DNA of 64,000 bases from Lachnospiraceae bacterium AC2028 (GTDB taxonomy: Bacteria > Bacillota > Clostridia > Lachnospirales > Lachnospiraceae). The stretch covers positions 248,001 to 312,000 of the forward strand of contig JNJD01000006.1 of NCBI GenBank assembly GCA_000702685.1. Direction: 5' to 3'. The notes below the pieces were generated by a model that saw only the letters and a list, made by a program, of their open reading frames with translations, was not told the origin of the DNA and ran no database searches. Positions 1 through 64,000 of the stretch are shown one piece after another. How positions within the stretch are numbered: the stretch's first letter is position 1; each line of letters starts with the position of its first letter. Made by a program: the position numbers and the translations under genes.

Positions 1-2
1 AC

Positions 3-1868
3 ATTGAAAGAAGGCAGAAAACCGCTTTGGTAGGTTCCAACGGATCCGGCAAGACCACTCTGCTCCGCATCATCACCGGCGAATCGGAACCCGATACGGG
101 CATCGTAACCTACGAAAAAGATTCCTCATTCGGATATCTCGCCCAGGAAGGCACATTTTCCGGCGGAGGTACCATTTTTGAAGAAATGCTTCTGTGCAGG
201 GCGGAGCTCGTAAAGATGGAGGAAGATCTCCGAAATCTCGAAGCACAGATGGCAAATGCCGAGGATGTGAGCACGATCTGCGACAGATATGAAAAGCTTC
301 GCACCGAATTCGACCTTAAAGGCGGATATACATTCAGATCCGAGATAGTCGGCGTATTAAAGGGTCTGGGATTCAGCGAGGAAGATTTCGACAGAAAAGC
401 TTCCACCCTCTCAGGCGGTCAGAAGACCCGTGCGGCACTAGGTGCGATCCTTGTCAAAAAGCCCGACCTGATCATACTGGACGAGCCCACAAACCATCTT
501 GATATGAACTCCGTCATCTGGCTTGAAAACTATCTTTCGGGCATTGATGCCGCCGTCCTTATCGTCTCCCACGACAGATATTTCCTGGATAAGATCGCTG
601 ATACCGTCTTCGAACTTGAAAACACCCATGTAAGTTCATTCAAGGGAAATTATTCCGATTATGCCGGCAAAAAGAAGATGCTCTTCGAAGCACAGATGAA
701 GGCATACATCAATCAGCAGCAGGAAATAAAGCACCAGGAAGCCGTAATAGAAAAACTCAAAAGCTTCAACAGGGAAAAATCCATCAAGCGTGCGGAGAGC
801 CGCGAAAAAGCACTTGAAAAGATTGAAGTACTCGACCGTCCCGAAGTCATCAATAACGAGATCAATTTAAGATTCAAGCCTTCCAAGGTTCCCGGGAACG
901 ATGTCCTGACTGTGGAGAATCTGTCAAAATCCTACGACGGACGTACTCTTTTTAAGGATATGAACGTTGAGATAAAACGCGGCGAACATGTCTGCATCAT
1001 CGGAGACAACGGAACCGGAAAGACTACATTTCTCAAGATCCTGAACGGTCTGGTATCACAGGATACAGGTTCATTCAGCTGGGGAACAAATGTAGAGACC
1101 GCATATTACGATCAGGAACACCTGGTGCTCGATCCCGACAAGACGATCTACGATGAGATCTCCGATGCCCATCCGGATATGACGATAACCCAGATCAGGA
1201 CCGTGCTTGCCGCATTCCTTTTTACGGACGAAAGCGTCTACAAGGAGATAAAGCTCTTAAGCGGCGGCGAAAAAGGCCGTGTAAGTCTGGCAAAGCTGAT
1301 GCTCTCCGATGCCAATTTCCTCATTCTCGATGAGCCTACCAATCATCTCGATATAACGACAAAAGAGATACTTGAGCAGGCGCTTTCGGAATTCGAGGGA
1401 ACCATAATCTGCGTATCGCACGACAGATATTTCGTAAATAAGATCTCGACAAGGATCATAGAACTTCACGAAGGTTACTTCGATAATTACATTGGCAATT
1501 ATGATTACTACCTTGAAAAGAGAGAGGATGTAAGAAAGGCGAGTGACGTTCACAGAGAAGGTCCCGCTTCCTCCGCTTCATCTTCTGCTCCGGCCGCATC
1601 CGATACCGCTGTATCTTCGGGAGACAATGCCGCAGACTGGAAAGCACAGAAAGCAATGCAGGCCGAAGCCCGCAAGAAAGCAAATGATCTCAAGAAGTGT
1701 GAGGACAGGATCACTGAAATTGAGGGCGAACTTGCAGAGATCGAAAGCAAAATGGCTGAGCCCGATATAGCAACAAGCCCATCAAAACTGAATGAGCTAG
1801 TGAAAAAACAAAACGAACTCAATACCGAACTCGAAGACCTCATGGAAAAATGGGAGGCTCTGAGTTAA
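3..1868 (+). CDS. ABC-F family ATP-binding protein, 5' end cut by the window
   Basis: The reading frame is already open at base 3, so the true start and roughly the first 25-30 residues lie outside the window; the first in-frame TTG at 27 is inside the Walker A region and is not a start. Two ABC cassettes are visible, each with Walker A (GSNGSGKTT; GDNGTGKTT), an LSGG signature (LSGGQ; LSGGE) and Walker B followed by the DEPTNHLD box. There are no membrane segments. A charged linker joins the cassettes, and an Ala/Ser-rich stretch leads into a C-terminal coiled coil of about 80 residues, as in the YdiF/Uup branch. ABC-F proteins act on the ribosome as translation factors or antibiotic-protection factors; which of these applies here cannot be told from the sequence. 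Confidence 0.93.
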   Translation: MERRQKTALVGSNGSGKTTLLRIITGESEPDTGIVTYEKDSSFGYLAQEGTFSGGGTIFEEMLLCRAELVKMEEDLRNLEAQMANAEDVSTICDRYEKLRTEFDLKGGYTFRSEIVGVLKGLGFSEEDFDRKASTLSGGQKTRAALGAILVKKPDLIILDEPTNHLDMNSVIWLENYLSGIDAAVLIVSHDRYFLDKIADTVFELENTHVSSFKGNYSDYAGKKKMLFEAQMKAYINQQQEIKHQEAVIEKLKSFNREKSIKRAESREKALEKIEVLDRPEVINNEINLRFKPSKVPGNDVLTVENLSKSYDGRTLFKDMNVEIKRGEHVCIIGDNGTGKTTFLKILNGLVSQDTGSFSWGTNVETAYYDQEHLVLDPDKTIYDEISDAHPDMTITQIRTVLAAFLFTDESVYKEIKLLSGGEKGRVSLAKLMLSDANFLILDEPTNHLDITTKEILEQALSEFEGTIICVSHDRYFVNKISTRIIELHEGYFDNYIGNYDYYLEKREDVRKASDVHREGPASSASSSAPAASDTAVSSGDNAADWKAQKAMQAEARKKANDLKKCEDRITEIEGELAEIESKMAEPDIATSPSKLNELVKKQNELNTELEDLMEKWEALS

Positions 1869-1880
1869 CTAACGGATTCG

Positions 1881-1911
1881 CAGGGGGGACGGTTCCGTGT
1901 TTAATAAACAC
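1881..1911. repeat. Single REP-like GGGGACGGTTCC unit followed by a 15-bp palindrome
   Basis: The gap between the ABC-F gene and the next gene holds one copy of the GGGGACGGTTCC core that recurs at 10271-10340. Overlapping its end, at 1897-1911, is a perfect palindrome (GTGTTTA-A-TAAACAC) 7 bases upstream of the AAGGAGG ribosome site of the gene at 1929. The palindrome could be an operator or a weak terminator, but no T-run follows it. Function is not shown. Confidence 0.5.
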
Positions 1912-1928
1912 ATATAAGGAGGTACCAA

Positions 1929-2621
1929 ATGGACCCGTCTGTCAGAGCAAAATACGATATCACTTATGTACGATCATTCCTGAGACCCGATGCAAATGAA
2001 AGAAAGGCATCGGCATTACACACAATATGTGCGGTAATAGGACTCCTCGGTGCCATTTTCGGATGGACACTTATGTTCACACCAATCCCGGCATTTATAT
2101 GGGTACCCGCACTGATCATCATTGTCATAGTATCTTTCGCTACAGTCTTCATCGTCAGCAATAACGAAAATACGGACTACATATTGGATTGTTCATTTCT
2201 GATGGAATTTCTCATGCATGATAAGGAAACCCGGGAAGAACACAAAGGATATGTCTTCGTTGACGGATACGCCTTGTTGGACAGGAACACCGCTTCGGTA
2301 GCTGCAATGAATACGACTGACGGATTCAAGACAGCCGGGGCTAAGCAAAGGGAAGCAATGAGGGTTCAGGGTGCCGTCAATAACCAGCGAAAAGCCAATG
2401 CTCTTGAATTCAGCAGGATCATCCATAACGATGAATTCATAAAGAAAGCTGCTGAAGCGATAATAGGAAATCAGAAATTCTTCGAAGGAATGAATTACAT
2501 ATACTTTGACAAATACCGAAAGATCAAGAAAAAAGGAAAATGCATCTATTATGCGATTCCCGGTCATCGCGGAGTTGAAAAGAAAATCCTTATCCCCGCC
2601 GATTGCGGATTCCCGGAATAA
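1929..2621 (+). CDS. Hypothetical protein with two N-terminal membrane segments
   Basis: I do not recognise this 230-residue protein. It starts at an ATG behind an excellent AAGGAGG site. Residues about 30-78 form two closely spaced hydrophobic helices with a short Pro-rich turn, predicting a hairpin in the membrane. The remaining 150 residues are hydrophilic, with no signal peptide or Cys/His metal site, and end in a Lys-rich stretch (KYRKIKKKGK) before a short hydrophobic tail. It is 60 bases downstream of the ABC-F gene on the same strand and may be co-transcribed. The strong hairpin at 2628-2649 closes the unit. No function is proposed. Confidence 0.75.
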   Translation: MDPSVRAKYDITYVRSFLRPDANERKASALHTICAVIGLLGAIFGWTLMFTPIPAFIWVPALIIIVIVSFATVFIVSNNENTDYILDCSFLMEFLMHDKETREEHKGYVFVDGYALLDRNTASVAAMNTTDGFKTAGAKQREAMRVQGAVNNQRKANALEFSRIIHNDEFIKKAAEAIIGNQKFFEGMNYIYFDKYRKIKKKGKCIYYAIPGHRGVEKKILIPADCGFPE

Positions 2622-2627
2622 AAAACA

Positions 2628-2652
2628 GGGAAGCACTCATGTGCTTCCCTTT
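2628..2652. terminator. Bidirectional rho-independent terminator
   Basis: A perfect 9-bp stem (GGGAAGCAC / GTGCTTCCC) with a TCAT loop is flanked by TTT on one side and A-runs on the other. It can end the plus-strand unit (stop at 2621) and the minus-strand icd transcript (stop at 2694). Confidence 0.88.
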
Positions 2653-2693
2653 AATATTTCATTAGAACTTATGTATCCGACTTTGCCGGCAGA

Positions 2694-3902
2694 TCAAAGA
2701 AGTGTCTCGAGAGTCTCCTTGATTGCTTTGATGAATCCTTCGGAATCAAGGATCGTAGGATTCTTGCAGTCAGAGATGAGTGAAAGTGACTTGGTCATCT
2801 TGCCGTCTTCAATGGTCTTAATGCAGGCCTTTTCGAGCTTCTCCGCAAATTCGGTGAGCTCAGCGATTCCGTCAAGCTCTCCCCTCTTCTTAAGTGCTCC
2901 GGTCCATGCAAAGATCGTTGCAATGGAGTTGGTGGAAGTCTTCTCACCCTTAAGATGCTTGTAATAATGTCTCTGTACAGTTCCGTGAGCTGCCTCGTAC
3001 TCATAAACTCCCTTAGGGGAAACTAGTACGGAAGTCATCATGGAAAGATCGCCGTAAGCGGTTGCCACCATGTCGCTCATTACATCTCCGTCATAGTTCT
3101 TGCAGGCCCAGATGAATCCGCCTTCGCTTCTTACGACTCTTGCTACGGCATCATCGATAAGGGTATAGAAATATTCGATACCTGCCTTCTCGAACTTCTC
3201 CTTGTACTCCTTCTCGTACATATCGGCGAAAATGTCCTTGAAGTTATGATCATAGGTCTTGGAGATGGTGTCCTTGGTCGAGAACCAGAGATCCTGCTTA
3301 GTAGAAAGAGCGTATTCAAAGCATGCCTTAGCAAAGCTGGTGATGGACTTATCGGTATTATGGATACCCTGGATGATTCCGGGCCCGTCGAACTCGTGGA
3401 TAGTTTTTCTTACTTCGGTTCCGTCAGCTGCGGTAAATACAAGCTCAGCTTTTCCGGCACCGGGCACCTTGATCTCGGTGTTCTTATAAACATCACCGTA
3501 TGCGTGACGTGCAAGGGTGATGGGCTTGGTCCAGTTGGATACATAGGGTCTGATGCCCTTTACAAGGATGGGGGCTCTGAATACGGTTCCGTCAAGGATA
3601 GCACGGATGGTTGCATTGGGGCTCTTCCACATCTCCTTTAACTTATACTCATCCATTCTTGCGGCATTGGGAGTGATCGTTGCACACTTGACCGCTACGC
3701 CGTACTTAAGGGTCGCATTGGCGGAATCAACGGTTACCTGATCATCGGTCTCATTTCTGTGCTCAAGACCGAGATCGTAATACTCTGTCTTCAGATCGAT
3801 ATAGGGTGTAAGAAGCTCATCCTTGATCATCTTCCAGAGGATCCTGGTCATTTCATCGCCGTCCATCTCGACAAGCGGGGTAGTCATCTGAATCTTAGCC
3901 AT
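2694..3902 (-). CDS. icd: NADP-dependent isocitrate dehydrogenase (eukaryotic-type family)
   Basis: This 402-residue protein converts isocitrate to 2-oxoglutarate and CO2 with NADP+ in the cytoplasm, supplying NADPH and the glutamate precursor. The N-terminus ([16 protein letters not shown]) and the later block [13 protein letters not shown] are characteristic of the homodimeric eukaryotic-like IDH group, not the E. coli Icd group; the length fits that group. The frame is open a further 11 codons upstream, but the ATG at 3902 has an AAGGAG site 8 bases before it and gives the canonical MAKIQ start. It lies downstream of the GntR gene in the same direction, with a REP-like element between them, so transcription from the GntR promoter could continue into icd. 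Confidence 0.95.
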
Positions 3903-3969
3903 GTTAAAACTCCTTGTATATATATTTTGGTCCACGGGTGACGCGGGAGCGACAGCCCCGTTCAGTATG

Positions 3970-4028
3970 TATTATTCGGGCTTTGAGTCGGGGGGGACTG
4001 TCCCCGTGACTCACTATTATTCGGGCTT
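3970..4028. repeat. REP-like palindrome flanked by a 14-bp direct repeat
   Basis: Two exact copies of TATTATTCGGGCTT lie at 3970-3983 and 4015-4028. The intervening 31 bases contain a near-palindrome (TGAGTC ... GACTCA, 3984-4013) of the same family as the pair at 50376-50453. The right-hand copy contains the stop codon of the GntR gene. The layout looks like insertion of a REP-like element with duplication of 14 bases of target, though replication slippage could give the same result. Confidence 0.7.
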
Positions 4029-4694
4029 AATGAGTCCGTTATCAAGCATGTTCTGATATGCATTGATCATATGCTCGTGAGCCAGTCTTTCCGCGTCGTC
4101 TGCGTTCTTGTTCTTGATGGCCTCAAGTATCGCTTCGTGCTCGAGATTGGACTGTGTGCCTCTCTTAGCGCTTGCAAGGGTCTTCTTTCTGATCCTGAGC
4201 ACATACTGATGATAATCTTTGAGCTGGTGCTCGAGGATCTTGGATCCCGATGCCTCATAAAGAAGCTCGTGGAAACGGTTATCGAGCTCAAATATCTGCT
4301 CATTATGTCCTTTTTCCGTATGGAACTTGGCGAGATAAACATTCTCTTCCATCTCTTCCATCTGTTCCTCGGTTATATGATCCACAGCCCATCTCGCCGC
4401 AAGGCCTTCAAGCCTGGATCTTAAGATGTAGATATCCCTTACATCCTTGTCACTGATACCGACAACATAAGCTCCCTTATTGGGGATTATCTTGATAAGC
4501 CCTTCGAGCTCGAGCTGCCTGAATGCCTCTCTTACGGGGGTACGGCTTACTCCGAGTTCCTCGCCGATGGCGATCTCCCTGAGTTCTACTCCTTCATCGT
4601 ATTTACCGTTCAGGATATCTTCCCTGAGTCTCGAAAATACTCTTCCCCTCAAAGAATATTTATCGGAAGTGCCTTCTTTGACATCTTCTTCCAT
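4017..4694 (-). CDS. GntR/FCD-family transcriptional regulator
   Basis: A 225-residue DNA-binding regulator. Residues about 10-78 are a GntR winged helix (RLREDILNGKY, LGVSRTPVREAFRQLELEGLI, PNKGAYV) and the rest is an all-helical FCD ligand-binding domain with the metal/ligand residues D-x3-H (DNRFHELL) and two later His (EHEAIL, AHEHM). The frame is open from 4712, but that ATG is followed by AGGAGG; the ATG at 4694 sits 6 bases after that site and is the real start. FCD regulators usually sense small organic acids. Its downstream neighbour is isocitrate dehydrogenase, so a TCA-related effector is a reasonable guess but unproven. Its promoter carries a matching palindromic operator, which suggests autorepression. 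Confidence 0.9.
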   Translation of the reverse strand: MEEDVKEGTSDKYSLRGRVFSRLREDILNGKYDEGVELREIAIGEELGVSRTPVREAFRQLELEGLIKIIPNKGAYVVGISDKDVRDIYILRSRLEGLAARWAVDHITEEQMEEMEENVYLAKFHTEKGHNEQIFELDNRFHELLYEASGSKILEHQLKDYHQYVLRIRKKTLASAKRGTQSNLEHEAILEAIKNKNADDAERLAHEHMINAYQNMLDNGLIKPE

Positions 4695-4731
4695 TACTAA
4701 CCTCCTACGCATCTGCGTATAGACAAAAAAT

Positions 4732-4780
4732 ACACGGCCAAAGCCTGTATTATTGTATACAATTGCTTTGACCGTGTCAA
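4732..4780 (-). promoter_or_regulatory. GntR-gene promoter with operator on the -10, nested in a terminator-like hairpin
   Basis: On the minus strand the sequence gives TTGACA (4775-4780), a 17-base spacer and TACAAT (4752-4757), a near-consensus promoter. A perfect 12-bp palindrome, ATTGTATACAAT (4752-4763), covers the -10 and fits the TTGT-ACAA core of GntR/FadR-type operators. The same DNA forms a 13-base inverted repeat (4732-4744 with 4765-4777, one G.U) followed by a T-run on the minus strand, so it can also terminate the upstream MCP transcript. Confidence 0.75.
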
Positions 4781-4811
4781 ATCTTATTTTCTTTTTTGCA
4801 AAAGATCCGGT

Positions 4812-6290
4812 TTATCTTCCGGCCTTCAGAAGCTCGGCATCCTCATTCAGGCTGTTAACAAGATCATTAATGTTGTTAACGATATCCTGATTCTGTTTAC
4901 TTACATCATAAGTTTCGGTTGCATGCGCGGTAACCTCTTCGGATACGGCGGAAGTGGTCTGTATACTGTTGACGATCTCATCGTTGGCACTTGAAAGTCT
5001 TCCGACAAGTGTATCAAGCTCAAGCGTATGCTGCTTGATGATATCGACGGTTCCGGAGATCTTTGAAAAGCTCTCAGCGGTATCGGCAGCACACTTGCTC
5101 TCTTCGTCATCGATCTGAAGAAGCTTTTCGATCGTGGTGACCATGGTGCCTACCTGATTTACGACATCAGCAATGAGAGTATTGATGTTCTCGGTAGCCT
5201 GAGTGGTCTGTCCGGCAAGATTGGAGATCTCGCTTGCGACAACGGCAAATCCTCTTCCGGCCTCTCCTGCTCTTGCAGCCTCTATGGATGCGTTAAGGGC
5301 AAGGAGTCTGGTCTGTGATGCGACATCGGTGATGATCACGGTGATGGAGTTCATCTCATCCGCAGTCTTTTTGAACTTCTCCAGTGCACCCGCAACATCC
5401 TTACCTGCGGAATCGACCTCTCCGGTAAGTTCGGTCATCCTGCGGATATTCTGCTGACCTACACCGACAGCATCGGCTGCGAGTTCAACATTCTGAGTAA
5501 TGACATCGGATGAATTCCTTACGGTCTCGATATGATCGGAGATCTGCGTGGTCTGTTCAAGCTGGGATTGTGCGGCTTCCGCCGATTCATTGGTACCCTG
5601 CCTTACTTCTTCCATTGAATCGATCGTCTGATCGATGGAGGATTTAAGCGTCGACATCTCACCGGCAAGTTCCTCTGCGGTTGCGGTAACCCTGTCGGAT
5701 ACGGTAAGGATATTCTCAAGAAGCTCTGTGGTCTTGGAATTGGCATCTTCAAGCGTCTTGGTTCTTATTATCTGGAAATTATGATTGGTGTTGCTTACCA
5801 TGAGCAGGTAAATGACGATCATCAGGACTACAAGTCCCTGGATCTCGGCAACGGCAGTATCGGTGATCACTCCGTTCTTAAGCGATATCACGATCGAGAT
5901 GATATTAACAACGACCGTACCCACTCCTATGATCGTGATATACTGCCTGTCATCAAAAAGAGTAAGTATGACTAGCATAGGAATAACATATGTGAAGACA
6001 AGGACATTGGTCGTCGTGAAAAGTACAAAACAGTACATAGCTGCATATCCGATGGCAACGATATGCTTGACAATAACAGAAGAATCATTTGCCTTGAACA
6101 CGATCCACCCTGCTATCTGAGGGCCGAGTGCAAGCACTATGACCAGAAGAACATATCCTATGGTCCTGGCGCCTTTTACAACCTCCAGAATGTAGGCCAG
6201 CGTGATCAGGATACAGAGAATTGTTGCGGATTGTAAGAGCCTTTTGTTACCTACCGAAATTTCCTGAGTGTGAATGTTGTTTTGTTCCAT
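4812..6290 (-). CDS. Methyl-accepting chemotaxis protein without an extracellular sensor
   Basis: A 492-residue chemoreceptor. The N-terminal 160 residues are about six membrane helices joined by short loops, with no periplasmic ligand domain. The C-terminal half is a long antiparallel signalling helix pair with the conserved tip ([20 protein letters not shown]), which docks CheA and CheW. HAMP is not obvious. The ATG at 6290 has a GGAAAGGA site; an upstream extension of 17 codons is Cys-rich and unlikely. It follows the GDP-fucose synthase by 52 bases and is probably co-transcribed. It may sense membrane state or a membrane-soluble cue. The chemotaxis genes it would use start near 16000. Confidence 0.92.
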
Positions 6291-6342
6291 AGATCTGTTT
6301 CCTTTCCCTCTAAGTTTACAGGTCATGCAGCATTTAAACACT

Positions 6343-7284
6343 TTATCTCTCAGCTCGCATCGGGTTATTCAAAAAATCCTCATAAGAAATTCTGAGTCCT
6401 TCTTCAAGCTCAGTATGATACTTCCATCCCAAGGCTTCTGCCTTCGATACATCCAGAAGCTTTCTCGGAGTTCCGTTAGGCTTGGATGTATCCCAGACTA
6501 TCTTCCCATCGTAACCGACAGTCTTTGCAACCAGTTCGGATAATTCTTTTATAGTGATCTCTTTGCCGGTGCCGGCATTCACGGTTTCGTTACCGCTGTA
6601 ATTGTTCATAAGGAAAACGCAGAGCTCGGCAAGATCGTCCACGAACATGAACTCCCGAAGAGGCGAGCCGTCACCCCAGCAGACAACTTCAGGATCCCCA
6701 TTAACCTTCGCTTCATGGAATTTCCTGATGAGCGCGGGTACTACATGTGAATGCGTCGGATGATAATTATCATTGGGACCGTACAGATTGGTAGGCATTA
6801 CCGAGATATAATCGGTACCGTACTGTCTGTTTAAGAACTCACAGTATTTAAGGCCCGATATCTTGGCGAGTGCGTATGCTTCATTGGTCTTCTCAAGTTC
6901 GGAAGTAAGCAGACAGCTCTCCTTCATGGGCTGAGGTGCCAGTCTCGGGTAAATGCAGGATGATCCGAGGAATTCGAGCTTTTTGACATTATTCTTGAAT
7001 GCCGAATGGATAACGTTCATTTCGAGCATCATATTGTCATACATGAAATCCGCAAGTGCTTCGGAATTGGCGATGATACCGCCGACCTTGGCCGCAGCAA
7101 GGAATACGTAATCGGGCTTCTCACTCTCAAAAAAGTCTTCAACCGCTCTCTGATCGCACAGATCGAGCTCGGAATGTGTCATCAGGACAAAGTTCTCATA
7201 TCCCTGTTTCTCAAGTTCTCTGAGGATCGCACTTCCAACCATGCCTTTATGGCCGGCCACATATATCTTGCTGTTCTTTTCCAT
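6343..7284 (-). CDS. fcl: GDP-L-fucose synthase
   Basis: A 313-residue extended SDR enzyme that epimerises and reduces GDP-4-keto-6-deoxy-mannose to GDP-L-fucose with NADPH. Visible features are the GHKGMVG dinucleotide loop near the N-terminus, the SSCIYP serine block and the catalytic Tyr-x3-Lys ([10 protein letters not shown]). The start has a GGAG site 5 bases away. No GDP-mannose dehydratase gene is nearby, so the substrate must come from an enzyme encoded elsewhere. Fucose would serve surface glycans or possibly flagellin glycosylation; the latter is only suggested by the neighbouring motility gene. Confidence 0.93.
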
Positions 7285-7370
7285 ATCCGCTCCGACTGCC
7301 CCGGCATATCGATCTAAAACTTGCCAAGGCGGGTCAATAAAAGATAAAATACTAAATAGAAGATATAATG

Positions 7371-7379
7371 ATTATAACA
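7371..7379 (-). promoter_or_regulatory. Probable extended -10 promoter for fcl-MCP
   Basis: On the minus strand TGT-TATAAT forms an extended -10, 87 bases before the fcl start. The -35 region is poor (TGACCT at 17-base spacing). The 15 bases here (ATTATAACATAAACA on the plus strand) are identical to the flbD promoter region at 34691-34705. Confidence 0.55.
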
Positions 7380-7403
7380 TAAACATAGTACTTAGGTCAC
7401 AAA

Positions 7404-8144
7404 ATGATAGAACCCGTTTCAAGAGTACAAAATTATACGACTCAAAGGGTAGGTTCCGCTTCAGGCAAGAACGCGGGGTCTTCCGATGCCGCACCTTTTT
7501 CCATGGACCAGGCGATCGCTGAAGAATCCGCCAAGGATGAAGGCGTCTATTATGACCATTCTCCCAAAGCGGAAAATAATGATAAAAAGACCGTACCTGA
7601 AAACAAGGACGATGCGATAATCGAAAAACCGGGTCCCGAAGCTCCTATGGGTGCCATAGATACGGCAAAGCTTGTAAAGGGCATTAAGGAATTTTTGTCC
7701 GGATTATGGTCAAATTTAGTGAGGATATTCGGTAATATCTGGGAAAGCAAACCTTTAAATGACGGTGCACAGAATCCGGAATCCGGACCTATAGAAGGGA
7801 TAGAAGAAACAGACCCGCTTCACATGCAGGACTCACTGGACTTCCATACGGGCTATGTCAAGGATGATTTTTCCTCTCTGCCTGAGGATGATTTCGATAA
7901 GAATATCGATTCATTATCGGAAGATCACATCAAACCTTTCGAAGATAAAGCGATCAAAGATGCGCTGATGTCGGGTGATGACGAGAAGTTTGAACGGATC
8001 ATTACAAGAGGCGGCGAAAGACGTCCCGCGATATCATCCAATCTTCTGACTCAATACGATTCAAAGGGCAGGATTATACAGATGGATCCGTCGGATGAAA
8101 ACCTTATACTTCACGGAACGACGAGAACAAACAGAAATTCATGA
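7404..8144 (+). CDS. Orphan 246-residue protein with acidic linker and conserved-looking C-terminus
   Basis: I do not recognise a named family. Residues 1-85 are polar and Pro/Glu/Lys-rich, probably disordered. Residues about 92-115 form one amphipathic, Trp/Phe-containing helix (GIKEFLSGLWSNLVRIFGNI). A second acidic stretch follows, with SLSEDHIKPFED and ALMSGDDEKFERIITRGGE, and the protein ends with the block LLTQYDSKGRIIQMD and a SDENLILHG motif. There is no signal peptide or true membrane span. The gene stands alone, divergent from fcl and convergent to tsf, and is closed by its own terminator. My recollection is that proteins with this order of parts occur in other Lachnospiraceae; that needs a search. 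Confidence 0.75.
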   Translation: MIEPVSRVQNYTTQRVGSASGKNAGSSDAAPFSMDQAIAEESAKDEGVYYDHSPKAENNDKKTVPENKDDAIIEKPGPEAPMGAIDTAKLVKGIKEFLSGLWSNLVRIFGNIWESKPLNDGAQNPESGPIEGIEETDPLHMQDSLDFHTGYVKDDFSSLPEDDFDKNIDSLSEDHIKPFEDKAIKDALMSGDDEKFERIITRGGERRPAISSNLLTQYDSKGRIIQMDPSDENLILHGTTRTNRNS

Positions 8145-8177
8145 TCCGGATATTTAATGAATCCGGCATACAAAAAA

Positions 8178-8203
8178 GACCTCAGGAAATCCTGAGGTCT
8201 TTT
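8178..8203. terminator. Bidirectional rho-independent terminator between the orphan gene and tsf
   Basis: A perfect 9-bp stem (GACCTCAGG / CCTGAGGTC) with an AAAT loop is followed by TTTT on the plus strand and preceded by A6 (T6 on the minus strand), so it serves both convergent genes. Confidence 0.92.
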
Positions 8204-8223
8204 GATCATCATTTCTTTGAAGA

Positions 8224-9303
8224 TCAGCCGTTCATCTGCTTTGCAACTTCTGCAGCGAAATCTTCGTTCTTCTTCTCCATGCCTTCGCCGGTCTCGAAAC
8301 GTACATAGTTAGAGATCTTAAGATCTGCATTTACGCTCTTGAGGTAAGCGGATACGCTCTGCTTGCCGTCCTCAGCCTTGACATAGATCTGATCCATGAG
8401 GCAGATCTCCTTGAGCTGCTTGGAGATACGTCCCTGAGCAAGTCCGCTGAAGATCTTGTCTGCTACGATGTTAGCCTTATCCTGCATAGCAAGTCCTGCA
8501 AGTGCAGCCTTTGCAGCATCGGAAAGGAAATTGAAGAGATACTTGTTGTTCTTGTTCTCTTCGTAAGCCTTTACATCATCATCGCTCCAAAGCTTGTCAG
8601 CCTGAGCCTTCTCGATAAGCTTTCCGAGAATGGGCTTGGGAAGAGTCTCGGGATCGTTGAGAGCTGAATCAACAGTGATCTCCTCAAGCTTCTTCATCTC
8701 TTCGGCAGAGATATCCTCTCTGGAGATGTACTGGGGATTCATAGCTGCGATCTGCATAGCTACGTTGGTAAGAGCCTCTTCGGTTCCGGGTACATTGCCT
8801 TCAACGATAACTGCGATCCTTCCGCCGCCGTGTACATAAGTAGCAACAGCTCCGGAAGCGTTAACCTTTGCAAAACGTCTGATGGAGATCTTCTCTCCGA
8901 TGGTAGCGGTCATCTCAACCTGAACATCGTTAACGGTCTTGGAAGAATCCTTAACCCAGGTTTCAGCCATGAATGCGGTGATATCGGCTGCATTTGACTT
9001 AAGAGCCTGCTCTGCGACTTCCTTAACGAAATTCTGGAACTTCTCGTTCTTTGCAACGAAGTCGGTCTCAGAGTTAACTTCTACTACAGCGGCAGTGTTG
9101 CCTTCTTTTGCGATGCAGCAGATACCCTCTGCAGCAATACGGCTGGCCTTCTTCTCAGCCTTAGCCTGACCGTTCTTCTTAAGAAACTCGAGAGCGGCAT
9201 CCATATCGCCGTTAGTCTCGTTAAGAGCCTTCTTACAATCCATCATTCCGGCGCCGCTCTTCTCACGCAGCTCCTTTACCATGGAAGCACTGATTTCTGC
9301 CAT
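8224..9303 (-). CDS. tsf: Translation elongation factor Ts
   Basis: The nucleotide-exchange factor for EF-Tu. The N-terminal UBA-like domain and the core motif KSGAGMMDCKKAL, followed by VEVNSETDFVA, are diagnostic. At 359 residues it is clearly longer than the 283 of E. coli; the extra length is after AAMNPQYISREDI, around residues 225-285, where a Lys/Asp/Asn-rich and Ala-rich segment separates the two halves of the C-terminal domain. The start has AAGGAG and follows rpsB by 42 bases, the usual rpsB-tsf operon. Confidence 0.96.
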   Translation of the reverse strand: MAEISASMVKELREKSGAGMMDCKKALNETNGDMDAALEFLKKNGQAKAEKKASRIAAEGICCIAKEGNTAAVVEVNSETDFVAKNEKFQNFVKEVAEQALKSNAADITAFMAETWVKDSSKTVNDVQVEMTATIGEKISIRRFAKVNASGAVATYVHGGGRIAVIVEGNVPGTEEALTNVAMQIAAMNPQYISREDISAEEMKKLEEITVDSALNDPETLPKPILGKLIEKAQADKLWSDDDVKAYEENKNNKYLFNFLSDAAKAALAGLAMQDKANIVADKIFSGLAQGRISKQLKEICLMDQIYVKAEDGKQSVSAYLKSVNADLKISNYVRFETGEGMEKKNEDFAAEVAKQMNG

Positions 9304-9345
9304 AATATTTCTCCTTAATAAAACCGGTTGATTGTTACTGATCCA

Positions 9346-10071
9346 TTAAGCCTCTGCAGGAGCTTCTTCAGCTGCATCGGTGTTGGAGGTTCCCTGGCTT
9401 GCTTCGATAACAGCATCAGCCATCTTGCTTACGATAAGCTTTACGGCACGGATAGCGTCATCGTTACCGGGAATGATGTAATCAAGCTCATCGGGATCAC
9501 AGTTGGTATCGCCGATACCGATAAGAGTGATGCCGAGTGCTCTTGCTTCCTGTACGCAGATGTTCTCTTTCTTGGGATCGATAACGAAGATAGCATCGGG
9601 GATTCTGGTCATATCCTTGATTCCGCCGAGGTTCTTCTCAAGCTTATCCCACTCCTTGCGAAGTCCGATAACTTCCTTCTTGGGAAGTACATCGAAGGTT
9701 CCGTCCTCGCTCATTCTCTCGATCTGGCGAAGTCTGTTTATACGGGACTGGATGGTACGGAAGTTGGTAAGCATACCGCCGAGCCATCTCTCATTTACGA
9801 AATACATGCCGCAACGCTCAGCCTCAGTCTTAACTGCATCCTGAGCCTGCTTTTTGGTTCCTACGAAAAGGATTGTTCCTCCCTGGGAAACGATCTCGCT
9901 GACTGCCTTGTAAGCCTCATCAAGCTTACCTACGGTCTTCTGAAGGTCGATGATGTGGATGCCGTTGCGCTCGGTGAAGATGTAGGGAGCCATCTTAGGG
10001 TTCCAACGTCTGGTCTGATGACCGAAGTGCACACCGGCTTCAAGAAGCTGTTTCATAGAAATAACGCTCAT
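9346..10071 (-). CDS. rpsB: 30S ribosomal protein S2
   Basis: A 241-residue S2 protein with the typical opening ([19 protein letters not shown]) and later [11 protein letters not shown] and PDAIFVIDP blocks. The C-terminus ends in an acidic Ala/Glu tail. The ATG has AAGGAGG 7 bases upstream. It is transcribed from a strong promoter at 10208-10236, through a leader of about 130 bases, ahead of tsf. Confidence 0.97.
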
Positions 10072-10207
10072 TTTAGATCCTCCTTATTTGTTAATCTTCC
10101 GCAAGTTTTTTAACATATCCAAGCGTCGATGATATGAACCCGGATCGGGACCCCGAGGGGCACACCCTGCCGGTAAAACAAGCGTGTTTAATAGTGACAA
10201 CGGTCGA

Positions 10208-10236
10208 ATTTTAGCATAAAGACGGGGTTAATGCAA
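10208..10236 (-). promoter_or_regulatory. rpsB-tsf promoter and structured leader
   Basis: On the minus strand TTGCAT (10231-10236), a 17-base spacer and TAAAAT (10208-10213). The leader from about 10200 to 10072 contains GC-rich short stems (CCCCTCGGGG and CCCG-ATC-CGGG around 10138-10162). A ribosomal-protein autoregulatory leader is possible, but I cannot match it to a known motif. Confidence 0.8.
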
Positions 10237-10270
10237 GATTTTTCTTATAATTGGAAGAAAGAACAAAAGA

Positions 10271-10340
10271 TGGGGACGGTTTCGGTGAACAGGGGGACGG
10301 TTCCTGCGTTCATGTGAACAGGGGGACGGTTCCCCCGGGT
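10271..10340. repeat. Three-unit REP-like cluster (GGGGACGGTT family)
   Basis: Three imperfect units share the core GGGGACGGTT at 10272, 10292 and 10321, separated by GTGAACA-type spacers; outer parts pair (TGAAC / GTTCA) and the last unit forms GGGGGA-ACCG-TCCCCC on the minus strand. The cluster lies directly after the GGDEF stop and upstream of the rpsB promoter, and may attenuate read-through from the fla/che region. Confidence 0.7.
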
Positions 10341-11498
10341 TCAGCCCTGTTTGATCTTTATCTTGTTTTCGTACATCTTGTCGTCCGCACGCTTGAGACT
10401 CTTTGCAAAAGCATCGGCCTCGGATCTGACAAGTTTATCGATGCCGATTCCCACCGACATACGGTACGGTTTATTTTCGCTCTCACACTTTTTGATGATT
10501 CCTTCGCGAAGGTCACTTATAAGCTTATCCATTTCGCTTTCATCCGCCGGACGAACGATCAGGATGAATTCATCCCCGCCGTAACGTGCAAGGAATATCG
10601 GCATATGGTTATTTCTGATCACCGAAGTAATGGCACCGGAAAGTAGCACAAGTGCAGCATCTCCTTCCGAATGTCCGTAGGTGTCATTGATCAGTTTGAA
10701 ATCATTGATATCGATCATGACTATATAGGTGCTGCGGCCTTCGGTAAAAAGATTGCCTTCCTGGGATATATAGCGGAGGAGCTGTCCCCTGTTATTGAGA
10801 TTGGTAAGGGGATCTGTGGAAATGCGCGAATCCATGGATTTTATGTAAAAGATCAGCATAAGGATAGTGCTTGAGAAACAAAAGATCGGAAGCTCCGGCA
10901 TAAGTGCCATCTGAAGAAAACCTCCAACGGTTACCATTATGGGGAAGCCGCCGATATAGAGGTGCTTTTTCTTTTCCAGCGGATTCTTCTCTCCGATGGA
11001 TTTTCTTATGGTATAGACCAGAACTGCGATTATATAGATATACGGTATGATACAGATAAATGCATCAAATACGCGTGTGGATTTATATTCGGGACTGATA
11101 AGAAGCTCCGGAGAAACTATATAAACGACGATGAGTGCGACGCCGGATACGAACAGCGGAAAGATCAGCGCATGTTTGATCGCGAGTCTGTTTCTTCCGG
11201 GTATCTGCTCTTCAGCCATGACATAAAGAAGCCATCTGTAGGTGATGACGGTCATCAGAACAAAGTTGGAAAACGTGGTTATCATTACCGTGACCGTACT
11301 GACGGGGAACACGCCGGAATCTACTCCGGACCAGATAGCATCGGAAACAAAATACATAAGAAAAGCAAGAAGAGCATGATCATATTTGATCTGCTTTTCC
11401 TGCTTGTCTATGCTCGTATGGTCATGATGAAGCATGATGCCGAAAAACAAGGCACCTACAAGATTTATGGATGCATAGTATATGAAATAATCAGGCAA
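10341..11498 (-). CDS. Membrane-bound diguanylate cyclase (GGDEF)
   Basis: A 385-residue protein with about seven membrane helices in residues 1-215 and a C-terminal GGDEF domain. It should make c-di-GMP from two GTP. The active-site loop RYGGDEF is intact, as are the upstream DPLTNLNNR and the DINDFKLINDTYGHSEGD metal/GTP motifs. The RxxD inhibitory site normally five residues before GGDEF is absent, so product inhibition is probably lost. The start is TTG with GGAGGGAG upstream. It is the last gene of the fla/che direction, 56 bases after the MltG-like gene; the PilZ gene at 21023 is a likely partner. Confidence 0.92.
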   Translation of the reverse strand: MPDYFIYYASINLVGALFFGIMLHHDHTSIDKQEKQIKYDHALLAFLMYFVSDAIWSGVDSGVFPVSTVTVMITTFSNFVLMTVITYRWLLYVMAEEQIPGRNRLAIKHALIFPLFVSGVALIVVYIVSPELLISPEYKSTRVFDAFICIIPYIYIIAVLVYTIRKSIGEKNPLEKKKHLYIGGFPIMVTVGGFLQMALMPELPIFCFSSTILMLIFYIKSMDSRISTDPLTNLNNRGQLLRYISQEGNLFTEGRSTYIVMIDINDFKLINDTYGHSEGDAALVLLSGAITSVIRNNHMPIFLARYGGDEFILIVRPADESEMDKLISDLREGIIKKCESENKPYRMSVGIGIDKLVRSEADAFAKSLKRADDKMYENKIKIKQG

Positions 11499-11554
11499 TG
11501 TTCTCCCTCCGAAACTATTGCATTTACTTCATAACACTGAATAAACAGCGGGAC

Positions 11555-12178
11555 TTAAAGTGAATTGGTGATCTTTTTGGCAATCCATTCATAGGAACTG
11601 TCAATGGGGATCTGAAATGTTCCGACACTGATCCTGTTGGCATATCCGTTATTCACCAGATAGTTATCGAAATCCTTGGCATTGTCTATAACGCCGAGAC
11701 GCTGGAGCTTTTCGGCTACGACATTCGAGCTGTTGCCCCTTTCAACCTGAAGGATCACATAATCGACCTGTACGGGCTGAGTATCCGCATCCGTCTGATC
11801 ATCAGGCTGAGCTGCGGATGTATCGTCAGGCTGAACATCCGGCTGCGTCTGAACATCGGAATCTGCCTGACTGTCCGGGTCGGTCTGAGTGCCGGGATCA
11901 GTCTGTGTATCCGGCTCTGCCTGATCGCCCGTAGGTACAAGAACGGGATACAGATTGGAGCCCGACCCCTGATCCTGATCTGATACATCGGAATCATCGG
12001 TCGCAGCGCTAAGGGAAAGACTGTCACTTTCGATCATTCCGAGTTCATGCGCCCTGGAAATTATCTCGGCATCGGATATTTCGGCTTTTGTATTTATTCT
12101 TGCAATGATCAGAATAAGTGCCGTGACAAACATGCCGACGCCTATTCCTCTCATATAAGCTCTCTTTTTCCTGTTCAT
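11555..12178 (-). CDS. MltG-like membrane-anchored protein lacking the catalytic domain
   Basis: A 207-residue protein with a basic start, one membrane helix (about residues 10-27), a short helical segment and a low-complexity Asp/Gln/Thr/Pro linker (residues about 75-130). The C-terminal 70 residues resemble the LysM-like subdomain of the endolytic transglycosylase MltG/YceG (ERGNSSNVVAEKLQRLGVI, FQIPIDSSYEWIAKKI). The large MltG catalytic domain with its Glu is missing, so it should not cut peptidoglycan; it may bind glycan. It is 5 bases downstream of the SwrB-position gene. Confidence 0.7.
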   Translation of the reverse strand: MNRKKRAYMRGIGVGMFVTALILIIARINTKAEISDAEIISRAHELGMIESDSLSLSAATDDSDVSDQDQGSGSNLYPVLVPTGDQAEPDTQTDPGTQTDPDSQADSDVQTQPDVQPDDTSAAQPDDQTDADTQPVQVDYVILQVERGNSSNVVAEKLQRLGVIDNAKDFDNYLVNNGYANRISVGTFQIPIDSSYEWIAKKITNSL

Positions 12179-12183
12179 TGATA

Positions 12184-13008
12184 TTACCTGCCGTGGAGTC
12201 CGAGTATAAGTCCGACCTCACCGACTCCCATCTTAAGACGCCTTGCTATCTCAACGGGTTCAAGTCCCGATTCCGCAAGTTCGACCACTTCGCGGTTTAT
12301 TTTCTCTCTTGAACTTTCAATGGCTTTTTCCGGTTCGCGTCCTTCCTTGGCCGCTTCTTTTTTCTCAGCTTCATTCGCATCGCTTACTGCAAGTTCTGCC
12401 CAGTTGAGAGTCCTGATATTCTTCTTGGGCTCTTCCTCTTCCTGAACACTCTTTACCGTCGCCTCAGCTTTGGGAGCTTCAAGTCCCGAAAAAAAGTTTA
12501 CAGCTTTCTGCGATGAATGCTTAACGCTCACGGTCTCGGGAGCAGGTGCGGGTTCAGCAGCCTTGACGGAAACGGATTCCGAAACCTCCTTAAGCTCTTC
12601 GGCAGTCTTCTGGGCTTCCCTGGCAGCCTCGGCGGCCTCATTGACGGTGCTCTTCAGATTCTTATGCTTATCGTTGAGCATGTCATACATGAACATGACT
12701 TCCTTGTGGTTCTTGTTGATCTCCTCAAGGACGGTATCCGAATATTCATTGACTGCCATGATCTTCTCATTGGTAAGTCTTTCAAGCGTGCGCTCCGTCT
12801 TTTCCTCGGCATAACCGACAGCCTCGTTTACGACATCATCGACATGCTTGCGCATATTATCGGATTCGCTCTCTATGCTCTTTTTTACTTCTTCCCGGAC
12901 AAGCTCACTGATATCGGTATCGATTGCTTCTTCTTTTTCGGGAATAAAAAAACTTGCCGCAATAAGAATCGCTCCCGCGGCAAGTAACAGAATCTCCAAA
13001 ACAGTCAT
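12184..13008 (-). CDS. DUF6115-like coiled-coil membrane protein in the SwrB position
   Basis: A 274-residue protein: one N-terminal membrane helix (residues 3-22), a long acidic coiled coil (about 30-150), an Ala/Pro/Glu linker, and a C-terminal helix-turn-helix-like segment (SGLEPVEIARRLKMGVGEV) of the type named DUF6115. In B. subtilis the gene after sigD in the fla/che operon is swrB, a single-pass protein that promotes basal-body assembly; here this gene sits between fapA and the MltG-like gene in the corresponding place. Homology to SwrB is inferred from position and architecture. Confidence 0.65.
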   Translation of the reverse strand: MTVLEILLLAAGAILIAASFFIPEKEEAIDTDISELVREEVKKSIESESDNMRKHVDDVVNEAVGYAEEKTERTLERLTNEKIMAVNEYSDTVLEEINKNHKEVMFMYDMLNDKHKNLKSTVNEAAEAAREAQKTAEELKEVSESVSVKAAEPAPAPETVSVKHSSQKAVNFFSGLEAPKAEATVKSVQEEEEPKKNIRTLNWAELAVSDANEAEKKEAAKEGREPEKAIESSREKINREVVELAESGLEPVEIARRLKMGVGEVGLILGLHGR

Positions 13009-13022
13009 CGCGAAAGTTCCTT

Positions 13023-13328
13023 TCAGATCTTTATGTCAAAAGAAGACGAGGATCCCTTTATCACAACCTTATCGGTATCCGCTTCTTCATGGTGCTTCCT
13101 TCTGTTCATTCCTCCGTCACCGGAGTATCCGCTTCCGGATCCTCCGTCGTCTTCGGGACGCATTTCGGACTTTTCGGTATTGGAAACCTGGGAATGTGAC
13201 AGATCGGTCTTTTTCTCGTTCTCATCCCCGACATGGCTCTGTACAAGGGATGCATGCATATCCTCATTATGCTTGAAGGTGGCATAATCAAGGGAAGCCG
13301 GTATCTGGGCAATCTCTATTCCTGCCAT
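13023..13328 (-). CDS. Small conserved-looking flagellar-operon protein, function unknown
   Basis: A 101-residue hydrophilic protein. The first 35 residues (GIEIAQIPASLDYATFKHNE, then DMHASLVQSHVG) look ordered; the rest is Gly/Ser/Asp-rich and charged, ending in Ser-rich FDIKI. There is no signal peptide or membrane segment. It lies 12 bases after fapA and 14 bases before the DUF6115-like gene, so it is almost certainly translated as part of the operon. Confidence 0.72.
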   Translation of the reverse strand: MAGIEIAQIPASLDYATFKHNEDMHASLVQSHVGDENEKKTDLSHSQVSNTEKSEMRPEDDGGSGSGYSGDGGMNRRKHHEEADTDKVVIKGSSSSFDIKI

Positions 13329-13340
13329 AATCTTACCTCT

Positions 13341-14933
13341 CTATAGGGGTGCCATTTTTACATCGCCGCCCTGACGGATGAATCTGCAATATTTGTAGCT
13401 GTCTCTTACGGTGGTGGAAAGATCACCTATGATGATCGTGGTTCCGGGATATACTTCACCGGTAACTATGACTTCCGATTTACGCTCGGGATCGAAGATC
13501 TTATTTAATTCCTGCATCCTCGCGTTCTTTTCGGTAAGTTCCTTCTTCTTGAGTTCAAGGGTCTCTGCCGTCTGCTTGACGTATGCAAGCTGTTCGGCGG
13601 TCATCCTTACGCCTTTTGCTTTCTTTTCCATGAAATTCTGGATAACGGGCTGAGCATCCTTGATCGCTTTTACTATATCGCCGATCTCTTTCTGGGTTCT
13701 GTTGAATTCGTTCTTGAGTTCGGGATTTGCGCCCACTTCGACTATGGTCTGTGAACCCATTGTAGCACCGAGCGTCTTGGCTTCAACCTTGGAATCCGCC
13801 TGGACATGTCCTCCCGTGATGAATCCGTGCTTACCGGTAACGGTTACTTCGGTTCCGGCGGAGACATCGGAATGAAGTATGGATTCGGTATTTACATAAC
13901 CTCCGGCTTTGACCTTGCTGTTCTCAATGAACTTGGAGATTACATTATTGCCTGCTTCCAGAACACCCTTGCCCATTCCGTTCATACCGCGGGCAATGAT
14001 GATATTTCCGCCCGCAACAACATGAGCTCCTTCGACCACGCCGTATACTATAACATCACCGGTAGCCTTTACTTCGAAATTCGCCGCTATATTGCCGTTT
14101 ACCTGGACATTACCGGTAAAGTCGATATTTCCTGTAGAGTTGTCTACATTTTCAACGGTGTAGATATTGGAAACGAAAACGGATCCGTCTATAAGCTGTA
14201 CCATTCCGTCGACATCGCTCTTGATGACAAGCCTGTCCTCGGAAAGGGTTATGTTCTTACCGAAACTGTGACGGAGCTTTTTGACCTCGCGGGGCTTTAT
14301 GGGAGCTCCCTGTATGGTCATGCCGGGTTCGCCCGCATCCTCGGGGATGATGCGTGCGAGCATCTCTCCCTTTTTGACATTGTTTACAATACCCAAATGA
14401 AAATAGTCCACGGAGCCGTCTTCATTCATTGCGGGCTTGGCGTGAACATCGGTATTGAAGAAATACTCTATCTCGGCATCCCTTCCGTGCCTGGGAGGCT
14501 TACCCTTGGCTACGGTGATATCCGTGCAATAGATACCGCCGCTTGCAAAAAGCTTCTGAAGCAGCTCGATCTGTATGCCGTATTTGATCATTCTGAAAGC
14601 CATATCCTTCAGGAATTCATCAACGGTCATTCTTTCGCCCGTATCTGAAGGAGGAGTGAATCTTGCGATGGCTTTCATATTATCTTCGGATACGGAGAAA
14701 TTATAATTCTCGCGGATTGCGGGACATTCACCGGATCCGAGCTCTATCACCTCATCCTTGAGTGACTTGATCGCATCGGTAACCTTGCCGGGCTCGTATG
14801 CGGTCAGACCGTTCATATCAAGATAATTAACAAGCTCCTGAGCCCTGACGGGTTCGCCGCCGTCCCTGGGAGCGTATATCGCAACTCCGTAACCTCCGGG
14901 AGTTTTGATGACTTTAAAAAATCCGTTTCTCAT
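13341..14933 (-). CDS. fapA: FapA family (DUF342) protein
   Basis: A 530-residue cytoplasmic protein. Residues about 90-180 hold the DUF342 N-terminal domain (YGIQIELLQKLFASGGIYCT). A right-handed beta-helix follows, made of repeated short strands rich in Gly and Val (VNGNIAANFEVKATGDVIVY, VVAGGNIIIARG), then a coiled coil around residues 410-480 and a short beta-rich end. FapA-type proteins are linked to flagellar placement or assembly in several bacteria, but their biochemical role is unclear. AGGAGA precedes the ATG. The gene is 19 bases downstream of sigD. Confidence 0.88.
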   Translation of the reverse strand: MRNGFFKVIKTPGGYGVAIYAPRDGGEPVRAQELVNYLDMNGLTAYEPGKVTDAIKSLKDEVIELGSGECPAIRENYNFSVSEDNMKAIARFTPPSDTGERMTVDEFLKDMAFRMIKYGIQIELLQKLFASGGIYCTDITVAKGKPPRHGRDAEIEYFFNTDVHAKPAMNEDGSVDYFHLGIVNNVKKGEMLARIIPEDAGEPGMTIQGAPIKPREVKKLRHSFGKNITLSEDRLVIKSDVDGMVQLIDGSVFVSNIYTVENVDNSTGNIDFTGNVQVNGNIAANFEVKATGDVIVYGVVEGAHVVAGGNIIIARGMNGMGKGVLEAGNNVISKFIENSKVKAGGYVNTESILHSDVSAGTEVTVTGKHGFITGGHVQADSKVEAKTLGATMGSQTIVEVGANPELKNEFNRTQKEIGDIVKAIKDAQPVIQNFMEKKAKGVRMTAEQLAYVKQTAETLELKKKELTEKNARMQELNKIFDPERKSEVIVTGEVYPGTTIIIGDLSTTVRDSYKYCRFIRQGGDVKMAPL

Positions 14934-14952
14934 AAATTCTCTCCTAAGCAGA

Positions 14953-15726
14953 TCAAGTCTGAGTAAGTATATCCATATACGGACCTAGCTTATCCTTCAT
15001 CTTCTTAAGAGCTCTTGTATGAAGCTGGGATATTCTGGATTCCGAGACCTCAAGTGTCTGCGCTATTTCCTTGAGAGTCATTTCCTCGTAGTAATACAGA
15101 GTGATTATCTGCTGCTCTTTTTCCGACAGATTGCTGAGAGCTTCCGATAACTTCTCGGTAAGTTCCTTCTTGTCGATATTCTCTTCGGGACTAAGGAAAT
15201 GAGCGGTAGTCTGGGATGAAGGAGATGATGCAACGTCCGCACCGGATTCAACAAACTCATCAAGGCTGACAAGTCCGGTTATCTTCATCTGTGACTGCCA
15301 TTCGGAATATTCGTCATCGGTAATGCCGAGGGCCTGCGCAATCTCTTCGTCAGTAGCGACATGTCCCTTGGTGACCTCTATCTCATGCATAACCGCATCT
15401 ATTTTTTTCTGTTTCTGTCTGATCGTTCTGGGAATCCAGTCCATCTTGCGGATCTGGTCCAGTATAGAACCTCTTATACGAAGCGAGGCATATGTTTCGA
15501 ATTTGACGTCTTTGAGATTATCGAATTTATCAATAGCATCTATGAGTCCGAAGATACCGTAACTGCAGAGATCTTCGAATTCAACATTATAACCGAGATA
15601 CATGGAGAGCCTTCCGGCCACGACTTTAACAAGAGGAGCATATTCTATAATAAGCTTCTCTCTTACATCCGCACCCCTGTTTTTGGCGTAGTCGTCAAGT
15701 AATTTTTTTCTTGATGCCTCATCCAT
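14953..15726 (-). CDS. sigD: Flagellar sigma factor of the FliA/SigD/WhiG family
   Basis: A 257-residue sigma-28 type factor that directs RNA polymerase to late flagellar and chemotaxis promoters. Regions 2 (LVKVVAGRLSMYLGYNVEFE, then DLCSYGIFGLIDAIDKFD), 3 and 4 (ITLYYYEEMTLKEIAQTLEV, then SESRISQLHTRALKKMK) are complete. Unlike its neighbours it has no clear ribosome site: an in-frame stop lies two codons before the ATG, and only GATAG is near it. A 7-bp hairpin sits 35 bases upstream. It is near the 3' end of the fla/che cluster, as in B. subtilis. Its anti-sigma factor FlgM is not in this window. Confidence 0.95.
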   Translation of the reverse strand: MDEASRKKLLDDYAKNRGADVREKLIIEYAPLVKVVAGRLSMYLGYNVEFEDLCSYGIFGLIDAIDKFDNLKDVKFETYASLRIRGSILDQIRKMDWIPRTIRQKQKKIDAVMHEIEVTKGHVATDEEIAQALGITDDEYSEWQSQMKITGLVSLDEFVESGADVASSPSSQTTAHFLSPEENIDKKELTEKLSEALSNLSEKEQQIITLYYYEEMTLKEIAQTLEVSESRISQLHTRALKKMKDKLGPYMDILTQT

Positions 15727-15761
15727 AGACTATCGGTTTATCGGCCCCCTGTCTTGATCTT

Positions 15762-15778
15762 GGGATCGTTGCGATCCC
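15762..15778 (-). other. Perfect 7-bp hairpin just before sigD
   Basis: GGGATCG-CAA-CGATCCC on the minus strand begins at the first base of the upstream gene's stop codon. No T-run follows, so it is not an intrinsic terminator. It may stabilise a processed mRNA end or modulate translation of sigD, which has a weak ribosome site. Confidence 0.55.
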
Positions 15779-16053
15779 TATTCGCCTTCGGAAGTCTGAT
15801 CGACCTGTCCGATCACATCTCCGTCAGCATCCTTTTCGATAACTTCGTCTTCTATCATCTCCTGCCTGCTGTTGACCTTGTCGAAATGATCAAGGAACAT
15901 GACAATGACAGATCCTATCGCATAGAAGACCAAAAATACGATCAAAAGACTCACGAGTTTATATATGATACTGTATCCCCTGATGAAGGTGATCACCGCA
16001 GTGACCAGTCCCGCGCAGAGCATCATGGTAAGGGGAAGTAATTTTCTCTTCAT
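15778..16053 (-). CDS. Small two-helix membrane protein between cheD and sigD
   Basis: A 91-residue protein of unknown function. Two membrane helices (about residues 6-24 and 31-53) are followed by an acidic C-terminal tail of about 35 residues. Its ATG overlaps the cheD stop (ATGA), indicating translational coupling. In B. subtilis cheD is directly followed by sigD, so this gene is an extra member of the operon. Confidence 0.75.
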   Translation of the reverse strand: MKRKLLPLTMMLCAGLVTAVITFIRGYSIIYKLVSLLIVFLVFYAIGSVIVMFLDHFDKVNSRQEMIEDEVIEKDADGDVIGQVDQTSEGE

Positions 16054-16535
16054 CAGATGACCTTTTCCGGCTTTCCTACCGCCTTGATCACATAGTCACC
16101 GGTCTCCGGATAAAAGATAACCGTACGTCCGTAATTAAGTCCCGTATCTTCGGCTAAGATAGGTATACCGAGTTCTTTTAATTTTGCTTTGACGGCCTCT
16201 ACATTTCTCTCGCCGACATTGAGATTGGTTCTGGAGGACATAGCGAACATCGTTGCTCCGCCCGCGATCTTGGCTACGATATTTCTCTTCACTGCACCGA
16301 GCTTTTCCATCTGTTTAAGAAGTTCAACTATGCCCGTATCCGCAAACTTTGCGACATTCGTCTGGTTGGCGATTACTGTTGAATCGGGAAGCATGATGTG
16401 GGCAAGTCCGCCTACCTTGTTGTTCTTGTCCCTGAGTGCTATACCGACGCATGAGCCGAGTCCCAATGTTGTTATTCCGTTTGGAGGAAGGCAAGTCTTA
16501 AGGTCCGCCATTCCGACCTTTATGATTTCACTCAT
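16053..16535 (-). CDS. cheD: Chemoreceptor glutamine deamidase CheD
   Basis: A 160-residue enzyme that deamidates glutamines in chemoreceptors and stimulates CheC. The catalytic Cys (GLGSCVGIALRD, near residue 29), His (LAHIMLPDS, near residue 46) and a following Thr (ANQTNVAKFADT) are present, as is the C-terminal RTVIFYPETG block. AAGGAG precedes the ATG. It follows cheC by 41 bases; CheC and CheD work as a pair. Confidence 0.95.
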   Translation of the reverse strand: MSEIIKVGMADLKTCLPPNGITTLGLGSCVGIALRDKNNKVGGLAHIMLPDSTVIANQTNVAKFADTGIVELLKQMEKLGAVKRNIVAKIAGGATMFAMSSRTNLNVGERNVEAVKAKLKELGIPILAEDTGLNYGRTVIFYPETGDYVIKAVGKPEKVI

Positions 16536-16576
16536 CTCTTATCTCCTTGGATCATGCATAAAAAACTTCTTTCTGC

Positions 16577-17197
16577 TTACACGGGCAATCCGAGAGAGCT
16601 GAGTATTTTCTTATACGACTCGACATCGGGAACAAGAATGAAATATCCGTCGATCTGAACTTCATCGAAAAATTTCGACTGGATCATAAGGATCTGATCG
16701 CCGTATATTCCGAACTCGATCGCGGGAACGGAAAGGATCGCGCCGGCCATATCAACGGTAAGAGCCGGAGGCGAAGGGAATATCTTGAGATTGGTAAGTG
16801 TCGAAAGCGAATTGAGATAAGCTCCCGTAATGATATTACCTACTTCCTGCATCGCGGATAATTCCATCTCGGTGAATTCCTCACCGGGATCTCCCATCCC
16901 CATCATAACTTTATTGATCAGATACTTGGCGCTCTTCTGCTCGACAAGGAAGAGCATCGATCCGGTTATATCACCCTCTACTCCGAGGAATACACCGACC
17001 ATTATCTGCTCTTCACCGCCGATGGCATTTCCGACGTCGGAAAAATCAAGAAGCTCAACCTGGGGCACGCCCATATCGATCTTGCATCCGAGCATCTGAG
17101 AAAGAGCCGTCATGGCATTTCCGGCACCGATGTTTCCGATCTCTTTTAATACGTCATAATAATTCTGAGTTACATCAGTTAGACTAAGATCGCTCAT
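16577..17197 (-). CDS. cheC: CheY-P phosphatase CheC
   Basis: A 206-residue CheC. Both phosphatase helices are present: EIGNIGAGNAMTALSQML near the N-terminus and EVGNIITGAYLNSLSTL near the middle, each with the key Glu-x2-Asn. It removes phosphate from CheY-P, with CheD as its activator. Its start has GGGGG a few bases upstream. The related phosphatase FliY is encoded at 29856. Confidence 0.95.
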   Translation of the reverse strand: MSDLSLTDVTQNYYDVLKEIGNIGAGNAMTALSQMLGCKIDMGVPQVELLDFSDVGNAIGGEEQIMVGVFLGVEGDITGSMLFLVEQKSAKYLINKVMMGMGDPGEEFTEMELSAMQEVGNIITGAYLNSLSTLTNLKIFPSPPALTVDMAGAILSVPAIEFGIYGDQILMIQSKFFDEVQIDGYFILVPDVESYKKILSSLGLPV

Positions 17198-17217
17198 ATA
17201 ACCCCCAAAATGATAAA

Positions 17218-17712
17218 TCAGATGTCATCAAGGTTAATGGTATTGATATCGAGAATGGAGATAAGCTGGTCTCCGTTCTTGCCTACCGCGCTGACAAATT
17301 TTCTGGATTCGTGTGATCCGCCCTCGGGAGTGGTCGACTCGATCTGGTCCTCGGAAAGCTTGATAACTTCCTTGACTTCGTCCACAAGTACCCCGATGCT
17401 TCCCTCGGATTCAACCTTGAGGATGATGATCCTGGTGTCACGTCCGATCTCATCTTCGGAAAGTCCCATCTTGAGTCTGAGGCTCATTACGGGAATGACC
17501 TCGCCTCTGAGATTGATGACTCCCTTGAGATATGCGGGAACCTTGGGCACTCTGGTTATCTGCTGCATCCTGAGGATGTTGTCAATATAATTGATATCGA
17601 TTCCGAAATCCTCGTCGCCGAGGCTGATGACTATATACTGGAAAATCTCTTTTACAATCTTGGTCTCGTCACCGCTCGCCGGAAGATTCTTAAGATCATT
17701 ACTTAATTCCAT
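17218..17712 (-). CDS. cheW: Chemotaxis coupling protein CheW
   Basis: A 164-residue adaptor linking receptors to CheA. The whole protein is a CheW/SH3-like domain with GIDINYIDNILRMQQITRVP and YLKGVINLRGEVIPVMSL. The frame could start at a TTG at 17736 overlapping the cheA stop, but the ATG at 17712 has an AAAGGCAGG site and gives the normal length. It follows cheA by 20 bases. Confidence 0.95.
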   Translation of the reverse strand: MELSNDLKNLPASGDETKIVKEIFQYIVISLGDEDFGIDINYIDNILRMQQITRVPKVPAYLKGVINLRGEVIPVMSLRLKMGLSEDEIGRDTRIIILKVESEGSIGVLVDEVKEVIKLSEDQIESTTPEGGSHESRKFVSAVGKNGDQLISILDINTINLDDI

Positions 17713-17732
17713 ATTAACCTGCCTTTCTGTAA

Positions 17733-19865
17733 TCAAAGGAGTGCGTTGGTATCAAGGATGAGGGCAACTTCGCCGTCACCGAGGATAGTAGCGCCGCTGA
17801 TGAATTTGACCTGTTTGATATATTTTCCGAGAGACTTGATGACTATCTCCTGCTGTCCTCTGAGTTCATCGACAACAAGACCGGCCATCTTATCGCCCTT
17901 CTTGACGATGACAACGGTAAGATTTCCGTCTACAAGAGGCTTAGCCTCAACATCGATCAGTTCGTTGACTCTGATGAGAGGAAGTACGGTTCCGCGAAGA
18001 TTGATGACTTCCTTATTTTCAACAAACTTGATATCCTGCTCGGATATTGTCTCGATGGTCTCGATCGATCCGAGTGAGATCGCATACTTCTCGCCGCCGA
18101 CAACAACCATGAGAGTCTGGATGATCGCAAGGGTAAGAGGAAGTCTGATCGTCCATGTCGAACCTTCGCCGAGTACGGACTTGACACTGACTTCACCGCT
18201 GAGAGCTTCGATCTTGGACTTAACAACATCGAGTCCGACGCCTCTTCCGGACACATCGGTGATCTCCTTGGCAGTGGAGAATCCTGGATGGAACAAGAGA
18301 TTGATCGCATCCTTATCAGCCATTGCAGCTGCCTGTTCGGGAGTGATGACGCCCTTTTCGATAGCTTTGTTCTTGACTGCTTCGGTATCGATTCCGTTAC
18401 CGTCATCTCTTACTTCGATGATGACGTTATTACCTTCCTGATATGCATCGAGGAATATGGAACCTGTCTCGGGCTTTCCGCGCTGTGCACGGACTTCCGC
18501 AGACTCGATACCGTGATCGGCCGAATTTCTGAGCAGGTGCATCAGAGGATCACCGATCTCATCGACAACGGTACGGTCAAGTTCGGTCTCTTCACCGGTC
18601 ATGTACAGTTCCATCTTCTTGCCGAGCTTCTTGTTAAGATCGCGGATCATACGAGGGAACTTCTGAACGGTATTCTCAATGGGAACCATTCGAACCTTCA
18701 TGACGGATTCATGAAGATTGGTGGTAACGCTCTCGAGGTATTCGATCTTCTCATTGAAATCATTGTTCTCAGCCGAACCCGATGAAGCGGATACAAGGCT
18801 GTTCTTTGCAATGATAAGCTCGGATACGAGATTCATGAGTGAATCGAGCTTCTCGATATCGACTCTTATCGTTCTGTTGACTACGGGCTTGCCGGGCTTT
18901 GCTGCAGCGGGTTTGCCTGCATTTGCAGCGGCAGCGGGAGCCGCGGGTGCGGATGAAGGAGCGGGTGCTGCGGGTGCCGAAGGAGCAGCGGGTGCTTCCG
19001 CGGGTGCTTCAGCCTGAGGAGCTGCAGCGGCTGCGGGCTCTTCATCTTCAATATGGATCTTATCGACATCAACAGGTGCTCCGACTACCTTATCGATCTC
19101 GGATACATCGGATGCAGCCTTTATAAGATCATCAATAGGGCACTCTGCGATAACGATCAGAGTGAAATCAAAATCGAACTTTTCGTCTTCGATATCCTGT
19201 GAACTGGGATTGGAAACAACGATCTCTCCGCCCTTTTCCTCGATTGCCTTGAGAACAAGGAATGCTCTTGCAGCCTTAAGGATGCAGGATTCCTTGACGG
19301 TAACATTGAGGCCGTAGACCTTCATTCCCGACTTGAGAGCTTCGCCGAGAACCTTGACCTGTGAATCGTCAAATTTGATCTGGTTCCATTTATCGGAACC
19401 TGCATCGGATGCTTTGGAATCGGAAGCGGATGCGCTTTCTGACGCTGCGGGTGCCGCAGCTGCGGGAGCCTCGCCGGATGATTTTCCTTCGAGGTATTCA
19501 TTAAGAAGCTTGATGAGGGGTTCGTTGTCATTGGTTCCCTCATCCTGAGAACTCTTGATATTATCGGTATATTCCTGGAGGGCATCAAGGCACTGGAAAA
19601 GTGTATCGATCATCTCGGGACCGACCTTGATGTTGCCGGATCTGACTTCGGAGAATACATTCTCCATATCATGGGTAAGATTCTGCATCCTCTTATAACC
19701 CATGGTGCCTGCCATTCCCTTAAGTGAATGAGCTGCGCGGAAAATCTCATTGATGGTGTCTGCATCCTCGGGGTTCTGCTCGAGGTTCAGGATCTGCTTG
19801 TTCAGATTCTGCAAGTGTTCGTTAGTCTCATCAAGGAAGATCTCCAGATATTGACTGACATCCAT
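17733..19865 (-). CDS. cheA: Chemotaxis histidine kinase CheA
   Basis: A 710-residue cytoplasmic kinase. Domains in order: P1 Hpt with the phosphorylated His46 (RAAHSLKGMAGTMGY); a P2-like CheY/CheB-binding domain (about 170-275); a long Ala/Pro linker; P3 dimerisation helices; P4 ATPase with N box (HLLRNSADHGIES), G1 (VRDDGNGID) and G2 (GRGVGLDVVKSKIE); and a CheW-like P5. It phosphorylates CheY and CheB. GGAGGGG precedes the ATG. It is between cheB and cheW. Confidence 0.97.
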   Translation of the reverse strand: MDVSQYLEIFLDETNEHLQNLNKQILNLEQNPEDADTINEIFRAAHSLKGMAGTMGYKRMQNLTHDMENVFSEVRSGNIKVGPEMIDTLFQCLDALQEYTDNIKSSQDEGTNDNEPLIKLLNEYLEGKSSGEAPAAAAPAASESASASDSKASDAGSDKWNQIKFDDSQVKVLGEALKSGMKVYGLNVTVKESCILKAARAFLVLKAIEEKGGEIVVSNPSSQDIEDEKFDFDFTLIVIAECPIDDLIKAASDVSEIDKVVGAPVDVDKIHIEDEEPAAAAAPQAEAPAEAPAAPSAPAAPAPSSAPAAPAAAANAGKPAAAKPGKPVVNRTIRVDIEKLDSLMNLVSELIIAKNSLVSASSGSAENNDFNEKIEYLESVTTNLHESVMKVRMVPIENTVQKFPRMIRDLNKKLGKKMELYMTGEETELDRTVVDEIGDPLMHLLRNSADHGIESAEVRAQRGKPETGSIFLDAYQEGNNVIIEVRDDGNGIDTEAVKNKAIEKGVITPEQAAAMADKDAINLLFHPGFSTAKEITDVSGRGVGLDVVKSKIEALSGEVSVKSVLGEGSTWTIRLPLTLAIIQTLMVVVGGEKYAISLGSIETIETISEQDIKFVENKEVINLRGTVLPLIRVNELIDVEAKPLVDGNLTVVIVKKGDKMAGLVVDELRGQQEIVIKSLGKYIKQVKFISGATILGDGEVALILDTNALL

Positions 19866-19899
19866 AATTTTTCCCCTCCATAATATTATCTTGTTCAGG

Positions 19900-20979
19900 T
19901 TAGGAAATACCCACCTTCATTGATATCTCTTCGGCAACCTTGTCAAGGCTGACTACCTGATCGGAAAGGCCTGCCGCATATACTGCCTTGGGCATTCCGT
20001 AGATAGTGGATGAGGCTTCATCCTGCGAAATAACATATGCCTTGCGCTTTGCTTTAAGATTCTTGATACCTTCGGTACCGTCGGCGCCCATTCCTGTGAG
20101 GATACAGCATACGATGTGATCGAACTTGGAATTGATGAGCGATTCGAACATGTAGTTCGCACAGGGCTTAACACCTTCTCTGTTAGGCTCATCGGTATAG
20201 TGGATCACGTATGTTCCGGGTTTGCCGGGAACGATGTTCATATGCATACCGCCTGCGGAGATATACACATGACCTTTTTCAAGTACCTGACCCTCCGCGG
20301 CTTCACACACTGCTATCTTCGAGGTTGAATTAAGCCTCTGGGCAAGTGTTGCGGTGAAACCCTTGGGCATATGCTGGACTAAAACAACGGGAGCATCGAG
20401 ATTTTCGGGAAGGAACGGAATAACGCTCGAAAGAGCCTTAGGTCCGCCTGTAGAACTGGCGATGGCTACGATCTTGGATCCGACTATCTTGCTGCTCGAC
20501 TTGGACAAAAGTCCTATCAGCTTCTGGGTATCTTCCCTCTTCTGGCGTTCCCTGGTCCTGTCGGTAAAAACAGGAAGCCTGGAATTTGCTACGCCTCTGA
20601 GTACCCTTAAAAACTGACCGACGAAATCGGCTTCCCTACAGGAATTGGCCTGATCGGGTTTGTGCACGAAATCCAGTGCTCCGAGTTCCAGTGCATCCAT
20701 GGTGGTCTGTGCGCCTTCCATGGTGTCGGTACTTGCCATCATTACTCTCTGCGGAAGATTTGCTTTCTTGAGTTCCGAGAGGAACTGAAGTCCGTTCATC
20801 TTGGGCATGTTAACGTCCAGAACGATGGCATCGTAGGTATTCTTTTTTACAAGCTCGAGGGCTTCGATGCCGTTGATGGCACGTCCTGCGACCTCGAAAG
20901 CTTCATCGCCTGTTATTATATCACAGAGCACTCTTCTCATGAGTGCAGAGTCGTCAACTACAAGGATTTTTTTCTTCAT
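19900..20979 (-). CDS. cheB: Chemotaxis methylesterase/deamidase CheB
   Basis: A 359-residue response regulator with an N-terminal receiver (Asp9, Asp10, phosphoacceptor Asp55 in VLDVNMPKMNG) and a C-terminal methylesterase with the catalytic triad signatures (ASSTGGPKAL Ser, VQHMPKGFT His, GMGADG Asp). It removes methyl groups from receptors for adaptation. No cheR partner is in the window. It lies between the PilZ gene and cheA. Confidence 0.96.
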   Translation of the reverse strand: MKKKILVVDDSALMRRVLCDIITGDEAFEVAGRAINGIEALELVKKNTYDAIVLDVNMPKMNGLQFLSELKKANLPQRVMMASTDTMEGAQTTMDALELGALDFVHKPDQANSCREADFVGQFLRVLRGVANSRLPVFTDRTRERQKREDTQKLIGLLSKSSSKIVGSKIVAIASSTGGPKALSSVIPFLPENLDAPVVLVQHMPKGFTATLAQRLNSTSKIAVCEAAEGQVLEKGHVYISAGGMHMNIVPGKPGTYVIHYTDEPNREGVKPCANYMFESLINSKFDHIVCCILTGMGADGTEGIKNLKAKRKAYVISQDEASSTIYGMPKAVYAAGLSDQVVSLDKVAEEISMKVGIS

Positions 20980-21022
20980 AAGCCACCTGTACCTAACGCG
21001 CTTTGACTGTTAAATAAAAGCT

Positions 21023-21742
21023 TTATCTCTTGAGATTCTTTCTTTCTTCTTCAAATATGAATCTGATGATCTCTTCCCTTGCACCGCGTTCCATATTGAT
21101 GTACTGGACTCTGTGCTCGTAGGTTCCGGGTCTGTTCTCGAGTTCCTTGACAACGAGGACTTTGCCGATGAGTTCATACTTCTTGCGCTCTCCTCCTATA
21201 AGAAGGTTATAGCTGATGTAGAGCATGCTTCCGGGCTCGTACTTCTGGTTGGACATGAATCTGAGTCCGCCGCCGGATATATCGACGATAACGCTTCTCT
21301 TGATCGGAAGGTTGGGCTGTAGATATAAGGGACTCTTATTGGCTACGGCATTAACCTCTTCCTCAACAAGATTTCTGGAGCACATCTCAAGCGCGCAGCT
21401 GAATCTGTAATACTCTCTGCGCTGGTATTTTCTGAGATTGCTCGTAAGCTCAAGTACGAGAACATAGATATTATTGGACTTATAACGGTCAATGACCCTT
21501 ACAAAACACTGGTAAAGGCCCGCGCCCGTATAAACGATCATATTAAACTCTGCGTCAACCGGAAGAAGTATCAGCTTTGTCTGCTCGATGGGCATCTGAA
21601 CTTCTATGGAATCCTCGGATATGATGTCTACGATCTTGGTCTCGTAGTATCTGGCGTTTTCGGTCTTGTCCTCGCCGTCAAGCTTACGGTCCACAGCCGT
21701 TAATTCGACTCTGTCTCCGGGTGAAATAAAATTACTAAGCAT
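21023..21742 (-). CDS. YcgR-type PilZ protein, c-di-GMP flagellar brake
   Basis: A 239-residue protein. The N-terminal YcgR-like beta domain covers about residues 1-105 and the PilZ domain the rest. The c-di-GMP contacts are present: RREYYR (the RxxxR motif, about residues 107-112) and DISGGGLRF (the D/NxSxxG motif). When loaded, proteins of this type slow the motor by touching MotA or the C-ring. It is embedded between flhG and cheB, a position not used in B. subtilis, where ypfA is elsewhere. Confidence 0.92.
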   Translation of the reverse strand: MLSNFISPGDRVELTAVDRKLDGEDKTENARYYETKIVDIISEDSIEVQMPIEQTKLILLPVDAEFNMIVYTGAGLYQCFVRVIDRYKSNNIYVLVLELTSNLRKYQRREYYRFSCALEMCSRNLVEEEVNAVANKSPLYLQPNLPIKRSVIVDISGGGLRFMSNQKYEPGSMLYISYNLLIGGERKKYELIGKVLVVKELENRPGTYEHRVQYINMERGAREEIIRFIFEEERKNLKR

Positions 21743-21755
21743 AACACATCCTCCG

Positions 21756-22625
21756 TTATCTTCTGGTAACTATATGAGAGAAAAACGCCGCCATTCCCCT
21801 TGCAGGCCTCTTGGCTTCACCGTTCTCATCAAGAAGCGCTTTTGCGATCTGTTCATAGGCCTGGGATGACTTGGACGCCGGATTCTTGAGTGAAACCGGC
21901 ATCTGCTGCATTACCGCATCGGAAAGCTGTACATCATACGGTACGCATCCGAGGTATGTAAGCGGCAGTTTCAAAAATCTCTGTACTACAGAATTAAGCT
22001 TTTTATAAAGCGTCTGTCCGTCGGCTTCCTTGGTAACCCTGTTCGCTATCATCCTTACAACGGTTTCATTGGGATTGAACCTCGGGTGCCTTGCGAGAGC
22101 CTTTAAGAGCGAGTATGAATCGGTTATGGAAGTGGGTTCATGCGTTGTGATGAGAAGTATCTCTCCGCTCGCAACGAGGAATTCCAGAACCGCATCCGAT
22201 ATTCCCGCACCTGTATCAACTATTATTATATCAGCAATCGAATCAAGTTCCGACAGATTCTGGATAATATAATTCAGATAATCGTTACTGAGGTTTGACA
22301 TCCCCGCGATACCGCTTCCGCCGGATATAAAACCGACTTCTCCGGGTCCCCAGGTTATGATGTCCTTAATGTTCTTGCCCTGGTAGATAAGATCGCAGAG
22401 GTTGTGCTTCGGAACCGTTCCGAACATTATCTCTATATTCGCCAGACCGAAATCCGCATCGAGTATGATGACTCTCTTACCGAGTTTTTTCAGCCATATG
22501 GCAAGGTTGATCGCTGTATTCGATTTTCCGACTCCGCCCTTTCCGCTTGTTACAGTAATGACTCTCGCAAGCGGTCTTGCCTGTCTCGAAGCTTTTATGA
22601 TACGGAGTGATTCAGCCTGATCCAT
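21756..22625 (-). CDS. flhG: MinD-like ATPase FlhG (YlxH)
   Basis: A 289-residue ParA/MinD family ATPase with the deviant Walker A (SGKGGVGKSNTAIN, about residues 26-39), VIILDADFGLANIE and VDTGAGIS. It controls flagellar number and placement together with FlhF. The C-terminus carries a short Arg-rich amphipathic tail suitable for membrane contact. GGAGGAG precedes the start, 3 bases after flhF. Confidence 0.95.
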   Translation of the reverse strand: MDQAESLRIIKASRQARPLARVITVTSGKGGVGKSNTAINLAIWLKKLGKRVIILDADFGLANIEIMFGTVPKHNLCDLIYQGKNIKDIITWGPGEVGFISGGSGIAGMSNLSNDYLNYIIQNLSELDSIADIIIVDTGAGISDAVLEFLVASGEILLITTHEPTSITDSYSLLKALARHPRFNPNETVVRMIANRVTKEADGQTLYKKLNSVVQRFLKLPLTYLGCVPYDVQLSDAVMQQMPVSLKNPASKSSQAYEQIAKALLDENGEAKRPARGMAAFFSHIVTRR

Positions 22626-22628
22626 AGC

Positions 22629-23927
22629 TTACTCTCCTCCCAGAAGCTGCTTGACAATGCGCTGCGCGTTGAAAGTCTCGATATCATCGGGAACGTTCTG
22701 TCCGCAGGTGACAAATGCGATGGAACTGTCGGAATAGCATGTAATGTTATACAGGCTTCCGAGAGTCGAAGTCTCATCCAGCTTGGTAAAGATAAGCTGG
22801 AACTCGGAAACGCTGCGGTAATTGTCGACGATCTTCTTAAGATCCTTGTACTTGGTCGTTGCACTGAGCACAAGGAAGCACTGCTTGGTAACGGTTTCGG
22901 GCAGGCATTCCATAAAGCTCTTCTGCTTGATGAGAAGCTCTTCACTCTTGTGTGAATGTCCAGCGGTATCAACAAGGATGTATTCACAATCCTTAAAATC
23001 ATCGCAGGCGATGCTGAGTTCGTCTTCGGAATAAATGACTCTGAAGGGAACTTCCAGAATGCTTGCGTAAGTCCTTAACTGATCGGCTGCGGCTATCCTG
23101 TATGTGTCGGTTGTAAGGAGCGCTACCTTCTTCTTGTTGTTAACGGAAAGAGAACTTGCAACCTTGGCTATGGTGGTCGTCTTTCCGACACCGGTAGGAC
23201 CTATGAAAAAGATAACGACAGGTCCCTTTGCTCCGGGATCGGCGATGCCTTCTGCCTTACCGAAACGAAGGATCATCTTCTGGTAAACCGCACTCAGATA
23301 ATGATCGAGCTTTGCACCCGGTTTGGAAATGTCGCCGGCACCGGTGATGAGCTCATTGACAAGCTTCTCATCGATGTCGTTGTCTATCATGGTGTTATAT
23401 AAAAGTCTTAAGAATCTGGATGTCTCCCTGTCGGGTTCGGTTTCAGCATTTCCCGAGCTCTGTTCCTTCTCGGCTGCGGGTTCCGGTTTTACTTCGGGCT
23501 TTTTGACGGGCTTTGCCTCTTCGGAAGGTCCGAGCTTCTTCTCCAGGATATTCTGAAGGTTATCAAGCTTTTCTTCGAGCACGCGGCTCTTGTCCTCCGA
23601 GGATGCGGAAGATCCGGGTGCCGTTTTGACTTCCGGCTTTACTGAAGTCTTTACGGTTTCCGATGACTTGTCCGACGCAGCAGCCTCGGCTTTAGCCTTC
23701 TCCTGCGCACTGACCTGTGCCCTGGCGATCCTTCGGATCTGTTCCATGCCGGGATCTTCTTCTTCGATTGCGGCGGTCACTTCAACTCTCTTGCTCTTTA
23801 AGAATGCAAAAGGCGGCTTGGCTTTGACCTTACGTACATTCATGATGACAAGGTTCTCGCCCAAGTCCTTCTTGGCAAGTGCGGTTGCTTCTTCTTCATT
23901 TTTACCGATAAATTTCTTGATTATCAT
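22629..23927 (-). CDS. flhF: Signal-recognition-particle-like GTPase FlhF
   Basis: A 432-residue SRP-family GTPase that sets the site of flagellar assembly. The B domain is a Lys/Glu/Ala/Ser-rich low-complexity region (about residues 60-165), followed by N and G domains with Walker A GPTGVGKTTTIAKVA, DTYRIAAADQL, DTAGHSHK and TKLDETSTLG. The start is 1 base after the flhA stop with its ribosome site inside flhA. FlhG acts as its GTPase regulator. Confidence 0.96.
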   Translation of the reverse strand: MIIKKFIGKNEEEATALAKKDLGENLVIMNVRKVKAKPPFAFLKSKRVEVTAAIEEEDPGMEQIRRIARAQVSAQEKAKAEAAASDKSSETVKTSVKPEVKTAPGSSASSEDKSRVLEEKLDNLQNILEKKLGPSEEAKPVKKPEVKPEPAAEKEQSSGNAETEPDRETSRFLRLLYNTMIDNDIDEKLVNELITGAGDISKPGAKLDHYLSAVYQKMILRFGKAEGIADPGAKGPVVIFFIGPTGVGKTTTIAKVASSLSVNNKKKVALLTTDTYRIAAADQLRTYASILEVPFRVIYSEDELSIACDDFKDCEYILVDTAGHSHKSEELLIKQKSFMECLPETVTKQCFLVLSATTKYKDLKKIVDNYRSVSEFQLIFTKLDETSTLGSLYNITCYSDSSIAFVTCGQNVPDDIETFNAQRIVKQLLGGE

Positions 23928-23928
23928 T

Positions 23929-25974
23929 TTATGCGGTAACCATTCCGACCGATGTCAGATTGACGCTTGAGTCAACCTCGTTATATGACACGACAATCAG
24001 GTCTTTATAGTAATCCTCCGTCAGTTTTCTGAAATAGATCCTCACGATGGGTGATGTGACTATTATCGGGTTCTTGCCGAGATTCTCAAGCTTCTGGACT
24101 TCGCGTCCGACGGATTCAAGTATCTCATGCGTACGTGAAGGATCGATGTTGATGAACGATCCGTTCTCGGTCTGCTTTACTCCGGCCATTATCTCCTGCT
24201 CGATCTTCGGATCGAGAGTCACTACGGAGTTTGTATCATTAAGTGCAAAGTATCTCGCAGATATCGCCCTCTTCAGAGCCTGTCTTACATACTCGGTAAG
24301 GATGTCGGTATCCCTCGTTGTGGGTGCATAATCGGCAAGTGTTTCGAGTATGGTAAGAAGATCCCTGATCGATACACCTTCCCTGAGAAGATTCTGAAGT
24401 ACCTTTTGTATATCTCCGAGTCCCAGAAGCTTAGGCACAAGCTCGTCCACAAGATTGGGATTGTTTTCTTTTACGTTGTTGATAAGATTCTGTACATCCT
24501 GTCTGGTAAGCAGCTCATCGATATGCTGCCTTATTATCTCTGTCAGATGCGTTGCGATGATCGAAGGAGGATCGACAACGGTATATCCCAGAGTCTCGGC
24601 TTTCTCACGCTGTCCTTCGGTTATCCATATCGCGGGCAGATGGAATGAAGGTTCGAATGTCGGGATTCCGGTGATCTCTTCCTGGACATATCCGGGATTC
24701 ATCGCCATATAGTGATCGAAAAGTATCTCGCCTTCGCTTATCTGTATGCCCTTGATCTTGATTATGTACTGGTTGGGATTGAGCTGTATGTTATCCCTCA
24801 GTCTGATGATGGGTACAACGGTACCGAGTTCGAGAGCGATCTGTCTTCTGATCATTACGACACGGTCGAGAAGATCGCCGCCCTGGTTAACATCGGCAAG
24901 CGGGATGATACCGTATCCGAATTCGAGTTCGATCGGGTCAACCTGCAAAAGCGAATTAACGTTTTCCGGCTGCCTTATCTCCTCCGCTTCCGTTTCTTCC
25001 TTGCTCACATCTAGTTCAATGCTTGCGGTCTGAAGTTTCTTGCTTACTCTTGTTCCGGAGAACATGAAGAGAATGCCGAGTCCGACAAAAAGGACCGTGT
25101 TCAGATCCGTGAACAGACCGAGTATTGTCATCATACCGCCGACGATAAAGAGTACCTTCGGAAGTCCGAACAGCTGCTTGATTATCGTCTCACCGAGTTC
25201 CTTGTCTGATGAACCCTTTGTGACAAGGATACCGGTTGAAAGAGAGATCATCAGTGAGGGAATCTGTGATACAAGTCCGTCACCGATGGTAAGTATCGCA
25301 AATGAACTGAGGGCATCGCTTATGCTCATTCCCCTTCTGAGAACGGCAAGGGCAATACCTCCGATAAGGTTGACTCCGGTGATGAGAAGACCCGCAACGG
25401 CGTCTCCCTTTACGTACTTGACGGCACCGTCCATGGAACCGTAAAATGCGGATTCTTTCTGGATCTTTTCACGTCTTTCCTTGGCTTCCTGATCGTCGAT
25501 CGCGCCGGTATTGAGATCAGCATCGATAGCCATCTGCTTACCGGGCATAGCATCCAGCGTGAATCTTGCGGTAACTTCCGATACACGTTCTGAACCTTTG
25601 TTGATGACCATGAACTGGATGATCAAAAGGATTATGAAAATGATCGCACCGATTATCAGGTCACCGCCGCCGACGAAATTTCCGAAGGTGGCAACAACGT
25701 TTCCCGCATAGCCGTCACGAAGGATAAGCCTTGTGGACGAAGTGTTCATCGAGATCCTGAACAGGGTCGTGAACAAAAGCAGTGTCGGGAAAAAGCTCAT
25801 GTCCAGAACTTCCTTGCAAAAGAGAGCTCCGAACATAATGGTCATCGCAAGTGAGATGTTAAAAGCCAGAAGTACATCGAGCACACCTGAAGGGATGGGA
25901 ATGATGAAGAGTATGATAGCTACGGCAAGATAAAGAGCTACAAATACATCAAATTTGCCGATCGACTTGAACAT
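23929..25974 (-). CDS. flhA: Flagellar export gate protein FlhA
   Basis: A 681-residue protein of the type III export gate. The N-terminal 320 residues contain about eight membrane helices and the FHIPEP-type loop (TARFTLDAMPGKQMAIDADL, then NTGAIDDQEAKERREKI). The cytoplasmic C-terminal ring that receives FliI, chaperones and substrates fills the rest. Length and motifs are standard. It is between flhB and flhF. Confidence 0.97.
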   Translation of the reverse strand: MFKSIGKFDVFVALYLAVAIILFIIPIPSGVLDVLLAFNISLAMTIMFGALFCKEVLDMSFFPTLLLFTTLFRISMNTSSTRLILRDGYAGNVVATFGNFVGGGDLIIGAIIFIILLIIQFMVINKGSERVSEVTARFTLDAMPGKQMAIDADLNTGAIDDQEAKERREKIQKESAFYGSMDGAVKYVKGDAVAGLLITGVNLIGGIALAVLRRGMSISDALSSFAILTIGDGLVSQIPSLMISLSTGILVTKGSSDKELGETIIKQLFGLPKVLFIVGGMMTILGLFTDLNTVLFVGLGILFMFSGTRVSKKLQTASIELDVSKEETEAEEIRQPENVNSLLQVDPIELEFGYGIIPLADVNQGGDLLDRVVMIRRQIALELGTVVPIIRLRDNIQLNPNQYIIKIKGIQISEGEILFDHYMAMNPGYVQEEITGIPTFEPSFHLPAIWITEGQREKAETLGYTVVDPPSIIATHLTEIIRQHIDELLTRQDVQNLINNVKENNPNLVDELVPKLLGLGDIQKVLQNLLREGVSIRDLLTILETLADYAPTTRDTDILTEYVRQALKRAISARYFALNDTNSVVTLDPKIEQEIMAGVKQTENGSFINIDPSRTHEILESVGREVQKLENLGKNPIIVTSPIVRIYFRKLTEDYYKDLIVVSYNEVDSSVNLTSVGMVTA

Positions 25975-25997
25975 ATCATCCTCCTTTCATCGTATTT

Positions 25998-27098
25998 TCA
26001 GATCTTACCCTGCAGATGATATACAAACGCAAGTATCTCGGCCACAGCCTGATACAGTTCCGGGGGAACCGTCTCTCCGATCTCGACATTGTGGTAGAGC
26101 ATTCTTGCTACGGGCTTATTCTCTACGATCTCTATACTGTTTTCTCTGGCAACGTCCTTGATCTTCTGGGCAAGGTGTCCTTCGCCCTTGGCAATGACGT
26201 AAGGTGCTTCTCTGAGTGAGGGCTCGTACTTGATCGCAACCGCATAATGCGTGGGGTTCGTAATAACGACATCCGCTTTGGGAAGTTCCTGCATCATACG
26301 CCGTCTGGAAGCTTCCATCATCTTCCTTCGTATAGCGCCCTTAACCTGCGGATCTCCTTCTGCGTTCTTGTACTCATCCTTGACTTCCTGCTTGGACATC
26401 ATCATATCCTTGTGGAATTTCCACTTCTGATATCCGAAATCGGCAGCGGCGATAACTATGTATACGGCCGAAACCCTGATCCCCAGATCCGTGATCGTAT
26501 TTCCTGTCAGGGCGATTGCCTGCATCAGAGGCATCTCGTAAAGGTCAAAAAGAAGGAAGACCTTATCCTTGATATAGGAATAACAGATCGCTGCGATCAG
26601 TCCGAGCTTCAGTAAAGATTTGAGAAGCTCGACAAGGGAATTCGGAGAAAAGAGCCTCTTCAGTCCCTTTAAAGGATTCAGCTTGGACAGCTTGGGCTTG
26701 AGCGGTTTGGTCGTAGGTTTCCATTTGACCTGCAGCAGGTCACCGACAAATGCTATGAAAACACCGATCAGCATTATCGGGAGGATTATCATTACGACGT
26801 TATATATTCCCGTCCGGAATAAAATACCGATCTCCCTGAACGGCATCTCGCCCTGAGGGTAAACGGTCATTATCGGTATGGTGCGGTAGACCGAGTCAAA
26901 GATATTGATGAACTTGCCGCCCATGCTCGCCGCCATAAGGCGGATCACCAGGAAAAACACAAAAAGAGTGAGACAATTTCCTATCTCCCTGCTCTTGGCA
27001 ACCTGGCCTTCTTTTCTGGCATCGGACAGTTTTTTACCGGTAGGTTCCTCGGTCTTGTCACCGTTGTCGGCGAAGAATTGCAGATTATATTCAAGCAT
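25998..27098 (-). CDS. flhB: Flagellar export switch protein FlhB
   Basis: A 366-residue export-gate protein with four membrane helices and a cytoplasmic domain that self-cleaves at Asn-Pro-Thr-His (ITNPTHYAVAIKY, around residue 274) to switch from rod/hook to filament substrates; the hook-length signal comes from FliK encoded at 37887. It opens with a charged EEPTGKKLSDARKEGQVAKS segment typical of the family. It lies 16 bases after fliR. Confidence 0.97.
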   Translation of the reverse strand: MLEYNLQFFADNGDKTEEPTGKKLSDARKEGQVAKSREIGNCLTLFVFFLVIRLMAASMGGKFINIFDSVYRTIPIMTVYPQGEMPFREIGILFRTGIYNVVMIILPIMLIGVFIAFVGDLLQVKWKPTTKPLKPKLSKLNPLKGLKRLFSPNSLVELLKSLLKLGLIAAICYSYIKDKVFLLFDLYEMPLMQAIALTGNTITDLGIRVSAVYIVIAAADFGYQKWKFHKDMMMSKQEVKDEYKNAEGDPQVKGAIRRKMMEASRRRMMQELPKADVVITNPTHYAVAIKYEPSLREAPYVIAKGEGHLAQKIKDVARENSIEIVENKPVARMLYHNVEIGETVPPELYQAVAEILAFVYHLQGKI

Positions 27099-27114
27099 AT
27101 CCGCACCTCCGCTC

Positions 27115-27897
27115 TTACATCATGTTGGAAACTATCGATACCATCAGTTTCTTCAATTCGGTAAAGACCATATCCGATGCTTTAGGCATAAGACCGACCG
27201 TAAGAAAAAGCACGGTAAGTCCCGTAAGAACCTTAAGCTGGATACCGATCGCAAACATGTTCATCTGGGGCGATACCTTGGCCATTACGCCGAGTATCGC
27301 ATTGAGCAGCATCATGGTCGCAAATATCGGAAGTATGATCCTGAAGCCGATAAGTATGTAATCCGTAAGGAATACAACAGCCGTCTTCATGAGTCCTTCC
27401 GAATTGAAGTTCACATGACCGACGGGTATAAGTACATAAGTGTCCGCAAGCGCTCCGAGCAGATATCTGTACATACCGCTTGCTATAAGTATCATCGAAT
27501 ACGAGTAATTGTATAAACCGCCGGTAATACTTATCTGTTCCTGGGAAGCGGGATCCATAAGCTGTACCATCGAAAGACCCGTCTCCATATCCGCAACGGC
27601 ACCGGCGAATGTGAACACTGTTGCGCAGATATTCGCCGAAAGACCAATGAGCAGTCCGGCGATTGCTTCCTTAAGAACGTATATCGCATATGTAACGACC
27701 GATCTGTAGATAATAGGTTCAACATTATCGATCGATGTAAAGATCAGTCCGGCAATGAAAACACTCAGTGCTATCCTTACTCTTCTCGGAGTGTTTTTCA
27801 TATTAAAAAAAGGACATATATATACAAAGCAGGAAACCCTGACCAGTACCAACAGAAAATATTCCAGATCGTAAATTGAAAAAGCTAAATTCAGCAT
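27115..27897 (-). CDS. fliR: Flagellar export gate protein FliR
   Basis: A 260-residue polytopic membrane protein with about six hydrophobic segments, part of the FliPQR pore. The family block LSANICATVFTFAGAVADME and the C-terminal LTGLTVLFLTVGLMP fit FliR. It is 9 bases after fliQ. Confidence 0.95.
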   Translation of the reverse strand: MLNLAFSIYDLEYFLLVLVRVSCFVYICPFFNMKNTPRRVRIALSVFIAGLIFTSIDNVEPIIYRSVVTYAIYVLKEAIAGLLIGLSANICATVFTFAGAVADMETGLSMVQLMDPASQEQISITGGLYNYSYSMILIASGMYRYLLGALADTYVLIPVGHVNFNSEGLMKTAVVFLTDYILIGFRIILPIFATMMLLNAILGVMAKVSPQMNMFAIGIQLKVLTGLTVLFLTVGLMPKASDMVFTELKKLMVSIVSNMM

Positions 27898-27906
27898 CCG
27901 CTATTT

Positions 27907-28179
27907 TCACTTATGAACGTAATAGACAAAATTGCTCCAAAGGTCGGTCGTGTATTCGACCAGATTGTTCATGATCCAGTTGCCGAGAAGCATCAGGGCA
28001 AGGAAAATGCCCAGAACCTTAGGCACAAATGTGAGCGTCTGCTCCTGGATGGATGTGACGGTCTGGAAGATACTGACAACAAGTCCTATGGCCATCGAAA
28101 CAAGGAGTATGGGAAGCGAACATTTGAGGATCATATAAAGACCGCCATGGATCATTTCTGCCGCTGCTTCGGGTGTCAT
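27907..28179 (-). CDS. fliQ: Flagellar export gate protein FliQ
   Basis: A 90-residue protein with two membrane helices separated by the conserved SIFQTVTSIQEQTLTFVPK loop. It is a pore component of the export gate with FliP and FliR. Length and position between fliP and fliR are standard. Confidence 0.96.
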   Translation of the reverse strand: MTPEAAAEMIHGGLYMILKCSLPILLVSMAIGLVVSIFQTVTSIQEQTLTFVPKVLGIFLALMLLGNWIMNNLVEYTTDLWSNFVYYVHK

Positions 28180-28200
28180 CTAAAATCTCCTTAAAGTCTG

Positions 28201-29070
28201 CTAATAGAACGTTCGGACAAGCTGGCCAATGATAAGCGCCCATCCGTCAGCAAGAACGAACAAAAGTATCTTGAACGGCATTGATATCGTGGTCGGCGGC
28301 AGCATCATCATACCCATGCTCATCAGTACCGAGGCCACGACCATATCTATGACAATGAACGGTATGTAGATCATAAAGCCTATCCAGAACGCGATCCTGA
28401 GTTCCGAGATCATAAACGCCGGGATGAGGATCGAGTTGGGAATGGATTCAAGGGTACCGTCCCATTCAAGGCCTGCTATATCATAAAAAAGCCGCACATC
28501 CTTTACCTGAGTCTGCGGCTCCATAAAATTTCTCAAAGGAGTCATCGCATTTTCCAGGAACTGATCCTGATCTATCGTTCCCGCTTCAAAGGGAATGACA
28601 GCATTTACATTGATCTCCTCAATGGTGGGCTGCATTATGAAAAAGGTAAGAATGAGCGACAGCGCTATCAGAACCTGATTGGGCGGTGCGGACTGTGTAT
28701 TGAGCGCCGCTCTTGTAAAATGAAGCACGATGATGATCCTCGTAAAAGAGGTCATCACCAGGAGCAAAAGCGGTGCAATGGCAATGAGGGTAAGGGTTAT
28801 CAGGATCCTCAGAGAGGAATTCAGAGAACCGTTATCATCATTGTATGTGATGGTAAGTCTGTTAACGGTATTGATCGTATCAAGATCTTCGGGGGTATCA
28901 TAAGTTCCGGGAGCATCGATAACGGTACTGATATCGGTTTCACCGGCAGAATGGTCATTGTCCAATGCATATACTTTTCCGTGAAAGAAAATACATGCAA
29001 ACAGGACAATACCCAAAGCAAGGGTAATTCTTATGAAGTTTTTTCCGGCAGAGGGTACGTGCGTAAACAT
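28201..29070 (-). CDS. fliP: Flagellar export gate protein FliP
   Basis: A 289-residue export-gate protein with a cleavable N-terminal signal (about residues 13-35), a 50-residue extracytoplasmic spacer and four membrane helices. Signature blocks MTSFTRIIIVLHFTRAALNT and FMIYIPFIVIDMVVASVLMS, with DGWALIIGQL at the end, are typical. Its start overlaps the fliO stop. Confidence 0.97.
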   Translation of the reverse strand: MFTHVPSAGKNFIRITLALGIVLFACIFFHGKVYALDNDHSAGETDISTVIDAPGTYDTPEDLDTINTVNRLTITYNDDNGSLNSSLRILITLTLIAIAPLLLLVMTSFTRIIIVLHFTRAALNTQSAPPNQVLIALSLILTFFIMQPTIEEINVNAVIPFEAGTIDQDQFLENAMTPLRNFMEPQTQVKDVRLFYDIAGLEWDGTLESIPNSILIPAFMISELRIAFWIGFMIYIPFIVIDMVVASVLMSMGMMMLPPTTISMPFKILLFVLADGWALIIGQLVRTFY

Positions 29071-29444
29071 TATTCCTGCCTTCCTCCGGAAACTTTGTCC
29101 TTATCGGAAAACGCCTTGGACAGGATCTCAGAAAAGGATTTCTTTTCATCGGGATCCGTCTTCTTTATATCGCTTTCATCCACGTCACCAAGATAAGTTA
29201 CGTTATCGCGGGAAACGGCGATCACCTTGTATTTGGATCCGATGCGGATGATCTGAAGCCATTTTCCCTGAGCGATGCGTATGGTCTCTATGACCTCTGC
29301 ACTGCCTCCGGATAACTGAGCCTTCTGGTAATTCCCCACCCATTTTGCGCAGAACATACTGAGTGCCAGAACAAAGATAAAAACGATCAGCACCGTAAAA
29401 AATTGCGCAATATCAGATAAAGTGTGGGATGAAAGAAGGGTCAT
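29070..29444 (-). CDS. fliO: Flagellar assembly protein FliO (FliZ)
   Basis: A 124-residue single-pass protein: a membrane helix (about residues 12-31) followed by a basic/hydrophobic cytoplasmic domain (LQIIRIGSKYKVIAVSRDNV) and a charged tail. FliO helps assemble the FliP ring. It overlaps fliP by one base and follows cheY by 4 bases. Confidence 0.88.
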   Translation of the reverse strand: MTLLSSHTLSDIAQFFTVLIVFIFVLALSMFCAKWVGNYQKAQLSGGSAEVIETIRIAQGKWLQIIRIGSKYKVIAVSRDNVTYLGDVDESDIKKTDPDEKKSFSEILSKAFSDKDKVSGGRQE

Positions 29445-29448
29445 GATG

Positions 29449-29811
29449 TCAGCCTATAACCTTCTTGACAGCCTCTAATACTCTGTCAGCCTGGAAGGGC
29501 TTGACTATGAAATCCTTGGCTCCGGCCTGAATGGATTCGATGACCATTGCCTGCTGTCCCATAGCGGAACACATGATGACCTTGGCACCGGCATCGGCTG
29601 CTTTGATAGCCTTGAGAGCCTGGATGCCATCCATCTCGGGCATGGTGATGTCCATAAGCACAAGATCGGGATTGACCTCCTTGTACTTCTCGACAGCCTT
29701 GGCTCCATTCTCTGCTTCTCCCGCAACGTTGTAGCCGTTCTTGCTGAGGATATCTTTGATCATCATCCTCATGAATGCAGCATCATCACAGATCAGGATA
29801 TTCTTTGCCAT
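29449..29811 (-). CDS. cheY: Chemotaxis response regulator CheY
   Basis: A 120-residue single receiver domain. Asp9/Asp10 and phosphoacceptor Asp54 (MDITMPEMDG), the switch Ser (MCSAMGQQAM) and Lys (DFIVKPF) are intact. Phosphorylated by CheA, it binds FliM/FliY at the motor. It lies right after fliY, as in B. subtilis. Confidence 0.97.
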   Translation of the reverse strand: MAKNILICDDAAFMRMMIKDILSKNGYNVAGEAENGAKAVEKYKEVNPDLVLMDITMPEMDGIQALKAIKAADAGAKVIMCSAMGQQAMVIESIQAGAKDFIVKPFQADRVLEAVKKVIG

Positions 29812-29855
29812 AATTAAAATCCTCCGAAAATTATTAATGTACCGTCAGGTAGTAA

Positions 29856-31157
29856 TTACTGTTTGATTATCTCTGTTACTCTGATACCAAAGTTCTCTTC
29901 GATAACAACAACCTCGCCCTTTGCGACAAACTTGCCGTTAACAAGCACATCTATCGGTTCACCGGCGATCCTGTCAAGCTCTATGATCGTACCGGGAGCG
30001 AAATTAAGGATATCGGAAATGGATTTCGATGTGCGTCCGAGTTCAACAGTGACTTCGAGAGGAACATCCATTATAAGTCCGATATTTTCTCCGCCCTGGA
30101 TACTGCTCAGGTCGCCGCTGAAATTCTGGAATGTGGCAGCCTGTATATTCATAGGCTGAGCCGGCTGACCGTACGGCATCTGAGGCATTCCACCCATCGG
30201 CATTCCGTATCCCATCTGAGGCATTCCTCCCATCGGCTGTCCGTATCCCATCTGAGGCATTCCTCCCATCGGCTGTCCGTATCCCATCTGGGAAGGATCT
30301 CCCATCGGCTGACCCATCGGTGTGGGTGCGGGACCGGGTGCGGGACCGGGAGCGGGTGCAGGAGCCGGTGCGGGTTCGGGTGCAGGTTCTTCGGCCTGCT
30401 GGGTACCCATAAAGGTTTCTACGATCTTCTTGGCAAAATCTATCGGATACAGCTGCATGATGGTCGAATCAACAAGATTCTCTCCGATCTGCATCGCAAA
30501 CTGGATCCTGCAGAATGTTCCGCCGAGGAAAGGCGATATCGACGATCCGTCCTCGAAGCTCTTAAGATCAAGAAGCGAGCTTTCCGGCGGTGAAATATCG
30601 ATCATCGTTCCGAGCATGGTCGAAAGAGATGTTGCCGACGACCCCATCATCTGGTTCATCGCTTCGGAGATAGCGGAAAGATGAAGTTCTCCGAGTTCTC
30701 CGTCGGTGTTGGTTCCGTCTCCTCCCATCATGAGGTCGGTAATAACCTTAACGTCCTGTTCCTTGAGAACAAGTATATCCGAACCGTCGAGGCCCTTGGT
30801 GTATTTGATCCTGATGAACACACAGGGCTTCTCGAAATTCTCTATCAGTTCCTGCCACGTACACAATGTGACGACAGGGGTGGTGATATTGACCTTCCTG
30901 TTTACAAGGGAGTACAGCGTGGTCGCGGAAGAACCCATGCTGATATTTGCAACTTCACCGATGGCATCTCTCTCAACTTCATTGAGAAGTTCATCGCCGC
31001 CCGTTACGGGCTGTGCATCAACCAGATAGGGATCAGTGGAAGGCTTTTCCGCTGTTTGGGGTACATCAACCCCGCTTAAATCCGGAGCTTCATCTCCAGA
31101 CAGATCCATACCGCTAAGGAGAGCGTTTATCTCATCCTGGGACAGCATTCCATCCAT
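29856..31157 (-). CDS. fliY: Flagellar motor switch phosphatase FliY (FliN-type)
   Basis: A 433-residue C-ring protein. It begins with a FliM-like CheY-P-binding peptide (LSQDEINALLSGMD), continues with a CheC-like domain carrying two phosphatase motifs (EVANISMGSSATTLYSL; EAMNQMMGSSATSLS), then a Pro/Ala and Gly/Met/Pro/Gln-rich linker (about residues 255-345), and ends with a FliN/SpoA domain (VPLEVTVELGRTSKSISDIL). It removes phosphate from CheY-P at the motor and builds the C-ring. GGAGGAG precedes the ATG. The linker encodes a 36-bp tandem repeat. Confidence 0.96.
   Translation of the reverse strand: MDGMLSQDEINALLSGMDLSGDEAPDLSGVDVPQTAEKPSTDPYLVDAQPVTGGDELLNEVERDAIGEVANISMGSSATTLYSLVNRKVNITTPVVTLCTWQELIENFEKPCVFIRIKYTKGLDGSDILVLKEQDVKVITDLMMGGDGTNTDGELGELHLSAISEAMNQMMGSSATSLSTMLGTMIDISPPESSLLDLKSFEDGSSISPFLGGTFCRIQFAMQIGENLVDSTIMQLYPIDFAKKIVETFMGTQQAEEPAPEPAPAPAPAPGPAPGPAPTPMGQPMGDPSQMGYGQPMGGMPQMGYGQPMGGMPQMGYGMPMGGMPQMPYGQPAQPMNIQAATFQNFSGDLSSIQGGENIGLIMDVPLEVTVELGRTSKSISDILNFAPGTIIELDRIAGEPIDVLVNGKFVAKGEVVVIEENFGIRVTEIIKQ
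30177..30289 (-). repeat. 36-bp tandem repeats inside fliY
   Basis: About three units of 36 bp encode the 12-residue repeat GYGQPMGGMPQM in the FliY linker. The middle units are almost identical in DNA; the most C-terminal one encodes GYGMPMGG. In-frame units allow length variation without loss of function. Confidence 0.85.
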
Positions 31158-31160
31158 CTG

Positions 31161-32141
31161 TTACTCCTCCTCTCTAATCACCGAAGTCACCCTTACAGCA
31201 TACTGATCGTCGCTTGCACCGGGGAGTGCGGTGAATTTCTTGATATTACCGACAAATATATTCATATCGGAGTCCACTTTGGCATCAAGCCTTATGCAGT
31301 CTCCGACCTGAAGATTCATAAAGTCATTGACAGTGATCTTGCTGGTACCGAGGACTGCCTTGACGGGAATGATGACTCTCTTAAGCATAGCCTCGATATT
31401 ATCCTTCGCAAATTCATCCTTGTTCTCCTGCATGGTCGAATACCAGAACTTGGTATTGAGACGGTCCATGACATCTTCGAGAGTGATGAAAGGAAGGCAC
31501 ATATTCATAAATCCCTCAACATCTCCGATCTTGATATTGAGTGTGACTACCGCGATCATTTCACCGGGTGCTATGATCTGTGCAAACTGAGGATTGGTCT
31601 CAAGCCTTGTCAGCACGGGTGAAACTTCGAGAACGTTTTTCCATGGATCACGAAGAAGCTGAGTAAGCATGACCATGATCTTCTGGAGTATGGAAAGCTC
31701 GATATCGGAGAACTCCCTGGTCTTGTCCAGAGGATTTCCTTCTCCTCCGAGCATTCTGTCAATCATAGCGAATGCAATGTTGGTTGCCAGATCGATGATG
31801 ATATTTCCGCCCAGCGGTTCGAATGCAACTATTCCGAGAATGCTCGGATTGGAAAGCGCGTTCGTGAACTCGCTGAATGTAACCGTTTCCGAACTCGCAA
31901 CCGTCACCTGCGCATTCTTTCTCAGGATGACGGGAAGGTTTGTAGAAATGAGTCTTCCGTAATGCTCAAAGATTATCTCCAGTGTGCGCAGATGTTCCTT
32001 GGAGAACTTGGTAGGCCTGCTGAAGTCATAATCCTTGACCGGCTTTTCCTCTGCATTGGAGATGGACTCCACATCCAGTTCGCCTGTTGAGAGCTGGTTT
32101 AAGAGGGCGTCTATTTCGTTTTGCGAAAGGATCTCACCCAC
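31161..32141 (-). CDS. fliM: Flagellar motor switch protein FliM
   Basis: A 326-residue C-ring protein with the N-terminal CheY-P-binding peptide (ILSQNEIDALLNQL), the CheC-like middle domain with GGxG (DRMLGGEGNPLDKTREFSDI), and a C-terminal SpoA domain (FMNLQVGDCIRLDAKVDSDM). The start is GTG behind GGAGG. It is between fliL and fliY. Confidence 0.96.
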   Translation of the reverse strand: MGEILSQNEIDALLNQLSTGELDVESISNAEEKPVKDYDFSRPTKFSKEHLRTLEIIFEHYGRLISTNLPVILRKNAQVTVASSETVTFSEFTNALSNPSILGIVAFEPLGGNIIIDLATNIAFAMIDRMLGGEGNPLDKTREFSDIELSILQKIMVMLTQLLRDPWKNVLEVSPVLTRLETNPQFAQIIAPGEMIAVVTLNIKIGDVEGFMNMCLPFITLEDVMDRLNTKFWYSTMQENKDEFAKDNIEAMLKRVIIPVKAVLGTSKITVNDFMNLQVGDCIRLDAKVDSDMNIFVGNIKKFTALPGASDDQYAVRVTSVIREEE

Positions 32142-32162
32142 CGGGCAAACCTCCGACAGTTA

Positions 32163-32684
32163 TTATCCGAACTTTACATCACTGATGGATATGTCATATA
32201 CGACCTTGGAATCAAGCCACTTCTGAATGGCTGCGAGACATTCCTTCTTGACTTCATCACGGTTTGCGGGATTGCTGAGATAAGCGGAATCATATCTGGA
32301 AACAACTCCCTCAATAGCCTCTTTGATGTAGTTCTCGTATGTACCGATGGTCTCGGAATTATATTTCTTGTAATCATCGTCCTTGGTGTTGATCGAAAGG
32401 GCGATCCTGCATACCATATATTCCTGCTTTCCGCTCTCTCCGGCCTTAAGAGGAATCGTCATGGAATCACCGATCGTATAGATCTCGGTATCGGCAAGGC
32501 TTACGGAAGGACCTTCATCCTCTCCGTCCGCAACAAGTTCAAGATTGAGAACGGTAGCGATAGTATCAACAAGTGCGGCGGTCTTTTTGTTGGTGCCGGT
32601 AATGCTGATCATGGTGATGACCGAGAAGGTCAGGTTCACGACAAGCAGCGCCAGTATAAGGACCGTGAGCAGATTCTTTTTCAT
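32163..32684 (-). CDS. fliL: Flagellar stator-associated protein FliL
   Basis: A 173-residue single-pass protein: N-terminal membrane helix (about residues 6-27) and an extracytoplasmic domain ending in KWLDSKVVYDISISDVKFG, as in FliL. It stabilises the stator ring. It is 18 bases downstream of motB. Confidence 0.88.
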   Translation of the reverse strand: MKKNLLTVLILALLVVNLTFSVITMISITGTNKKTAALVDTIATVLNLELVADGEDEGPSVSLADTEIYTIGDSMTIPLKAGESGKQEYMVCRIALSINTKDDDYKKYNSETIGTYENYIKEAIEGVVSRYDSAYLSNPANRDEVKKECLAAIQKWLDSKVVYDISISDVKFG

Positions 32685-32702
32685 AGGATTTCTTCCCCCA
32701 CC

Positions 32703-33572
32703 CTAATTGTTGTTATAAATTCTTATCTCGACACGTCTGTTGCGGGCTCTTCCCGCCTCGGTGGAATTATCCGCTATGGGCATCCTCTCTCCGTAACCCG
32801 AATGCTTGATGAGCGAAGGATTAAGACTGCTTGTCTCGATAAGATAATAGAAAACCGACAATGCTCTGGCGCTGGACAATTCCTCATTGGACGGGAATCT
32901 TGCGCTGTTCATGGGAACGTTATCGGTATGTCCGTCTATCTCGATCTCACCGCGTGCGTATCTCTCGAGAATGGTGGCGACCCTGTCAAGAACCGGTTTG
33001 CAATCTTCATTGAGAGTTGCGCTTCCGGGTGAAAAGAGGATTGAGCCCTTCATCGTGAGCATTACGTACTGTGAAGTGAAGCTGACGTCGATCTGGTCTG
33101 AGAGCTGGCTTTCGGAAATGGCTTCTCCGATGATCTCCGCAAGTTCCTCATTGGATTGAAGGTTAGCCTGCTCGACCTGTTCTGCCGCATCCGCAAGAGA
33201 TTGCGCTCCGGTTACTTCCGTTATGTCAGTCTGTTCCTGACCTCCGGACTGGGTATCGTAAACCTCTATCTGATCCGTGTCGCTCTCGGATTCAGCGGTA
33301 CGTCCTGTGCTGTTTATATATTCCGCCAGTTCATTGAGCTGGCTCACCCCGTTGCTTATAAGGATGCCTTCTCCGATGGAGGTGGATCCGCTGCTGAATA
33401 CGCTGAACGAGCTGCTCATCGAAGCGATGATCTCATTGAGCTTGGCTTCATCGATCGTCGACATCGAGAACAGAAGAACGAAAAAGCACAACAGCAGATT
33501 CATCAGATCTGAGAATGTGGCCATCCACGCGGGCGACCCCGGCGGTGGGGCTTCTTCTTTTTTCTTACCCAT
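32703..33572 (-). CDS. motB: Flagellar stator protein MotB
   Basis: A 289-residue stator subunit. The single membrane helix carries the proton-binding Asp22 (PAWMATFSDLMNLLLCFFVL). A Gln/Ser/Glu-rich linker leads to the OmpA-like peptidoglycan-binding domain (EIDGHTDNVPM, SSARALSVFYYL, AGRARNRRVEIRI). It anchors MotA to the cell wall. Confidence 0.97.
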   Translation of the reverse strand: MGKKKEEAPPPGSPAWMATFSDLMNLLLCFFVLLFSMSTIDEAKLNEIIASMSSSFSVFSSGSTSIGEGILISNGVSQLNELAEYINSTGRTAESESDTDQIEVYDTQSGGQEQTDITEVTGAQSLADAAEQVEQANLQSNEELAEIIGEAISESQLSDQIDVSFTSQYVMLTMKGSILFSPGSATLNEDCKPVLDRVATILERYARGEIEIDGHTDNVPMNSARFPSNEELSSARALSVFYYLIETSSLNPSLIKHSGYGERMPIADNSTEAGRARNRRVEIRIYNNN

Positions 33573-33631
33573 ACTTCAGACCTATCTGTTTAAACAAATA
33601 TCCAAAGACTTATGCAAGTCCCGTTATCACA

Positions 33632-34426
33632 TTATTCTCCGGCTTCATCTCCGCCGGTTGCCGCACTTTCTCTTTCCTTGGGTGCCAGGAAGGATTTAAG
33701 CTTCTCTTCGATGACTCTGGGGTTCTCACCGGCCTGGATCGAAAGAAGTCCCTCGATCATGACCTGCTTCTGCATCATCTCGACCGCATTGTCAGCCTTA
33801 AGCTTGGCTGCGGTGGGAGTACAGATCCAGTTTGCAAGAAGCGAACCGTACAGCGTGGTAATAAGAGCAACAGCCATGGAAGGACCGATCGATGATGCAT
33901 CGGACATGTTGTTGAGCATGTTAACAAGTCCGACCAGCGTTCCGATCATTCCCCACGCGGGACCCATAGAAGCAAGCGTCTCCCAGAATCCGGCAGTGTT
34001 CTTATGTCTTGAATCTATGCACTCCATCTCGGTCTCGAGAATTCCTCTTACAAGATCGGGATCGGTACCGTCTACAACGAGAAGAACGCCCTTTTTCAAA
34101 AAGGGCTCATCCATATCGGATGCCGACTCTTCCAGCGAAAGCAATCCTTCCTTACGCGCAACGTTGGAAAGATCGATGATCTTCTTGATAAGGTCAGGGG
34201 TATTAACGGACGGAGCCTTGAAAATAAGCTTGATGCTCTTAAGGCCCGCAAGATAGTCGCTCATGCTGTAAGATGTCATGACCGCAGCGAACGCACCGCC
34301 GAAGGTGATGATGGCGGAAGGGACGTCGACATAGTTCATGACACCACCGAGTCCGGCTGCCTGGATGATACCGAACGCAAGCATGCCGAAACACATTAAA
34401 AATCCAATTAGCGAAGCTATATCCAC
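33632..34426 (-). CDS. motA: Flagellar stator protein MotA
   Basis: A 264-residue stator subunit with four membrane helices; the TM3-TM4 block MGPAWGMIGTLVGLVNML and the Pro-containing ALITTLYGSLLANWI are conserved. The cytoplasmic loop contains the charged residues that contact FliG. It starts with GTG. It follows flbD by 33 bases. Confidence 0.96.
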   Translation of the reverse strand: MDIASLIGFLMCFGMLAFGIIQAAGLGGVMNYVDVPSAIITFGGAFAAVMTSYSMSDYLAGLKSIKLIFKAPSVNTPDLIKKIIDLSNVARKEGLLSLEESASDMDEPFLKKGVLLVVDGTDPDLVRGILETEMECIDSRHKNTAGFWETLASMGPAWGMIGTLVGLVNMLNNMSDASSIGPSMAVALITTLYGSLLANWICTPTAAKLKADNAVEMMQKQVMIEGLLSIQAGENPRVIEEKLKSFLAPKERESAATGGDEAGE

Positions 34427-34459
34427 CTGTAAATTACCTCAACAAAAATCGGGCTAACG

Positions 34460-34648
34460 TCATTCGTCAGCCATGATACCTTTTCTATACGATTTTACAA
34501 GATTTTTGATATCTTGTCTACTTTCTTTTACTATTATCTTGTGGCCTGTAGTAAGGGTTATAACGGTGTCCGGAGTCTCTTCTACAGTCTCGAGTAAATG
34601 GGGATTTATGAGCAGTTTTGTACCATTCAATCTGGTCACTTCGATCAT
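34460..34648 (-). CDS. flbD: Flagellar protein FlbD
   Basis: A 62-residue protein with the FlbD core (MIEVTRLNGTKLLINPHLLE, then TVEETPDTVITLTTGHKIIV). It is the first gene of the second half of the cluster, with a strong GAGGAGGGG ribosome site and its own promoter at 34691. Its molecular role is not established in the family. Confidence 0.93.
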   Translation of the reverse strand: MIEVTRLNGTKLLINPHLLETVEETPDTVITLTTGHKIIVKESRQDIKNLVKSYRKGIMADE

Positions 34649-34690
34649 GAGATTTTCCCCTCCTCACACGGTCTGAATATAGTCAAAAAA

Positions 34691-34719
34691 ATTATAACAT
34701 AAACACTATATATTGTGGC
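34691..34719 (-). promoter_or_regulatory. flbD operon promoter (extended -10)
   Basis: On the minus strand TGT-TATAAT (34691-34699) is a consensus extended -10, 42 bases before the flbD ATG. The -35 at 17-base spacing is GCCACA, so activity should depend on the extended -10. The -35 ends 3 bases from a perfect CodY box. Confidence 0.8.
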
Positions 34720-34722
34720 ATA

Positions 34723-34737
34723 AATTTTCTGAAAATT
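34723..34737. promoter_or_regulatory. Perfect CodY box upstream of flbD
   Basis: AATTTTCTGAAAATT matches the CodY consensus AATTTTCWGAAAATT at all 15 positions. It lies between the flgE terminator and the -35 of the flbD promoter. CodY itself is encoded at 47250 in this window. Confidence 0.85.
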
Positions 34738-34770
34738 TGAAAAAAACCGGGCAGGTGATCCTGCCCGGTT
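34738..34770 (-). terminator. Strong terminator after flgE
   Basis: A perfect 11-bp stem (AACCGGGCAGG / CCTGCCCGGTT) with a 4-base loop, followed on the minus strand by seven or more T, begins 16 bases after the flgE stop. It ends the flgB-flgE transcript unless read through. Confidence 0.93.
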
Positions 34771-34785
34771 AATCATTTCAGATCA

Positions 34786-36495
34786 TTATCTCTTGAGGTT
34801 GGTGAGCTCTTCGAGAAGCGTATCGGAAACGGTGATTATACGTGAGTTAGCCTGGAATCCACGCTGGGTGGTGATCATCTCGGTAAATTCTGCTGAGAGG
34901 TCTACATTGGACATCTCGAGAACGCCGGTGCTCATGTATCCGCCGGATGCGGTAACGTCTACGCCGATGCCGTCGAATGAACCGGAGTTCATGGTAGCCT
35001 GGTAGAGGTTATCTCCGTGCTTCTCAAGACCCGAGGAGTTGGGGAAGCTTGCGGTAGCGATCTGGCCGAGGAGCTTGGTCATGCCGTTGTCGTAGCTGGA
35101 GTAGATCATTCCGTCTCTCTGGATGGAAACGCCGATCATATCACCGAGCTTACGTCCGGTTCCGATTCCGTTCTTGTCTCCGTAGGTAGCGGTAACGGTT
35201 GAGGTTCCGTTGTTGTTGAACATCGAGATACCGGACCAGTTAAGAGCGATATCGGAGAAGTTCGAAGTATTGTCCGCGGTGTTGGCGATGATCTTGGAAA
35301 GCTGGATCGTGGTATCACCGAGAATATTGCCGCCGATGGAATCGAAAAGACCGGTGTCGGTATCGAACTTAAGAACCTGTCCCACGAAATTTCTTCCTGC
35401 GGTTTCGAAATCAAAAGTGGTGGTCGAAGTGTCGGCATCGGGATCGAAAATGCTGGGAGTGGTCGATCCTGAGGATGCGTTATCGATCAGCTGCTTAACG
35501 GTGTAGTCGGTGGATCCGACGGTAACATAGAGATTCAGGAATCCCTGAGTATTGCCTTCGTATCCGTAAGCTGCTGCAACTGCGTCATAAACGGCAGCCT
35601 TCTGCTCGTCGGTACCTGAATTCAAAAGAGAAAGATCGGCGATCGTATTGGTTCCGTTCTTATCCTTGAGGAGCCTGTTCGTGGTATCCCAGGAATAAGA
35701 ATTGGTATTGAATGTAAGAGCATTCTTATCTTCTACGGAAGTGGAGCTTCCGAAAAGCTCTACGGTATCGGGAATCTCGATCTCATTTCCCTTGGCATCG
35801 AGGAGCTTGGTAAGCTCTGCGGAATATTCGCCGTCATTGTCGGTGGACTTGATGATGAATCTTGCGGTGTACTCATATCCGAGTGCATCGTAGAGATTGA
35901 GGTTTACGGTCTTTCCGGCTTCGGAATTGACGTCGGTATCGTTCTTATCGAGAATACCGGTAACGGTTCCCTTGGTTGTTGCCTCGGGGGGATAAGTAAG
36001 ATTGTCGGCGCTCATGATGCGGAGAGCCTGAACGGTATCCTGCTTGATGGAAAGGGTCTCGGGATCCACACCCCAGCCCATAACGTTGTAACCGGTGGAG
36101 GTCATGCAGAGGTTTCCTACACCGTCTACGTAGAATGAACCGTCACGTGTGAAGTAATTTGCAAGACCGTCGGATACTACGAAGAAGTTGCTTCCGGTGA
36201 TCATGATATCGAAAGGATTTCCGGTCGACTGAGCGGAACCCTGTGAAGAAATGTTAACATTGATGGCTCCGGACTTAACACCGAGACCGATCTGACGTGC
36301 ATTGACACCGCCGACACCCGTAGCGGCATTTGCACCCGATGCGGACTGAGTGGTCTGGGACATCAGATCCGCGAAGGTAACTGAACTGGATTTGAACGCG
36401 GTAGTGTTAACGTTAGCGATGTTGTTACCGATAACGTCCATTTTGGTCTGGTGAGTCTTAAGACCAGCAACACCAGAGTAGAGAGATCTCATCAT
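34786..36495 (-). CDS. flgE: Flagellar hook protein FlgE
   Basis: A 569-residue hook subunit. The N-terminal rod-like motif (SLYSGVAGLKTHQTKMDVIG, then NNIANVNTTAFK) and the C-terminal coiled segment (SAEFTEMITTQRGFQANSRI) are the parts that form the D0 core; the central Asp/Thr/Asn-rich region is the exposed and variable domain, which makes it longer than E. coli FlgE (402). The GGAGG site is 9 bases before an ATG-ATG pair. It is the last gene before the strong terminator. Confidence 0.96.
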   Translation of the reverse strand: MMRSLYSGVAGLKTHQTKMDVIGNNIANVNTTAFKSSSVTFADLMSQTTQSASGANAATGVGGVNARQIGLGVKSGAINVNISSQGSAQSTGNPFDIMITGSNFFVVSDGLANYFTRDGSFYVDGVGNLCMTSTGYNVMGWGVDPETLSIKQDTVQALRIMSADNLTYPPEATTKGTVTGILDKNDTDVNSEAGKTVNLNLYDALGYEYTARFIIKSTDNDGEYSAELTKLLDAKGNEIEIPDTVELFGSSTSVEDKNALTFNTNSYSWDTTNRLLKDKNGTNTIADLSLLNSGTDEQKAAVYDAVAAAYGYEGNTQGFLNLYVTVGSTDYTVKQLIDNASSGSTTPSIFDPDADTSTTTFDFETAGRNFVGQVLKFDTDTGLFDSIGGNILGDTTIQLSKIIANTADNTSNFSDIALNWSGISMFNNNGTSTVTATYGDKNGIGTGRKLGDMIGVSIQRDGMIYSSYDNGMTKLLGQIATASFPNSSGLEKHGDNLYQATMNSGSFDGIGVDVTASGGYMSTGVLEMSNVDLSAEFTEMITTQRGFQANSRIITVSDTLLEELTNLKR

Positions 36496-36532
36496 AAGGC
36501 AGTTTCCTCCATTTTGTAAAAAATTGGAGAGT

Positions 36533-36610
36533 TGCGGCAGAAATTACCGCATGAAGCGAGCGCTTCCGGTCAGCTTTGAGGGGTCCTTCTGTCATTCGGG
36601 TACCCCGGCC
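36533..36610 (-). other. Structured 134-base gap upstream of flgE
   Basis: The gap between the TIGR02530-like gene and flgE contains three successive stems: 36533-36551 (TGCGG/CCGCA), 36553-36566 (GAAGC-GAGC-GCTTC) and 36580-36606 (GGGGT/ACCCC). Most other gaps in this cluster are under 60 bases. No terminator T-run follows. It may be an mRNA stability or processing element for the abundant hook message. Confidence 0.45.
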
Positions 36611-36629
36611 TCCATCCAGGTCCGGCATA

Positions 36630-37010
36630 TCAAGCTATAACCGCTCCGTTTATATTTGTGAATACATTTTCATTTCCGGCTTCAAGTGCTGTTATAACGG
36701 TTCTCGAAGGGACATTTACGATGAATGCCATATCGTCGATCATAACAAGTGAATCTTTGATCCCTTTGTCCGCCGCCATATCGGTTCCGGTCGAAAGTCT
36801 TCCGAGCTGCTCTCCCGTCATCTCAAGCCCGCGATCGCTCATTCTTAAGGACGCATGCTTGGAGAATTTTACCTGAGAGCTTTCACCCGCCTTTTCCGAA
36901 AGGATCTTCGAAAAAGAACTCTGAGTAGTTTCGGGAGACTTGGCGTTCGGCGTAAAGCCGATGGATTTGGATAAGCCGGCTGCATACAGAGCCTGAACAT
37001 TCATTTCCAT
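36630..37010 (-). CDS. TIGR02530-like flagellar operon protein
   Basis: A 126-residue protein of the type found between flgD and flgE in Firmicutes. The core (FSKHASLRMSDRGLEMTGEQ, then IKDSLVMIDDMAFIVNVPSR) and C-terminus TVITALEAGNENVFTNINGA match the family as I know it. The frame is open to a TTG at 37028, but that codon is part of the AAGGAGG site of the ATG at 37010, which is the real start. A hook-capping or chaperone role has been suggested for the family, without firm evidence. Confidence 0.85.
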   Translation of the reverse strand: MEMNVQALYAAGLSKSIGFTPNAKSPETTQSSFSKILSEKAGESSQVKFSKHASLRMSDRGLEMTGEQLGRLSTGTDMAADKGIKDSLVMIDDMAFIVNVPSRTVITALEAGNENVFTNINGAVIA

Positions 37011-37070
37011 ACGCTTTTCCTCCTTCAATTACATATATCGGCACTCTCCTTTACTTTCTTGAGCGTTTTC

Positions 37071-37835
37071 TTAATTTTCCGGCGAAACGGGCTCTGCTGC
37101 TGAATCTGAATTTTCCGCAGCTGCCGTGTTTTCCTCGGGAGTTTCCTGTTCTCCGGTTTCCTTGGATGCCGCATTTGCCGCTGCAATGAGCAGATCGTTA
37201 AGTTTTGCGACATAGAGATTCATCTTGATGACATCGTCATCATCAAGGAAGCCCTTCTCATAATCTCCGAGAGAATTATAGAGATTGAGAAGATTTGTGA
37301 TGGTATTTCCGTTATTTTCGATGCTGATCTGATCAACCGCGGGAAGATCCTTAATTGTCTTGGCGAACTGCTTGGCAACTTCCTCGGCAGTCGAAAATTC
37401 GCTGCTGATAACGGAAACGATGTCGGATGCTTTATAGAGATTTCCTTCGATGGAAAGATATGCCTTGCCCTCTTCAAAGGTAACGTAATCAACGAAGCCT
37501 CTTGTCTGGGAGGACTTTCCGCTTCCGTCGGTGCTCTCGATAATGACTTCTTTGCCCACATAGGTGCTGTATCTTGAAAGCTCCATGGTGGTGGACATGT
37601 TGTTGAGAGCTTCTACCTGTGAGAACTGTGCATACTGGGAAATATATTCGGTGTTGGAAGTAGGCTCCAGGGGATCCTGGTACTTCATCTGAGCTACAAG
37701 AAGCTGAAGGAACGCGTCCTTGTCCATACCGGAATTGCTCTTTTCGTTAGCCTTGGAAAGAGAATCCTGGGATGCGCTTGTAACTATCTCACCGTTCTTG
37801 ACTGTTGCTGAAGATGCTGATGAAACAGATGACAT
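37071..37835 (-). CDS. flgD: Hook-capping protein FlgD
   Basis: A 254-residue scaffold for hook polymerisation. The N-terminal motif is diagnostic (DAFLQLLVAQMKYQDPLEPT and QYAQFSQVEALNNM). The C-terminus is extended by an acidic Glu/Ala/Ser/Pro tail. It lies between fliK and the TIGR02530-like gene. Confidence 0.94.
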   Translation of the reverse strand: MSSVSSASSATVKNGEIVTSASQDSLSKANEKSNSGMDKDAFLQLLVAQMKYQDPLEPTSNTEYISQYAQFSQVEALNNMSTTMELSRYSTYVGKEVIIESTDGSGKSSQTRGFVDYVTFEEGKAYLSIEGNLYKASDIVSVISSEFSTAEEVAKQFAKTIKDLPAVDQISIENNGNTITNLLNLYNSLGDYEKGFLDDDDVIKMNLYVAKLNDLLIAAANAASKETGEQETPEENTAAAENSDSAAEPVSPEN

Positions 37836-37886
37836 ATGTATCTCCTTTCAGGGATAAGCCTGCGCGCCGCAAGGGTGCGCAGACAG

Positions 37887-39329
37887 TTATGCTGTGTAAT
37901 CCACCTTATTGCCGTTTGCGGCCATCATTTCTGCTGCGATGCGCTCTTCGTCATCCATTTCGGATGTATCGAGTTCATCATCACCGGACAGATCGATCCT
38001 TCTGGTCCGTCTTCCGCTTCTGCTGCTTTCATTACCGCTCTCGCTCTGGCCTGCACTCTGATCGAGATTTCCCTCAAAGCCGTGGGATGCGACGGTAACT
38101 TCAACCGCTTCCACCCTGACGCCCTGAGCCTCGAACTGCTCGGCAAGTCTTACCATCTGGCTTTCGACTGCAGCCTTGACGGCTTCATTCTCGGTTACAA
38201 AGCTTGCGGTGATGACACCGGCATTATTGGTGACGTGAATATGAAGTGTTCCGAGCGATGCGGGGTGAAGCTGCATCTCGACATCGGAGAAATCTCCGTT
38301 TGTCACGGTCTTCATATTATCCAGGATCTGCTCCGCTATCTCATTTACATTCTCGGTATAAGTAATGGGAGTTTCGGGAGCGGGAGCTTCGACATCGCTG
38401 CGTCCCTGAACGGAAATATCAAACTGGCTGTGAGCATTTGCTGCGTGCTCATTACCGGTTTCTTTTTCATCCGAACCCTTACCGTTATTCGAAGATTCGC
38501 GGGCCTGCATGACCACTTCGCTTTCTCCGGTCACGGAGCCGTTTTCGGTCAGCGATACGAGTTCAAAATCTCCGTTTGAATTCCTTACGAATCTGTCTAC
38601 GGTGTTTTCGGCGGGATCTTCAGCCTTGATATCGGCTGCATTAACGCCGATCTCCGCGGTATTCCCTTCGGGAAGAGCCTTATTAACAGCATCTACCAGA
38701 TCAGATACAGTCATCTCTCCAACTTGGGAGTCCGATGCAAGCACTTCCGTGAGGATCTCCATACCGGCCTTAAATACGTCATATCCGGCCTCATCCGTAA
38801 GAAGATCGAGCTGTGATTCGGCACCGAGCGCGTTTACAAGGAATGAACTCATAACATCCTTATCAAGCAGATCGAGCTCTGATATGCCGTTCGCCTTAAG
38901 AAGATCCTGAAATTCTTCGGGCGAAACATTAAGAATCTCCGCAATCTTCTGCCCGAGCTCCGTTACGATCGTGCTCAGCGCTTCTGTTGCGGATACGATT
39001 TCCTCATCCTTGAGCATTTTGCCGTCATCATCTGAATTAATGTCGGCTTTTTCGGGGCTTTCCTTGCCCTTCACATCTGTCTCTGATGCATTCTCGGTCT
39101 TGTCGGAAGCGGGAGTCTTGGAGACATCCGTCTTCTTTTCCGTACCGTTATCCCTTGAGAAGCTCTTTGCTATTTCCGAATCGTCGGTCTTAGCCGTCTT
39201 GGCGCCGGCCTGATCGTTCCATACGGATCTGAAATCAGCGCCGTTTGCGGGAGCTTCCCTGACGGGGGTGACGTTGGTCACAAGCTGGTCGGGGATCACC
39301 GAGGCATCCATGATAGGTGTGATGCCCAT
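37887..39329 (-). CDS. fliK: Flagellar hook-length control protein FliK
   Basis: A 480-residue secreted ruler protein. The long N-terminal part is polar and low-complexity; the conserved C-terminal domain (VEMQLHPASLGTLHIHVTNN ... QMVRLAEQFEAQGVRVEAVE) is at about residues 350-425 and contacts FlhB to switch export specificity. It ends in a charged tail. Position before flgD is standard. Confidence 0.93.
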   Translation of the reverse strand: MGITPIMDASVIPDQLVTNVTPVREAPANGADFRSVWNDQAGAKTAKTDDSEIAKSFSRDNGTEKKTDVSKTPASDKTENASETDVKGKESPEKADINSDDDGKMLKDEEIVSATEALSTIVTELGQKIAEILNVSPEEFQDLLKANGISELDLLDKDVMSSFLVNALGAESQLDLLTDEAGYDVFKAGMEILTEVLASDSQVGEMTVSDLVDAVNKALPEGNTAEIGVNAADIKAEDPAENTVDRFVRNSNGDFELVSLTENGSVTGESEVVMQARESSNNGKGSDEKETGNEHAANAHSQFDISVQGRSDVEAPAPETPITYTENVNEIAEQILDNMKTVTNGDFSDVEMQLHPASLGTLHIHVTNNAGVITASFVTENEAVKAAVESQMVRLAEQFEAQGVRVEAVEVTVASHGFEGNLDQSAGQSESGNESSRSGRRTRRIDLSGDDELDTSEMDDEERIAAEMMAANGNKVDYTA

Positions 39330-39447
39330 ACAGTACTACCTTCCTTTCCTCTGATATGTTTTTGTGCAGAGAGCGGTCGAGCCATCAGACTTAACTGCAA
39401 TACCCTGCCGGAATGTATATCGGCAAAAGAAGATGATTTCTTAAGGG

Positions 39448-40329
39448 TTAACTTTCGGGATCGAGGATTTTTGTGATCCTGGCCGCGATATCCTTGTCCA
39501 TTTCGTTGAAGATCTTGGCCCTGTCTTCGGGATTCATGGCTCCCAGGATCCTTGCCGCAAGCTGGATGCCCTCGGTATCGGTCATCTTTTCGAAAAGAGC
39601 GGCAGCCTCCTTGGGTTTCATGCTGGAGTACGCCTGGACATAATCCTGGATCTCCTTGGATACCTGGAGTTCCTCCACAACCTGCTTATAGATGAATTCC
39701 GCAGTGGTGGGGTCCATGGTCTCGTAATATCTTACATATTCTTCGGCACCGGGGCCGTTTTCGGCATATATGACTTCCTCGTAGAATTCGTTCCTGATAC
39801 GCTGGAAATCAACCTGCATGGTCTCGAATTCGGACAGTCTGGAAACCTCGGCTTCAAGAGCTGCAATCCTCTCATCCTTGACGGCTGATGCGCCCTTTAC
39901 GGCTTCAAGTTCGGTCTCGAGTGCGTATATCCTGCTGACGGCATCATCGAGATTGGTATATCCGCCGTACATATCGGGATCGAGCGTTTCGGTCGTCGTA
40001 CCCGAAGGAAGGATCCTGTTGATGACGGGTACATTCTTGAGCACGGGAGCAAGAACACCGCTTCCGAATCCGCCCACATCAAGCTTGATGATGACAACGA
40101 TGACGGCAAGCCAGAGCAGGATAATGAAAACAGTAGCGATGAATGTGACGAAGCCGCCAGTATCTTCATCGCTTTCAAGCTCTTCTTCCTGCTTAGCTAT
40201 CTCCTTGGCCCTCTTTTTGGCTTCTTTTTTCTGCTGGGCCTGTTCTTTCTTCAGTTTTTTCTTTTCTTCCTGAAGGCGCTTTTTTTCTTCCTGCGCGGCC
40301 TTCTCTTCGGGTGTGAGTTCTTTAGCCAT
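39448..40329 (-). CDS. ylxF: MgtE-N-domain membrane protein, YlxF/MotE-type
   Basis: A 293-residue protein: a very charged Lys/Glu/Gln N-terminal coiled coil (1-50), one membrane helix (about 58-80), a second coil (about 130-170) and a C-terminal MgtE-N-like domain (SMKPKEAAALFEKMTD ... ARILGAMNPEDRAKIFNEMD). It is the counterpart of B. subtilis ylxF between fliJ and fliK and may assist export or stator function. Its start overlaps the end of fliJ by 8 bases. Confidence 0.85.
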   Translation of the reverse strand: MAKELTPEEKAAQEEKKRLQEEKKKLKKEQAQQKKEAKKRAKEIAKQEEELESDEDTGGFVTFIATVFIILLWLAVIVVIIKLDVGGFGSGVLAPVLKNVPVINRILPSGTTTETLDPDMYGGYTNLDDAVSRIYALETELEAVKGASAVKDERIAALEAEVSRLSEFETMQVDFQRIRNEFYEEVIYAENGPGAEEYVRYYETMDPTTAEFIYKQVVEELQVSKEIQDYVQAYSSMKPKEAAALFEKMTDTEGIQLAARILGAMNPEDRAKIFNEMDKDIAARITKILDPES

Positions 40330-40777
40330 TTTCCGTTACCTTCTGTCCGTATGTGTATGTGGTCAGTTCGTCGATGGATTTGCTTTCCGAGCGGTTCTCC
40401 TCACGTACGAATTCGTCAAACTGCTTCTCTTTGAGTTTCTCGTGCGTCTTGCGTTCCTTGACTGCCTCCTCGAGCTTCGATCTGGCATCTTCAAGTTCCA
40501 GCATCGCACGGTTTACGCGGTGTTTCTGTTCCTCTATCCTCTGGTCGCTTATGATCCTTGCCATCTGCGAATCCTCGATCTCATGAAGATCAAGGTCTCC
40601 CTGAAGGACTTCAACCGCATGCTTTTCAATCTCTTCCCTTTTACGGTAGAGTCTTTCAAGAGCTTCTTCCTCAAGGTCAAGCTTTCTTTTGGCATCCGCA
40701 AAGGCCTGCTTGGCCTGAGTCTCCATCTTTTCCTTGATGCTCAGGATATTCTGCAATTTATAGCGGAATCTTGCCAT
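40322..40777 (-). CDS. fliJ: Flagellar export chaperone FliJ
   Basis: A 151-residue protein that is almost entirely coiled coil (FRYKLQNILSIKEKMETQAK at the start). FliJ sits in the centre of the FliI ring and couples it to FlhA. It follows fliI by 11 bases and overlaps ylxF. Confidence 0.92.
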   Translation of the reverse strand: MARFRYKLQNILSIKEKMETQAKQAFADAKRKLDLEEEALERLYRKREEIEKHAVEVLQGDLDLHEIEDSQMARIISDQRIEEQKHRVNRAMLELEDARSKLEEAVKERKTHEKLKEKQFDEFVREENRSESKSIDELTTYTYGQKVTENG

Positions 40778-40788
40778 CTATGCACCTG

Positions 40789-42131
40789 TTATTTCTTTTC
40801 GTCTTCAAACAGCTCTTCCAGGAGAGCTACGCTTTCTTCAAAAGTGTACTTGGCATCCGTATCCTGACAAAGGAAATCGTTGACGGCATTTATCTTGCTG
40901 ATCGCATAATCGATATTGGGATTGGATCCGCTCTTGTACGCACCGATGTTGATGAGATCTTCGGCTTCGTTATATGTCGCAAGAACTGTCTTTAACCTGC
41001 TTGCCGCCATTTTGTGCTTCTTGTCGCAGATGGAGCTCATACATCTCGAAATGCTCATCAGAACATCGATGGCCGGATAGTGGTTCTTGTGTCCGAGCTT
41101 TCTGTCGAGCATGATATGACCGTCAAGGATACTTCTTGCGGTATCCGTAATGGGCTCGTTGAAATCGTCTCCGTCGACAAGGACGGTATAGAGTCCTGTG
41201 ATGGATCCCTTGCTGGATCTGCCGGCCCTTTCGAGGAGCTTGGGCATTTCCGAATAAACGGAAGGCGGATATCCTCTGGTTACGGGAGGCTCGCCGCTCG
41301 CAAGGCCTATCTCACGTTGCGCCATTGAGAATCTGGTAAGCGAGTCCATCATAAGAAGAACATCCTCTCCCTGATCCCTGAAATATTCCGCGATAGCCGT
41401 TGCGGTAAGTGCGGCCTTTTTTCTCTCGAGTGCGGGACGGTCACTTGTCGCGACTACGACCACACTTCTCTTCATACCCTCTTCTCCGAGGTCTCTTTCA
41501 ATGAATTCCCTGACTTCCCTGCCTCGCTCTCCGATAAGTGCGATGACATTGATATCAGCCTTGGTATTTCTTGCGAACATACCCATAAGTGTGGATTTGC
41601 CGACACCGGAACCGGCAAATATTCCGATACGCTGTCCCTTACCGAGAGTGATCATTCCGTCGACGGCCTTGACTCCCAGAGGAAGAACCTCGTCGATTAT
41701 CGCTCTCTGCATAGGATCCGGAGGAGCATTTTCAACGGAATATCTCTCGCCTTCGATATGTGTTCCGTCCGTAGGCTCTCCGAGCGCATTAAGCGTTTGC
41801 CGAGAAGCTGGCGGCTTGCGGTCACCATCAGAGGATAACCGGTATTGATGACCATGCTTCCGAGTCCGATACCGTCGGTAACTCCGTACGGCATGAGCAG
41901 GGTCTTTTTATCCTTGAAACCGACTACCTCCGCAAGGATCTCTTCATCTGCGGCTTCATGTATATCATCGCTTTTAGGGATGATACGGCACAGATCTCCG
42001 AGCTTTGCATCGGGTCCCGCGGATTCGATGGTAAGACCTACAACGTTAACAACCTTTCCCATCTTTTTGAAAAAGGTGAACTGGACCGCCTTATTATATT
42101 TTGAGTAATCAACGTCCCGTACGGTTACCAT
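40789..42131 (-). pseudogene. fliI: Flagellar export ATPase FliI, interrupted by a single-base frameshift
   Basis: FliI is the F1-like ATPase that powers substrate unloading in flagellar export. The N-terminal part (42131 down to about 41795) reads normally to TASRQLLGK, then leaves frame and stops at 41697. The rest (catalytic core with GIFAGSGVGKST Walker A, GERGREVREF and LLMMDSLTRF) is in another frame from about 41790 to 40789. Restoring one base in the CG_C codon at 41793-41795 joins both parts as LLGKRLNALGEPTDG with no gap and gives a normal 447-residue protein. No slippery heptamer is present, and the ATG at 41712 has no ribosome site. A sequencing error or a recent mutation are both possible. 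Confidence 0.9.
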
Positions 42132-42160
42132 GATTACCTTCCCGTTACCTCATAAAATGA

Positions 42161-42181
42161 AAGGCCGGATGAACCGGCCTT
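42161..42181 (-). other. Hairpin between fliH and fliI
   Basis: A perfect 8-bp stem (AAGGCCGG / CCGGCCTT) with a 5-base loop lies in the 54-base gap. On the minus strand it is followed by TTCATTTT, so it may act as a weak attenuator or as a stabilising mRNA element. Confidence 0.6.
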
Positions 42182-42185
42182 CAGA

Positions 42186-43106
42186 TCATTGTTCATCCCT
42201 GCTGTATGATAAAAGCTTGAGTTTAGTGGACAGTTCCGATAGTTCAGTACCAAGGCTGCAATCGAATATGCCGCCGTCCGTTTCGATCATACATGAATCG
42301 GGAGGAAGGGATATATCCTCCATTATTTCTATAATACTGCCGGGTGCCTTGGCAGCTTCCTCAAGGACACTCTTGCGCGAATTGACGTAATCGAAATTGT
42401 CCTTGCTTATATGTATCAGGAAGCTTCTTGCGCCTTCGATATTCCTCAAGGCATTTGCCACAAGATGTCCGGCGATCGTCTTATGGATCTTAAGATCCGT
42501 TTTTAAGATATGTTCGTAGACATCCGTGATCGTATCGACAAGTTCGGGCTCCATATCGTTGAGTCTCTTCTGATACAGATCCTCGAGTTCTTCTCTTTCT
42601 TTATCAAGTGCTTCGACCTTGTCCTGGAATTCCTGTGCCGCTCTTGCGGAGCCTTCGGAATATCCTTCATCAAAGCCTTTGCTCCTGGCCTCTTCCTCTA
42701 TGGAACCGGCCTTATCCTTGGCGGATGCGAGGATATCATCCACAGAAGCTCTTGCTTCATCGATGATCCTTGCAGCTTCGGCCTTGGCCTCTTCAACCAT
42801 CCTCTTCGCATCCTCGAGCTGATCGCCCTTGATGACGGAACCGGAAAAATCGGCTTCGGTGAATTCTCCGCTGTCACGGGTTATTCCTTCTATGCCGGGT
42901 TCGAAATCGCTGTCGAGAGTAATGCCCTCGACCAGTTCCATCGCACCCTTACTATCCGCATTGATGTCATCCACAAAACCGGAATTCTCAGGCCTCTGCA
43001 TTTTCATGCCGAGAGCATCAATACGTTTCTTGACAAGCTCGTTCATATCAATGACACGCTTGTCATTTCCCATATTCATATATGAGGTTTTATACAGATT
43101 AGACAA
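42186..43106 (-). CDS. fliH: Flagellar export ATPase regulator FliH
   Basis: A 306-residue protein that dimerises on FliI and ties it to the C-ring. A long Ala/Glu/Asp-rich coil (about 95-195; EEAKAEAARIIDEARASVDD) with GxxxG-like EGYSEGSA precedes a C-terminal V/A-ATPase E-like domain. The start is TTG overlapping the fliG stop by 8 bases, with GGAG inside fliG, so translation is coupled. Confidence 0.9.
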   Translation of the reverse strand: MSNLYKTSYMNMGNDKRVIDMNELVKKRIDALGMKMQRPENSGFVDDINADSKGAMELVEGITLDSDFEPGIEGITRDSGEFTEADFSGSVIKGDQLEDAKRMVEEAKAEAARIIDEARASVDDILASAKDKAGSIEEEARSKGFDEGYSEGSARAAQEFQDKVEALDKEREELEDLYQKRLNDMEPELVDTITDVYEHILKTDLKIHKTIAGHLVANALRNIEGARSFLIHISKDNFDYVNSRKSVLEEAAKAPGSIIEIMEDISLPPDSCMIETDGGIFDCSLGTELSELSTKLKLLSYSRDEQ

Positions 43107-44115
43107 CTATCTCATCTCCGCCGCCTCTGGAGATAACGATCTCGCCGGAATCCTCCAGTTTACGGATAATATTAACAATCTTCTGCTGAGCTTCTTCAAC
43201 ATCCTTCATACGTACGGGACCCATGAATTCCATGTCTTCTTTTATCATGGTTGCAAGACGCTTTGAAAGGTTATTGAATATAGCATTCTGTACCTGTTCG
43301 TTTGCTGCCTTGAGAGCAATGCCGAGATCGTTATTATCGACATCACGCAGCACTCTCTGTATGGATCTGTCGTCGAGCAGAAGGATGTCTTCGAATACGA
43401 ACATCTTCTTTCTGATCTCGTCGGCAAGCTCGGGCTCTTCGATCTCGAGAGATTCCATGATGTGCTTCTCGGTACCGCGGTCGACGGAATTGAGGATCTC
43501 GACGACCGAATCGACACCGCCGATGATGGTATAGTCCTGATTGACCAGGGATGCGAGCTTCTGCTCGAGAACATTCTCGACTTCCTTAATGACATCGGGG
43601 CTTGTTCTGTCCATGACCGCTATTCTTCTTGCAACATCGGCCTGACGGTCGGGTGCAAGTCCGGATATGATCTGTGCAGCCTGTCCGGGAGCCAGATACG
43701 AAAGGATGAGTGCGATCGTCTGAGGGTGCTCATCCTGAATGAAGTTAATGAGCTGTGTTGCGTCGGTCTTACGCACGAATTCAAAAGGCTTGACCTGAAG
43801 CGATGCGGTAAGTCTTCCGATGACGTCCATAGCCTTTTCGCTTCCGAGTGATTTCTCGAGAAGCTCTCTCGCATAATTGATACCGCCCTCGGCGATATAC
43901 TGCTGGGCAAGGCACACTCCGTAGAATTCTTCGAGTATCGCTTCCTTGACGTCGGGGCCGACGGTTCTGGTATTGGCTATCTCAAGGGTAAGTTCTTCGA
44001 TCTCCTCTTCCTTGAGGTGCTTGAATATACCTGCGCTCCTCTCAGGTCCAAGTGTGATGAGGAGGATCGCAGCTTTCTGAACTCCGCTCAGATCATTTGA
44101 TGAAGATAAAGCCAT
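43099..44115 (-). CDS. fliG: Flagellar motor switch protein FliG
   Basis: A 338-residue torque-generating protein with the three armadillo-like domains; EHPQTIALILSYL and the C-terminal MFVFEDILLLDDRSIQRVLR charged helix that meets MotA are clear. It ends with SGEIVISRGGGDEIVV. It follows fliF by 18 bases. Confidence 0.97.
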   Translation of the reverse strand: MALSSSNDLSGVQKAAILLITLGPERSAGIFKHLKEEEIEELTLEIANTRTVGPDVKEAILEEFYGVCLAQQYIAEGGINYARELLEKSLGSEKAMDVIGRLTASLQVKPFEFVRKTDATQLINFIQDEHPQTIALILSYLAPGQAAQIISGLAPDRQADVARRIAVMDRTSPDVIKEVENVLEQKLASLVNQDYTIIGGVDSVVEILNSVDRGTEKHIMESLEIEEPELADEIRKKMFVFEDILLLDDRSIQRVLRDVDNNDLGIALKAANEQVQNAIFNNLSKRLATMIKEDMEFMGPVRMKDVEEAQQKIVNIIRKLEDSGEIVISRGGGDEIVV

Positions 44116-44133
44116 TTAGAATTACTCCTTAGA

Positions 44134-45735
44134 TCAGCCCCAGTCGTCTGTCAGCCAGTTACGCAAAAGCGCTGCGGCAGCTTCGGGGTTTTCATCAACA
44201 AATTTTTCTATCATCCTTCTGGTCTCAGACTTATTCTCGACATCGATGTTCTCGATCTGAGGCTCGGGATTGGACTGAAGAAGCTGTTCAACGGAAAGCT
44301 CGTTCTCAGTCTCCTCTTCGTTCTTCCTGCCACCCATGCTCCTGAGAATGACGAAGGCAAGAAGTCCGAGTATGAGAATGATAAGGAACGCGGAAAGGAC
44401 CGTGGTCCAGCTTATCGCAAGGCTTTCCTTGTCATAGAATATCGGTGACTCGTAAGCAACGATGGTGATATTTTCAACCGGGATACCGGTAGCGTTTGCC
44501 GCAATCTGATAAAGCTCGGGATCGACCTCAAGCTTCTTGTCTGCGGAATTGGCAAGCTTATACTCTTCCCATGTCGTTCCGTCGAGAAGTCCCTGTGCCT
44601 TGACATCCTCTTCGCGGATCTCTTTATAGGAGATAGCCGCTATGGACATGGAAGAATTGGGATAATTGATCGCACCTGCGGGTGTGACCTTGTACTCGGA
44701 AGATTCGTTGGGAAGGTAATCCTTCTCAAGCTCCGTTGTGGACTGTGAACTGGTTCCGTAATCACTGGTCACGTAAGTTGTGCCCTCGCCGTTCGAATCG
44801 GTTCCGGGGATTCCGCCCACGCCGTTTTCGGCTGTGGATTCATACTGCTCTTCATGTGAGAGCATACCTTCCGTACGATCCGCATTGGCATAATATTCCT
44901 TGACGGTCTTCTCGTAGTTGGAGTAATCCATGTCCAGATGACTGGTGACTTCGACCATATTGTAATTGGGAGTTCCGAGAAGAACCCTCTTTACCTGGTT
45001 TGCGATCATTGCCTCGGCCTGGTTGCGAAGCTCCTGCATGGAATTGGCGATGCCCGATGATGAATAATCATCTCCGCCCGCAAAAAGAAGCGTACCGTCG
45101 GAATCAAGTATCGTGATGTTCGCGGTATTGCTGTTTCTTAAGAATGTCTGAATGCACTTTGCCAGATTGGCAGCCTTGGCAGCGGTAAAGCTTCCGTCGT
45201 GCTCTATCTGGATATATGCGGATGACTCCTCCTCGTTGGAGATAAGAGTTCCGGTATCTTCGGGTATATTAAGATTTACCTTGCAGCTTTCGACTCCGTC
45301 GATGTCAAGGATCACGGCCTTAAGCTTATTCTCGTAATACAGCTGGTACATCTTGGCACGGTCGGAATTCGTGGTGGAAAGATTGCTGCTGAGGGCATCC
45401 TCGAGAGAATACTCCTCGGGAACGTACCCCGACGAACCGAGGGCAAGTTCGGCCTGTGTATACTGCGTGGTCTGAACACTTATCGTAAGAGCATCCTGAG
45501 ATTCGGTATGTGCAATGGAATTCTCATCGAGGATCGCAATGATCTGGGATGCATCCTTGGTATTGGGTGCAGTGATCAGGACCTTGTACTTAGGTCTGGA
45601 AACAAAAAAGATGATGAGAGCAAAGACCGCTATCGCAAAAAGGATAAGACCGATGATGATGCCTTTCTGTCTCGCGGTGAATTTGTTCCACCAAGCTTTT
45701 ATCTTTTCGATTATTTCCTTGATTCTCTCGGGCAT
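44134..45735 (-). CDS. fliF: Flagellar MS-ring protein FliF
   Basis: A 533-residue protein with membrane helices at both ends (about 25-47 and 445-467) around the ring-building domains (YKVLITAPNTKDASQIIAIL; AVILDIDGVESCKVNLNIP). The C-terminal cytoplasmic tail (ENKSETRRMIEKFVDENPEA) binds FliG. Length and layout are standard. Confidence 0.97.
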   Translation of the reverse strand: MPERIKEIIEKIKAWWNKFTARQKGIIIGLILFAIAVFALIIFFVSRPKYKVLITAPNTKDASQIIAILDENSIAHTESQDALTISVQTTQYTQAELALGSSGYVPEEYSLEDALSSNLSTTNSDRAKMYQLYYENKLKAVILDIDGVESCKVNLNIPEDTGTLISNEEESSAYIQIEHDGSFTAAKAANLAKCIQTFLRNSNTANITILDSDGTLLFAGGDDYSSSGIANSMQELRNQAEAMIANQVKRVLLGTPNYNMVEVTSHLDMDYSNYEKTVKEYYANADRTEGMLSHEEQYESTAENGVGGIPGTDSNGEGTTYVTSDYGTSSQSTTELEKDYLPNESSEYKVTPAGAINYPNSSMSIAAISYKEIREEDVKAQGLLDGTTWEEYKLANSADKKLEVDPELYQIAANATGIPVENITIVAYESPIFYDKESLAISWTTVLSAFLIILILGLLAFVILRSMGGRKNEEETENELSVEQLLQSNPEPQIENIDVENKSETRRMIEKFVDENPEAAAALLRNWLTDDWG

Positions 45736-45775
45736 TTCAAGCCTCCGGTTATAGCCGATGTTACTGGTTTACGGA

Positions 45776-46108
45776 TCATACCTGCATCTGCATGATCTCT
45801 TTATAAGCTTCAAGAAGCCTGTCCCTGATGGCAACGGTGTACTGCAATGCCGTCTGTGCCTTCTGCAAAGCGATCGTAAGATCGTGCGTGGAATCGGACT
45901 GTCCGAGTGCAAAGAGTATCTCCTGATTCTCGGCATCCGACAGATAAGCATTGGTAGTCTTTATGCTGTCAACAGCGGAATTAAAGACCGACGAAAACAG
46001 AGTGCCGTCGGAAGCTTCTCCCTGAAGCGAATTAACACCCTTTGCAGCCGATGATGTCTTATAAAATTCGGCTGCACCGGTAAGTTCATGTACAAGTGAT
46101 GCGTTCAT
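45776..46108 (-). CDS. fliE: Flagellar hook-basal body protein FliE
   Basis: A 110-residue protein linking MS ring and rod. The C-terminal QKAQTALQYTVAIRDRLLEA and EIMQMQV is the FliE signature. It lies between flgC and fliF. Confidence 0.95.
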   Translation of the reverse strand: MNASLVHELTGAAEFYKTSSAAKGVNSLQGEASDGTLFSSVFNSAVDSIKTTNAYLSDAENQEILFALGQSDSTHDLTIALQKAQTALQYTVAIRDRLLEAYKEIMQMQV

Positions 46109-46128
46109 CTGTCATTCACCTCTTACGA

Positions 46129-46584
46129 TCAACTGCCCTGTCCGATCTGGAGTCCCTGCTGCGCCATTGATTTGGTCGCTTCGAAAGCTGTTGCGTTCGC
46201 TTCATAGGAACGGCTCGCATCGATCAGGTTAGTCATCTCGGTGATTATATTTACATTGGGATACATTACATATCCGTTCTCATCCGCATCGGGATGTGAA
46301 GGATCGTAGACCATGTTCTGGGGTGTGACGCGATCTTCCAGAACCTTTGCAACCTTTACGCCCTTGCCGGCGTAATTCTTGGAAACCGAATTGAGGACAT
46401 GGCTGAAGGTATCGCTTCCTCTGACACCCTTTTCCTCAAAGTAAACAACCTTTCTCACATAAGGAGACCCATCCTTGGTACGGGTTGTGTTCGCATTCGC
46501 AACGTTCTCGGATATGATATCCATCCTGTAACGCTGGGCTGTAAGGCCTGATGCGCTGATGTCAAATGCCGTAAACATTCCCAT
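46129..46584 (-). CDS. flgC: Flagellar proximal rod protein FlgC
   Basis: A 151-residue rod protein with the N-terminal FDISASGLTAQRYRMDIISE, then NVANANTTRT motif and C-terminal EMTNLIDASRSYEANATAFE. It is between flgB and fliE. Confidence 0.96.
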   Translation of the reverse strand: MGMFTAFDISASGLTAQRYRMDIISENVANANTTRTKDGSPYVRKVVYFEEKGVRGSDTFSHVLNSVSKNYAGKGVKVAKVLEDRVTPQNMVYDPSHPDADENGYVMYPNVNIITEMTNLIDASRSYEANATAFEATKSMAQQGLQIGQGS

Positions 46585-46599
46585 AGGATACTCCTTTCA

Positions 46600-46989
46600 C
46601 TACTTCATTACACGCTTGAGATTATCAAACTCCGCACTGATTCCCCTCATCAGACCCTGGTACTGGATCTGGTTTCTGGCAAGCAGTACGTTTTCATTTT
46701 CTATATCGACATTGTTCTTGTCGGTACGGTACGAAAAATTGGCCGCATCGGTATAGGCTCCCACTTTGAGTTTCGAGAGATTGACGTTCGCAACCTTTTC
46801 GTCCATGGACTTATATCTGCGATATCCGAGCTCCTTTTCAAGGACGGATTCAAAATCAACATCCTGTCTCTTGTAGCCCGGAGTATCGACATTGGCTATG
46901 TTGTTGGCAATGCACTGATCCCTGAGCCAGGAAGCATCAGCGGCTTTTTCAAGCACGTTAATATAATCAAATGCACTTGTATTGACCAT
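46600..46989 (-). CDS. flgB: Flagellar proximal rod protein FlgB
   Basis: A 129-residue rod protein and first gene of the fla/che cluster. NNIANVDTPGYKRQDVDFES is the family motif, and GISAEFDNLKRVMK ends it. The ATG at 46989 follows AGGAG by 5 bases; a GTG two codons upstream overlaps that site and is rejected. Confidence 0.96.
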   Translation of the reverse strand: MVNTSAFDYINVLEKAADASWLRDQCIANNIANVDTPGYKRQDVDFESVLEKELGYRRYKSMDEKVANVNLSKLKVGAYTDAANFSYRTDKNNVDIENENVLLARNQIQYQGLMRGISAEFDNLKRVMK

Positions 46990-47042
46990 AAACACTCCTT
47001 TTTGGGCATAAAAGTCCTTCTTTTATACCTTACCAAATATTA

Positions 47043-47070
47043 ATTATACTGAAAATACCAAAAAACACAA
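47043..47070 (-). promoter_or_regulatory. fla/che promoter upstream of flgB
   Basis: On the minus strand TTGTGT (47065-47070), a 16-base spacer and TATAAT (47043-47048), 54 bases before flgB. The 15 bases 47043-47057 match the CodY consensus at 11 of 15 positions and overlap the -10. The whole gap 46990-47249 holds this promoter and the codY terminator; I see no gene in it. Confidence 0.65.
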
Positions 47071-47151
47071 TATCTTTTTAGCTTTAAGCGGCCTTACCAC
47101 AAAATCTTGTATGAGCCGAAACCAAAATTTAAATTCCGGTTTCTTATATAC

Positions 47152-47183
47152 AAAAAAGGACCTACCCGAAAGTAAATCCTTTT
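47152..47183 (-). terminator. Probable codY terminator
   Basis: AAAGGA/TCCTTT and an inner TAC/GTA pair with two mismatches between form a stem, with a T6 run on the minus strand. It is weaker than the other terminators here. Confidence 0.6.
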
Positions 47184-47249
47184 AAACGCCGTCAATCCTT
47201 TAATATTGTGAGAATACCGTATCGTCCGGATACCGGAATAACCCGTCTC

Positions 47250-48038
47250 CTACTTGATGCCCTGGGAAACCTTCATGGAACCTATCTCGTCAAACACGTA
47301 TTCGTTGAGGATCTTGATATATGTTCCCTTCATTCCCGAAGATCTCGACTCGATTATGCCTGCGCTCTCGAACTTTCTGAGGGCATTGACGATAACACTT
47401 CTCGTTATACCTACTCTATCGGCTATTTTGCTCGCAACCAATATACCCTCATCGCCTTCAAGTTCATCAAATATGTGAACAATTGCTTCCATCTCGGAAA
47501 AAGAAAGAGTACTTATAGCCGATTTAACGACAGCTATCTTCCTGCTCTCCTCAGCACTTTCCTCGCTTACGGAACGAAGCATCTCGAGTCCGACGACGGT
47601 GGTGCCATATTCGAGAAGGATGATATCATCTATGTCATATTCTTTATCGGTACGATACACGAAAAGAGTACCGAGCCTCTCACCCGCGATCTCAATCGGG
47701 GTGATGATGGCCTTGTACATTTTCGTATCGGTCTTTTCAAAACCGAGCGTATCGAGATTTACATTTTCCTTGGTGGAAAGAACGGAAAGAAGTCTTTCAT
47801 TCAGCATCTTGTCGATGAACTCTCCGACATTGCCGCCGATGAGTTCGGCTATGGGCTCTTCTCCGGGAAGAAGTCCCTGACCGAGAAGCTTGCCCTTCCT
47901 GCTGATGACGATGACACTTGAAGACAGGATATCACGCATGACGGAGCAGATATCGTTAAATACAACCTTGCTGGAATTGTTGTTGTGGAGCAGACTTCCT
48001 ATTTTTCTCGTCTTATCAAGAAGCTGTACACTACTCAT
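47250..48038 (-). CDS. codY: GTP- and branched-chain-amino-acid-sensing regulator CodY
   Basis: A 262-residue global regulator. The N-terminal GAF domain (SSVQLLDKTRKIGSLLHNNN) binds isoleucine/valine, and the C-terminal winged helix (VASKIADRVGITRSVIVNAL, then RKFESAGIIESRSSGMKGTY) is the highly conserved CodY DNA-binding segment. GGAGG precedes the ATG. It lies directly before flgB, as in B. subtilis, though the codV-clpQ-clpY genes that separate it from topA there are missing. Its promoter has an adjoining CodY box. Confidence 0.97.
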   Translation of the reverse strand: MSSVQLLDKTRKIGSLLHNNNSSKVVFNDICSVMRDILSSSVIVISRKGKLLGQGLLPGEEPIAELIGGNVGEFIDKMLNERLLSVLSTKENVNLDTLGFEKTDTKMYKAIITPIEIAGERLGTLFVYRTDKEYDIDDIILLEYGTTVVGLEMLRSVSEESAEESRKIAVVKSAISTLSFSEMEAIVHIFDELEGDEGILVASKIADRVGITRSVIVNALRKFESAGIIESRSSGMKGTYIKILNEYVFDEIGSMKVSQGIK

Positions 48039-48115
48039 ATCCGCCTCCGCAAACTAATTAACGCAATTAATAACTTTCACAGATCAAAATGGGCGCACAA
48101 ATACGCTACGGAGTG

Positions 48116-48144
48116 ATTGTATCAGATAAATATGCTCTTTTCAA
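48116..48144 (-). promoter_or_regulatory. codY promoter
   Basis: On the minus strand TTGAAA (48139-48144), a 17-base spacer and TACAAT (48116-48121), 77 bases before the start. The CodY box begins 4 bases upstream of the -35. Confidence 0.82.
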
Positions 48145-48148
48145 TGCA

Positions 48149-48163
48149 AATTTTCAGAAACTT
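48149..48163. promoter_or_regulatory. CodY box (14/15) upstream of codY
   Basis: AATTTTCAGAAACTT differs from the consensus at one position. It is placed 4 bases upstream of the codY -35, almost the same geometry as the perfect box at flbD (3 bases). Confidence 0.75.
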
Positions 48164-48207
48164 TTGGACAAAATTACAAACTTTTTAAATATTTAGAGAA
48201 TTATATC

Positions 48208-50280
48208 TCACTCTTCGTTTTCGATGTTTTCGGAATGTCCGCATTCCTTGTCGGAGCAGACTGCCTTCTTGCCCTTGATGACCATGTATTTTCCGCACTT
48301 GGGGCAGGGCTTTTTCGCGGGTCTGTCCCAACTCATGAACTCACAATCGGGATATCCGAGACAGCCGTAATACTTTCTGCCCTTTCTGGTTATCTTGATC
48401 ACGATCTCATTGCCGCATGAAGGACAATTGATGCCGGTCTTCTCGTAATAGGGCTTGGTATTCTTACACTCCGGATAACCGGGGCATGCAAGGAACTTGC
48501 CGGAGGGACCGTACTTGATGACAAGCTTTCTTCCGCACTTTTCGCATACCTCGTCGGATTCCTCTTCCCTGATCTCAACCTTCTCGAGTTCTTCATTCGC
48601 CTTATCGACGGATTCCTTGAGATCGGGATAGAAATTCCTAATGACGGTCTTCCACTTTACATCGCCTTCTTCAACACCGTCGAGAAGTCCCTCGACATTG
48701 GCGGTGAACTTGGCGTCGACTATCGAAGGGAATGCCTGGCTCATAAGATCGTCCACGGCATGTCCGATATCGGTGACATACAGATTCTTCTGTTCCTTGG
48801 TCACATAGCGTCTCTTGATGAGAGTGGTTATGGTCGGAGCATAGGTACTGGGACGTCCGATGCCCTGCTCTTCGAGAGCTCTAACAAGGGAGCTTTCGGT
48901 GTAGTGAGCGGGAGGCTGGGTAAAGTGCTGTCTGGGATCGAGGTCATTCAGTGTAAGAACCGACTTCTCGCTTACTGCGGAATCAAGACTCTTTTCATCC
49001 TCGGTATCGTCAGCCTGGATATAAACCTTCCTGTAACCTTCGAAGGTAAGTCTGCTTGATGAAACGGTAAACACATGCCTGCCGGCTCCGATCTTTATCG
49101 AAAGGGTCTCATAGACCGCGGGAGTCATACGGCTTGCAAGGAATCTCTGCCAGATGAGCTTGTAAAGTCTGTACTGGTCTCTTGAGAGCTGACCCTTGAG
49201 CGATTCGGGCTCTCTTGTGAGAAGTGTGGGCCTGATAGCTTCGTGGGCATCCTGGATTCTTTTTCCGGATCCTTCATCGGCCGAAGTCTCGGCAATGTAC
49301 TCTGATGAGAAATTATCGGCAAGATACTTGGAAGCCTGTGCCTGGGCTTCATCGGAAACTCTGGTCGAATCGGTTCTCAGGTAAGAAATAAGACCTACCG
49401 TGCCCTCTCCCTTTATCTCGATTCCTTCATAGAGCTGCTGGGCAACGCTCATTGTCTTGGATGTGGAGAAATTGAGAGTCTTGCCCGCTTCCTGCTGAAG
49501 AGTTGATGTAGTGAAGGGAAGGGGTGCTTTCTTCTGTCTTGTTCCGGTAGTTACATCGGTTACGACAAATTTCTCGTCCTTTACCTCGGACATGATCTTT
49601 TCAACTTCCGACTTGGTCGAAAGAGTCTTCTTGTTCTGATCCTCACCGTAGTATTTCGCTACGAGGGGTTTCTTTTCACCCTTAATGTCAAGGATCGCAT
49701 CAAGGGTCCAGTACTCCTCGGGAATGAATGCGTCAATCTCATTCTCCCTGTCACATACCATATGGAGTGCAGCGGACTGTACACGTCCTGCGGAAAGTCC
49801 GCGCTTTACCTTGACCCACATAACGGGAGAAATGCTGTAACCCACGATACGGTCGATGATACGTCTTGCCTGCTGCGCATCGACAAGATTCATATCTATC
49901 TCCCTGGGGTGCTTTAAGGATTCCTTGACCGCATTCTTGGTAATCTCGTTGAAGGTGATCCTGTAGCACTTCTTAGTACCGAGACCAAGCGCTGCATACA
50001 GATGCCAGCTGATTGCTTCTCCCTCACGGTCAGGGTCCGTTGCAAGATATATATTGTCGGCCTTTTTGACTTCTTTTCTCAGGGAAGCGAGAATATCGCC
50101 CTTTCCCCTGATGGTTATATATTTAGGCTCGAAATCATTATCAATATCTATTCCCATTGAGCTCTTGGGAAGATCGCGCACATGTCCCTGGGAAGCGGTT
50201 ACTTCGTATCCGGATCCAAGGAACTTTTTGATTGTCTTAACCTTCGCAGGCGACTCAACTATTACAAGATTCTTAGCCAT
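48208..50280 (-). CDS. topA: DNA topoisomerase I
   Basis: A 690-residue type IA topoisomerase that relaxes negative supercoils. The Toprim domain (VIVESPAKVKTIKKFLG; DPDREGEAISWHL) and the catalytic Tyr block (GLISYLRTDSTRVS) are present. Three C-terminal four-Cys zinc ribbons follow (CEKCGRKL, CPSCGNEI, CPKCGKYM), the last ending in the CSDKECGH variant. The frame extends 23 codons upstream into A/T-rich sequence, but the ATG at 50280 has GGAGG 7 bases away and the canonical MAKNLVIVE start. Confidence 0.97.
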   Translation of the reverse strand: MAKNLVIVESPAKVKTIKKFLGSGYEVTASQGHVRDLPKSSMGIDIDNDFEPKYITIRGKGDILASLRKEVKKADNIYLATDPDREGEAISWHLYAALGLGTKKCYRITFNEITKNAVKESLKHPREIDMNLVDAQQARRIIDRIVGYSISPVMWVKVKRGLSAGRVQSAALHMVCDRENEIDAFIPEEYWTLDAILDIKGEKKPLVAKYYGEDQNKKTLSTKSEVEKIMSEVKDEKFVVTDVTTGTRQKKAPLPFTTSTLQQEAGKTLNFSTSKTMSVAQQLYEGIEIKGEGTVGLISYLRTDSTRVSDEAQAQASKYLADNFSSEYIAETSADEGSGKRIQDAHEAIRPTLLTREPESLKGQLSRDQYRLYKLIWQRFLASRMTPAVYETLSIKIGAGRHVFTVSSSRLTFEGYRKVYIQADDTEDEKSLDSAVSEKSVLTLNDLDPRQHFTQPPAHYTESSLVRALEEQGIGRPSTYAPTITTLIKRRYVTKEQKNLYVTDIGHAVDDLMSQAFPSIVDAKFTANVEGLLDGVEEGDVKWKTVIRNFYPDLKESVDKANEELEKVEIREEESDEVCEKCGRKLVIKYGPSGKFLACPGYPECKNTKPYYEKTGINCPSCGNEIVIKITRKGRKYYGCLGYPDCEFMSWDRPAKKPCPKCGKYMVIKGKKAVCSDKECGHSENIENEE

Positions 50281-50320
50281 GAAAAATCCTCCGGGCATTT
50301 TTTTAAACCAAACGTAAAGA

Positions 50321-50349
50321 TATATACAACAAAAAAAATAAAAATGCAA
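50321..50349 (-). promoter_or_regulatory. topA promoter
   Basis: On the minus strand TTGCAT (50344-50349), a 17-base T-rich spacer and TATATA (50321-50326), 41 bases before the topA start. Confidence 0.7.
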
Positions 50350-50375
50350 ATGTATATATTAGAAGAAACGGAAAA

Positions 50376-50453
50376 TGAGTCGCCGGGGACAGTCCCTGTG
50401 ACTCACATTCACCGCAATAAAAAATGAGTCACGGGGACTGTCCCTGTGACTCA
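50376..50453. repeat. Pair of REP-like palindromes between tRNA-Glu and topA
   Basis: Two 29-30 bp units, 50376-50405 and 50425-50453, start with TGAGTC and end with GACTCA; each folds into a long hairpin with arms of about 13-14 bp around a GAC-TGT-CC type centre. The unit nearer the tRNA is followed on the minus strand by TTTTTT, so it can act as a rho-independent terminator for tRNA-Glu. A third copy is at 3984-4013. Confidence 0.85.
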
Positions 50454-50457
50454 TTCG

Positions 50458-50529
50458 CAGCTGGTAGGGGAATCGAACCCCTGTTTCCGCCGTGAGAGGG
50501 CGGCGTCTTAACCGCTTGACCAACCAGCC
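50458..50529 (-). tRNA. tRNA-Glu (anticodon CTC)
   Basis: A 72-base cloverleaf: acceptor GGCTGGT / ACCAGCT, D arm GTC...GAC, anticodon stem CCGCC/GGCGG with loop CTCTCAC (anticodon CUC, reads GAG), and T arm AGGGG-TTCGATT-CCCCT. The 1-72 pair is G.U, the discriminator is G, and CCA is not encoded. It has its own promoter and a REP hairpin as probable terminator. Confidence 0.96.
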
Positions 50530-50563
50530 ATATGCAAGCCGCTTTCATTTGTGCGACTTGCTT

Positions 50564-50592
50564 ATATTACAATAAGACAAAACAAAATGCAA
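50564..50592 (-). promoter_or_regulatory. tRNA-Glu promoter
   Basis: On the minus strand TTGCAT (50587-50592), a 17-base spacer and TAATAT (50564-50569), 34 bases before the tRNA 5' end and directly after polC. Confidence 0.85.
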
Positions 50593-50612
50593 GAAGAAAA
50601 TTTTATGCGGTC

Positions 50613-53600
50613 CTACTCCCCGAACATATCAAATATGCTCATCTGGTTCGATTCGGGAATATCACCGAGAATGCCGAGTGATTTCAGCTTGTCGGTAACC
50701 GTGCCCGATGCCTTGGTCCTGGACCTGAAGTCTTCGCAGCTTATGAACTTTCCGCGTTTTCCCTCGAACGCGATAGCATCGGCAACAGATGCACCGAGGC
50801 CGTCAATACTTGTAAGAGCGGGCATTATCTTGCCGTCTATTACCTGGAACTGCTTGGCCTTTACAAGTGAAAGATCGATGGGCATGAATTCAAAGCCTCT
50901 CGCGTGCATCTCCTGCACTATCCTGAGATCCGACATCTGATCGACCTGGGTGTTGGAAAGCTTGGGAGCGTTCTTATCCTTGTCGGATATCTCCTTGATC
51001 TTCTTAAGTTCCTCAAGCTTGGCTTCAACGTGAGCCTTGCCGAGACACATCACTTCATAACTGAATGCCTTGGCCCTGATACTGTAATAAGCCGCATAAT
51101 ATTCAAGCGGATAATTGATCTTGCAGTACGCGATTCTCCAGGCCATCATGACGTAAGCCGCAGCGTGCGCTCTCGGGAACATATACTCTATGCGCTCGCA
51201 GGACCAGATATACCAGTCGGGAACCTGGCACTTATCCATATCGGCTTTCCATTCGGGCCAGTCCTTAAAGGTGATCTCTCCCTGTGCGTTACGGCTGCCG
51301 GCAACCTTACCCTTTCTGACGGCTTCCATTATGTTGAATGCCTCTTCGGATTCAACACCCTTTCCTATCAGATAGGTCATGATATCGTCACGTGTGCAGA
51401 TGGCTGTCGAAATGTCAGCGGTTCCGTTATTGATCAAAACTTCCGCATTGTTCTGCCATACATTCGTTCCGTGTGAAAGACCCGATATTCTTACAAGATC
51501 CGAGAACATCTTGGGCTTGGCCTGCAGAACGAGGTTTATCGCAAAGTCGGTTCCAAACTCAGGAATTCCCAGGCATCCGAGCTTGCATCCTCCGATATCA
51601 TCGGGTGTGATACCAAGTGCTTCGGTATTCTGGAACAGGGTCATAACCTTCTTGTCATCAAGAGGAATGTCCCTGATCGGATCGAAGCCTATGAGATCCT
51701 GGAGCATTCTTATCATGGTAGGATCATCGTGTCCGAGAATATCAAGCTTGAGCAGGTTATGGTCAATGGAGTGATAATCGAAGTGAGTCGTTATCGTATC
51801 CGTGGTCATATCGTTGGCGGGATGCTGCACCGGAGTAAAGGTATTTATATCCTCGCCGTTGGGAAGAACGACTATACCGCCGGGATGCTGTCCCGTACTT
51901 CTCTTTACGCCCATGCATCCGTTCTGAAGAAATTCGACTTCAGCGTTTCTTCTGTGAATGCCGCGCTTTTCATAGAACTTCTTGATGAAACCGAATGCTG
52001 TCTTATCGGCGACGGTACCGACCGTGCCCGCACGGAATGTCTGTCCGGTTCCGAAAATAACTTCGGTGTATTTATGTGCCTTGGCCTGATATTCTCCGGA
52101 GAAGTTAAGGTCGATATCGGGCTCCTTATTACCCTTGAATCCGAGGAATGTTTCGAAGGGAATATCAAAGCCTTCCTTGCACAGAGGTTTTCCGCAGTTC
52201 GGACAATTGCGGTCGGGCATATCTACTCCCGCTTTGCCACGGAATTTCAGTACCTCTTCGGAGTCAAAATCATAGAAGTGGCATTCGGAACAATAATAGT
52301 GAGGAACAAGAGGATTGACCTCCGTGATTCCGGCCATCGTCGCAACAAATGAGCTTCCTACGGATCCTCTCGAACCTACCAGATATCCGTCTTCCACCGA
52401 TTTCCAGACCAGCTTCTGGGCAATGATATACATGACCGCGAATCCGTTTGAAATGATCGATTTCAATTCTCTCTCAAGTCTTTCCGTAACAACGGGAGGA
52501 AGATCCGGGCCGTAGATCTCATGAGCCTTGTTATAGCAGATCTGGGTAAGCATCTTGTCGGAATCGGGGATTACCGGAGGACATTTATCGGGTCTTACGG
52601 GCGAGATGCACTCACACATATCCGCGATCATATTGGAATTCTTTATTACGATCTCGTCAGCCTTCTGGGTTCCGAGGAAGGAGAATTCCTCGAGCATCTC
52701 CTCCGTTGTCCTGAAATACAGAGGCGCGGTGGGAGGCAGTATCCTGTCGCGGTTCTCACTCTTTGAATCGTAGATGACATCACGGTAGATGCCGTCATCG
52801 GGATCGAGGAAATACACATCTCCCGTTGCGACAACAGGCTTTCTGAACTGCTTTCCGAGTTCGGTCACTTCCCTGACGATATCGCGAATATCATCGATCG
52901 ATGTTATGTTCGGAAAATGATCGTTGCCGACCATGAATTCGTATACGGAAGGCGGCTGGACCTCAAGGAAATCATAAAAGCTTACGACATTGGATATCTG
53001 TTCGGAGGTATGTCCCTCGAGCAGCGCATCCATCAGTTCACCGTTTTGATTGCCGCTTCCGACAAGAAGTCCTTCACGGTATTTTTCGACAAGAGATTTA
53101 GGTATCTTCGGGAATCTGTTGAAATATTTCAGGTGAGATTCCGAAACCAGCGTATAAAGATGAATCCTTCCGAGTTCGTTCTTCGCAAGGAGCGTACATC
53201 TTGAGGGACGGAGCTTGGATATCGCCGATTCGCTTGATGCACCCTTCCTATTGACATCTTCCAGTGTCTTCATGCCTTCATCACGGAGCTGCTCCAGCAT
53301 TTTGACAAAGATATTGGCGGTACATTCCGCATCATCCACAGCTCTGTGGTGATGACCGAGATCGACTCCGAGTGCTTTGGCAACCGCATCGAGAGTGAAC
53401 TTGGAATGACCGGGAAGCTGTACTCTGGACAAAGGAAGCGTATCGATATAAACAGGATCAACGGGAGTGCCCAGTGAACGGCATTTTTCCTTGACGAAGT
53501 TAACGTCGAATTCCGCATTATGCGCAACCCATACACATCCCTCACAGAATCTGAGGAATCTGGGCATTACAAGATTGATGTTATCTGCGGTATTTACATC

Positions 53601-55250
53601 ATCATCCGTTATCGATGTAAGCTTTGTGATCTCGTAAGGAATCGGTTCCTCGGGATTAACGAATGTCGAGAATCTGTCGACTATCCTTCCGCCGGACACC
53701 TTGACGGCGCCAAATTCAATTATCTTGTTCTTAACGGGCGAAAGTCCGGTGGTCTCAATATCATAGACCACATAATCTGTCTCGAGCAGAGGAAGGTTTG
53801 CATCACCCGTCACAATCCTGTGAAGATCATCGACAAGATATGCCTCAACACCGTAAAGGATCTTGAAGAAATCCTGTCTGTCGGGATCCGGGTCTCCGGC
53901 CTCCTTACGTCTGTTCTTCTCGCCTTTCTTGCCGCCCCAGAGATCATCCCATACATGTCCGGCATCGGTGAATCCCTGAACGACTCCGTTATCCGTGATC
54001 GCTACGGCTTTGTGTCCCCACTTGAACGCACGCTTGACGATATCCTTGCATTCGGATACACCGTCCATATCGCTCATCTTGGTATGACAGTGAAGCTCCA
54101 CTCTCTTTCTCTCGGCCTTGTCGACACGCGGAGTTCTGAAGTCATCGATCTTAACGATGCCTTTGACGTTCTTCATATACAGATCGCCGTGATCGAATTT
54201 TCCGTTACTGATCTCGAGAAATCCCGTTACTCTCACGAATGTTCCGGGCTCGAGCTTCTCCTGAATGGCAGGTGCTTCAGCCGTATCTATATACATCTTG
54301 CAGCTGATGGCATCGGTAAAGTCGGCGATATTGAATGATACGACAGTTCTTTCATCCTTAATGGGAACGGCTTTGTATGAAAAGACCATGCCCTTTACGG
54401 ACACATTGGACATGCCCTCATTGATCTCGCTGAGAGGAACTGTTTTCTCATCGGGATAAGTGAAGCCGAATATGTGATTCGGATCATCTGCCATCGGATT
54501 CTTGCGCTGTGGATTGCCGTTTCTGAATCCGGTCTTATCCCTGTTCCAGCTGCGTCCGCCTCCGTTAAAGCCCGGTGATGCTTTGGGAGCCGGCTTGCTT
54601 TCTTCCTTGGGCTTTTCGCTGCCGGAAGGTGCCGTCGTTGTTTCGGATTCCTTGGCGCCTATGAATTTTTCCGCGGACTTTCTTTCGTTCTCTGAAACGG
54701 TTCTTATAAGTTCGCGGTATTCTTCATCATCCTTCTGTTCAAAATCGATCTTGTGATAAGCAAACTCGATCTTTCCGGTTGTACCGAACCTTTTTATATA
54801 GATATTTTCAAGGAGATCTTCGAATTCTTTTTCTTTTACGTGATAAACGGGAATATCGGCAAGAGAAACCGTCATTACATCGGGTGAATCGAATGTAACG
54901 TTCGCGGTGCGCATCATATTGAAGAACATGATATTATCCGCTTCTATTTCCAAAAGGGCGGAATCGGAATATTCTTCGTAAACACTTTTAAGCTCCGGAG
55001 ATTTCGGGAGCTTGAAAGTTTCGAATATGCGCACTTCGGTTCTGGTGTTGTTTATGACCTGTTTTTTGATCTCACGCTCAACTTCACGAATGATGTCCTT
55101 GGTGATTATATGATCGCTTTCCAGGTAGATATTGAGATAGTCGTGGGATCTCGGCGTAGTCACACGTGTGACGGTCGTGTCCTCGAGCAAGACCTCCGCA
55201 CGGCCTTTAAGCTGAAGGCTCGGAAAAGCCTCTTTGAAAACAAAACTCAT
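50613..55250 (-). CDS. polC: DNA polymerase III PolC-type alpha subunit
   Basis: A 1545-residue replicative polymerase of Gram-positive type. In order: N-terminal domains, an OB fold (about 265-375), a PHP domain (VELHCHTKMSDMDG), an inserted DEDDh 3'-5' exonuclease (VVYDIETTGLSPVKNKIIEF ... HHRAVDDAECT), the catalytic palm/fingers (LVGSRGSVGSSFVATMAGIT; KEPDIDLNFSGEYQ; the HPGGIVVLP block) and tandem HhH plus beta-binding end with QMSIFDMFGE. A Cys4-type zinc site (YYCSECHF ... NCPNCGKPL) is in the polymerase region. A Ser/Pro/Gly/Arg-rich segment (about 205-250) is disordered. Length is slightly above B. subtilis PolC (1437). Confidence 0.97.
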   Translation of the reverse strand: MSFVFKEAFPSLQLKGRAEVLLEDTTVTRVTTPRSHDYLNIYLESDHIITKDIIREVEREIKKQVINNTRTEVRIFETFKLPKSPELKSVYEEYSDSALLEIEADNIMFFNMMRTANVTFDSPDVMTVSLADIPVYHVKEKEFEDLLENIYIKRFGTTGKIEFAYHKIDFEQKDDEEYRELIRTVSENERKSAEKFIGAKESETTTAPSGSEKPKEESKPAPKASPGFNGGGRSWNRDKTGFRNGNPQRKNPMADDPNHIFGFTYPDEKTVPLSEINEGMSNVSVKGMVFSYKAVPIKDERTVVSFNIADFTDAISCKMYIDTAEAPAIQEKLEPGTFVRVTGFLEISNGKFDHGDLYMKNVKGIVKIDDFRTPRVDKAERKRVELHCHTKMSDMDGVSECKDIVKRAFKWGHKAVAITDNGVVQGFTDAGHVWDDLWGGKKGEKNRRKEAGDPDPDRQDFFKILYGVEAYLVDDLHRIVTGDANLPLLETDYVVYDIETTGLSPVKNKIIEFGAVKVSGGRIVDRFSTFVNPEEPIPYEITKLTSITDDDVNTADNINLVMPRFLRFCEGCVWVAHNAEFDVNFVKEKCRSLGTPVDPVYIDTLPLSRVQLPGHSKFTLDAVAKALGVDLGHHHRAVDDAECTANIFVKMLEQLRDEGMKTLEDVNRKGASSESAISKLRPSRCTLLAKNELGRIHLYTLVSESHLKYFNRFPKIPKSLVEKYREGLLVGSGNQNGELMDALLEGHTSEQISNVVSFYDFLEVQPPSVYEFMVGNDHFPNITSIDDIRDIVREVTELGKQFRKPVVATGDVYFLDPDDGIYRDVIYDSKSENRDRILPPTAPLYFRTTEEMLEEFSFLGTQKADEIVIKNSNMIADMCECISPVRPDKCPPVIPDSDKMLTQICYNKAHEIYGPDLPPVVTERLERELKSIISNGFAVMYIIAQKLVWKSVEDGYLVGSRGSVGSSFVATMAGITEVNPLVPHYYCSECHFYDFDSEEVLKFRGKAGVDMPDRNCPNCGKPLCKEGFDIPFETFLGFKGNKEPDIDLNFSGEYQAKAHKYTEVIFGTGQTFRAGTVGTVADKTAFGFIKKFYEKRGIHRRNAEVEFLQNGCMGVKRSTGQHPGGIVVLPNGEDINTFTPVQHPANDMTTDTITTHFDYHSIDHNLLKLDILGHDDPTMIRMLQDLIGFDPIRDIPLDDKKVMTLFQNTEALGITPDDIGGCKLGCLGIPEFGTDFAINLVLQAKPKMFSDLVRISGLSHGTNVWQNNAEVLINNGTADISTAICTRDDIMTYLIGKGVESEEAFNIMEAVRKGKVAGSRNAQGEITFKDWPEWKADMDKCQVPDWYIWSCERIEYMFPRAHAAAYVMMAWRIAYCKINYPLEYYAAYYSIRAKAFSYEVMCLGKAHVEAKLEELKKIKEISDKDKNAPKLSNTQVDQMSDLRIVQEMHARGFEFMPIDLSLVKAKQFQVIDGKIMPALTSIDGLGASVADAIAFEGKRGKFISCEDFRSRTKASGTVTDKLKSLGILGDIPESNQMSIFDMFGE

Positions 55251-55364
55251 ATTCAGTTCCTCTCTCAGTCTGTCCTGCCGTGGCGCTATCGCCTACCCGG
55301 TCAGGTACATATTTAAATGTAGGCCGGTACGTGACCGGTCATATCTTGTCCGGATGAAAAGAGA

Positions 55365-56426
55365 TCATTCTTTTCCCCAGTTATCAAGTTCTTCCTTAAG
55401 TGCAGCGAGAAGATCGGCTTCCGGAACCTTTCTTATGATCTCTCCGTGCTTCATAAGAAGTCCTTCATGCAGCCCGCCTGCAACTCCGAGATCCGCTTCC
55501 CTGGCCTCTCCCGGCCCATTTACGGCGCATCCCATAACAGCAAGCTTGATATCGTAAGGATAATCCTCCGCTATCTTCTCAACCTTCTGTGCCAGTGAGA
55601 TAAGATCTATTTTCGTCCTTCCGCATGTGGGACAGGACACGACATCAATACCGCCCTTTCTCAGTCCGAGCGTCTTAAGGATAAGCCTTGCAGCGGTGAT
55701 CTCCTCACAGGGGTCTCCCGTAAGCGAAACCCTGATCGTATCTCCTATTCCCTGTCCGAGGATAAGTCCGAGTCCGACCGATGATTTGATGCTTCCGCTC
55801 CGTACGGTTCCGGATTCTGTAATGCCTACATGAAGAGGATAAGGAGTCTTTCCCGCGATCAGTTCATGAGCCCTGACACACATCATCACATCCGATGATT
55901 TGATACTTATGACAAGATTGTCATATCCCATATCCTCGATGAGTTTAACCTTGTCCAGTGCACTTTCCACGATGCCTTCGGCGGTAACTCCGCCATATTT
56001 TTCAACGAGATTCTTCTCAAGAGATCCGGAATTGACTCCGACTCTTATGGGGATGTTTTTCTCCTTCGCAAGATTTACAACTTCCCTTACTTTATCGACG
56101 GAGCCTATGTTACCGGGATTGATGCGTATCTTGTCCGCACCGTTTTCCATGGCCATCAGAGCCATCTTATGATCGAAATGAATATCCGCAACAAGGGGAA
56201 TATGTATCCGGTTTTTAATCTCTTTTATCGCTCTGGCGCTATCCTCATCGGGAACGGTGCATCTTACTATCTCGCATCCCGCTTTTTCGAGCGCAAGGAT
56301 CTGAGCGACCGTTGCATTAACATCCGAAGTGGGGGTGTTGGTCATGGACTGGATCGCGACAGGGTTACCGTGCCCGATCTTCACACCGCCTATATTTATC
56401 TCTTTAGTTAGTTCTCTATATGACAT
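55365..56426 (-). CDS. ispG: 4-hydroxy-3-methylbut-2-enyl diphosphate synthase IspG
   Basis: A 353-residue MEP-pathway enzyme (GcpE) that reductively converts the cyclic diphosphate to HMBPP using a 4Fe-4S cluster. TIM-barrel blocks PVAIQSMTNTPTSDVNATVA and HIPLVADIHFDHKMAL are followed by the cluster Cys residues in VSCPTCGR and MGCAVNGPGEA. AGAGG precedes the ATG. It is 114 bases upstream of polC; the gap has several short stems (for example CCGGT-CACGT-ACCGG). Confidence 0.97.
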   Translation of the reverse strand: MSYRELTKEINIGGVKIGHGNPVAIQSMTNTPTSDVNATVAQILALEKAGCEIVRCTVPDEDSARAIKEIKNRIHIPLVADIHFDHKMALMAMENGADKIRINPGNIGSVDKVREVVNLAKEKNIPIRVGVNSGSLEKNLVEKYGGVTAEGIVESALDKVKLIEDMGYDNLVISIKSSDVMMCVRAHELIAGKTPYPLHVGITESGTVRSGSIKSSVGLGLILGQGIGDTIRVSLTGDPCEEITAARLILKTLGLRKGGIDVVSCPTCGRTKIDLISLAQKVEKIAEDYPYDIKLAVMGCAVNGPGEAREADLGVAGGLHEGLLMKHGEIIRKVPEADLLAALKEELDNWGKE

Positions 56427-56450
56427 TTTGACCTCTTTTCGAATGAATAT

Positions 56451-56459
56451 ATTGTAGCA
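56451..56459 (-). promoter_or_regulatory. Probable ispG promoter (extended -10)
   Basis: On the minus strand TGC-TACAAT lies 25 bases before the ispG ATG. A TTGATC -35 is at a long 19-base spacing, so the extended -10 is the main evidence. Confidence 0.55.
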
Positions 56460-56515
56460 TATTCCGTCTTCCGATGATCAAATGTCATCAGTTATTTTAT
56501 TGACGGATCGTCGGT

Positions 56516-58054
56516 TCATATCCGGAAATAATCAAGATCCGGGCGAAAAGCCGCAGCTTCAAGAAGGTGTTTTGAGGTTATGTCATACGAACCTTCTATA
56601 TCCGCTATGGTCCTTGAAACACGCAATATCCTGTGGTATGAACGGGCAGATAATGACAGTTTCTTATAAAGGGTTTCCATAAGCCCGGATTCCTTACTGC
56701 CCAGACGGCATATCTCATCCATATCGTCCGCTTTGAGCTCCGCATTGAACCTGTACCCCGTACCCTTATATCTGCTTTCCTGCATATCCCTGGCTCTTGC
56801 TACCATCTCAGCCATTTCGCCTGTGCGCATACCGCTTTTTTCGCCTGTCATGTCACCAATCTCAACAGCCTTAAGAGACGTACATAGATCGATACGGTCC
56901 AATATCGGGCCCGAGATCTTACCGAGATATCTCCTTATCGCATTTTCCGAGCATCTGCATTTATTCCTGTCCGGAAAATAGCCGCACGGACAGGGGTTCA
57001 TAGCACAGATCAGCAGAAAATCCGCAGGATACTCCACAGTGTACCTGAGCCTCGAAATCCGGATGGATTTCTCTTCCAGGGGCTGCCTGAGACTTTCTAT
57101 CGCATCACGTCCGAATTCGGGAAGCTCATCCAAAAAGAGAACGGATCTGTGAGAAAGACTGATCATACCGGGCATCGGAACAGAGCCTCCTCCGCCGACA
57201 AGTGCCTGATCCGTGATCGTATGGTGAGGCGCCTGAAAAGATCTGCCTGTTATCAGTGCCTTTCCCTTCGGCATTTTCCCCGCAACGCTGTATATGGAAG
57301 TCAGTTCAAGACTCTCAGGCAGCGTAAGAGGAGGCAGTATCCCCGGGATCCTGCGTGCGATCATTGATTTTCCCGCCCCCGGAGGACCCGTCATAAGAAG
57401 AGAATGAAATCCAGCTGCACTGATCACTGCTGCACGTTTAGCTCTTTCCTGTCCCCTTACTTCGTCAAAATCAGGAATACAGCCCGAATTATCAGCGAAC
57501 AATTTACCGGGATCCGTATGCGTCGCCGGTAAAACGGAGTCATCCTTACCGATAAGATAATCGATAACGCTCTTAAGATCCGATGCGCCCCTTACCGTTA
57601 TCCCTGGCACTATCGAACCTTCGGCGGCGTTATCCGCGGGTACAATGCATTCCACGATTCCTTCCTTAGCAGCAGCCATGACCATGGGAAGAACACCCCT
57701 TACCGGTCTTATTTCGCCGCCCAGTCCTATTTCTCCGAGAAAAAGAATCCCTTCGGCCGACTCTGCCGGTAGATATTCCATGGCGGTAAGCATTCCGATA
57801 CAGATCGGAAGATCAAAAGCCGTCGTATCCTTCCTGAGATCACCGGGCGAAAGATTTACCGTTATCCTAGAAGGCGGAATGCTTATCCCGTTGTTTTTAA
57901 GCGCAGATCTGACCCTGTCCTTAGCCTCCTTTACTTCCGTACCGACGGACCCGACTATATTGAACATCGGCAGGCCATTTGCTATATCAGTTTCAACATG
58001 AACGATCAGGGCATTTATCCCTCTGACCGTTGCCGATAATGTATCAGTAAACAT
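56516..58054 (-). CDS. comM: ComM/YifB-type Mg-chelatase-like AAA+ ATPase
   Basis: A 512-residue ATPase with an N-terminal Lon-like fold (GLPMFNIVGSVGTEVKEAKD), AAA+ core with Walker A (GPPGAGKSMIARRIPGILPP) and Walker B (SVLFLDELPEF), a four-Cys element (CPCGYFPDRNKCRC) and a helical C-terminus. ComM family members act as branch-migration helicases that help integrate DNA during transformation. The ATG at 58054 has AGAGG; an ATG at 58069 overlapping the dprA stop lacks a ribosome site. It follows dprA, also a transformation gene. Confidence 0.93.
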   Translation of the reverse strand: MFTDTLSATVRGINALIVHVETDIANGLPMFNIVGSVGTEVKEAKDRVRSALKNNGISIPPSRITVNLSPGDLRKDTTAFDLPICIGMLTAMEYLPAESAEGILFLGEIGLGGEIRPVRGVLPMVMAAAKEGIVECIVPADNAAEGSIVPGITVRGASDLKSVIDYLIGKDDSVLPATHTDPGKLFADNSGCIPDFDEVRGQERAKRAAVISAAGFHSLLMTGPPGAGKSMIARRIPGILPPLTLPESLELTSIYSVAGKMPKGKALITGRSFQAPHHTITDQALVGGGGSVPMPGMISLSHRSVLFLDELPEFGRDAIESLRQPLEEKSIRISRLRYTVEYPADFLLICAMNPCPCGYFPDRNKCRCSENAIRRYLGKISGPILDRIDLCTSLKAVEIGDMTGEKSGMRTGEMAEMVARARDMQESRYKGTGYRFNAELKADDMDEICRLGSKESGLMETLYKKLSLSARSYHRILRVSRTIADIEGSYDITSKHLLEAAAFRPDLDYFRI

Positions 58055-58068
58055 ATTCAAACCTCTCA

Positions 58069-59295
58069 TCAGATTTTTTTACAATAATATCCCGGGCTTA
58101 CCTGAACGGCATACCCCTCCAGGCAAAGTTCCATAAGTATCAGGCATATGCCTGTCTCTCCCGGTGAATCGATATTTTTCCGCCGCATTGCCGTATCAAT
58201 ATCCTCCGCACTCTGAGGGAAAAGAGAAAGCAATCTGTAAACCTCGAGATGACTCTTTTCCATTTCGGGTTCGGTTTCTTTTTGCACGGTAAAATTCCTG
58301 TGTCTTATGTCGGAAGCCTCATCAAAAGCGGGTTTCATCGAATACGATGCCGCATCCGATTCGGTATAGCCTTCAGTCAGGATCGACGAATGTTCCTCGA
58401 AAAGATCACCCATAAACACTTCGGGGGATAGATATATCCTTGCTCCGTGGCCTATAAGTCCGTTCGTCCCCGAGCTCAGTTCATCCGTAAGTCTTCCGGG
58501 AGCGGCATATATATCACGCCCCTGTTCAAGCGCCATATCCACGGTGATCAGAGTTCCGCTCCTGCTCCTTGCCTCAAGAACCACCACGGCATCCGACAAT
58601 CCGCTCACAATGCGGTTTCTCGGAGGAAAAAACCTTGCTATTGCCTTCGTTCCGGGAGGATATGCGGACAGTATTCCACCGGATGTTTTAAGCTTTTCAT
58701 ACAGACCGTAATTCGAATCCGGATAACAGATATCCACTCCGCATCCGAGCACGGCATATGACGAACCGCCCGCCGAAACCGCCGCAGACTGGGATATCCC
58801 GTCGATCCCGGTAGCCATTCCGCTTATCACATTCACACCGTTTTTGCCGAGTTTTCTCCCGAGATCTTCCGCAAGCATTTCCCCATATTCGGAGCATGCA
58901 CGCGCTCCTATCACGGCAACCGAAAGCTTATTCTTTTCCGGCAGTTTTCCCAGATAAAAAAGAGCAAGAGGCGGATCAGGGATATATTTAAGCCTTTCGG
59001 GATAATCTCTTTCCCAAGCGAAAGTAAGCTTTATCTCGGACCGGATCAGCTCATCGTATTTCTCGAAGATATCAAAATCCCTGCGATATGAAAGAAGATC
59101 ACGAAGATCGGATCTTTTCCCCGCGACCGACCTGATCTCTTCATCGCTTGCCAGAAAAGCTTCCTTAGGCGATCCGAAATGATCAAGGATTGCGGGAACA
59201 GGTCCCTGACCTATCCAAGGAACGCTATGAAGCCAGAAAGCATAAACCCTTTCATCATCACTGATGCCAAGGCTTAATATTTCATCAATGTTCAA
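58069..59295 (-). CDS. dprA: DNA processing protein DprA (Smf)
   Basis: A 408-residue protein that loads RecA on incoming single-stranded DNA. It has an N-terminal SAM-like helical part, the Rossmann core (VIGARACSEYGEMLAEDLGR; SGMATGIDGISQSAAVSAGG; RNRIVSGLSDAVVVLEARSR; ALEQGRDIYAAPG), and a C-terminal winged-helix-like part. The start is TTG with AAAGGAA. In B. subtilis smf is next to topA; here comM, ispG, polC and a tRNA lie between. Confidence 0.95.
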   Translation of the reverse strand: MNIDEILSLGISDDERVYAFWLHSVPWIGQGPVPAILDHFGSPKEAFLASDEEIRSVAGKRSDLRDLLSYRRDFDIFEKYDELIRSEIKLTFAWERDYPERLKYIPDPPLALFYLGKLPEKNKLSVAVIGARACSEYGEMLAEDLGRKLGKNGVNVISGMATGIDGISQSAAVSAGGSSYAVLGCGVDICYPDSNYGLYEKLKTSGGILSAYPPGTKAIARFFPPRNRIVSGLSDAVVVLEARSRSGTLITVDMALEQGRDIYAAPGRLTDELSSGTNGLIGHGARIYLSPEVFMGDLFEEHSSILTEGYTESDAASYSMKPAFDEASDIRHRNFTVQKETEPEMEKSHLEVYRLLSLFPQSAEDIDTAMRRKNIDSPGETGICLILMELCLEGYAVQVSPGYYCKKI

Positions 59296-59442
59296 TTAAT
59301 TCCTTTCCGTTGTCTTCACATGGAAAAAGCGGGCGAATGCCCTTAGAATGCGTAGTTCAATAATATTTTACGGAACGGGCAAAGTCAAGATAAAGATACC
59401 GGGCCTGAGTTTGAATTCAAGCGGTATTACATATACAGATAA

Positions 59443-59479
59443 TAAAAAATGTCGCCGGCCCCTTACTGCCGGCGACATT
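59443..59479 (-). terminator. pilT terminator
   Basis: A perfect 12-bp stem (59448-59459 with 59468-59479; AATGTCGCCGGC) is followed on the minus strand by a T-run. It closes the HD-pilT unit 20 bases after the pilT stop. The remaining 59296-59442 gap shows no gene. Confidence 0.93.
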
Positions 59480-59498
59480 ACATATACCAAAATTTTTA

Positions 59499-60554
59499 TC
59501 AGATCTTGATCTCCATTGCATCGGGATCCTGTGCGAAGTGGATAGCCTGATCTCTGTCGATCTTTCCTTCGTAGAAGAAGTTGCAGATAGCTTCGTCCAT
59601 GGTGATCATACCCATAGCCTTGTTGGTCTGCATTACACCCATGATCTGGTGTGACTTACCTTCACGGATAAGGTTTCTGATAGCGTGGTTTGCAAGAAGA
59701 ACCTCGAATGCAGCAACACGGCCCTTGCCGTCATATGTAGGAATGAGCTGCTGGGAAATGATTGCTTCGAGAACGCCCGCAAGCTGGATTCTGATCTGCT
59801 GCTGCTGGTGAGGAGGGAATACGTCGATAACACGGTCGACGGTTGATGCAGCACCGATGGTATGCAGTGTTGAAAGGACCAAGTGACCGGTCTCGGCTGC
59901 GGTGATAGCAGTGGAAATGGTCTCAAGGTCTCTCATCTCACCGACGAGAATAACATCGGGATCTTCACGGAGTGCGGCACGGAGTGCATTTGCATATGAA
60001 CCGGAGTCCATACCGATCTCACGCTGGTTAACAACGGATCTCTTATGCATATGCAGATACTCTATAGGATCCTCAAGGGTGATGATATGAGCGTCGCGGT
60101 TTTCGTTGATCCTGTCGATGATGGATGCAAGAGTTGTAGACTTACCGGATCCGGTAGGTCCTGTTACGAGGACAAGTCCTCTCTTTCTCTCATGAAGATC
60201 GATAACAGCCTTGGGAACACCGAGCTTCTCGGGATTGGGAATTTCGGTACCGACAAGTCTGAGTGCAAGTCCGGCTGAACCTCTCTGTTTGAAGATGTTA
60301 ACACGATAACGGCCGAGTGCGGGGATTGAGAATGACATATCGTATTCACCGATATCCTCGAATCTGCGTCTCTGCTCTTCGTTAGCGATGGACATAACTA
60401 CGTCCAGAGTGTCCTGAGGCATAAGTCTGTCATAGCCTTCGACCGAAAGAAGGGAGCCGTTGACTCTCATCTTGGGAGGGACACCAACCGTGATGTGCAC
60501 GTCACTGGCGCCGGCATTTTTAGCCTTTTGCATTACGTCATAAATATCAACCAT
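59499..60554 (-). CDS. pilT: Type IV pilus retraction ATPase PilT
   Basis: A 351-residue hexameric ATPase. Walker A is GPTGSGKSTTLASII, the Asp box is ITLEDPIEYLH, Walker B is DPDVILVGEMRD, and the His box is HLVLSTLHT. The retraction-specific AIRNLIREGKSHQ block follows, so this is PilT and not PilB. The ATG at 60554 has AGGGG; a GTG at 60563 is inside that site. No pilin, PilB, PilC or secretin gene is in the window; the only co-transcribed partner is the HD protein upstream. Confidence 0.95.
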   Translation of the reverse strand: MVDIYDVMQKAKNAGASDVHITVGVPPKMRVNGSLLSVEGYDRLMPQDTLDVVMSIANEEQRRRFEDIGEYDMSFSIPALGRYRVNIFKQRGSAGLALRLVGTEIPNPEKLGVPKAVIDLHERKRGLVLVTGPTGSGKSTTLASIIDRINENRDAHIITLEDPIEYLHMHKRSVVNQREIGMDSGSYANALRAALREDPDVILVGEMRDLETISTAITAAETGHLVLSTLHTIGAASTVDRVIDVFPPHQQQQIRIQLAGVLEAIISQQLIPTYDGKGRVAAFEVLLANHAIRNLIREGKSHQIMGVMQTNKAMGMITMDEAICNFFYEGKIDRDQAIHFAQDPDAMEIKI

Positions 60555-60585
60555 TTTGTTCACCCCTGAATATTGTTTTTGGTTT

Positions 60586-61704
60586 TTATATCATTCCCTC
60601 TGCGGGGACATTGATACCTGCGTTACTGATCGCGTCTCTGTCCATGATGTATCTGTTGTCCAGAGTCTTCATGATGTCTTCAACTCTTATGTCGGAATAA
60701 TCGTGGATCGAAAGGTCCATTATCTTGTTCTGACGGAAAGTGATGACCGTCGGCTTAAGGATATTGGACGGATTCTCGTTGATGACAAGTGCCTTCTCAC
60801 CGGATGAGAGTTCTACGCTGACTCCGGGGAAAAGAATGAATACGGAATCGATAAGGGCCTGTACAACGCTCTGATCATAGATGTCTTCTTTATCCTGGAA
60901 CTCCATGATCGCCTTGACTTCGGAAAGAGATTCTCCGGTAAGGCTCATTCCCGTTATCTCATCGTAGCGGCTTGCCACGAGAAGGATCTTGGCTTCCATC
61001 GACATCTTCTTGATCTCGATCTCTTCGCCGAGATCAACCGCTCTCTGTACCCTGAGTGCCTGCTGACAGATTCTTCTGACTTTGGTGCCATCCGTACCGA
61101 GACATTCTTCGAGTGCCTCAGCTCCGCTCAATGCATCATCATACATTGGCTTTATCATATTCGGATCGGTCTCGCCACCGTAAATGGCAGGATTTCCGGA
61201 ACCAACTTTACCTATATCGTGTGTCAGAGCTGCGGTGACAAGCGCAAGTCTGTCTTCTATGGAGATGTTCAAACGGCTCGCGAGCATTGCGCTCAGGATA
61301 GCTGTATTGAACATATGCCTGCAGGTGTAATCGTCCTTACTTCTGAGATTCTGGTAGAAATGGATCTTACCTTCCAGATGACCGTACTGACGTATTATCT
61401 GGCTTACGATCGTAGGAAGATTTTTCTGTTTCTTGGTGGTTTTGATGCGTGTTATTTCATCCTGAAGAGATGATACGGTCTTTATCTCGAATTTTTCGAA
61501 AGCAAGATCTTCCTCAGACATTGGAGGCAGCGGCTCCGCGGGCTCAAGGATGTAGATTCCGAGAAGACCGAAGTTCTTAACAGACTCGATACTTCCTTCC
61601 GTGAGCTTGGCATCACGTTCATAAAGAAGGACACCGCTCTTGGAATAAATAGGCCTTGCGAGTCTCATTCCGCTTTTAAGATCTTCCCATCTTACGAATT
61701 TCAA
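60586..61704 (-). CDS. HD-GYP-related domain protein with lost catalytic motifs
   Basis: A 372-residue protein with an N-terminal DUF3391-like part (RWEDLKSGMRLARPIYSKSG) and an HD domain containing CRHMFNTAIL and LTHDIGKVG. The HHExxDGxGYP segment that defines active c-di-GMP phosphodiesterases is replaced by ICQQALRVQRAVDLGEEIEI, leading into AKILLVASRYDEIT. Metal binding by the first His and His-Asp may remain but catalysis is doubtful, so a c-di-GMP-sensing or scaffold role is possible. The start is TTG behind GGGGAG. It precedes pilT by 31 bases and has a clear promoter. Confidence 0.85.
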   Translation of the reverse strand: MKFVRWEDLKSGMRLARPIYSKSGVLLYERDAKLTEGSIESVKNFGLLGIYILEPAEPLPPMSEEDLAFEKFEIKTVSSLQDEITRIKTTKKQKNLPTIVSQIIRQYGHLEGKIHFYQNLRSKDDYTCRHMFNTAILSAMLASRLNISIEDRLALVTAALTHDIGKVGSGNPAIYGGETDPNMIKPMYDDALSGAEALEECLGTDGTKVRRICQQALRVQRAVDLGEEIEIKKMSMEAKILLVASRYDEITGMSLTGESLSEVKAIMEFQDKEDIYDQSVVQALIDSVFILFPGVSVELSSGEKALVINENPSNILKPTVITFRQNKIMDLSIHDYSDIRVEDIMKTLDNRYIMDRDAISNAGINVPAEGMI

Positions 61705-61751
61705 TTGTCTCTCCCCGAATAAGATGAAAATACGAACAAAGCAACAAAATT

Positions 61752-61780
61752 ATTCTACTATAAATATAATGCGATAACAA
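61752..61780 (-). promoter_or_regulatory. Promoter of the HD-pilT unit
   Basis: On the minus strand TTGTTA (61775-61780), a 17-base spacer and TAGAAT (61752-61757), 47 bases before the TTG start. Confidence 0.75.
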
Positions 61781-61794
61781 GAGTTTTTGATTGA

Positions 61795-61815
61795 CAGTAT
61801 ACTTAAAGTATACTG
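61795..61815. promoter_or_regulatory. Perfect 21-bp palindrome upstream of the HD-pilT promoter
   Basis: CAGTATACTT and its reverse complement AAGTATACTG flank a single A. The palindrome is 14 bases upstream of the -35 and 26 bases past the end of the HAD gene. No T-run follows on either side, so it looks like a dimeric regulator's operator rather than a terminator. Confidence 0.7.
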
Positions 61816-61841
61816 ATGGAAACTGGGATTACAGCCATCTC

Positions 61842-63863
61842 TCACCCGACTCCTTCGTCGAGTGAAAACCTGTTTTTTAATGAATTTAAGTATTTCTCGT
61901 TTTTACCCGATGCAGCCAACACGGGGGCATATGCATCACGTCCGCTGATATGCAGTAAATACGGGAATTTCGAGAACTTTTCACTGTACTCTTTCACAAA
62001 ATCAAGGATGCCTTTTTGAATCTCACCCGCTTTTACTAAATCGATATCGGAATCCTCGAAATGAGGACCGTCTGAGTAAAAACCGGAGAATTTAGCCTGG
62101 GGTGATGACAGAAGCAGTTCCCAAAAAACATTATATCCCTTACCCGGATCGTGCTTTTTCAGAAGATCCCTGTTATGGGACTGCGAGAACATATAGCTCT
62201 TAAGCATTCCGCTCTGAAGAAAGATCTCGGACGCATCCGGCTCCACATTATGAGGAGTGTTGGTCCCGGCAACGATACCGCTGACGGTGCAGGGCATCTT
62301 CCATACTTTTTCAGTCAGATATGACAGGGAGATCGCACCGCTGCCTGCCCAGCCGATATCGACGGAGCAGACTTTCTTACATCCTCTTAATATGTCTTCG
62401 TAATACTTTTTTGCAGCAGCAAACTGTTCATCATAAGAAGAGATGATGCGATCGCGGTTATGTATCACAAATCTGATAAGTGCTTCATGATTTTTGGAAG
62501 TCAGTTTGTCTTCCGGATTTAAGATCACATCGGAAGCAGGATCGGTCCATTTCGAAAGCTCATCTTTCAAAAACGATACTTCCATGGAATCAAAAGCAGC
62601 TCCAACAGTGATTCCTTCTCCGATCCTGTGAGTGATGAAACGTCTCACATAATCCGAAGTGTCCGCTCCCGCCATAAGCTTCGCTGCGGCTTTTCTCGAC
62701 CACAGAGCATAAGCGGTTTTATCCTCAGGGAACAGCCTGTCATAGACCTGTTTTAAGATATCGCCGTCCCTTGATAAAAAGAGAACCTTATCAAAGTTTT
62801 CTTTTACATATTGTTCGTGAATGAAATTGCAGTACCCGAGAGCGAACAGTCCGCCGTAGATGAATCCGTATTCATACTCCATTGAATATTTGTTAAGGCA
62901 GTTGTAGACGTGCGAATCAACGATCCCGCGGTATGCGCTTCCGACTATTGCAGACATATCGTAGGGACGGTAAAGCAGATCACAGCGGTTTATCTGAGGA
63001 TAATGAAGGACGTCGATACCTGCTTTTTCAGCCATCATAACATCGCTTCTCGGATCGTCGCCGACATGGATGATCTTCTCTTCCGAACCGATCTCATCAC
63101 GGACTTTCGAATATATCCTTCCTTCATATTTATTGATATTATGCTCGCAGGAAACATAGATCTTCTCCGCTCCGGCAAAGCCGTTCTTTTCAAGGAGCTG
63201 CCCTATAAAGCTTTCGGGCATATACATATCAGAAACGATGATGAGTTTTTTCCCGGCTTCGGACAGACGCTTCCATACATCGAACATGAAGGGATTTGCA
63301 AAGCAGAGATCAAGTTCAGTTTCGATCTCCGCGTTCATTCCATCATCAACGCTTATTGAAGTCACGGCGCTCAGTTCGGTCCAGATTTCTTTAAGCGTAA
63401 CTTCGTAATGGCCTTCCTTTTTGTATTTCTTCTCGCGTGCTCTGCGCTCTGCAAGGATTCGTTTGTTCTTAAAATCAAGTATTCCGAATCTTTCCCCGAG
63501 AATGAAAAACAGATCCGCCGGATCGGAAAACGGCCTGAAGATCAGAGTGCCGAAAACATCGAACGAGATAACGGAATACTCCGACAGTTTTCGGACAAAC
63601 GTATCGACATCATATCCGAATTCTCTTGACGCAAGTTCCGATTCGGATGCATTGCAGGGAACCTTTTTGGTCTCGTAGACTTCGGCATCCGGTACTTTTC
63701 CGAGAAATCGGCAGAATAAAACATAGTATGCAAAATTAAGCCACAAAAGATATATCCGGGAAATGGCTTTCTTTATCCCCGAGCTTTCTTTGTGGAACCT
63801 GTGATATCTGTATGCGATACCCGGTATTCTGTTGACAAGTGCGTTGTAGATTTTGAGTCTCAT
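61842..63863 (-). CDS. Large protein with a HAD-type domain and an uncharacterised C-terminal half
   Basis: A 673-residue cytoplasmic protein. Residues about 95-300 are a haloacid-dehalogenase-like domain: motif I ISFDVFGTLI (nucleophile Asp, second position Phe, as in dehalogenase-type members), motif II IIVSDMYM, a Lys further on (NINKYEGRIYSK) and motif IV HVGDDPRSDVMMAEKAGI. Residues 300-673 contain the blocks GFIYGGLFALGYCNF, VLFLSRDGDIL and SVDIGWAGSGAISLSYL, which I recognise only as a region often joined to HAD domains in polysaccharide loci. There is no signal peptide. The start is 11 bases after the preceding gene with a weak ribosome site. Substrate unknown. Confidence 0.8.
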   Translation of the reverse strand: MRLKIYNALVNRIPGIAYRYHRFHKESSGIKKAISRIYLLWLNFAYYVLFCRFLGKVPDAEVYETKKVPCNASESELASREFGYDVDTFVRKLSEYSVISFDVFGTLIFRPFSDPADLFFILGERFGILDFKNKRILAERRAREKKYKKEGHYEVTLKEIWTELSAVTSISVDDGMNAEIETELDLCFANPFMFDVWKRLSEAGKKLIIVSDMYMPESFIGQLLEKNGFAGAEKIYVSCEHNINKYEGRIYSKVRDEIGSEEKIIHVGDDPRSDVMMAEKAGIDVLHYPQINRCDLLYRPYDMSAIVGSAYRGIVDSHVYNCLNKYSMEYEYGFIYGGLFALGYCNFIHEQYVKENFDKVLFLSRDGDILKQVYDRLFPEDKTAYALWSRKAAAKLMAGADTSDYVRRFITHRIGEGITVGAAFDSMEVSFLKDELSKWTDPASDVILNPEDKLTSKNHEALIRFVIHNRDRIISSYDEQFAAAKKYYEDILRGCKKVCSVDIGWAGSGAISLSYLTEKVWKMPCTVSGIVAGTNTPHNVEPDASEIFLQSGMLKSYMFSQSHNRDLLKKHDPGKGYNVFWELLLSSPQAKFSGFYSDGPHFEDSDIDLVKAGEIQKGILDFVKEYSEKFSKFPYLLHISGRDAYAPVLAASGKNEKYLNSLKNRFSLDEGVG

Positions 63864-63874
63864 TGAAGGATGCT

Positions 63875-64000
63875 TTATATATTTCCGAGAAGAACTCTGT
63901 TTAAATGCTTTTCCGCTATCGATCTGAGTTCATGCATAAGCCTGATATCCGTAGCAGGTTCTCTGTATCTGAATCTCGGGAAATATCTCGTTATGTGAAG
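63875..64000 (-). CDS. C-terminal end of a probable AmmeMemoRadiSam-type radical SAM protein
   Basis: Only the last 41 codons are inside the window; the gene continues beyond 64000. The end reads LHITRYFPRFRYREPATDIR followed by a helix and NRVLLGNI, which resembles the C-terminus of AmrS radical SAM enzymes (formerly PflA-like). The cluster-binding Cys motif would be outside the window, so the call depends on this tail alone. Confidence 0.6.
   Translation of the reverse strand, partial: LHITRYFPRFRYREPATDIRLMHELRSIAEKHLNRVLLGNI

Follow-up and report, generated by a model that had tools for sequence, protein, structure and literature searches.

Predicted NrdR operators at two flagellar promoters of a Lachnospiraceae bacterium, and CodY as a possible recent input at the second

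The flagellar cluster on the minus strand of the window (the whole stretch of 64,000 nucleotides from Lachnospiraceae bacterium AC2028 analysed here) consists of two units, flgB-flgE and flbD-sigD, with a terminator between them, and palindromes resembling those found upstream of nrdD are present at the promoters of both. We consider it likely, at a probability of about 0.65 and on the basis of sequence comparison, that both promoters are NrdR operators and that the few closest species have gained CodY as an addition at the second unit. Most likely, NrdR would repress both flagellar promoters, while CodY would be a recent extra input at flbD. The elements are conserved, they match the nrdD operators in sequence and in spacing, and both NrdR and CodY are encoded in the genome.

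The genes flgB, flgE, flbD, motA, sigD and codY all lie on the minus strand. The first unit begins with flgB (46600..46986; TIGR01396, 94 bits, over cut-off) and ends with flgE (34786..36495), which matches the FlgEFG subfamily over its cut-off and the FlgE models below theirs. The second begins with flbD (34460..34648; Pfam FlbD, 95.5 bits, over cut-off, and no NCBIfam match), followed by motA (33632..34426), with matches to the MotP/PomA/MotA family models below the equivalog cut-offs; near its far end is sigD (14953..15726), encoding a FliA/WhiG sigma factor (TIGR02479, 263 bits, over cut-off). The gene codY (47250..48038; NF003170, 324 bits, over cut-off) adjoins flgB directly upstream. 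Curated cut-offs are passed by FlbD (in Pfam), FliM, the FliA/WhiG sigma factor, FlgB and CodY, while FlgE and MotA are family matches that stay under the NCBIfam equivalog cut-offs. A similar gene order has been described for the flgB-fliA locus of Roseburia and Eubacterium, where codY lies upstream and flbD follows flgE in most genomes, and where CodY was suggested as a nutritional regulator (PMC3720852); in contrast with the present analysis, the available text of that paper does not mention NrdR and holds no operator analysis of the flgB or flbD promoters. At flgB and flbD no Rfam element was found at gathering scores, and a 601-bp region had no match in phage records. The only Rfam match of the window is a tRNA gene at 50458-50529, between topA and a PolC-like gene (neighbours named by eye).

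The first-pass annotation had proposed a perfect 11-bp terminator after flgE, and this was borne out: at 34770-34745 (minus strand) we found a G+C-rich hairpin followed by a T run, as expected of an intrinsic terminator, with an 11-bp stem containing 8 G-C pairs and a loop of 4. Its RNA fold has an energy of -23.9 kcal/mol (z = -6.0), equalled by 0 of 200 shuffles. Among the 19 terminator-like sites between 30000 and 46000 it ranks first both in pairs and in G-C pairs, the total of 19 being no higher than expected from shuffles (mean 15.8, sd 4.3). Another terminator-like hairpin, with 9 pairs and a weak T run, lies between genes of the first unit at 42182-42160. A hairpin after flgE is present in 22/23 genus loci, the sole exception being L058, a member of the close clade, and in 31/41 other loci of the family. 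At least 5 T's in the 8 bases past the drawn stem were counted by a simple script in 7/23 genus and 5/41 other family loci, the low count of 7/23 being due in part to T's that the script had counted into the stem.

For the second unit an extended -10 promoter with a -35 element had been described. The extended -10, TGTTATAAT (TG-T-TATAAT), is present at 34691..34699 on the minus strand, with a predicted start near 34684, and each of the 12 close-clade loci, the window's own included, has TATAAT with the extended TG. The supposed -35, three bases from the CodY box, is GCCACA, which matches the consensus at 3/6 positions, and a scan for two-hexamer promoters did not list the flbD -10. These two results point to an extended -10 promoter that lacks a genuine -35, so that the first element of the earlier description stands and the second does not. 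The cluster had also been described as cut in two. The hairpin (22/23 loci) and the close-clade promoter (12/12) agree with this.

Between the CodY box and the -10 at flbD there is a 16-bp near-palindrome, CCACAATATATAGTGT, absent from the earlier annotation, at 34703..34718 (minus strand), with its centre at about -26.5. It scores 19.7 bits with a matrix derived from nrdD only, and in the alignment the block formed by the palindrome and the -10 is common to all 12 close-clade loci, again counting the window's own. A weak second box, TGACTATATTCAGACC (34670..34685, minus strand, -0.9 bits), lies 33 bp on, over the predicted start. This second box scores 3.4, 4.3 and 6.8 bits in three relatives (L055, L058 and L059, respectively); it is missing in L061, L062 and L064 (-15.6 to -18.2 bits), and L063 has a different best pair. 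The occurrence of these boxes was evaluated in flbD loci obtained through a MotA search of 31 genus genomes, which gave 26 loci (L054-L079), the partial loci L080-L083 being left out; upstream regions were taken from 25 of them, L056 being dropped because its contig begins within flbD. In 12/25 loci, which make up the close clade, 0/200 shuffles matched the single-box score; pairs at p<=0.05 were found in 11/25. Among the genus loci that do not belong to the close clade the corresponding number is 0/13, and in other genera a pair at p<=0.01 was present in 3/49 flbD upstreams (20 of 69 dropped). These last two counts mark the flbD operator as a peculiarity of the close clade.

The codY-flgB intergenic region holds a pair of boxes which the earlier annotation did not report either. 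Box 1, ATACAAGATTTTGTGG (47097..47112, minus strand), scores 14.9 bits and is centred at about -68.5; box 2, TAAAAAGATATTGTGT (47065..47080, minus strand), lies 32 bp on and scores 10.9 bits, its right half being the -35 TTGTGT and its left half degenerate. The -10 TATAAT of this promoter is at 47043..47048 on the same strand, with a predicted start near 47036. The positions of the box centres relative to the start are therefore -68.5/-36.5 at flgB, an arrangement shared by 13/28 genus loci, and -26.5/+6.5 at flbD, while centres at about -36.5/-5 occur in another part of the genus (L041, L042 and L044). In each pair of the window one box covers the -35 or the -35/-10 spacer. As the boxes overlap promoter elements despite their differing registers, the layout is that of a repressor.

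Upstream of nrdD, in this genome and in the genus, similar palindromes are repeated two or three times at intervals of 31-33 bp. A 16-bp matrix was learnt from nrdD boxes alone, using 28 genus upstreams (L189 and L191 being without one), and the training boxes were picked at 31-33 bp with the NrdR consensus; nrdD is therefore no test of the matrix, and its spacing peak is there by construction. The two best places for a box pair in the window are the promoters of flgB (25.8 bits, with a start-to-start distance of 32 bp, within the 31-33 bp expected of an nrdD-like pair) and flbD (18.9 bits), the next place reaching 6.6 bits. Across the genus, a pair at 31-33 bp with p<=0.05 was present upstream of flgB in 27/28 genomes, and in 26/28 no more than 1 of 200 shuffles equalled the best single box. 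In the control region upstream of codY, at p<=0.05, a single box was found in 1/28 genomes and a pair in 5/28.

We also evaluated whether the pair occurs beyond the genus. In named loci, whose species partly overlap the genus set, a flgB pair at p<=0.01 was found in 45/61 (19 of 80 were dropped, being without flgB beside codY), against 7/80 for the codY control; the codY-flgB region of the isolate Lachnospiraceae bacterium P6A3 (L240) is one that has a pair. Pairs of at least 15 bits occur in 33/61 of these flgB upstreams and once in the other 611,782 bp, which are mostly coding; the 19 named loci without flgB beside codY contain none. With one genome per genus of the family, a flgB pair at p<=0.01 was present in 18/30 (own genome included) and, in another sample, in 11/33 (7 of 40 dropped). 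Combining the other genera and excluding our own genome, the fraction is 28/62, and 34/62 have no such pair within 220 bp. At the level of the order, 27 new flgB loci, from 135 genomes with a match, gave pairs in 11; in loci of other families the count is 3/13. Two of these three, L407 and L411 (genomes G314 and G226, from one other family of the order), have scores of 30.9 and 24.8 bits, both at 32 bp, while the third is weaker and AT-rich.

The spacing gives a further indication. When spacings from 17 to 47 bp were scanned in 113 non-redundant flgB upstreams, a set chosen at a lax gene threshold that may include a stray locus, 22 pairs fell at 31 bp and 33 at 32 bp, all other spacings having at most 12; the same scan of codY upstreams gave 0/72 at every spacing. 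When one genome per genus was taken from beyond the window's genus (n=61), the number of sequences in which both boxes reached at least 5 bits was 3 for 31 bp and 9 for 32 bp; spacings outside 29-35 bp averaged 0.17, with a maximum of 2. Likewise, 67 named and order-level sequences gave 8 at 31 bp and 19 at 32 bp, against 0.50. Overall, there is a strong case for regarding the pair at flagellar promoters of the genus and of many other Lachnospiraceae as a conserved operator, and a moderate one, built on resemblance to nrdD boxes, for regarding it as a putative NrdR site.

NrdR itself is encoded in the genome as a protein of 151 aa with Zn_ribbon_NrdR and ATP-cone domains (TIGR00244, 199 bits, over cut-off). 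The same model is passed in 28/31 genus genomes, the window's included, and in 144/149 genomes of the family, so that co-occurrence of NrdR with the flgB boxes has no power as a test. In the window's genome nrdR is about 65 kb from flgB. In 13 of the 80 genera that gave a FlgB match, counted by eye, the two genes share a contig at a distance of 5.7-10.4 kb, with no visible association between this linkage and the presence of the boxes. In published work, NrdR binds best to boxes separated by 15, 16 or 17 bp, which places their starts 31-33 bp from each other; the purified protein requires two of them, and in that account it seems to act specifically on ribonucleotide reductase (PMC12051234). 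In P. aeruginosa a site at topA with a single box was reported to be functional in vivo (PMC4409342), a non-reductase target comparable in this respect to those proposed here, although PMC12051234 questions it.

The known NrdR regulon (nrdDG, nrdAB, nrdHEF) is similar to the present case in that each promoter has a pair of 16-bp palindromes with the same consensus, set 31-33 bp start to start and overlapping promoter elements, in genomes that encode NrdR; it differs in that the targets here are flagellar operons and not reductase genes, and in that box 2 is degenerate at both promoters of the window. A link between NrdR and motility has been reported in E. coli, where overproduction left hardly any attached flagella, by an "unknown mechanism" (PMC4898720). 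However, the portion of that paper available reports that motility genes are lower, not higher, upon loss of NrdR, and reports no flagellar NrdR box (PMC4898720). A search of titles and abstract beginnings returned no published report of NrdR boxes at flagellar genes.

A model of the complete nrdD pair (48 positions) was run on the whole genome, with 150 of 1021 first-look candidates scored. It placed nrdD first (E 9e-9) and the flbD promoter third (E 6e-4), while flgB was not among its 13 matches; in the window, flgB reaches only 8.8 bits (E 0.18) under this model. The second place is taken by a strong palindrome, ATACAATATATTGTGG (locus L113, G000:C2:19324; model site C2:19300), directly upstream of an ORF resembling a glycosidase by eye. 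Around 2200-2312 of locus L230 (G000:C2:27500-32000) there are two NrdR-type pairs of 23.3 and 19.7 bits, between RsmA-like and TPR-like genes (by eye), which may be a further NrdR target. The palindrome CCACTAAATGTAGTGG (L214/L387, G000:C6:59354), followed at 32 bp by a weak partner (14.5 bits), is upstream of a gene that looks GyrB/ParE-like by eye and recalls topA, the target reported in P. aeruginosa. In the stretch read near a second nrdD-like gene (near C6:132044; L228) there was no strong NrdR pair, the best reaching 0.8 bits.

The published strict two-box pattern, when applied to genus sequences, was found in 19/19 at nrdD and in 1/19 at flgB. At flgB it was also found in 18/111 family and named sequences and in 5/25 sequences at the order level, and at flbD in 3/9 clade sequences, against 1/81 for codY, 2/49 for flbD of other genera and about 1% for shuffles. 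Both flagellar sites of the window lack it because box 2 is degenerate (at flgB, box 2 is without the left C). That most genus flgB sites depart from the strict pattern, and that at flbD strong single palindromes have weak partners, might be explained if the palindromes were sites of another regulator, with an NrdR-like box, acting on flagellar genes. We regard this as rather unlikely, considering that the nrdD-operator sequence and the 31-32-bp repeat are found also in genera outside the training set, and that the 612 kb of named loci outside flgB upstreams contain a single pair of at least 15 bits. It could also be argued that there is no special operator at all, but an ordinary terminator followed by an AT-rich promoter, and that the palindromes are nothing more than promoter-like sequence. 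Since the -35 TTGTGT lies within box 2 of flgB, and the spacer of the flbD promoter is taken up by its box, promoter constraint alone would conserve part of these palindromes. This appears very improbable, given that box 1 of flgB, at about -68, is outside the promoter core, that strict pairs are as rare as reported above in codY and in other-genus flbD upstreams, and that the shuffle and spacing tests go against promoter-like sequence.

The alternative which deserves most attention concerns CodY, since a perfect 15/15 CodY box had been annotated at flbD and read as direct control of the second half of the cluster. The box is indeed there: AATTTTCAGAAAATT, at 34723..34737 on the minus strand, has no mismatch to the 15-bp CodY motif, AATTTTCWGAAAATT, and its centre is about -46 from the predicted start, beside the promoter. 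It is the only exact site in the 2.77-Mb genome, which makes chance an unlikely source; sites with at most 2 mismatches number 21 genome-wide, against 8 with a reversed control pattern. The motif is present also at the codY promoter (48149..48163, minus strand, 1 mismatch), and upstream of codY a box with at most 2 mismatches is found in 23/28 genus genomes, against 1.6% of shuffles, a likely case of autoregulation. As codY adjoins flgB and the motif is in use at codY, direct CodY input at the predicted flbD site is plausible. One can therefore propose that CodY controls an internal checkpoint at flbD, by which the half of the cluster encoding stator, C-ring, export and chemotaxis functions would be repressed in rich medium, and we give this proposal even odds. 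The box is exact in all of the nearest three species with sequence across the site (L054, L055 and L057). However, these exact occurrences are 3/25 among genus flbD loci (the window's species, G018 and G004), which means that it is not conserved genus-wide; four further loci (L061-L064) have 2-3 mismatches at the same position. What is conserved in this promoter is the NrdR-type box, and 0/28 flgB upstreams of the genus contain a CodY box with at most 2 mismatches, which rules out CodY as a conserved regulator of both promoters. The CodY reading of the flbD promoter is thus plausible but narrow; direct control of the second half may exist, but is not supported as the main wiring. It should be noted that the CodY checkpoint and control by NrdR are compatible, and both can hold.

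CodY control of flagellar genes has a precedent in B. subtilis, where it acts mainly at the single fla/che promoter. A CodY box at a flagellar promoter is common to both cases, as is codY beside flgB; in our case, however, the box is at the internal flbD promoter and not at flgB, and is exact in three of the species examined.

Under control by NrdR, the cluster of this rumen species would work as follows, where we infer binding, repression and the physiological direction at the flagellar promoters from the arrangement of the sites. The units flgB-flgE and flbD-motAB-fli-flh-che-sigD, parted by the terminator, would both be shut by NrdR together with nrdD when it carries dATP and ATP; when dATP falls, both would be released, and nrdD with them. 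CodY, through its box at -46, just upstream of the -35 region of flbD, may be an additional repressor in the few closest species, one that senses nutrients and acts on the second unit alone. The NrdR-type palindrome conserved at flbD and the like operator at flgB make the two halves look jointly controlled, and also separable by CodY.

This arrangement suggests a direct link from the supply of DNA precursors to swimming. More broadly, we consider it reasonably probable that the flagellar regulon belongs directly to that of NrdR throughout much of the Lachnospiraceae, and also in one or more further families of the order, so that the balance of dATP and ATP would decide on flagella in register with ribonucleotide reductase, with single lineages adding inputs (a second NrdR-type promoter at flbD, and then CodY). 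The distribution of the sites suggests a stepwise wiring, in which the widespread flgB operator came first, one clade then acquired another at flbD, and the CodY box was gained last. If true, the presence of an NrdR-type pair at a flagellar promoter in many genera of a family common in gut and rumen would make the NrdR regulon wider than thought and would offer a direct, testable route from nucleotide pools to motility; it would also bear on the timing of flagellin, an immune signal, in the gut.
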